Of a stretch of 25,168 bases of DNA, positions 1 to 25,168 are shown piece after piece. The notes beneath the pieces are model-generated. The model was not told the DNA's origin. It ran no database searches and saw nothing but the letters and a program-made list of their open reading frames with translations. Numbering within the stretch: position 1 is the stretch's first letter; each line of letters opens with the position of its first letter. A program made the translations under genes and the position numbers. This DNA comes from a virus, in IMG/VR virus record IMGVR_UViG_3300029268_000125, positions 1 through 25,168 of that record; one strand, 5' to 3'.

Positions 1-2015
1 TCAAGGGCCGCTAGCATGGTTGGGCGTGTTCTGAATGCCTCGCGCAGCGTGGGTAGCGCGGCCACGACTTTGGGTTTGATAACACCCCGACCGAGCCAGG
101 CGGCAAGTGAGCCGTTGCCAGCGGCGCCAGCTACGAGTGCGGGTAGATTCTTTTCCAAAAGTATGCTGCGGCTCTCGGATGGAGCGAATCGGGTCAATTC
201 GCATCCAAAAGTGGCAGGATCCGAAAGCATCACTTTGATGATGCTTTTCGCCATAGGCCCTTGGCCGCGGACTCTGGGTTCCTTGCCCGTAATCGATGCA
301 AGCAAAACGTTTGCCCATGTCTTGCTTTCGACTTTCGAGTTGAGAATGCGGATCGCCGTTTTGGTACGGGTTAGCACGCTTGTCTCGCGCAGCAGTTCGA
401 CCATTTCGCTGGGGCTTTGAATCAACCCAGTCACCTCATTCAGCACGGCCTCGCTGGCGCCTGATAGAATTTTCAGGAATGCTTTGCGGGTCTTGGCGTC
501 TGAGGACGTTTCCTTGAACGAAGCTGCCGCCCACTTCCGCGCCGCCGCTTTGTCGCTGCGGACAGCTTTAGTGACAGTGGCAAGGCCCTTCGGCTTAGCG
601 AGCAAGGATTTGAGGGAAGTATTGTTCAATACCTCGAAGAACTCGCTGGAAGCGAGAACAGCCGGTGAAGCAGCAATTTGCACGACCAGATTTCGGAATT
701 TCGCCAAGTCGCGTCGGGCCGGATGCGTGGCGTGGCCAGACACCAACCATGACCAGAATGCCGCATCCGTGGCGCCTAACCACATGCTGCGCACAGCTGC
801 CGTGGTATCACCCATCACCAAAGGCCATCGGTTCTCGAGGGCCAGAGATAACTCAGGGAGGATTTTTCGAAGTGACGGATTAGTTGCCGAATCGGACAGC
901 AAGCTCCGCAGAGCAGGTACCGACGCGCTCCTCAAGATTGGCTTGTTGGAGAGAAGCCATCGGAGCTTCTCGAAGGGATCAAGAATTGCAACGTAGGACA
1001 GAAAATGAAGGAGAGCTGGTGGCGACTCGCGCTGTGCTAACTCGCAGAAGTCGCTTTCGGCTTGGTTGCCCTGTGCTTGGTGAATCCATGGTTCACCCCA
1101 AAGCGATTTGACCCGCTTGTCAAAGCGTCCGAGCGTTTCGCGCTCCAAAAGCAGTGACTTGCTTTCTTCTTCAAGTTGCCCCGCTACGGCGCAGCGCAGT
1201 GTATCGCCAGATCTGCTTAGAAGCTTTTCGATCCGCTTTTGTTTTTCAGCGTATTCATTGGTGCCGCGGAAGTTCTCCGGTGCTTGGCTGATACGTTGCT
1301 CAAGGGAGGACTCGAGAAAAATGAAACGGTTTTCGGGTGCGTAAAGAATTGCAGCGGAGACATCGCCGCCCAAAACCCTCAGGCTGTCCTCGTCGATTCG
1401 CTTGCGCGCTGTCTCGGGGAACCATTCTCCTAGTGTCGAAATCAGATTCAACTTCTGCCATGCAGGAATGGCGAGCAGCTCGGTGATCCCTTTTGCTCCG
1501 AAGTTTTGCCACGCGTATGCAAACAGTCTTTTGACGAGTCTTGGGTCTTTTTCAACCAAGGATGCAAACTCGAAGGCCACAGCAGCTGGTCGGGGCGCCT
1601 TGTTTGTTCGCATCAGCGAACTTTCAAGAGGGCTCAGCTGAGTCGGCAGCCTACTGTTCTCGAGGTAATCAAGAAGTTCTAAAAAAGCCGTGCCTGACTG
1701 TTTCGACACACCTTGCCACTTGGCTCCCTTGCCTGCGCGCAAAACGCGCAAGGCATACAACGCGACAACTTTGGCCTCTTTCGGCGAAGTGCTCGCTAAT
1801 AATTTGTTTCGCAGGCTGTGGACTATGGAATTTCGGTCTTTGCCTACTGCGTCAGCAAATTCGACCCACGCTTCCCGATTAGCGGCGAAATACTTTGCTC
1901 GGCATGCCTTTGTGTTTTCCGAGTCTCGAAGAATGTTCTCTGCTGAGTGGCGCAAGAGATCACCCATGTTGATCTCCGCGTCCTCAGCCGACCGTGCGAT
2001 GACGCTTTGGTTCAT
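1..2015 (-). CDS. Large uncharacterised protein, 3' end beyond window; candidate retron accessory/effector
   Basis: One reading frame stays open on the minus strand for 671 codons from an ATG at 2015 to the left edge, so the gene is truncated by the window. An in-frame TAG lies upstream at 2058-2060. The ATG at 2015 has no clear ribosome site; an in-frame ATG at 1967 follows GGAG with a 6-nt gap and may be the true start. The product looks almost wholly alpha-helical, with many Leu/Ala/Lys/Glu-rich segments, like a repeat scaffold of HEAT or armadillo type. I see no Walker, nuclease or protease motif, no transmembrane segment, and no reverse-transcriptase YxDD. It starts 30 bp downstream of the putative retron RNA on the same strand, which is the effector position in some retrons (for example ncRNA-effector-RT in Eco1/Ec86). 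The function is unknown; the retron link is inferred from position only. All plus-strand frames here are shadows. Confidence 0.85.
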   Translation of the reverse strand, partial: MNQSVIARSAEDAEINMGDLLRHSAENILRDSENTKACRAKYFAANREAWVEFADAVGKDRNSIVHSLRNKLLASTSPKEAKVVALYALRVLRAGKGAKWQGVSKQSGTAFLELLDYLENSRLPTQLSPLESSLMRTNKAPRPAAVAFEFASLVEKDPRLVKRLFAYAWQNFGAKGITELLAIPAWQKLNLISTLGEWFPETARKRIDEDSLRVLGGDVSAAILYAPENRFIFLESSLEQRISQAPENFRGTNEYAEKQKRIEKLLSRSGDTLRCAVAGQLEEESKSLLLERETLGRFDKRVKSLWGEPWIHQAQGNQAESDFCELAQRESPPALLHFLSYVAILDPFEKLRWLLSNKPILRSASVPALRSLLSDSATNPSLRKILPELSLALENRWPLVMGDTTAAVRSMWLGATDAAFWSWLVSGHATHPARRDLAKFRNLVVQIAASPAVLASSEFFEVLNNTSLKSLLAKPKGLATVTKAVRSDKAAARKWAAASFKETSSDAKTRKAFLKILSGASEAVLNEVTGLIQSPSEMVELLRETSVLTRTKTAIRILNSKVESKTWANVLLASITGKEPRVRGQGPMAKSIIKVMLSDPATFGCELTRFAPSESRSILLEKNLPALVAGAAGNGSLAAWLGRGVIKPKVVAALPTLREAFRTRPTMLAAL

Positions 2016-2044
2016 TGACGGGGGAGGGCCGTTGATGAGGTGAG

Positions 2045-2247
2045 ATGGCCCACTCGGCTAGCCACCATTGTATTGCTTACTTTCTTGCGAAAGCAGGCGC
2101 GGAAGCCGTGCGCATGCCATGAGGAGCACAGCTTGCGAGGTGATGCGAATGGCAGGAGCACGGCTTCCGCGTCGGCTTTCGCCGGACGCAACCGTCTCTG
2201 CCGCCCCGGCGAAACACCGGGATTGTCTGAGCTAACGAGTGGGCCAT
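2045..2247 (-). ncRNA. Putative retron msr-msd RNA
   Basis: Read on the minus strand, the element begins ATGGCCCACTCG (2247-2236) and ends with its exact complement (2056-2045), like the a1/a2 repeats of retron RNAs. TTAGC follows a1 directly (2235-2231), the pentamer that carries the branching guanosine in retron Eco1 (Ec86); the candidate branch G is at 2232. Next comes a 7-bp hairpin with a TTT loop (2221-2205), like the msr stem bound by retron RTs, then a small GACG/CGTC hairpin (2196-2185). The candidate msd is a long hairpin, 2171-2098: 14 perfect pairs, a short internal loop, 6 more pairs and a 28-nt loop. The sequence shows the architecture; assignment to retrons rests on known family structure. 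No RT is visible in the window. A MITE is the main alternative, but I see no target-site duplication. Confidence 0.72.
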
Positions 2248-2250
2248 AAC

Positions 2251-2256
2251 TCTATA
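2251..2256 (-). promoter_or_regulatory. Candidate -10 box of the retron RNA promoter
   Basis: On the minus strand TATAGA (2256-2251) ends 4 nt before the first base of the a1 repeat, so transcription could start near the RNA's 5' end. The sequence just upstream is A-rich. No convincing -35 hexamer is present at 16-18 bp, so this is a weak call. Confidence 0.35.
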
Positions 2257-2551
2257 AGTTTTTTACTTCTTCTGAAGGGTGGAGCGCAACCATTATCTGT
2301 TATCAAAAGGCTATAGCCTCACAACCGCTACGGATTGCAAAAGTGTCTGCTCGCCCATTAAGTGCTACAAGCAGTTTGTGTGTCATATGGAAAATCAGGC
2401 TCGCAACTGAGTGCGCAGTGAGAGCACGCAGCCTTCGGGCAACGCCGCGAGCGCGGCGGAGTGGGCCTTTGTCATTTGTGCGTTTCCTTAAACGCACCAA
2501 GGGAGCTTTGCTTTCCGGTTGATCCGATCGACCAGCGCATTGTTCAAACCC
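2257..2551. other. Gene-free stretch with two perfect hairpins
   Basis: I see no convincing gene here; the frames have no family-like composition. Two compact inverted repeats stand out: CGCCGC-GAGC-GCGGCG (2443-2458) and GTGCGTTT-CCTT-AAACGCAC (2478-2497). Neither is followed by a T-run on either strand, so they are not classical terminators. A palindrome GGCTATAGCC also occurs near 2309-2318. The stretch separates the retron-like unit from integrase debris and may be part of an old element end. Confidence 0.4.
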
Positions 2552-2860
2552 TCAATGCGTTATAGCTAGAGGCCAGTATCCATGCGGCCTGCGCACGGCC
2601 CGGCTTTCGCAGATATCCGGGCCCACGTCGGGCATGGCCTGACCACGAGAGACCCGCGGCCATGGCACCTTGGTGCTGATGTTGCCAGTGACCTTCAGAA
2701 GGTTGTCCCGCCGTTGGCGGGCCTCGTTGATGTCCTTGGTCTCTAGCGACACTCGCACGCGGCGGGCGGTTTTGCTGGAGTCGTGGATCGTGTAGTGGCA
2801 CCACCAGGTGCCGTTGTTGTTCCAGATGTTGTGGTCGGGGTTCGGGCTATGTGTATTCAC
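2552..2860 (-). pseudogene. Tyrosine integrase N-terminal remnant
   Basis: The 102-residue frame begins like the arm-binding domain of a phage integrase: NNNGTWWCHYTIHDSSKTAR at residues 13-32, then RRVRVSLETKD and a helix INEARQRRDNLLKV. This parallels NGGWWLRFTD...RRVSLKTTD in the complete integrase at 3587-4738, but the two are clearly different proteins. After about residue 57 the similarity to integrases ends, and the frame stops long before any catalytic domain. It is best read as the scar of an earlier integration, now decayed. The C-terminal 45 residues are probably not native integrase sequence. Confidence 0.6.
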
Positions 2861-2916
2861 GCGCCCAGTTCAACACAGGGGGTGGGACATCCGCTGTCCT
2901 AGGCCAGAACAACTTT

Positions 2917-3153
2917 TTATGCGTTGGCCACAGGCAGTTGGCGCCAGTCTGTTGTGTAGTCTGGGGAACGTCTGCCGCTTTTCATTTGCCATCCTTTACC
3001 CGTGCGGCTCGTCCCCTGTGACGCCCGCTTGATTACCGGACTGCGCGGCGACCCCATGCGGCGGTTGATATCGTCCACGATCTTGTCCACGGCTGTTGAT
3101 TGGCGGGGTTGCTGGTCAAAGAGGCTTGGTTGGTAGGCACCGCACGGAACCAA
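2917..3153 (-). pseudogene. umuC: C-terminal remnant of a UmuC-type Y-family DNA polymerase
   Basis: The frame encodes the typical tail of error-prone polymerase V catalytic subunits: YQPSLFD (compare the SLFD/NLFD clamp-binding segment), a helix ending in DDINRRMG, then GKGWQMKSGRRSPDYTTDW and QLPVA before the stop. In E. coli UmuC the equivalent end is WQMKRELLSPAYTTRW followed by DIPAA. Only about 75 residues remain; an in-frame stop lies upstream at 3172-3174, and the catalytic palm and fingers are absent. The only start codon is a TTG at 3153, so it is unlikely to be expressed. The break lies between about 3155 and the end of the lipoprotein gene at 3195, making this a candidate left boundary of the prophage. 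Confidence 0.72.
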
Positions 3154-3194
3154 GGGGGCAACCCCTGCGATTTATCGGAGACACCCGACAAAAG

Positions 3195-3590
3195 TTACGG
3201 TTGCTGGATAGGCATGGTATAGACCGTGGGCGTCTGGCCGCCAGTGTAAATCGGCGGGGCCGGCGGCAAGTAAAGCCCGCTGTTGCCCCCAAACTGCGAG
3301 ACGACAGTAGTGCCGCCGACTTGTGTGGCCATGGTGGTGCCGCTGCGAGGAGTTACGACGATTACAGGCTGCGGTGCGGCCGCTGGCGCCGGCGCTGGGG
3401 CGTCATTGAACACTACGGTTGACGGGGCAATGCCCATCATGTCGGTGCCGGGCTGGAATTGCGGCTTGAACGGTTGCTCTTGTCGCTGCTTGCTGGAGGC
3501 CAGTATCCTCTCGTAGAGCGGATCGGGCGTTTGACACCCCGTGGCGGCCATCACTAAAGCGGCGGCGGTTATTGTGGTCAGTAGTTTCAT
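3195..3590 (-). CDS. Small prophage lipoprotein coupled to the integrase
   Basis: The 131-residue protein starts with a lipoprotein signal peptide: Lys2, a hydrophobic stretch, and the lipobox AATGC with the lipidated Cys at 19. The mature part is rich in Pro, Gln, Ala and Gly, with little predicted structure: a Gln-rich segment near 30-45, a PAPAPAAAPQP linker and Gly/Thr/Pro-rich repeats to the end. It should be anchored in a membrane by its lipid and extend as a flexible chain. Its ATG (3590-3588) overlaps the integrase stop (TATGA), so it is translated from the integrase mRNA and likely made in the lysogen. Function is unknown; superinfection exclusion or lysogenic conversion are guesses from position. 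The longer frame to 3638 overlaps the integrase and lacks the signal peptide, so I chose the inner start. Confidence 0.72.
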   Translation of the reverse strand: MKLLTTITAAALVMAATGCQTPDPLYERILASSKQRQEQPFKPQFQPGTDMMGIAPSTVVFNDAPAPAPAAAPQPVIVVTPRSGTTMATQVGGTTVVSQFGGNSGLYLPPAPPIYTGGQTPTVYTMPIQQP

Positions 3591-4738
3591 AGCGGTCTCT
3601 CTTGGAATACCAGCGGCACGGTCACGGCTTTCTGCCATGTCGCATACCAGCGGGCGGTTGTGGTGGGGGTGCTATGCCCCAAAAGATATTGCACCTGGCT
3701 GATCTGGCCGGTCGCCTCTAGCCAGTTGCTTCCGGCTTGCTTGCGCAGCTCGTAGGCTGCCCCCTTGCGGTCGGGGATAAAGCGGCGGACCCAGAGATTG
3801 AAGACGCGGAGCATGTAGTTGTAGCGCAGAAAGGGCGTCTCGTAAGGTAACAGATAATCGTCGGCGGTCATCAGTTCTTCGGCCATCCATGGCGGCAGGG
3901 TAATGTCGCGCTCGCGGGCGCCGCCGGTCTTTAGGGTGAACTGCTGGTCCCGGCGCTCACGGATGCACATTGTTTGTCCGTTCGGCCGGCTCTCGATCCA
4001 GCTACGGCGGGCATAGCTGACCTCCTTGGGCGTCATCCCGAGGTAGCGGCAGCAGATGAAGGCGCGGCGGATCAGCTTATCCTTGCGGCTATCCTGCTCC
4101 ATGGCCTCCAAGGCGTCCTTGTCGATGTGCTGGAAGCTGTTCGGGTCATACTTCTGCATGGCTTGCTTGCTGGTCTTGAGGAAGGCGGACAGGTCGGGCA
4201 GGTGGAAGCCGATCCAGTCCTTAGTGTGGGCGAAGACGGCCTTGGCCCCGGCCAGCGTGGTGCCCTTGGTGTAATTGTTGGTGCCATCATCGGCCCGCTG
4301 GAAAGCTACGGCGGTCTCGGCGGTCAATTCGCTGGACCGGACGGCCATCACCTTGGCCTTAACCGCCTCGCTCATGGTGCGCCGGTCTCCGTGGTCCCAG
4401 CCTTTGGCGCGGGCGATGACCCGCAGGAGGGCCGTGATGTTCCGGTGGGCCGTGTCGCAGTCGCTGACCTTCTCGTAGTGCTCGACCAGGGCGGCGATGG
4501 TCGGGGCGTCATTGCGCATGCCGGCCACCTCTTTCAGCTTGGCCATGCCCTGACCGGCCGCGATAGTGAGGAACGACATGCCCTTCTGCTTCGCCATCTT
4601 TTCGTCTGTCGTCTTGAGGCTGACCCGCCGCATCCTGTGGGTGCTGGGATCGGTAAAGCGCAACCACCAACCGCCATTGCGGATGAAGCAGGTGCCACGC
4701 ATCCCGAGTTTCGGGGCGTCTAGTTTGAAGGATGCCAT
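3587..4738 (-). CDS. int: Phage tyrosine integrase
   Basis: The 383-residue protein has the layout of a phage tyrosine recombinase: an N-terminal arm-binding domain (NGGWWLRFTD, RRVSLKTTDEK, about residues 21-48), a core-binding helical domain (about 75-190) and a catalytic domain. Visible catalytic elements are Lys270 in the beta-hairpin (FTLKTGGARERDITLP), Arg332 in YELRKQ, His355 in LLGHS and the likely nucleophile Tyr365 in TARWY. The first catalytic Arg, normally in a G-R-x-E setting, appears replaced: the aligned segment is GMTPKE (Thr236). The HxxR motif has Tyr329 instead of His. It should integrate and excise the phage. The start is the first ATG after the promoter region, and the leader would be very short. 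The large plus-strand frame 3974-4723 is its antisense shadow. Confidence 0.9.
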   Translation of the reverse strand: MASFKLDAPKLGMRGTCFIRNGGWWLRFTDPSTHRMRRVSLKTTDEKMAKQKGMSFLTIAAGQGMAKLKEVAGMRNDAPTIAALVEHYEKVSDCDTAHRNITALLRVIARAKGWDHGDRRTMSEAVKAKVMAVRSSELTAETAVAFQRADDGTNNYTKGTTLAGAKAVFAHTKDWIGFHLPDLSAFLKTSKQAMQKYDPNSFQHIDKDALEAMEQDSRKDKLIRRAFICCRYLGMTPKEVSYARRSWIESRPNGQTMCIRERRDQQFTLKTGGARERDITLPPWMAEELMTADDYLLPYETPFLRYNYMLRVFNLWVRRFIPDRKGAAYELRKQAGSNWLEATGQISQVQYLLGHSTPTTTARWYATWQKAVTVPLVFQERPL

Positions 4739-4747
4739 AACAGGCGC

Positions 4748-4775
4748 AGGATACTTGGTGTCAAAAGTGTGTCAA
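4748..4775 (-). promoter_or_regulatory. Candidate integrase promoter
   Basis: On the minus strand a perfect TTGACA (4775-4770) is followed after 16 bp by TATCCT (4753-4748), a four-of-six match to a -10 box. Transcription would start only a few bases before the integrase ATG at 4738, so the mRNA may be nearly leaderless. Two more TTGACA hexamers flank it (4798-4793 and 4764-4759). Confidence 0.5.
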
Positions 4776-4800
4776 GTTCTGTGCAAGTTCGGTGTCAAAA
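4757..4800. repeat. Direct repeats upstream of int, possible arm-type or operator sites
   Basis: On the plus strand GGTGTCAAAA occurs at 4757-4766 and 4791-4800, flanking two related copies GTCAAGTTC (4771-4779) and TGCAAGTTC (4782-4790). The order is A-B-B'-A. Repeats between an integrase gene and an att core are commonly integrase arm-binding sites. They also overlap the candidate int promoter, so binding could autoregulate int. The binding protein is inferred. Confidence 0.5.
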
Positions 4801-4866
4801 ATAATGAGGCAATGTGTTACAACGTGAGCCATTTGCGTTACAGGTTTACAGAGAGAAATGAATTTC

Positions 4867-4905
4867 GGGGGTGTAGCTCAACGGTCAGAGCAGGCGGCTC
4901 ATAAT
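4867..4905 (+). pseudogene. Orphan 5' half of a CAT-anticodon tRNA, candidate att core
   Basis: The sequence gives a tRNA acceptor strand GGGGGTG (4867-4873), TA, a D-arm GCTC-AACGGTCA-GAGC (4876-4891), A26, a 5' anticodon stem GGCGG and a loop CTCATAA with anticodon CAT (4900-4902), as in tRNA-Met or tRNA-Ile2. After this the tRNA stops: there is no good 3' anticodon stem, no TTCGAAT-like T-loop and no CACCCCC partner within 300 bp. A 5' half ending at the anticodon loop, 62 nt from repeats in front of int, fits a phage attachment core. Because phage genes lie on both sides, it is unclear whether this is a functional attP, a junction of two elements or a relic. Confidence 0.6.
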
Positions 4906-5208
4906 CTTCTGCTGATTGTGGCGTAACAGAGTAAATATGCCTGTTCGGTTGGCGGGTGCAAGCGTAGGTGTCATTCGGTGGGCTTGGCGGCCATCACCTT
5001 GCAGGCGCTGCGTTACGGGTCTTCATGCGCCCCTTGGTTGCGGGATGCAGGTGCGGTCGGCGCCACTTGCGCTTGCTGGCTTTTTCAATGGCCCGGTTGG
5101 CTTGGTTTCCATAGGTTCAGCGGCCATCACCGCCCCGCGACCAGAGCAAGAGCCTTGCGGCCCCTGCCCCGGTGTGAGCGGCGAATGTTTAGGCGGACGC
5201 GGCGGCCA
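4906..5208. other. Stretch with three GTGATGGCCGC repeats and only tiny frames
   Basis: No clear gene. The 11-mer GCGGCCATCAC (GTGATGGCCGC on the minus strand) occurs at 4987-4997, 5120-5130 and 5202-5212; the last contains the stop codon of the 5209-5571 gene. Each copy offers a TGATG stop/start overlap on the minus strand. The longest frame so started is 34 codons (5127-5023), followed by ATGA-linked frames of 10 and 7 codons. These may be decayed or very small leader-type genes, or the repeat may be a protein-binding site. Confidence 0.3.
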
Positions 5209-5571
5209 TCACTTTGCCGTAACGGCATAGCCGTAGCCCGAGCCGTCGATGCTGTCGATGTGGTATTGCGCGCCGAGCGTGCCGTGCCGCTCGGCGAGTC
5301 GCTCGATCGCGTCGAGCGTGTTCTGCTCAACGACCATCTCGCGCCGGCCCGATTCGGTCAGCGGCCGGACGCCATCCCGCCAGGGGATGAAATCGAGCGT
5401 AACGTGCAAATGGGTCGCTTGGGCTAGCGCGGAATCGGGCAGGTTGTCCACCGGCCCGCCATCCTCGTTGCACAGTGTGGCGTCCGCGCTTTTTGCGTTC
5501 GCCGTTTTACACGCCTCGGCGAGTAGTTTGTGTAGCTCGCGGGCAGCTTTGATCTCTGGTTCTGTTTTCAT
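5209..5571 (-). CDS. Hypothetical early phage protein, 120 aa
   Basis: A clean 120-residue frame with a helical N-terminus (residues 1-30, many Lys/Glu/Ala) and a C-terminal part with alternating hydrophobic residues (THLHVTLDFIPW, then GAQYHIDSIDGSGYGYAVTA) that looks like beta strands. I recognise no family. The ATG follows AAAGGAG with a sensible gap and overlaps the stop of the upstream 55-codon gene (CAATGA), so translation is coupled. It is the last gene of a leftward unit running 6360-5209. Being in the early leftward arm of a temperate phage suggests a non-essential, host-interaction or regulatory role, which is inference. Confidence 0.65.
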   Translation of the reverse strand: MKTEPEIKAARELHKLLAEACKTANAKSADATLCNEDGGPVDNLPDSALAQATHLHVTLDFIPWRDGVRPLTESGRREMVVEQNTLDAIERLAERHGTLGAQYHIDSIDGSGYGYAVTAK

Positions 5572-5735
5572 TGTGTGTCTCCTTTGTCTGTGTTCGAGGA
5601 ACTGGCGTCTTTCTTGGGCCAGCGTTTTGCGCGGGCGGCAGCAAGCCGTTTCTTTCGGCGGGCCAGCTCAGCCGCAGAAAAGTTTTTAGGCTTTCCAGCG
5701 GCGAGTTTTCCGAGAGCTTGGGCGGCTTTATTCAT
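5568..5735 (-). CDS. Small basic protein, 55 aa
   Basis: The peptide MNKAAQALGKLAAGKPKNFS continues into a strongly basic helix rich in Arg, Lys and Ala and ends in a polar acidic tail. It may bind nucleic acid. The start at 5735 is chosen because it overlaps the stop of the upstream gene by 8 nt and removes a 59-residue upstream extension that overlaps that gene and has shadow-like composition. Its stop overlaps the next ATG. I do not recognise a family. Confidence 0.55.
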   Translation of the reverse strand: MNKAAQALGKLAAGKPKNFSAAELARRKKRLAAARAKRWPKKDASSSNTDKGDTQ

Positions 5736-6360
5736 TTTCCGTTTCCGTGAAATAACAGTTCGCGGGCCAAATAGGGTGCTGTCCCCACATTGCAGCGGCG
5801 AACCGGTTAACGGCGACCCGCGCCGCACTGCGCTTGGCCGACGGCTCTCCATACGCCATAAGTTCTCCGTGCGGAGTCCGCGTCCGCGATCCTTTTTCGG
5901 GCTTGCTGGCATACGCCACCTGAACCTCGTTTTCGTCGTATATGCTCACGCCATAGCGGTAGGTTGGGTAACCGTCGCTCCCGTCGGCGTGAAATGAGTG
6001 TGTCCAGCCCTTCGGAAGAAGGCGGAGAGCGCGCTCCATTTTAGTTTCTTTTATCGCCGGCCACTCATAGGACGGCGGGCAATCGCCGTCTGCGGCCGCG
6101 GGGCGTTGACGAACCTCGGCGACCTGCGGCTCGTCGGTGCGCTCGTCCATGTTCCCCTTTTTTACCTCCTCGTCGAGCCAGCGCCACAACTCGGCCACCT
6201 CATCGGCGAGCATGGCTCGCAAATCATCGTGAGTGGGGTGCCCGCTGATGCCGATATATTCGGCTGTTCCGGCGTCCGCCCACGCGGAAACCGCGATGAC
6301 GTAGTCAAACTGAGTTTCGTCGGGCATTTTTTCGGCGTTGGTGTAGCGTGTGGTTTTCAT
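5728..6360 (-). CDS. Hypothetical early phage protein, 210 aa
   Basis: The 210-residue protein is soluble and acidic in its first half (a DEVAELWRWLDEEVKKG helix near residues 52-68). The middle is a polar linker, and the C-terminal half contains GYPTYRYGVSIYDENEVQVA, which looks like a beta-hairpin, then a basic Ala-rich helix. The C-terminal half could be a small domain that handles a modified substrate or protein partner, but I recognise no family. The leader is a CA-dinucleotide run directly before the ATG with no Shine-Dalgarno sequence. A strong hairpin lies 79 bp upstream. It heads the overlapping trio 6360-5209. Confidence 0.65.
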   Translation of the reverse strand: MKTTRYTNAEKMPDETQFDYVIAVSAWADAGTAEYIGISGHPTHDDLRAMLADEVAELWRWLDEEVKKGNMDERTDEPQVAEVRQRPAAADGDCPPSYEWPAIKETKMERALRLLPKGWTHSFHADGSDGYPTYRYGVSIYDENEVQVAYASKPEKGSRTRTPHGELMAYGEPSAKRSAARVAVNRFAAAMWGQHPIWPANCYFTETENE

Positions 6361-6438
6361 TGTGTGTGTGTGTGCCTGTTTGGTCGGTCGGCTCGTCCGT
6401 TTTGGTTGTTGTGTTGGTTGGCCTGTTTGCCGTCCGTG

Positions 6439-6462
6439 CTGGCCCCGGCGAACCGGGACCAG
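6439..6462 (-). promoter_or_regulatory. Ten-bp hairpin with UUCG loop in the leader of the 6360 gene
   Basis: On the minus strand CTGGTCCCGG-TTCG-CCGGGGCCAG folds into ten consecutive pairs (one G-U) closed by a UUCG tetraloop. No T-run follows, so it is not a standard terminator. It sits between the stop of the 6494-7093 gene and the start of the 5728-6360 gene and may stabilise or separate the two transcripts. Confidence 0.5.
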
Positions 6463-6493
6463 TGTCGGAAGTCACGACAGCTTGTACCATTCT

Positions 6494-7093
6494 CTAGCCC
6501 TGGCGGCCAGCCGGCCATTGGCTGGAGGGGCATTGCGCCCCCTCGGCGGCCCTCACCGCGTTCCGGTGGGCCGTGCGCAGCGTGCAATCTCCCACCCAGC
6601 CCCGGTTGTGCAGTCCGCGAGTCTCAAAGAAACTTTGGACCGCTTGCAGTTTGTTAGCTTCCGGCGCGAATTGCGCGCGGTGTGCCGCCTCCACGTCAGC
6701 GGCTAATTCGGTGTCTGTGTCGTCTAGTATTTTGCGCGCTTGTTTGCGGCGCGCTAGGTTGTCGCGGTTTTGGCTGGCGGTCATGGGAGCTGGTTTCCTT
6801 TCATGCGAGGAGACCCCCAGACGCCCGGCCATCGCTTGCCAGAGCTGAACGTGATCGTCTGCATAGCACCAGTTGGCGATGGCTTTTAGGTTGTCATCGT
6901 AGGGCAAGGCGTCGAGCGCCACGCAGGCATTCTGCAGGCGGTGCTCGCCGTAGGCGCGGCGCAGGGCGAGCACGGCACTGCCGGTGAAGCTGCGGCCGGC
7001 GAACCGGAAGGGTTCTGGTGGAAAGCAGCCGGTGCTTAATCCTGCGTTTTCGTCTTCGCGCAGTTTGCGCGCAATCGTTAGTGTCTGTTTCAT
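6494..7093 (-). CDS. Hypothetical early phage protein, 199 aa
   Basis: A 199-residue frame starting MKQTLTIARKLREDENAG. The central part (residues about 35-90: ALRRAYGEHRLQNACVALDA, then a Trp/Tyr-containing helix) looks helical and globular. A charged Ala/Arg-rich helix follows, and the Cys residues (CFPP, NWCYADD, GDCTL) are scattered and form no zinc motif. I recognise no family. The ATG follows CGGAGACACAAA, a good ribosome site embedded in the CA-rich leader type seen at several starts here. It is separated from the next minus-strand gene by a 133-bp gap with a stable hairpin, so it may be expressed differently from the downstream trio. Confidence 0.62.
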   Translation of the reverse strand: MKQTLTIARKLREDENAGLSTGCFPPEPFRFAGRSFTGSAVLALRRAYGEHRLQNACVALDALPYDDNLKAIANWCYADDHVQLWQAMAGRLGVSSHERKPAPMTASQNRDNLARRKQARKILDDTDTELAADVEAAHRAQFAPEANKLQAVQSFFETRGLHNRGWVGDCTLRTAHRNAVRAAEGAQCPSSQWPAGRQG

Positions 7094-7130
7094 TTTGTGT
7101 CTCCGTGTGTGTTCGTGTGTGTTTGTGTTT

Positions 7131-7214
7131 TTAGAACGCCAAGAGCAAAGCGCCCAAGGCGAGGATTAAAAAGACGGTCAGAACCTCTGCCGCCATGGTG
7201 AGTGCGTGTTTCAT
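7131..7214 (-). CDS. 27-residue single-span membrane peptide
   Basis: The short frame encodes MKHALTMAAEVLTVFLILAL followed by GALLLAF. It has a short basic N-terminus and one hydrophobic stretch of about 18 residues, a clear transmembrane helix. It lies in the gap between two minus-strand early genes with room for nothing else. The ATG lacks a Shine-Dalgarno sequence. Tiny membrane peptides of this kind occur in phage early regions, but no function can be assigned. Confidence 0.45.
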   Translation of the reverse strand: MKHALTMAAEVLTVFLILALGALLLAF

Positions 7215-7292
7215 AACAACGCGAACAATGCGCGTTGTGTGCTGTGCTGTCAAATAAAAAAACATGGTGGTGCAAACTTTTTTTCTGGCCCC

Positions 7293-7583
7293 CTATTTGC
7301 GGCCCTTGGCTTCGTAGGTGCCGAGCGCCTCGGCGATCCGCCCATGTGCCAACTGGATCGACGCCAAGGCGGCCGCGCGTTCAATGTCGGAGGGTTCACG
7401 TTTTCCGGCAGCGTCGAAACAATCGAGCCACCAGCTAAAGGCCGCGCGGTAAACGTCCGCCGGGACCCATCCAAGCGCACTTGCGGCCGTCCTTGCGCGG
7501 TCTCTGATTTCTTTTGTGACGCGTGTGTTGACGGTCACGCTTCGGACGGAGCGTGTCAGCACGCGATTGGGGCGCTTTTTCAT
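7293..7583 (-). CDS. Ribbon-helix-helix-like DNA-binding protein
   Basis: The 96-residue protein has a basic start (MKKRPNRVLTRS), then SVTVNTRVTKEIRDRARTAA, a beta strand followed by a helix as in Arc/CopG/MobC-type ribbon-helix-helix proteins, then GWVPADVYRAAFSWWL as the second helix. The rest is helical (IERAAALASIQLA). It faces the plus-strand HTH gene at 7713 across a 129-bp control region, the place where phage lysis/lysogeny regulators sit, so it is a candidate repressor. The family call is from pattern and length; the regulatory role is inferred. No classical cI-like HTH repressor is visible elsewhere in the window. Confidence 0.5.
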   Translation of the reverse strand: MKKRPNRVLTRSVRSVTVNTRVTKEIRDRARTAASALGWVPADVYRAAFSWWLDCFDAAGKREPSDIERAAALASIQLAHGRIAEALGTYEAKGRK

Positions 7584-7712
7584 AACGAGGCAACCAGAGC
7601 ACTAGTCAACCGAGAGTGCAAGGTGATTCGTTCTGGGGTTTTCCCCTTAACAAATAAAACTTGCTGAAAGTTGTGGTTGTGTAGCGTGTGCTGTTTGCTT
7701 ACAACTGCGCGC
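7584..7712. promoter_or_regulatory. Divergent control region
   Basis: This gap separates the leftward early genes from the rightward program, so it must hold divergent promoters. AGTTGT (7669-7674) and ACAACT (7701-7706) form an inverted repeat, a possible operator just before the excisionase-like gene. No promoter hexamers are convincing by eye. Confidence 0.4.
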
Positions 7713-7928
7713 ATGTCTAACGCATCACCGCTTGAATACCTGAGACCGAAAGAAGCAGCAAAGCGCCTTGGCATCAGTCGCAACACGCTCAACCGCTATC
7801 TCGCCAAGGGCCTAATCCGGTGCTCCCGGCCGTCTCTGCGTTGCACCTTGATTAGCACGGCCGAGCTCGCGCGGTTCTACGGCGCGACCGCCCAGCCGGT
7901 GCCGGTTTCCGTGGTCCGTGTTGCCTAG
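7713..7928 (+). CDS. Excisionase/MerR-type HTH protein
   Basis: The 71-residue protein has the arrangement EYLRPKEAAKRLGISRNTLN then RYLAKGLIRCSR...TLISTAELARF. This is the classic small winged helix of the excisionase/MerR-like HTH_17 family, in which a KEAAKRLGIS helix-turn-helix is followed by a wing and an ISxxELxRF helix. It is probably a DNA-binding directionality factor or early transcription activator. The start at 7713 is preferred over an upstream ATG at 7671 because that 14-residue extension (MWLCSVCCLLTT...) is unlike the family and runs through the control region. It is the first rightward gene, 4 bp before the next start, and acts opposite the RHH-like gene. Confidence 0.75.
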   Translation: MSNASPLEYLRPKEAAKRLGISRNTLNRYLAKGLIRCSRPSLRCTLISTAELARFYGATAQPVPVSVVRVA

Positions 7929-7931
7929 TGT

Positions 7932-8738
7932 ATGGCCGCCCATACCAAGACAGCGGCCACGGCGAGAAAGCGCGCCACAGGGCCAGCCAAGGCCCAAGAA
8001 TCTGCGCCGGGTGCCGTGGTGCAAGAGGCCCCGGCAGAGAAACCGGCATTTCAGCCGGTCAAGCTGTCCGCCGGTTCGACCGGCATGACGATACCGGAAG
8101 ACAAGGCACAAGCCATTGCGGCAATGCACATTGCCGGTGTTCCCATCACACGCATTTGCGAGGAGGTCGGCGTCAGCTATCACACGGCCGCCGCTTTGAT
8201 CCGCAACCGGCCCGAGCTGCTCGACATGGCGCGCGATGTGACCGCGAAAAATTGGGCGACGCTGGCGGCCCTGGGCACTGCGCAGCTTGTTGACCGGCTG
8301 CCGCAGATGAGAGACCAAGCGCTCTCCGTGCTCTCTGCGATTGCGACCGAGAAAGCAGAACTGCTAGCTGGTGGTGCGACAAGCCGGGTCGAGATCGTCG
8401 CTGCGCCCGCCGTTGATGAGTGGAGTGATGTCGTCGAGGGTGTGGTGATTGAATCGTCGGCGGTTTCGATAGGTAACACCGGCCGAACGGGCGCCGCAAA
8501 AGGCCCGACACCGCCGCCTCCGGCCCTGGTTGACCGCGCAGACGGTGAACAACCGTTTGTTTCCGAGTGTTCCGACACTGTTGACGCGTCCGGTGTGTCG
8601 GTTTTTGAGCCGGTAGAGGCCCCATTTTTGCCCCCCCCACCCCCTACCGACAGAGGGGAGGGGGGGATTGCCTCTTCTTCTAATAGATCACTACCCGATT
8701 CATTATCCGACGCCGAAATTTTTCGCAAAAGCACCTAA
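7932..8738 (+). CDS. HTH protein with long disordered tail
   Basis: The 268-residue protein has a basic Ala/Pro-rich N-terminus (1-50) and a helix-turn-helix (about 58-92: DKAQAIAAMHIAGVPITRIC then EEVGVSYHTAAALIRNRPEL). A helical segment follows (100-140, with RLPQMRDQALSVLSAIATEK) and then a long low-complexity tail rich in Pro, Ser, Asp and Glu. The HTH resembles those of phage small terminase-like or resolvase-type DNA-binding proteins. Given its place at the start of the rightward early genes, a role in DNA binding for replication or regulation is more likely. The gene carries an unusual C8/G7 inverted repeat near its end (8631-8666). It starts 4 bp after the excisionase-like gene. Confidence 0.65.
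   Translation: MAAHTKTAATARKRATGPAKAQESAPGAVVQEAPAEKPAFQPVKLSAGSTGMTIPEDKAQAIAAMHIAGVPITRICEEVGVSYHTAAALIRNRPELLDMARDVTAKNWATLAALGTAQLVDRLPQMRDQALSVLSAIATEKAELLAGGATSRVEIVAAPAVDEWSDVVEGVVIESSAVSIGNTGRTGAAKGPTPPPPALVDRADGEQPFVSECSDTVDASGVSVFEPVEAPFLPPPPPTDRGEGGIASSSNRSLPDSLSDAEIFRKST
8631..8666 (+). repeat. C-run/G-run inverted repeat inside a gene
   Basis: Eight C, an A and five C (8631-8644) are followed after a short gap by GGGG-A-GGGGGGG (8655-8666). The two arms pair in eleven G-C pairs with one A-A mismatch. Within the coding frame it encodes PPPPP and RGEGG. Homopolymers of this length are prone to slippage. Confidence 0.7.
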
Positions 8739-8768
8739 CCCCCAACCATTTACCCACACATTATCACG

Positions 8769-9218
8769 ATGAAGCCTAACCTAAAACCGTATCACAACAA
8801 GCTGAAGGCGTTGTTTGCCCAGCACATACAATCGAATGTCGAGAGCAGTCGGCCCGAGGTTGAGCCGACGGTTGAGTCGCCCACCCCTGCCTCGCCCGAC
8901 CCTGTAAACTCTGGCGGCCCCGCGCCTCATTACTCTGACAAGAAGGCGCTTGCCGAGTATGTCGCCAAGCAGGCCGGCTTTGTTCCCGGCTACAAGGTCA
9001 CGGCCAAGGTTTCGCCCAAGAAGATCGAGAACAACCACTACGTCTGGATCTCTGTTCCCGGCTGGAGCGAGCTGTGCTTGATGGGCGTTAAGACGCGGGA
9101 GGAGTGGCCGGCGGGCAGTGGGCCCAAGTGTGAGTATGTCCAGGCCAACAGTGACGGCATGCTGGTATTTGACACAAAAGAACGCGGTCCTAGATGGAAG
9201 CGGAGGGGGGCACGATGA
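8769..9218 (+). CDS. Hypothetical protein before the replication initiator, 149 aa
   Basis: The 149-residue protein has a basic, helical start (MKPNLKPYHNKLKALFAQHI), a Pro/Glu/Ser-rich linker (about 25-60) and a compact C-terminal domain with beta-like strands (YKVTAKVSPKKIENNHYVWI, SELCLMGVKT, GMLVFDTKE). I recognise no family. The leader is C- and A-rich (cccacacattatcacg) with no Shine-Dalgarno sequence. Its stop overlaps the initiator start (ATGA), with a GGAGGGGGG ribosome site inside its last codons, so the two are translationally coupled and probably act together in DNA replication; that last point is inference. Confidence 0.62.
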   Translation: MKPNLKPYHNKLKALFAQHIQSNVESSRPEVEPTVESPTPASPDPVNSGGPAPHYSDKKALAEYVAKQAGFVPGYKVTAKVSPKKIENNHYVWISVPGWSELCLMGVKTREEWPAGSGPKCEYVQANSDGMLVFDTKERGPRWKRRGAR

Positions 9219-9985
9219 GCGCCGAAGCGACTAACTGGGTTTGGAAGCACAGTGAGGCGGCCGGCTCGGATCGCCTGGTTCTGTTGGCCTTGGCCGACTT
9301 CTGTAACGAGACGGCTGAGTGTTACGCCTCTTACGGCACGCTGGTTAAGAAGACCCGGCTTGGACAGAAGACCGTATACCGCTCTCTCAAATCCCTGCAA
9401 TCAGCGGGCGAGGTTGAGCAGATCAAGCAGGGTGAGTTTGGCGACGGCGGGCAGGTGGCCAACGAGTGGAAGTTGCCCAAAATCCATATTGGTCAAAATG
9501 ACCTAGTAGTCAATTTGACCAATAGGCCGGAACCTCTATTGGTCAAATTGACCAATACTATTGGTCAAAATGACCAATCAACAATACATAACAATACAGA
9601 TAATAATAGTAGCTCGCCTACGGCTCGCCCCCAAACGCCGCAGCTAACCGTAATCAAACAATCCAATTCGCCACCCTCTCTGGATTCAGAGATAAAGTTG
9701 GTCCGCAAACGAGAGGGCGTTCTCGGCAAGGGATTGACCGACGAGCAATGGCTCCGCCGGTTGGGCGAGAAGAATCCCAACATCGACATCCTCGTCCTCT
9801 TCGACCGCTGCCTCGCGTGGTGCAAGGAGAAGGGCAAGGTGGCCAGCCGCCGGCAGTTCATGGCCTTTGTCCGCAACGCCCAGAGGGACGTGCCCATGGC
9901 CCCCATTGCCCTCCCCTCCGTGCCCTCCGGGCAGTCAGCCTTTGAGCGGGAGTTGGCCGAGATTAGAAGGGCGGTGGGATCGTGA
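9215..9985 (+). CDS. Replication initiator with winged-helix domain (lambda O-like)
   Basis: The 256-residue protein begins with a winged-helix domain of HTH_36 type (about 5-75: WVWKHSEAAGSDRLVLLALA, ASYGTLVKKTRLGQKTVYRS then LKSLQSAGEVEQI), used by phage replication initiators such as O-like and DnaD-like proteins. A low-complexity linker (about 90-150, rich in Asn, Thr, Gln and Ser) is encoded by the origin iterons. The C-terminal half has helical, charged segments (DEQWLRRLGEKNPNIDILVL) likely to contact the helicase. It should bind the iterons inside its own gene and recruit the DnaB-type helicase encoded at 11036. The start at 9215 overlaps the upstream stop and has GGAGGGGGG before it; the 7-residue longer frame is less likely. 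Confidence 0.78.
   Translation: MSAEATNWVWKHSEAAGSDRLVLLALADFCNETAECYASYGTLVKKTRLGQKTVYRSLKSLQSAGEVEQIKQGEFGDGGQVANEWKLPKIHIGQNDLVVNLTNRPEPLLVKLTNTIGQNDQSTIHNNTDNNSSSPTARPQTPQLTVIKQSNSPPSLDSEIKLVRKREGVLGKGLTDEQWLRRLGEKNPNIDILVLFDRCLAWCKEKGKVASRRQFMAFVRNAQRDVPMAPIALPSVPSGQSAFERELAEIRRAVGS
9489..9612 (+). other. Phage replication origin: four palindromic iterons plus AT-rich stretch
   Basis: Within the initiator gene the palindrome TTGGTCAAAATGACCAA, or close variants, occurs four times: 9489-9503 (right end diverged), 9509-9522 (left end diverged), 9539-9555 and 9561-9577. Each has a GGTCA/TGACC core around three A/T bases. The centres are 17, 33 and 22 bp apart. An AT-rich stretch follows at once (9578-9612), a plausible unwinding element. 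Iterons followed by AT-rich DNA inside the initiator gene is the layout of lambda ori in gene O. Confidence 0.82.
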
Positions 9986-10395
9986 CCGTCCTATCGGCTA
10001 GGGACAAGGGGGCGCACGCCGAGCTGCTGTTCTGCGCCGAGGCTGGGGCGCGCGGCTATACGATCTTCACGCCCTTGGTCGGCAGCCCCAAGGCCGACGT
10101 TTGCCTCAAGATGGGCCAAGGCCCCTACATCGGCATCCAAGTCAAGCGGGCCTGTCTAAGCACCCAGGCTGACGGCTTTTACAAGGTCAGCACATCCTCG
10201 CGGAACAAGAAGTATACCACCGGCGACTTTGACGTGCTGGCCGCCTACCTGCCCGACCTCCATGAGTTTGTCTTCTGGCACCTGGCCGATGTCGCGCACT
10301 ACGGCCAGATCAGCTACTCCCCCGGCCGGCACCGTGACCCTGGTAACTGGAGCCTTTTAGGTGCTCTCGCAGAATCCTCAACCGCGAACCGATAA
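9982..10395 (+). CDS. PD-(D/E)XK endonuclease-like protein
   Basis: The 137-residue protein fits the PD-(D/E)XK fold: an N-terminal helix with Glu14 (KGAHAELLFCAEAGARGY), a strand TIFTPLVGSPKADV with Asp39, then GIQVKRA with Gln53 and Lys55 in the D-(x)n-Q/E-x-K position. The QVK variant is known in the PDDEXK_5 family related to homing enzymes and Holliday-junction resolvases. It probably cuts branched or specific DNA during replication or recombination. It starts with GTG overlapping the initiator stop (GTGA) and so is co-translated. A specific substrate cannot be read from the sequence. Confidence 0.62.
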   Translation: MTVLSARDKGAHAELLFCAEAGARGYTIFTPLVGSPKADVCLKMGQGPYIGIQVKRACLSTQADGFYKVSTSSRNKKYTTGDFDVLAAYLPDLHEFVFWHLADVAHYGQISYSPGRHRDPGNWSLLGALAESSTANR

Positions 10396-10463
10396 ACAAT
10401 TTTTACCGCTTACCCCCTACCCCAGCGGATGTCTGACCCCCACTGTATATTGGTCCAGTATTT

Positions 10464-10715
10464 ATGAAAACCCGTAAACCCACCAAGAAAGCCGCTGCCG
10501 TGAAGCGGAAAACCATCACCCCGAAATCCCAAAACGTCGCCGATCTGCGCGCCACGATTAAGAGCTCCATAGGCACCTTGGTCGCCCTAGACCTGCTCAT
10601 CGACCGCTCGAAATCCCAAAACGTCGCCGATCTGCGCGCCACGATTAAGAGCGCCATAGGCGCCTTGGTCGCCCTAGACCTGCTCATCGACCGCTTAATT
10701 GCCGACAAGCAATGA
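10464..10715 (+). CDS. Small protein made of a recent 29-residue tandem duplication
   Basis: The 83-residue protein has a Lys/Arg/Ala-rich start (MKTRKPTKKAAAVKRKTI) and then two near-identical 29-residue units (KSQNVADLRATIKSSIGTLV... and KSQNVADLRATIKSAIGALV...), each a likely helix-helix element ending LDLLIDR. The basic head resembles histone-like tails. Family unknown. The two units differ at two DNA positions before their last codons, so the duplication is recent. Its stop overlaps the start of the next gene (ATGA). The upstream 68 bp hold no clear ribosome site. Confidence 0.6.
   Translation: MKTRKPTKKAAAVKRKTITPKSQNVADLRATIKSSIGTLVALDLLIDRSKSQNVADLRATIKSAIGALVALDLLIDRLIADKQ
10524..10697 (+). 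repeat. 87-bp in-frame tandem duplication
   Basis: Units 10524-10610 and 10611-10697 are identical except for two substitutions (t/g and a/g near the middle) and the last few bases. The period of 87 bp preserves the reading frame. Confidence 0.9.
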
Positions 10716-10906
10716 ACCCACGCGATGCATGGCTCCATGAGCAGCTGGATGGCGCCACTGCACGCAAGAACGGGGAAGTTTTAGCCTTCCTGCCAGACGG
10801 CACACCCTCGCCCGAGACGGAGCGTTTGCTCCGCTCGGTGCGGGAGGCGTGCGACCGATTTTGGGAGCGCCGAGGCGTCCTAAAAATTCCTCAAAAAAAC
10901 TTGTAG
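10712..10906 (+). CDS. Hypothetical small protein, 64 aa
   Basis: The 64-residue protein (MNPRDAWLHEQLDGATARKN...) is polar and mostly helical, with a charged C-terminal helix (ETERLLRSVREACDRFWERR). It overlaps the upstream stop by 4 nt, which supports it as a real, coupled gene. I recognise no family. It could be a small regulator or helicase partner of the replication module, but nothing in the sequence decides this. Confidence 0.5.
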   Translation: MNPRDAWLHEQLDGATARKNGEVLAFLPDGTPSPETERLLRSVREACDRFWERRGVLKIPQKNL

Positions 10907-10946
10907 ACACACAGCACACATCCGGCTACAAAAGTCCACAGTTGTT

Positions 10947-11039
10947 ATGTCCACGTTCGTTTACGTTCTTATTTTCTTCGCCGCGATGTTCTTGCTCGCG
11001 CTGATCATCGAGGACGATGGCCAACCCCCAGCGTTATGA
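10947..11039 (+). CDS. 30-residue membrane peptide overlapping dnaB
   Basis: The frame encodes MSTFVYVLIFFAAMFLLALI then IEDDGQPPAL. It has one strong transmembrane helix from about residue 3 to 21 and a short acidic cytoplasmic or external tail. Its stop overlaps the helicase start (TTATGA), so it could feed ribosomes into the helicase gene. The leader is AC-rich. Function unknown; a membrane peptide coupled to a replicative helicase is notable. Confidence 0.5.
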   Translation: MSTFVYVLIFFAAMFLLALIIEDDGQPPAL

Positions 11040-12442
11040 AAAAACCCGCCGCCATTCCCTACGACAGCACGGCCGAGAGCTACGTCTTGGGATCGCTCAT
11101 GTTGCACTCCGACATCATCGACGAGTGGGACGAGCTGAACGCCGAATACTTTTTCCTCCCAGCCCACCAAAGCATCCTGGCGGCGATTACCGCCATCCGC
11201 GCCGGCGGCGGCATGCCCGACCTGCTCACCGTGACCCAACGCCTTGACGAGCGCGGCGAACTTGGGCAGGTCGGCGGTCCCGGCGTCTTGACCGAGATGT
11301 ATAGCCACGGTGGCGGCCGCGACATCAACTACCATGTCGCCATCCTCCGCGACTACATGGCCCGCCGTCGCATCTTGGACGCCGCTGGCCGCATGTCCGT
11401 CGCCGCCAAAGACCCGGCCGTCGATGTCGAGGAGGTCTTGGCCCAGGCCGGCGAGAGCATTCTTGGCATCGACATGAGCGGCCGCCGCGATACTGCCGCC
11501 GCTGCCAGCGAGATGATCCACGGCGTCATGGCCGAGATGGAGCGCGCCATCTTGGAGAAGGGCAAGCCGAGGGGCGTGCACACCGGCTACGGCGACTTTG
11601 ACACCATGACCGGCGGCCTGCGTGGCGGGCAGCTTATCTTGGTCGCCGCCCGCCCCGGCATGGGCAAGAGTGCCATGCTGCTTAACTTGGCCGGCCGCAT
11701 GACGGCCAAGAAGACCAAGGTGCTCATCTACAGCTTGGAGATGAAGCGCTTTGACCTGATGCAGCGCATCATCTGTTCCCGCGCTCGGGTCAGCAGCACC
11801 CGCCTGCGCAACGGAGCCGTGGGCAAGGACGAGATTAAGCGCCTACAGGTCGAGAGCATGCGCCTGGCCGATGACCCGCTTTTCATCGACGACAGCGAGG
11901 CGCCGACAATCCATGAACTCCGCGCCCGCGCCCGCCGGGAGGTCCGCAAGCACGACATCAAGTGCATCATGGTCGATTACTTGGGCCTCATCCGTGTGGC
12001 CGGCGCCACGATCAAGAGCCGCGAGAACGAGGTCGGCATGGTTAGTAGGGGCTTAAAGGCCATGGCCATGGAGCTAGACATCCCGGTGATCGCCGCCGCC
12101 CAGCTCAACCGTCAAGTCGAGGGGCGCACCGACAGCCGCCCGAAGCTCTCCGATCTGCGCGACAGCGGCAGCCTGGAGCAAGACGCCGACATCGTGACCA
12201 CCCTTTACCGCCCCGACTACTACGAGAACGCGCAGCACGGCAGCGACCCCCAGCCCGCCGAGTGGAACATGGTCAAGCACCGCGAGGGCAAGACCGGCAT
12301 GCTCCCCATGACTTGGCACCCTGAGTTCACCCGCTTTGACGCTGGCAAGTTTGATTCCACGCCCCGCCTTATTGACGAGCCCGCCACCTATTCCGCCCGC
12401 AAACCCGACCTGCATGAGATCAACGCCCTGCTCAATGAATAG
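11036..12442 (+). CDS. dnaB: DnaB-type replicative helicase
   Basis: The 468-residue protein has the two DnaB parts. The N-terminal helical domain (about 8-110) includes STAESYVLGSLMLHSDIIDE, the usual DnaB opening. The RecA-like C-terminal ATPase has Walker A ARPGMGKS (205-212) and Walker B IMVDYLGL (311-318). The sensor/H4 region carries QLNRQVEGRTDSRPKLSDLR and then DSGSLEQDADIV, the typical DnaB arginine-finger neighbourhood. It should form a hexamer and unwind DNA at the phage fork after loading by the initiator encoded at 9215. No separate loader (DnaC/P-like) is evident nearby. The start at 11036 overlaps the stop of the 30-residue membrane peptide. Confidence 0.95.
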   Translation: MKKPAAIPYDSTAESYVLGSLMLHSDIIDEWDELNAEYFFLPAHQSILAAITAIRAGGGMPDLLTVTQRLDERGELGQVGGPGVLTEMYSHGGGRDINYHVAILRDYMARRRILDAAGRMSVAAKDPAVDVEEVLAQAGESILGIDMSGRRDTAAAASEMIHGVMAEMERAILEKGKPRGVHTGYGDFDTMTGGLRGGQLILVAARPGMGKSAMLLNLAGRMTAKKTKVLIYSLEMKRFDLMQRIICSRARVSSTRLRNGAVGKDEIKRLQVESMRLADDPLFIDDSEAPTIHELRARARREVRKHDIKCIMVDYLGLIRVAGATIKSRENEVGMVSRGLKAMAMELDIPVIAAAQLNRQVEGRTDSRPKLSDLRDSGSLEQDADIVTTLYRPDYYENAQHGSDPQPAEWNMVKHREGKTGMLPMTWHPEFTRFDAGKFDSTPRLIDEPATYSARKPDLHEINALLNE

Positions 12443-12800
12443 CCGCCAAAAAGGAGCCCGAGGAGAACGCATGTTCCGCGACATGTTCCGCGAAGCCGGC
12501 TTTGAGGCCCGCCGTGGGCAGCAGTTTAGCGGCGGCACCGACAGCCCGGACGTGGTTGTTCCCGCCCTCCCCGACTTCCATTGGGAAATAAAGTTCTGCC
12601 AGGTGGTCAAAATCAAAGACTGGATGGCCCAAGCCGTCCGCGATGCCGGCGCCAAGCCCTTCCCGGTCGTCGGCCACAAGCGCAGCAACGAGGAACCCCT
12701 GGCCACGCTGCGCTTCAAAGACCTTCTTACGCTCATCGCGCATTCCGATTTCGTTGCTGCACAAGCACACAACACAACACAAACAAACATAAATAAGTAA
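12435..12800 (+). CDS. PD-(D/E)XK nuclease, Holliday-junction-resolvase-like
   Basis: The 121-residue protein shows an opening helix GARGERMFRDMFREAGFEAR with Glu11, then SPDVVVPALPDFHWEIKF with Asp39 and Glu51-x-Lys53. This is the D-(x)n-E-x-K signature of PD-(D/E)XK nucleases, close in layout to archaeal Hjc-like resolvases. It is probably a structure-specific endonuclease for branched phage DNA. The start at 12435 is chosen because it overlaps the helicase stop by 8 nt; the longer frame from 12336 runs inside the helicase gene. The AC-rich end of the gene (12770-12797) doubles as the leader of the SSB-like gene. Confidence 0.72.
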   Translation: MNSRQKGARGERMFRDMFREAGFEARRGQQFSGGTDSPDVVVPALPDFHWEIKFCQVVKIKDWMAQAVRDAGAKPFPVVGHKRSNEEPLATLRFKDLLTLIAHSDFVAAQAHNTTQTNINK

Positions 12801-12801
12801 C

Positions 12802-13290
12802 ATGGCTAAAATCCCAGAAACCAAAGCACCGGCCCTCGCTAACCTTGGCGAGCCGCCGTCCAAAGGAACCTACGTCGCGGTCTGCCTCGACGTGGTCGAT
12901 CAATACAACGTCGAGCGCCGCAAGTATGAGAGCGAAGAGACGGAAATCGTCAACCTCACCCGCTTCATCTTCGGTGTAAAAACCAAAGATGGTTCGCTGC
13001 GCAAGCTGGCCAGCAAGTCCATGAAGATCAGCAACCATGAGAACAGCGCCCTCCGCGCCTTCTTGGTTAGCTGGCAGGGCGAAGCCCCGAAGCCCGGCTT
13101 TGACACGGCAAGCCTCATCGGCAAGCCCGCGCAAGTCACGGTCGTTGAGAACACCAAGGGCGACCGCACCTATAGCGACATCGGCACTATCTCCGAGGTC
13201 ATGGAAGAGTTGCTGCCCAAGGTTCCCAAGGTCGAAGACTTCGGGGCCGCCGCCAGCAACGACAACACCGGAGCCGAAATTCCATTCTAA
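12802..13290 (+). CDS. SSB-like single-strand DNA-binding protein
   Basis: The 162-residue protein has a beta-rich body (GTYVAVCLDVVDQYNVERRK, RFIFGVKTKD, GKPAQVTVVENTKGDRTYSD) consistent with an OB-type fold. It ends in a flexible segment and DNTGAEIPF, the acidic Ile-Pro-Phe tip typical of bacterial SSB proteins that recruit partner enzymes. It resembles DUF669-like phage SSB proteins in length and position. It should coat ssDNA and act with the exonuclease at 13534. An AC-rich leader precedes the ATG and there is no Shine-Dalgarno sequence. Confidence 0.7.
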   Translation: MAKIPETKAPALANLGEPPSKGTYVAVCLDVVDQYNVERRKYESEETEIVNLTRFIFGVKTKDGSLRKLASKSMKISNHENSALRAFLVSWQGEAPKPGFDTASLIGKPAQVTVVENTKGDRTYSDIGTISEVMEELLPKVPKVEDFGAAASNDNTGAEIPF

Positions 13291-13292
13291 CC

Positions 13293-13481
13293 ATGAGCAT
13301 CATCGGCAAATCACAATTCGGCAAACAGGGATTCATCTGCCTCGCCGGCCCCTACGCCGCGCATGAGGCGCACTTGATCCCCACAGTTGTCGCGGACGCC
13401 GTTCGCGCCAACAAGGACGTGCAAGTCGAAGAAACCCGCAACGGCGCCTACATCTGGCACCGCAGCAAACTTGGTCGGTAG
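13293..13481 (+). CDS. Hypothetical small protein, 62 aa
   Basis: MSIIGKSQFGKQGFICLAGP starts a 62-residue protein, continuing with a helix (AHEAHLIPTVVADAVRANKD) and a strand-like end (VQVEETRNGAYIWHRSKLG). Family unknown. It begins 2 bp after the SSB-like stop and so belongs to the same operon. A strong hairpin follows its stop, which may separate it from the exonuclease gene. Confidence 0.55.
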   Translation: MSIIGKSQFGKQGFICLAGPYAAHEAHLIPTVVADAVRANKDVQVEETRNGAYIWHRSKLGR

Positions 13482-13492
13482 CGTGTGTAACC

Positions 13493-13516
13493 GGGGAGGG
13501 CCGTGTGGCCCTCCCC
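13493..13516 (+). promoter_or_regulatory. Perfect ten-bp hairpin between recombination genes
   Basis: GGGGAGGGCC-GTGT-GGCCCTCCCC forms ten G-C-rich pairs 10 bp after the 13293-13481 stop and 17 bp before the exonuclease start. No T-run follows, so it is not a typical terminator; it may control exonuclease translation or mRNA decay. Confidence 0.6.
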
Positions 13517-13533
13517 ACTACCCAATAAAAGTT

Positions 13534-14364
13534 ATGGCAATTCTCGTAGAAAACAAAAACATGGGCGGCGGCCACTGGTATCAACCAGACGGCACCCCGC
13601 TTCACCAGGTTCCCAAGGCTGACGGCAAGGGCATGCGTGACACCACGCTGGCCGACGCCAAGAAGCTGGGGCTCTTGCCCTCTGTCACCGGCATCACCGA
13701 CATCGTCGCCAAGCCGGCCCTAATGAACTGGAAGGCGACTCAAGTAGCCGCCGCCGCCTTTGAAAGCCCACCGACCGGCGAAGAGTCGGCAGAATACTTC
13801 ATCGAGCGGGTCATCAACGCCAGCCACCACCAAGTAGCCGGCGCCGCCGACTTAGGCAGCAAGGTGCATGACGCCCTGGAAAAGCTCCTCACCGATGGCC
13901 CCGACGCCATCGCCGAAGACATGTGGGCGTATGTCGCCCCGGTCGTCGCGTGGAAGAAGGAAGCCAAGATCACCTACGACCAGATTGAAAACGTCTTGGT
14001 CAACCTAGAGATCGGCTACGCCGGCCGCTGCGACGTGCTCGGTCACGATGCCGATGGCGCCCCGGTGATCATCGACTACAAGACGCGCAAGACTAAGCCC
14101 AAGCAGACCTGCAAGCCCTACGACACGCAAGGTATGCAGTTGGCCGCCTATGCCGTGGCGCATTACGGCTTGGACCGTCTGCCCGAAGTGAAGGCGTGGA
14201 ACGTCTACATCAGCACGACCGAAGTCGGTCGCGTCGAAGGCTACCAGCATGAATCGCTGCTCCCGCATTGGGAGGCGTTCAAGGCTGCCGCCATCTTGTG
14301 GAGCCACATCAAGGGCTATGACCCGAGGCGCCCAGCGTTCACTACGCTGAAGGAGGCGGCATGA
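13534..14364 (+). CDS. RecB/Cas4-family phage exonuclease
   Basis: The 276-residue protein carries the RecB/Cas4 nuclease set: an N-terminal SVTGITDIVAKPALMNWKAT (the family's PSVT-type start), GSKVHDALE with His112, GYAGRCDV with Asp167, VIIDYKTRK with Asp181 and Lys183, and the QGMQLAAYA helix with the Q-x3-Y pattern. This is the PDDEXK_1 exonuclease type used in phage recombination. With the SSB-like protein it forms a recombination pair; no Redbeta/RecT annealase is visible in the window. The start at 13534 excludes a 49-residue upstream extension that crosses the hairpin. There is no clear Shine-Dalgarno sequence. Confidence 0.82.
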   Translation: MAILVENKNMGGGHWYQPDGTPLHQVPKADGKGMRDTTLADAKKLGLLPSVTGITDIVAKPALMNWKATQVAAAAFESPPTGEESAEYFIERVINASHHQVAGAADLGSKVHDALEKLLTDGPDAIAEDMWAYVAPVVAWKKEAKITYDQIENVLVNLEIGYAGRCDVLGHDADGAPVIIDYKTRKTKPKQTCKPYDTQGMQLAAYAVAHYGLDRLPEVKAWNVYISTTEVGRVEGYQHESLLPHWEAFKAAAILWSHIKGYDPRRPAFTTLKEAA

Positions 14365-14549
14365 ACGACAAAGACCCCATTGTCTCGGCCCTCATGTTCA
14401 GCAGCCAAATGACCCTCGACCTCGTCTGGGCAATGGGCTGGTGGACGGCGCTTGATGAAGGCGCGATCAAGGTATTCCGCCGCGAGCTGGAAGAACGCCG
14501 CAGGGTCAACCCAACGCTGGACGCCTGTGCCAAGGAGGCCGGCATCTAA
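14361..14549 (+). CDS. Hypothetical small protein, 62 aa
   Basis: MNDKDPIVSALMFSSQMTLD begins a 62-residue mostly helical protein with a Trp-rich middle (LVWAMGWWTALDEG) and a charged helix (VFRRELEERRRVNPTLDACA). It overlaps the exonuclease stop by 4 nt. The Trp cluster may be a protein-contact surface or a short membrane-associated helix. Family unknown. Confidence 0.5.
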   Translation: MNDKDPIVSALMFSSQMTLDLVWAMGWWTALDEGAIKVFRRELEERRRVNPTLDACAKEAGI

Positions 14550-14550
14550 T

Positions 14551-14799
14551 ATGCCCCCACGCAGAACCATAGCAATCGTCCGCAAGAAGCTCGGCCGCGA
14601 AAAGGCGGACGGGATGACCATGGGCGACGGCAAGGTCTACATCGACCCACGCCAATCCGGCGCGGACGAGCTGGACACGGTTCTGCATGAACTCATGCAC
14701 CATGTCTGCCCTGACATGAGCGAAGAAGCTGTCGCCGAGAAGTCCGCCACGATGGCGAGGTCAATGTGGAAAGATAAGTGGAGGCGCGTTCACGAATGA
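14551..14799 (+). CDS. Mini metalloprotease-like protein with HExxH
   Basis: The 82-residue protein contains VLHELMHHVCP with the zinc-protease signature His46-Glu47-Leu-Met-His50, preceded by a strand (KVYIDPRQS) and followed by a charged helix (MSEEAVAEKSATMARSMWKD). This layout recalls a stripped-down SprT/ImmA-like zincin core. A third metal ligand could be Glu58 or Glu59 (SEEA) or Glu63, but is not certain. It could cleave a host or phage regulator or be an inactive binding protein. GGAGG lies 12 nt before the ATG. Confidence 0.62.
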   Translation: MPPRRTIAIVRKKLGREKADGMTMGDGKVYIDPRQSGADELDTVLHELMHHVCPDMSEEAVAEKSATMARSMWKDKWRRVHE

Positions 14800-14921
14800 C
14801 CGCCGCCGGCTTCATCCTCATTGGCCTCGCCGCAGGCATGCTTATCGGTGCCCTCGCCGCCTACGGATTCATGTTCGTATGGGCGATCAAATACGGAAAA
14901 GAAACAGAAAACGAAGAATAA
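14796..14921 (+). CDS. 41-residue membrane protein
   Basis: The frame encodes MTAAGFILIGLAAGMLIGAL, a glycine-rich hydrophobic helix continuing to about residue 31, followed by a charged tail KYGKETENEE. One transmembrane segment is clear. Its ATG overlaps the upstream stop (ATGA). It may be a holin-like or host-interaction peptide, but it lies far from any lysis gene. Confidence 0.55.
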   Translation: MTAAGFILIGLAAGMLIGALAAYGFMFVWAIKYGKETENEE

Positions 14922-14928
14922 CAACCAA

Positions 14929-15078
14929 ATGAAACAAGGACTATACGCCAACATTAACGCCAAGCAAAAACGCATCGCCGCAGGCAGTGGCGAGAAGATG
15001 CGCAAACCCGGATCAGCCGGCGCTCCGACTGCCAAGGCGTTCAAGCAATCCGCGAGGACCGCTAAGACGCGCCGATAA
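14929..15078 (+). CDS. Small basic phage protein, 49 aa
   Basis: MKQGLYANINAKQKRIAAGS starts a 49-residue, Lys/Arg/Ser/Gly-rich, disordered-looking protein (EKMRKPGSAGAPTAKAFKQS). Its GLYANINAKxKRI opening is shared with small basic proteins that I recall from many tailed phages, often near packaging genes. It probably binds nucleic acid or a structural protein. The start at 14929 discards a shadow extension. Confidence 0.55.
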   Translation: MKQGLYANINAKQKRIAAGSGEKMRKPGSAGAPTAKAFKQSARTAKTRR

Positions 15079-15079
15079 G

Positions 15080-15337
15080 ATGGCCGGAAAAGGCGACACG
15101 CCGCGTGCGGTGAATGGCACCCTTTTTCGCCGCAACTGGGACGGAATTTTTATGATGAAACCCAAACAGTATCCCGACTGGATATGCAATCAGTGCGGCC
15201 GTCTGCACGGCAAGCGCCCCGAGGGCAGGTCCGTGGCCACCTACCATATCGGGCGGTGCGGCGTCTGCGGCACTGGGGGCATCGAGGTTACTGAGCCGCG
15301 AGACTTTGGGCACCTGCGGGAAGGATGGGACCAATGA
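15080..15337 (+). CDS. Small zinc-ribbon phage protein, 85 aa
   Basis: The 85-residue protein starts MAGKGDTPRAVNGTLFRRNW, a phrase common in small phage proteins (MAGKGDxPRxVN...F). It then shows two cysteine pairs, CNQCG and CGVCG, separated by about 30 residues, as in a zinc ribbon. It probably binds DNA or RNA. It begins 1 bp after the upstream stop, and its own stop overlaps the next start. Confidence 0.6.
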   Translation: MAGKGDTPRAVNGTLFRRNWDGIFMMKPKQYPDWICNQCGRLHGKRPEGRSVATYHIGRCGVCGTGGIEVTEPRDFGHLREGWDQ

Positions 15338-15489
15338 CCTTCACGCCCCTCCTCATCACGACCGTCTGTTACCTGGTGACGGCCGCCGGCTTCTACCGCG
15401 AGGGCAACGTCGGTCTTTCCGTCGCCTTCCTTGGCTACAGCTTCGCCAATTTCGGCTTCCTCTATATTTGCGTCGCCGGTCAACCCTGA
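15334..15489 (+). CDS. 51-residue membrane protein
   Basis: MTFTPLLITTVCYLVTAAGF is followed by YREGNVGLSV and AFLGYSFANFGFLYICVAGQ. Two hydrophobic segments joined by a short polar loop suggest a small two-span protein. Its ATG overlaps the zinc-ribbon stop (CAATGA). Function unknown; small two-span phage proteins can act as holins or exclusion factors. Confidence 0.5.
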   Translation: MTFTPLLITTVCYLVTAAGFYREGNVGLSVAFLGYSFANFGFLYICVAGQP

Positions 15490-15493
15490 CTTT

Positions 15494-15649
15494 ATGGAAA
15501 AATATAAAACGATGACACCCGAGATTGAGGCCATCGACAACGAGATTGCCCGACTCAAAGCCCTGCGCTCCACAATGATTGCCAAGGCTGCCAAGAAAAA
15601 GGCCGACGCCCTGTGCGCCGAGATGGCCGCTAAAAAGGCCCGCCGATGA
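15494..15649 (+). CDS. Small coiled-coil protein, 51 aa
   Basis: MEKYKTMTPEIEAIDNEIAR continues as a single long charged helix with regular hydrophobic spacing (LKALRSTMIAKAAKKKADAL), typical of a short coiled coil, ending in a basic tail. A dimer or oligomer is likely. The start at 15494 is preferred over 15431, because the extra residues lie in the frame of the membrane protein's antiphase sequence. Stop overlaps the next start. Confidence 0.5.
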   Translation: MEKYKTMTPEIEAIDNEIARLKALRSTMIAKAAKKKADALCAEMAAKKARR

Positions 15650-15930
15650 ACACCGCAACCGAGACGTTACGAATCGCCGCAGAGGCGGTCTGCGGAGATC
15701 GCAACCAAAGCTACGGCTGCCCGACTGATGGCTTCCGAACCCAAGCCGAGATGTTCAGCAGCTACCTCTCCCGGACCAACGGCGCCAACGTCTTGGTCAC
15801 ACCAAGCGACATCGCCGCGCTGATGATCTTGGTCAAAATCGCGCGCCAAGCGCACCGCCCCAAGGCGGACAACTGGATCGACGCGGCCGGCTACGCAGCG
15901 TGTGGCGCCCAGTGCGACGCGGCAAAATGA
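15646..15930 (+). CDS. DUF6378-like phage protein
   Basis: The 94-residue protein reads RNQSYGCPTDGFRTQAEMFS, then SDIAALMILVKIARQAHRP and NWIDAAGYAACGAQ. This matches the pattern of a widespread phage family (RxxxYGxPxDNF ... DxAxMMxLxKxAR ... DSWxDxAGYAA) that I know as DUF6378, related to small MazG-like folds. A nucleotide or nucleic-acid substrate is possible but not proven. It overlaps both neighbours by 4 nt. Length is normal for the family. Confidence 0.75.
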   Translation: MNTATETLRIAAEAVCGDRNQSYGCPTDGFRTQAEMFSSYLSRTNGANVLVTPSDIAALMILVKIARQAHRPKADNWIDAAGYAACGAQCDAAK

Positions 15931-16046
15931 AATTCAAAGCGACAGTCAAAGGTATTGCGGCGCTAGGAGGCATTCGCCCCGGTAGTCACATAACCGCCTG
16001 CCCCGTAACCGCAACAAAAGCGGGGCCTGTCGCCCTCTCTCTATGA
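15927..16046 (+). CDS. 39-residue hypothetical peptide
   Basis: MKFKATVKGIAALGGIRPGS starts a 39-codon frame that overlaps the DUF6378 stop and the next ATG by 4 nt each, which is the main reason to accept it. It looks like one beta-rich strand-turn segment (VKGIAALGGI, ITACPVTATKAGPVALSL). Function unknown; it might exist only to pass ribosomes along the operon. Confidence 0.4.
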   Translation: MKFKATVKGIAALGGIRPGSHITACPVTATKAGPVALSL

Positions 16047-16246
16047 CCATCTGGCCCACCAAAGACCGCGTCTACGTTGACGGCATCGACTGCCCCTGCC
16101 GCATCCAATACGGCGTCAACAACGGCGGGATGGAGAACGATTACATCACCGTCGCCCGCGAGGACAACGGCCGCTGGCTCACCGCCCGCATCGACCAGAT
16201 CAGGTCGGCGCCGAATCCGACGTTGGATATTGAGGAACAACAATGA
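16043..16246 (+). CDS. Hypothetical small protein, 67 aa
   Basis: MTIWPTKDRVYVDGIDCPCR, then IQYGVNNGGMENDYITVARE, predicts a small beta barrel-like protein with a short acidic tail. The CPC pair could bind a metal but has no partner pair. It overlaps the next start by 4 nt. No family recognised. Confidence 0.5.
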   Translation: MTIWPTKDRVYVDGIDCPCRIQYGVNNGGMENDYITVAREDNGRWLTARIDQIRSAPNPTLDIEEQQ

Positions 16247-16713
16247 AATCCGACCAGCAATTTCTCGGCGACTTGAGCGCCAGTCGGCGGGCGGTCAACG
16301 ACTTCGCCGACAAGCTGCGTCAGACCGGCATGCAAGTCTGGCTACCGCCGCAACGCACCCGCCCCGATGCTTCCGCGCGCGAGCAATACGCCGACAACGG
16401 CGACCTCATGGTGCAGGGCCGCGTCGAGCACAAGGTCCGCACCAACCTGCATTTCACCAACCGCGAAGACTACCCCTATCCCACGGTCATCGTGGACGAG
16501 GCTTACAAGGTCGATGCCAAGGCCGACACGCCGGTCTTGGCTTACGTCATCGAGAACGCCAACCGCACCGTGGCCGCCGTCGTCTATGGATGGACCCGCA
16601 AGCACTGGCAGGTCGAGGAGGTCTACGACCCGAGGCAAGGCCGCCGCTGCCGCAACTACACGGTGCCCAAGCAGCATGTGCGGTTCTGTGAGCCGCAGGA
16701 GGCATTCGCATGA
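16243..16713 (+). CDS. PD-(D/E)XK-like phage nuclease, 156 aa
   Basis: The 156-residue protein has an opening helix (RRAVNDFADKLRQTGMQVWL), a DNGDLMVQGRVEHKV segment with Asp54 and Glu62-x-Lys64, then FTNREDYPYPTVIVDE and a strand-rich C-terminus (VLAYVIENANRTVAAVVYGW). GD-(x)n-E-x-K followed by (D)-x-P-x-P-x-V is a pattern I associate with nuclease-fold phage proteins encoded near packaging genes. It may process DNA at packaging. It overlaps both neighbours by 4 nt. Activity is inferred. Confidence 0.55.
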   Translation: MKSDQQFLGDLSASRRAVNDFADKLRQTGMQVWLPPQRTRPDASAREQYADNGDLMVQGRVEHKVRTNLHFTNREDYPYPTVIVDEAYKVDAKADTPVLAYVIENANRTVAAVVYGWTRKHWQVEEVYDPRQGRRCRNYTVPKQHVRFCEPQEAFA

Positions 16714-16835
16714 CTTTGCGCAAAGGAGAACAGGGGCCGCGATTACTGATCTGGGAAGGTCGGTGCGCCTCGCGCTGCGCCTGCCAATGCGCGGTGGCGG
16801 CACTGTGGAGTGCTGTCACCACTTTTTTAAGATGA
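16710..16835 (+). CDS. 41-residue cysteine-rich peptide before terminase
   Basis: The frame MTLRKGEQGPRLLIWEGRCA continues SRCACQCAVAALWSAVTTFL and R. It holds four Cys within seven codons of each other (C19, C23, C25, C27) and a hydrophobic C-terminal half. It overlaps the upstream stop by 4 nt, and its own stop overlaps the terminase ATG (ATGA), so it may couple translation into terminase. The Cys cluster could bind a metal; alternatively this is only a translated leader. Low certainty. Confidence 0.4.
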   Translation: MTLRKGEQGPRLLIWEGRCASRCACQCAVAALWSAVTTFLR

Positions 16836-18481
16836 GCACCAAACCCAAGTCCGCCGCCAGCCGCTTCACGCCGACCGCTCATCCGGTGATGCAGCTCCCG
16901 CCCAAGGAGACACTGCTCGCCATGGGACCGGAGAAGGGCTGGGAGCTAATGATGAAGCGGGAGGAGCTAATCCTCAAAGAGAAGGTAGACCCCTTCCGCT
17001 ACGGCTATATCCCGCCGATATGGAAAGGCGCGTCTAGGTATCTTGAACAGCACCGCGAGCTGCTTGTCATGGGCGGCAACCGCTCCGGCAAGACGGAGTG
17101 GGCGGCGAGAGAAGTTGTCCGCCGGCTGTGGGAGAAGAAGCAATCCGTGGCGTGGTGCTTCCAAACCACGGCGCCGAACAGTATCGAAATGCAGCAGCCG
17201 CGAGTGTTCAAGTATCTCCCGAGCGAATGGCGAACGGCGCGGAAAGGAACCGTGACAAACATAACCTTTTCAGTGAAGGGGGGTTTTACAGAATCCAAGT
17301 TCGTCGCCCCCAACGGCAGCCAGTGCGTCTTTCGCAATTACTCGCAAGACATTTCCACCATCGAAGGCGGGGAGATTGACATAGCCTGGTGCGATGAGCT
17401 GGTGCCCATCGACTTTCTGGAAACCCTGCGCTTCCGTCTGCTCGACCGCAACGGTGTCCTCATCGTCACCTTCACGCCGATTGAAGGCTACAGTCCGGTG
17501 GTAAAAGATTACCTTACCGGTGCGCGGACGGTCACGGCCGTCGATGCTGAGTTGCTGCCCAAGTTTAAGGATGACAAGGGCGAGAAAATACTCACCGGAT
17601 ACGAGCAAGTTCCACTAATCCAACTCGGCCGCAAGGACCGCCCGATCATTTACTTCCACACCAAGGACAACCCCTGGGCCGGCTGGGAGCGCATGCAGAC
17701 CGAGTTGCGCAACGAGACCAAGGAGAAGATCCTCTGCCGCGCCTACGGCGTCCCGACCCGCTCGATCAACAACCGCTTTCCCCTCTTCAACGACCGCGTT
17801 CACGTCATCAAGCACGATTGGATTCCGACCACCGGCACCCGCTACCAATTCATTGATCCCTGCTCCGGCCGCAACTGGGCCATGATCTGGGCCATCTTTG
17901 ACTCAGCCAACCGTTGCTTCATCTACCGCGAATGGCCCTGCCCCGACGAGTATGTTGAAGGTGTCGGCTACCCTGGCATGTGGGCCGAACCGGACGGCAA
18001 GAAGGCCGATGGCCGCCAGGGCCCCGCGCAGAAGGACTTCGGCTTCGGCCTCTCCCGCTATGTTGAAGAGATCCGCAACGTGGAGAACGGCGAGAAAATC
18101 TTTGAGCGATGGATGGACAGCCGCTACGGCAACGCGCAGACCTTGGCCAAGGAACGGCCGACCACGTTGATCGAGGAGATGAGCGAGCTAGGCATGGACT
18201 TCACGGCAACCCCCGGCGACACGATTGATGAAGGCGTCAGCATGATTAACTCCTGGCTGCACTACGACCGCGACAAGCCGATCAGCGCGCTCAACCAGCC
18301 CAAGCTCTACATCAGCGAGAAGTGCAAGAACGTTATCTACTGCATGAAAGAATGGACCGGCAGTGACGGGGCCAAGGGAAGCTCCAAGGACTTCCCGGAT
18401 TTGGTCAGATACTTGTGCCTCTCCGGCGTCAACAACGTCGAGGGCGACATCCTCATGGCGCGCGGCGGCGGGAGCTATTGA
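16832..18481 (+). CDS. terL: Terminase large subunit
   Basis: The 549-residue protein is the packaging motor ATPase and nuclease. Walker A GGNRSGKT is at 81-88 after the typical RELLVMGGNRSGKTEW lead-in, Walker B IDIAWCDE at 182-189, and a coupling-like segment VTFTPIEG follows. The C-terminal RNase-H-like nuclease domain starts about 330 (YQFIDPCSGRNWAMIWAIFD, with the first Asp). It should cut concatemers and drive DNA into the prohead through the portal. The start at 16832 overlaps the stop of the Cys-rich peptide; the longer frame from 16367 crosses the nuclease-like gene. No separate small terminase with a clear signature lies directly upstream. Confidence 0.92.
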   Translation: MSTKPKSAASRFTPTAHPVMQLPPKETLLAMGPEKGWELMMKREELILKEKVDPFRYGYIPPIWKGASRYLEQHRELLVMGGNRSGKTEWAAREVVRRLWEKKQSVAWCFQTTAPNSIEMQQPRVFKYLPSEWRTARKGTVTNITFSVKGGFTESKFVAPNGSQCVFRNYSQDISTIEGGEIDIAWCDELVPIDFLETLRFRLLDRNGVLIVTFTPIEGYSPVVKDYLTGARTVTAVDAELLPKFKDDKGEKILTGYEQVPLIQLGRKDRPIIYFHTKDNPWAGWERMQTELRNETKEKILCRAYGVPTRSINNRFPLFNDRVHVIKHDWIPTTGTRYQFIDPCSGRNWAMIWAIFDSANRCFIYREWPCPDEYVEGVGYPGMWAEPDGKKADGRQGPAQKDFGFGLSRYVEEIRNVENGEKIFERWMDSRYGNAQTLAKERPTTLIEEMSELGMDFTATPGDTIDEGVSMINSWLHYDRDKPISALNQPKLYISEKCKNVIYCMKEWTGSDGAKGSSKDFPDLVRYLCLSGVNNVEGDILMARGGGSY

Positions 18482-18484
18482 TTT

Positions 18485-18739
18485 ATGAAAACAAACAAAG
18501 CAGCCATGGCATGCAATAAACCCAAGCGCACGCCGAGTCACCCAACCAAGAGCCACGTTGTCAAAGCATGCGGCGACGACCTTCCGGTCGGCGGCAAGCT
18601 GATCCGCTTCGGCCAGCAAGGCGTCAAGGGCTCACCGGCCGGCAGCGCCCGCAACAAGTCCTTCAAAGCCCGCCATGCCAAGAACATCGCCAAGGGCAAA
18701 AGCAGCGCGGCCTATTGGGCGGCGACCACAAAGTGGTGA
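18485..18739 (+). CDS. T7-like small basic virion-region protein (DUF6321-like)
   Basis: The 84-residue protein reads KPKRTPSHPTKSHVVKACG, then GKLIRFGQQGVKGSP and ARNKSFKARHAKNIAKGKSS, AAYWAATTKW. I know this SHVVK...IRFGxQG...SFKARHxKNIxKGKxSAAYWA pattern from marine T7-like podoviruses, where it sits near terminase or portal genes. It is very basic and probably binds nucleic acid; role unproven. It begins 3 bp after the terminase stop. Confidence 0.72.
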   Translation: MKTNKAAMACNKPKRTPSHPTKSHVVKACGDDLPVGGKLIRFGQQGVKGSPAGSARNKSFKARHAKNIAKGKSSAAYWAATTKW

Positions 18740-18939
18740 GCGACAAAGATTATTGCTGGTCCGAGCTAACGCGCAAAAACCCGCGCCTCTTGGACGATCC
18801 GCATTTCACGCCCTCCGGCATGCGCAAGTTCTTTGACCGCGTCTACGAAGCCGGCTGGAACGCTGGCTACAAGTCATCGCAAGCCGCACCCCAAGCCGGC
18901 GCCGACATCTTCACCACGTTCTTCGGGGCAACACGATGA
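18736..18939 (+). CDS. Hypothetical small protein, 67 aa
   Basis: A GTG start overlaps the upstream stop (GTGGTGA region, GTG at 18736). The 67-residue product, SDKDYCWSELTRKNPRLLDD then FTPSGMRKFFDRVYEAGWNA, is helical with the GMRKFFDxVYxxGWNAGY pattern recalled from small phage proteins. Function unknown. Stop overlaps the next start by 4 nt. Confidence 0.55.
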   Translation: MSDKDYCWSELTRKNPRLLDDPHFTPSGMRKFFDRVYEAGWNAGYKSSQAAPQAGADIFTTFFGATR

Positions 18940-19136
18940 CCACCATCTCCCGCAACCAACCGCCGCCACCGGACGACCGGAAGGTCACGGCCAGGGGCGC
19001 CCCATTGTGCCAGGTATGCGAAAAGCCGCTTACGGTGAAATGGCTCGAAGATCCGCAGCTCGGCCCCTGCTGCATGGACTGCGCGCCGCACGTTATCGCG
19101 GCTGACAAGCTGCTCTACTTCACCAGATTCACATAA
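18936..19136 (+). CDS. Small zinc-finger-like protein, 66 aa
   Basis: The 66-residue protein carries CQVCEKPL and, about 20 residues on, CCMDCAP, so two Cys pairs suitable for a zinc ribbon, followed by a hydrophobic helix (VIAADKLLYFTRF). It overlaps the preceding gene by 4 nt. Function unknown. Confidence 0.55.
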   Translation: MTTISRNQPPPPDDRKVTARGAPLCQVCEKPLTVKWLEDPQLGPCCMDCAPHVIAADKLLYFTRFT

Positions 19137-19175
19137 GAACACCCCCCTAAAACCCACGGATAGAAAACGCATTAC

Positions 19176-19481
19176 ATGTTCACAAGTATATTCAAAACAC
19201 TCCTAACCAAAGTTAGGGCCATCCCCTTAGACCTCTACAAAGTCAGCGACGACTTCGACCCCGATGCCGCCCTAGCATTCAGCCGCGAGCAAGCCCCCCC
19301 GAGTTACTTGGCGGTAATGACAACCCTGCAAGACCGCATCGCCGATGCCGTCCTGCTGGTCAGCGCCATGGCGACATCGAAGGAGCCGGGCTTTGTCGCC
19401 CACGCCGCTGGCCAACTAAATGCCCTGCAGGAGCTGTGGGACGACTTAGAGCAGCGCAGGGCCGAGGCGGCCAAGCTGTAG
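19176..19481 (+). CDS. Hypothetical helical protein, 101 aa
   Basis: The 101-residue protein begins with an amphipathic basic helix (MFTSIFKTLLTKVRAIPLDL), then an acidic patch (DDFDPDAALAF) and two long helices (LQDRIADAVLLVSAMATSKE, LNALQELWDDLEQRRAEA). It might be a small scaffold-like or internal head protein, but no family is recognised. It is the last gene before a structured intergenic region. Confidence 0.5.
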   Translation: MFTSIFKTLLTKVRAIPLDLYKVSDDFDPDAALAFSREQAPPSYLAVMTTLQDRIADAVLLVSAMATSKEPGFVAHAAGQLNALQELWDDLEQRRAEAAKL

Positions 19482-19559
19482 GTTCCCGCTCGGGTATAAA
19501 AAGCCGCCGCCCGACCGCTTTATACCATGTCGGGTATAGCCGACATCCCGCTCGGGAAC
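19482..19559 (+). ncRNA. Candidate three-way-junction RNA structure after gene 19176-19481
   Basis: Directly after the stop codon, GTTCCCG (19482-19488) pairs with CGGGAAC (19553-19559). Inside are two hairpins: GGTATAAAAAGC/GCTTTATACC (19493-19504 with 19517-19526, two bulged A) and ATGTCGG/CCGACAT (19527-19533 with 19540-19546, loop GTATAG). Together they give a closed three-way junction of 78 nt. It may be a processing, attenuation or packaging signal. The 87-codon frame starting in it (19527) is not convincing as a gene. Confidence 0.5.
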
Positions 19560-19932
19560 GCAACGCTACACCGGTCACGCTACACCATCAATCCACTGTT
19601 TGATTTACAACCCCCAGATGAACTCTCAGTCGATCTCCGGCCGCCAGCACAAACAGCATACCCTTTAAGCCATTCTCGCCAAATGTCCTCGGAAGCCATT
19701 TGCAAGCAATGCGCATCATTCCCCCCAAAGATCCCAAAAGCATCTTCCGCCCCAATCCCCTGCCATTCGCCATTCCCGAATAGCGAATAAATTCACATTG
19801 TAAAACATTCCCCTTGCGGTGTGTGCGGTTGTGTGCTATTAGTAAGCGGAAGTGAGGCCCCGCGCCTCCTTCTACGGTCCTGCGCGCCGTTCCCCAAAAT
19901 GCGCTGGCGCACCACTTGAGGGGTTTTTCCTT
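19560..19932 (+). promoter_or_regulatory. Regulatory gap before the scaffold-capsid operon
   Basis: No convincing gene. An ATTCGC-ATT/AAT-GCGAAT hairpin lies at 19765-19788. TTGCGG (19814-19819), a 17-bp spacer and TATTAG (19837-19842) form a weak promoter candidate. TGCGCTGGCGCA (19900-19911), enclosed by CCCC/GGGG and followed by TTTTT (19924-19928), resembles a weak intrinsic terminator or attenuator just before the scaffold ATG. Confidence 0.35.
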
Positions 19933-20970
19933 ATGGCAACAGACACGACGACCGACACGGTCGCAGCGAAAGCAGACGACGTTGATGTAGTTTCTATGGC
20001 TTTGGCCGATCTGGGCATCCCGCCCGCACCGGCCCCCGAGCCAGAGGACGAAACGGAGTCTGAGGAAACGATCTCTGACAATTCTGACGAAACAGAGGAC
20101 ACCGAGGAGAAATCCGAAGAGTCCGGTGAAGATCCCGTCACTGAACCCGAGGACAGCGAGGAGGACGAGCCGGCCGATACAGAAGCCGGCGCCGAGGCCC
20201 CGAAGGACAAGGTTCAGAAGCGGATCGACAAGTTGGTCGCCAAGCAGCGTGAGTCCGAAGAGCGGGCCACCGCCGTCTCGGCCGAACTAGAACAGCTAAA
20301 AGCCGCCAGGGCGGAACTAGAGGCCCAGCTTAACCAGACCAGCCGCCCCATCCTCTCTCCGTCCGCCGACAATCCGTTGGCCGACGTTGATGGTGAAGAG
20401 GTCTTGGAGCAGCGCGTGCAGAACGCTCAAGCGGTAAGACGCTGGGCCCTGCAACATAGCGACGGCACCACGATCAAGAAACCGGATGGTTCGGAGCAGT
20501 TCATTAGCGGCGACGAGGTGAAAGATTACCTCATCAAAGCCGATGACATCCTCACCGTGCATGCGCCAGCGCGCAGGGCGTGGCTCTCGCAAAGAGCCCC
20601 TGCCGTCGAGGCGGCGAAGTCCATCTTCCCCGACCTCTTCAAGTCCGGCACGGACCTCAACAAAGCCTACCAGGCTACGGTCAAGTCGGCCCCGGAACTG
20701 TTGCGCATCCCGCAGCATGAATACTGGATCGGCCTCGCCCTCTACGGAGAGCAAGCCCTCATGGCCTCGCAAAAGGCCAAGGAGGCCAAGGCCGCCGCCG
20801 AGAAAAAGGTTTCGTCAAAGAAGTCAGAATCTAAGCCCCCATCCGCTGTGAAGCCGGTCAGCACGTCTAAGTCTGCCACCAAAGGCAGCTCTGCTGCAAA
20901 AAACCGCATCCTGTCAGGAGATGTTTCAATGGACGCCATTGAGGCATTCGTCTCCGAGGGACTGCTCTAA
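19933..20970 (+). CDS. Phage capsid scaffolding protein
   Basis: The 345-residue protein has the composition of a scaffold: an extremely acidic, disordered N-terminus (about 35-95, runs of Glu, Asp and Ser), a coiled coil (about 95-140: KVQKRIDKLVAKQRESEERA), a helical middle and a Lys/Ser/Ala-rich basic tail (about 285-330) that would bind the capsid protein. It should direct prohead assembly and leave before DNA filling. It lies 33 bp before the major capsid gene, as scaffolds usually do. The start at 19933 is preferred over 19852, whose extra residues cross the terminator-like hairpin. Confidence 0.75.
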   Translation: MATDTTTDTVAAKADDVDVVSMALADLGIPPAPAPEPEDETESEETISDNSDETEDTEEKSEESGEDPVTEPEDSEEDEPADTEAGAEAPKDKVQKRIDKLVAKQRESEERATAVSAELEQLKAARAELEAQLNQTSRPILSPSADNPLADVDGEEVLEQRVQNAQAVRRWALQHSDGTTIKKPDGSEQFISGDEVKDYLIKADDILTVHAPARRAWLSQRAPAVEAAKSIFPDLFKSGTDLNKAYQATVKSAPELLRIPQHEYWIGLALYGEQALMASQKAKEAKAAAEKKVSSKKSESKPPSAVKPVSTSKSATKGSSAAKNRILSGDVSMDAIEAFVSEGLL

Positions 20971-21003
20971 ACCGCAATCACTACTTAGAAAATTCACAAC
21001 ACT

Positions 21004-22014
21004 ATGTCCCAAGGACTTGTTCACCCCGCAGTTGGTCTTCGTGAAGACCTGGCTGACGTTATCTCGGTTGTAGACGCAAAAAACACGCCTGTAAGTTCTA
21101 TGGCGAAGAAGGGCCAAGATTTATCTAATGGCTCAGTTTTTTCGTGGCAAGCCGACAGCTACAACGACCCGTCGTTCGGCGGCGTCCTCACCAACGCCGA
21201 TGTCAGCACCTTCGCTGATCCGGCCGCTAACCGCGCCCTCCTCTCTGGCCGCGCCCAGAAGTTCCGCCGTTCCATCAAGGTCGATGACTTTGCCCAGAAC
21301 GTCGATAACATCGCCGGCGTTGGTAAGAAAAAGGAAATGGCCCGTGGCGTTTCCCGCTCGTTGGTTGAAATCGCCCGTGACTTGGAATCCGCCATTTGTT
21401 CCGACAATGACTCGCAAGAGCAGACCGGCGCAACGCCGTTCAAGACTCGCGGCCTCGGCAGTTGGGTAAACAGCGCCGCGCAAAGCGATTTGCCCGTGCC
21501 GGCCAACTTCCGCACCCCGGCCGCCAGCATCAACAACACCAACCTCGCCGCCCTCACCGAAGCCAACGTGCAGAGCATGCTCCAGTCGATCTACACGGTC
21601 ACTGGCCAGATCAGCACGATGGTCCTGGTTTGCGGACCCGAGCTGAAGCGCAAGTTCACCGAGTTCACACGCTTCGCCACCGGCGCTGACTCCGCGCAAG
21701 AGTTGTCCATCCGCACGTTCACCCAGCCTACAGAGGCCCGGAAGATCACTGCGAAGGTGGACACCTTTGAAGGTGACTTCGGCACAATTAGCCTGTTGCC
21801 ATCACTGTTCAACGCGAAGGACCAGAACGAAGCCACCCAGCTTCGCCGTGGCTACCTGCTGGACCCGAACATGATCGAGTTGCGTTACGGCCGTCGCCCC
21901 CGCTTCCAAGAGCTGGAAGACCAAGGCGGCGGACCTCGCGGCCTCATCGACGCCATCTGCGCGCTCGTTTGCTGGAATCCGAAGTCCCTCGGTAAGTTCC
22001 ACGCGACTTCCTAG
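21004..22014 (+). CDS. Major capsid protein, SU10/DUF5309-type
   Basis: The 336-residue protein follows the SU10-type (DUF5309) capsid pattern: an N-terminal DLADVISVVDAKNTPVSSMA, then a NGSVFSWQADSY strand, RRSIKVDDFAQNVD, an E-loop or spine helix (SRSLVEIARDLESAI), a central QTGATPFKTRGLGSW segment and a C-terminal strand block (GTISLLPSLFN, YLLDPNMIELRYGR). It forms the HK97-fold shell. The gene sits between scaffold and decoration genes, as expected. Confidence 0.82.
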   Translation: MSQGLVHPAVGLREDLADVISVVDAKNTPVSSMAKKGQDLSNGSVFSWQADSYNDPSFGGVLTNADVSTFADPAANRALLSGRAQKFRRSIKVDDFAQNVDNIAGVGKKKEMARGVSRSLVEIARDLESAICSDNDSQEQTGATPFKTRGLGSWVNSAAQSDLPVPANFRTPAASINNTNLAALTEANVQSMLQSIYTVTGQISTMVLVCGPELKRKFTEFTRFATGADSAQELSIRTFTQPTEARKITAKVDTFEGDFGTISLLPSLFNAKDQNEATQLRRGYLLDPNMIELRYGRRPRFQELEDQGGGPRGLIDAICALVCWNPKSLGKFHATS

Positions 22015-22042
22015 TAACACCTAACAAGGAGAAATAATTACC

Positions 22043-22489
22043 ATGCAAGTCTACGAACTGCCCAACGAAACCAAAGCCGCAACCGGCTACACCCACAAGG
22101 CCATTGTCACGCACGCTGATCTCACCGAGACCACTGCGGCAACAGCTCAAAACCTAACGCTACTGTCGCTTGCGGCGGGAGATGTCGTGCAAAACGCAGC
22201 GTTCAAGCTGGTCACCAGCTTTGCTGACGCGGCCGACAGCGCCAACAACACAACGACCATGACTCTTAGCGGAGCCGGTTCTGCGGTTGTGGCCGCCATG
22301 CAGGCAAACGCCAACGGCACTCCGGTGCTGTATAAAGCGTTCACCGCTACCTCGCCGGTCACGGTCGCCAGTGGCACCAGCACCGTGCAGCTCACCGTTG
22401 GCACCCCTGCGGCGACCAAAACGCTTGCCGCGCTTACCACCGGAGAACTGCATGTGTTCTTCGCCGTGAACAAGCTGGCGAACCTCTAA
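22043..22489 (+). CDS. Probable head decoration/stabilisation protein
   Basis: The 148-residue protein is rich in Thr, Ala, Ser and Val and looks wholly beta-stranded (TTMTLSGAGSAVVAAMQANA, SPVTVASGTSTVQLTVGTPA, TTGELHVFFAVN). This fits a beta-sandwich capsid decoration or fibre-like protein. AAGGAG lies 12 nt before the start. Its position right after the major capsid gene is typical for such proteins. A family name cannot be given from sequence alone. Confidence 0.6.
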   Translation: MQVYELPNETKAATGYTHKAIVTHADLTETTAATAQNLTLLSLAAGDVVQNAAFKLVTSFADAADSANNTTTMTLSGAGSAVVAAMQANANGTPVLYKAFTATSPVTVASGTSTVQLTVGTPAATKTLAALTTGELHVFFAVNKLANL

Positions 22490-22511
22490 GACAAATGTCT
22501 TAACACTCTGT

Positions 22512-22531
22512 CGTCCGCTTCACGGCGGACG
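22512..22531 (+). promoter_or_regulatory. Seven-bp hairpin between decoration protein and next gene
   Basis: CGTCCGC (22512-22518) pairs with GCGGACG (22525-22531) around a six-base loop, in the 54-bp gap after the decoration gene. No T-run follows. It may modulate expression of the downstream portal operon or mark an mRNA processing site. Confidence 0.4.
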
Positions 22532-22543
22532 GCAGCAGTTAGG

Positions 22544-22906
22544 ATGTCAAATAGTCTCTGGTCAGAATTTGTCACCGATCTCGGCGACGATCTGGCTCAC
22601 GCAGTTAAGGAAGAATTGCTTACTGGATGGAACGCCTCGGCGGTCCTCTCCGGTGTGCGACAAAGCCGGATCGCTGAAGCCAACGCTCGTTTGGAGCATT
22701 GTGCCATCGAAGGCGTAGGGCAGCACACCATGAGCGTGGACGCCGATGTCTGGCATTCATGGCACGCCGCCGAGAATGGATGCTGGCACGACAAAGGCTT
22801 CCGCGACTGGTTCGCCAAGAAGCATCCCGAAACCACCGTTCCCTACACCCCTCGCAAAACCATGGTCGGCTACCGCCCCTCCGAAATAACCGGCATCTGT
22901 CCATGA
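22544..22906 (+). CDS. Hypothetical virion-region protein, 120 aa
   Basis: The 120-residue protein has a helical start (SLWSEFVTDLGDDLAHAVKE) and a Trp/His-rich middle (DADVWHSWHAAENGCWHDKG then FRDWFAKKHPET). The C-terminal GYRPSEITGIC may form a strand. The stop overlaps the portal start (ATGA), so it is coupled to portal synthesis and could be a head-completion or portal-partner protein. No family recognised. Confidence 0.55.
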   Translation: MSNSLWSEFVTDLGDDLAHAVKEELLTGWNASAVLSGVRQSRIAEANARLEHCAIEGVGQHTMSVDADVWHSWHAAENGCWHDKGFRDWFAKKHPETTVPYTPRKTMVGYRPSEITGICP

Positions 22907-25008
22907 TCGAATCCCCCGACCGCGAAAAGATCAGCGAGATCCTGTCCGACATCGACCAGGCCGATGCGGACGGTAGCCAATACGTTCAGCGTAAACTCCG
23001 CAACTGGAACACCCGATATTGTGTGTGGCCGGGACAGTCAGAGGATGGCCGCAAACACGCCGGCGCCATGGGCCGCCAGCCCTGGCCTTGGGACGGCGCA
23101 GCCGATACCCGTGTGCGATTGGCCGACAATATCATTCGGGACCATTGCGCTATCTTGACAAACGCATTCTTCAAGAGCCGCGTGCAGGTCCAGCCGGTGG
23201 AGAGCATGGACGCGGCGAAGCGCAACGCCGCCGAGACGGTGCTCAAGTGGCTTCTCTTCCAGCACTGCCTAGACGACCTCCGCCGCGAGATCCGCTTGGC
23301 CACCGAGTTCCGCGAGACCTACGGACTCTCGATCATGGCGATTGATTGGCAGCAGACGACCCGCACCGAGATCAAGCGGTTCACTATTGAGGAAGCCCAG
23401 ATGATGGTGGAGGAGTCGCAAGACCCCAACCTCGCCGCCCTCTTGGAGATCGTCATGGACCCGCTGCAAGAGGAGACCGCCGCCGAGTTGCTCGGCCAAG
23501 TCGTGCCCGAGTTGGGCAAGGTTTCCAAGGTCCGCGCCCTGCGCGACAAAGGCGAAGTCGAATGGGAGAGCCCCTACATTTTTGAATCAAAGCCCGTCTG
23601 GACCGCCCTTGAGGCTTGGGAGGATGTCATCTTCCCCATCCAGACCTTCTCTCTCCAGCGCGCCGCGTTCGTTGCCCGCAGAGAATTACTCAATGAAGTG
23701 GAGTTGCGCGAGCGGGCCGCTGTCGAGGGATGGGACGAGGATTGGGTTGAGGAAGCCGTCAAGCACAAGGGCCAGCTCAAGCGCATCCATCTTAACCTCC
23801 ACCGCACCGACCAGTTCCTCTTTGAGCAACTGCGCGACTTGATTGAAATTTGGCACGTCTTCCGCAAGGAGAACGACCCCAAGACCGACGCCATCCGCGT
23901 CACGCGCTCCGTCATCAGCTACCACATCCCCGACAAGGCCGCCATCCATGAGCTACTGCCCTACGCGCACGGCATGTATCCCTTTGTCGAGATGCCCCGC
24001 GAGCGCAGCACCCGCCCTCTCTTGGAGAGCCGTGGCATCCCCGAGCTAGTCCAGACCGCGCAGGAAGAAATCAAGATCCAACGCGACTACCGCGCCGACC
24101 GCGCCTCGATCAGTATTCTCCCGCCCGTCCGCGTGCCAGCCAACCGGGGCAAGTTTGACTTGGTCATGGGGCCCGGCGTCCAAATCCCCGAGCGTCGGCC
24201 TAACGAGATCGGCTGGATGGACCCGCCCCGCCCCGACTCCGGCAGCATTGAAGTGGAGAACGCCACCCGCTTTGACGTGAACAACTATTTCGGCCGCATG
24301 GCAGACGGTGTCCCGCCGCAGATGTCCATGATCCATACCCAAGAGATGATCGACAGCTACCTCTTGGACATGAAGCTCTGCGTGATCCAGACCATGGCGC
24401 TGGCCCAGCAGTATATGACGCCCGAAGAAGTTTCCCGCGTCACCGGCAACGCCTCGCTGGCTTTCAGCGCAAGCCCACAAGACATCCGTGGGCGATTTGA
24501 CATCACCGCCGAGTTTGACGCGCGGCTTTTGGACAGCGAGGCACTAGGCGCCAAGCTCGACTACTTGGCCAAGGTCTTGGTTCCCCTCGACAGCTTTGGG
24601 GTCATCGACCGGGCGGGCCTGGTCAAATACATGTTCCAAGCCGTCGATCCCAATATGGCGAGCATGCTGGTCCAAGACATCGGCGCCGCGACCCAGCAGG
24701 AGATCGAAGACGAGCAGGGCGCCTTTGCCAAGATCGCCGCCGGCACCGAGCCCCCGATGAAAGAAGGCGGCCAAAACGCCCAGGTCCGCTTGCAGACGCT
24801 CCAGCAAATCATCCAAAGCAACCCGGCCGTCTCCCAGCGTTACCAGCAGGACGAAATCTTCCGCCGCATGTTGGACGCCCGCATGCAGGCATTCAACTTC
24901 CAGCTCCAGCAGAGCCAAAACGCCGTCATCGGCCGGGTCGGCGCGCAGCCCGCGCTCCAGCAGATGGCGCAGGAGCAACAACTCGGAGGTCCGCAAGCAG
25001 CGGCATAA
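22903..25008 (+). CDS. Portal protein
   Basis: The 701-residue protein shows the podovirus-type portal layout: a helical N-terminus (DREKISEILSDIDQADADG), then WPWDGAADTRVRLADNIIRD, the clip/wing and stem region, a long helical middle (residues about 80-420), a MGPGVQIPERRPNEIGWMDP loop, and a Gln-rich C-terminal helical barrel (QQIIQSNPAVSQRYQQDEIF) ending in a Gln/Ala tail. It should form the dodecameric DNA entry ring for the terminase. The 701-residue length is large but within the range of such portals. The start at 22903 overlaps the preceding stop (ATGA); the extension to 22699 is in the wrong frame of that gene. Confidence 0.82.
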   Translation: MIESPDREKISEILSDIDQADADGSQYVQRKLRNWNTRYCVWPGQSEDGRKHAGAMGRQPWPWDGAADTRVRLADNIIRDHCAILTNAFFKSRVQVQPVESMDAAKRNAAETVLKWLLFQHCLDDLRREIRLATEFRETYGLSIMAIDWQQTTRTEIKRFTIEEAQMMVEESQDPNLAALLEIVMDPLQEETAAELLGQVVPELGKVSKVRALRDKGEVEWESPYIFESKPVWTALEAWEDVIFPIQTFSLQRAAFVARRELLNEVELRERAAVEGWDEDWVEEAVKHKGQLKRIHLNLHRTDQFLFEQLRDLIEIWHVFRKENDPKTDAIRVTRSVISYHIPDKAAIHELLPYAHGMYPFVEMPRERSTRPLLESRGIPELVQTAQEEIKIQRDYRADRASISILPPVRVPANRGKFDLVMGPGVQIPERRPNEIGWMDPPRPDSGSIEVENATRFDVNNYFGRMADGVPPQMSMIHTQEMIDSYLLDMKLCVIQTMALAQQYMTPEEVSRVTGNASLAFSASPQDIRGRFDITAEFDARLLDSEALGAKLDYLAKVLVPLDSFGVIDRAGLVKYMFQAVDPNMASMLVQDIGAATQQEIEDEQGAFAKIAAGTEPPMKEGGQNAQVRLQTLQQIIQSNPAVSQRYQQDEIFRRMLDARMQAFNFQLQQSQNAVIGRVGAQPALQQMAQEQQLGGPQAAA

Positions 25009-25011
25009 CTT

Positions 25012-25168
25012 ATGGCAGCTTTCCCCAACGTCTCCGTCCGCAACCTCGCCGGGTTTAACATCCCGCAGTTCAGCTCCATCGACCTTAACTACGTCGGCGC
25101 CACGAACAACCTCTCCACGGTCATCTACAGGGAAGGCGCCACCACAGTCGCCACCCTGACCTTCACCT
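25012..25168 (+). CDS. Virion gene, 5' end only
   Basis: Fifty-two codons from an ATG 4 bp after the portal stop run off the right edge. The start MAAFPNVSVRNLAGFNIPQF, then SSIDLNYVGATNNLSTVIYR and ATTVATLTFT, is Asn/Thr-rich and beta-like, as in tail or adaptor proteins. Too short for a family call; coupled position behind the portal suggests a head-tail or tail component. Confidence 0.6.
   Translation, partial: MAAFPNVSVRNLAGFNIPQFSSIDLNYVGATNNLSTVIYREGATTVATLTFT

Follow-up and report, generated by a model that had tools for sequence, protein, structure and literature searches.

Retrons are bacterial anti-phage systems that make DNA from RNA, and to our knowledge their RNAs are normally found only via the associated reverse transcriptase (RT). 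The question raised by this locus is whether a retron RNA can be recognized from raw sequence without its RT. The window (the whole 25,168-base IMG/VR virus record) contains a 203 nt element on the minus strand at 2247-2045, which a first-pass annotation had described as a retron-like msr-msd RNA. This description was strongly supported when 154 independent loci with retron RTs were used for comparison. The element's hairpin class ranked first in that comparison, and its combination of hairpin and end repeats was otherwise confined to loci of retron RTs, which makes it very probable that the element is a retron msr-msd RNA.

Parts and folding of the RNA element

From 5′ to 3′, the element consists of a 12 nt repeat, TTAGC, an 8 nt linker, a UUU-loop hairpin, a 4 bp hairpin, a long hairpin, a 30 nt tail, and a second 12 nt repeat, all on the minus strand. 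The end repeats a1 (ATGGCCCACTCG, 2236-2247) and a2 (CGAGTGGGCCAT, 2045-2056) form a perfect 12 bp inverted repeat, as the first-pass annotation had claimed, and TTAGC was indeed located directly 3′ of a1 (2231-2235). Through its pairing with a GCTAG close to a2, TTAGC lengthens the end duplex by 6 pairs (one bulge), and its G2232 is the presumed 2′-5′ branch point. Retron RNAs carry a1/a2 repeats and a priming G, and binding by the Eco1 RT requires an 8 bp stem with a 3-base loop (PMC6868368, PMC8989520). In the window, the putative RT-binding stem is the msr hairpin TCCCGGTG-TTT-CGCCGGGG (2204-2222), the sole G-TTT-C hairpin present; it had been reported earlier with 7 bp, whereas the stem contains 8. 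The minor msr hairpin GACG-GTTG-CGTC (2185-2196), also noted in the earlier reading, appeared once the msr hairpin was enforced in folding.

The long msd hairpin (2087-2182), detected both as an inverted repeat and in the fold, is the putative cDNA template. Its arms (2087-2129 and 2140-2182) are 43 nt each and 81% complementary. The 14 bp and 6 bp stems described previously were present, but the hairpin was larger than stated, with an extra outer stem of 8 bp (GCGAAAGC/GCTTTCGC). Judging from this size, the branched msDNA would be approximately 100-130 nt long, exceeding the 70-90 nt predicted at first. The 3′ end of the msd (2057-2086), delimited from the fold, contains the GCTAG that pairs with TTAGC, and by analogy with Eco1 the cDNA presumably starts near 2061-2063.

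The folding energy of the element was -108.9 kcal/mol, compared with -76.4 ± 4.3 kcal/mol for dinucleotide shuffles (z = -7.5), and none of 200 shuffles was equally stable. Among all 203 nt stretches on both strands of the window, the element ranked second lowest in GC-corrected energy. The minimum free energy structure did not contain the UUU hairpin, as a competing pairing (UUUCGCC with GGCGAAA) took over, and this counts against the retron explanation; the fold with every element of the first-pass annotation was 2.4 kcal/mol above this minimum. The probability of the UUU hairpin in the isolated RNA was approximately 10%, and a retron control (locus L185) behaved alike at 18%. No Rfam family scored above its gathering score, the only hit being a chance match to mir-935 (E = 0.066; score 27 bits, cut-off 73). 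A sigma-70-like promoter was sought upstream of the RNA and none was found, which counts against the retron explanation.

A length of approximately 200 bp with 12 bp terminal inverted repeats would also suit a MITE or another non-autonomous palindromic insertion. The test that the first-pass annotation had set for such an element went against it, since the window contained neither a second copy nor a flanking or target-site duplication. Furthermore, a 21-base piece of the element had no exact match in viral contigs, and comparison with plasmids and phages gave short partial matches only, none longer than 53 bp. An insertion of this kind is thus highly improbable. Searches of viral contigs with RNA patterns returned either nothing or nine chance matches devoid of end repeats. 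A homologous RNA from which covariation could be read was not found in the collections searched, which also counts against the retron explanation.

A hairpin and end-repeat signature at retron RT loci

Retron RTs were gathered from phages, plasmids, and three viral-contig scans, yielding the 154 distinct loci. Eco1 (Ec86) served as the positive control; its sequence was verified against E. coli genomes and fetched together with its RT. Every hairpin with a 3 nt loop and a stem of 8 bp or more was sorted by loop and closing pair, giving 96 classes, and hairpins were counted as near an RT when they were located no more than 1.5 kb upstream of it (229 kb near versus 3,966 kb elsewhere). G-TTT-C was the class most enriched upstream of RTs (17 near, 17 elsewhere; p = 3e-13), although the choice of the UUU loop was prompted by the finding, so that the p-values describe the loci and are not a blind test. 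The second-ranked class was G-CTT-C. YG-NTT-CG hairpins of at least 8 bp occurred 30 times near retron RTs and 19 times elsewhere. When end repeats of 11 bp or longer around the hairpin were required in addition, 14 places were left, all of them at retron RT loci: 13 were near the RT, and the one elsewhere was itself at an RT locus (L290). This combination occurred once in the window, and was found neither in 1,851 kb of other, unrelated phage loci nor in any of 300 shuffled windows. The definition of the signature was refined once the window hairpin was known; its enrichment, however, was determined on loci independent of the window, and no hairpin class was left out of the ranking.

These counts bear on the idea that the element is an intergenic structure that arose by chance in GC-rich DNA. 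A GC content of 62% and the frequency of signature-class hairpins alone, approximately 0.1 per shuffled window, would allow for such an origin, but the stability of the fold relative to the 200 shuffles and the absence of hairpin plus end repeats from all 300 shuffled windows leave it barely credible.

The descriptor applied to the window also recovered Eco1, which was the only other match in 1.9 million strand-bases. Enrichment was also seen with a simpler descriptor (end repeats plus TAGC), which was nevertheless insensitive on viral retrons. At loci L208, L315, L297, and L185, the parts were arranged in the same order as in the window RNA, and TTAG at a1 was common to the window RNA, Eco1 (L115), and L156. 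The gap between a2 and the next gene was 29 or 77 nt in the window, 82 nt in Eco1, and 27 nt in each of the Bacteroides and Priestia controls. As a separate observation, two or three signature hairpins were located upstream of one RT at the viral retron loci L208, L178, and L187, suggesting tandem msr-msd copies.

Alternatively, the end repeats and hairpin might serve some other purpose in a structured leader that belongs to a different defence or RT system, such as a DRT-type RT with an ncRNA of its own or a toxin-antitoxin system with a structured RNA. The neighboring gene belongs to no known family and no RT was seen, so that no protein names the system, as this alternative would allow. However, end repeats together with TTAG at a1 and a YG-NTT-CG stem were specific to retron RT loci in our test, and no Rfam family matched; a leader of this sort is therefore very unlikely. 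The anatomy of the element, its strand, and its match to a signature confined to RT loci are the established part of the retron explanation. A UUU-loop hairpin of the G-NUU-C kind flanked by end repeats of 11 bp or more is specific enough to support this reading and could find retrons that lack an RT or lie at contig edges.

Genomic setting and candidate partner gene

Similarity to related phages begins at approximately 3153-3204, placing the prophage start at approximately 3160, inside umuC. The C-terminal end of UmuC (DUF4113; 78 codons, 2917-3153) adjoins the start of phage homology. Because it lies to the left of that homology, the phage was inserted in umuC and the retron region is host DNA; the retron stretch was absent from the related-phage records searched. 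umuC is an SOS polymerase gene, and prophage integration there is possibly noteworthy in itself. The phage integrase (3587-4738) is followed by DnaB helicase, terminase, capsid, and other phage genes. Within a replication-initiation ORF (9194-9985), a cluster of palindromic ATTGGTCAAAATGACCAAT-type repeats (9486-9579) resembles a lambda-O-like phage origin, and a tandem duplication of two 87 bp copies with 97% matches is located at 10522-10695. The major head protein (21004-22014) had more than 100 relatives in IMG/VR contigs, and a single alignment-based scan of 84,980 bacterial and archaeal genomes returned none.

The truncated N-terminal piece of a second tyrosine integrase (2552-2860) is located between umuC and the RNA. 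It is weakly similar to the phage's own enzyme (36% over 44 aa) and suggests that insertions had occurred at this site before. Neither an RT nor a fragment of one was detected in the window, including the 23 kb to the right of the element, which counts against the retron explanation; the record ends at position 1. A true msr-msd whose RT was lost by rearrangement at a umuC integration hotspot would account for this absence, and the truncated integrase and displaced umuC end would then reflect repeated insertion and loss at the site. Such a remnant is nevertheless unlikely, as the parts of the RNA are all intact, including the perfect a1/a2 repeats and a stable msd stem, and the side on which the RT usually lies is beyond the sequenced end.

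The sole candidate partner in the window is a large ORF (3-1967, minus strand) encoding at least 655 aa. It is open at the left edge, where its C-terminus is cut off, and its candidacy is based on its position downstream of the RNA on the same strand. Its start is likelier the ATG at 1967, which is preceded by GGAG, than the ATG at 2015 (671 aa). The third-codon GC of this ORF was 0.59, compared with 0.74-0.86 in the phage genes measured. The protein matched no PADLOC, Pfam, NCBIfam, or PHROG model and had no significant match in the PDB, and no relatives of the 671 aa form were found in viral contigs, genome contigs, plasmids, or phages. A 13-bit match to L192, obtained when the initial set of RT loci was searched with the protein by tblastn and phmmer, was taken as chance. 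AlphaFold models built without relatives were all-helical and weak (pLDDT 45 for the 655 aa and 63 for a 201 aa part). The best PDB matches of the 201 aa part were helical solenoids (CLASP TOG, PP2A B56, and importin), with Z scores of up to 6.3, too low for a fold to be named. The protein also matched none of the PADLOC-DB effector or accessory proteins of the retron types covered, and it may not be the effector.

Taken together, it is highly likely that the element serves as msr-msd template RNA for a retron located in the host chromosome beside the left end of the prophage, and that it is transcribed leftwards with the downstream gene for the large, predicted helical protein and most probably also with a retron RT past the window edge. 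By analogy with known retrons, in which the RT binds, primes on, and copies the RNA and the RT-msDNA complex restrains a toxic partner (PMC6868368, PMC8989520, PMC12548924), the RT would bind the UUU-loop hairpin, prime on the 2′-OH of G2232, and copy the long hairpin into msDNA. As in tripartite retron defence systems, the RT-msDNA complex may then keep the helical protein, as the effector or its scaffold, inactive until phage infection. A more tentative proposal, which we regard as a minority possibility, is that the locus is a retron of an undescribed type in which a helical-solenoid protein of at least 655 aa, encoded between the RNA and the RT, is the effector or effector scaffold. A gene of at least 2 kb between a signature RNA and an RT was present at none of the 154 RT loci, which counts against the retron explanation. 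Should the large helical protein prove to be the partner, it would represent an effector for which no relative has been described.

Comparison with known retrons

Retron type XIII comprises helical-repeat and SWIM proteins. The window system would resemble this type in joining a large helical-repeat protein to a retron RNA. Membership in type XIII is unsupported, as the window protein matched no PADLOC model.

L297 belongs to the Ec67 family, its RT matching the solved Ec67 protein. Its RNA resembles the window RNA in that a short linker separates a1 from the first hairpin, which contains the identical 9-mer GTGTTTCGC, and the msd and a2 come after this hairpin. The L297 RNA is shorter (130 nt), however, its RT follows directly, and its a1 ends in GGCA-G rather than the TTA-G of the window RNA.

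Eco1 (Ec86, type II-A) differs in two respects. In Eco1, a first msr stem precedes the UUU hairpin, whereas in the window RNA the UUU hairpin comes first, after the short linker. In addition, the Eco1 RT directly follows its RNA and the effector is located upstream, whereas the window RNA precedes a large gene of no known family. The two RNAs nonetheless share 12 bp a1/a2 repeats, TTAG ending a1, a long msd hairpin, an 8 bp UUU-loop stem with an identical TG-TTT-CG tip, and a gene shortly after a2.
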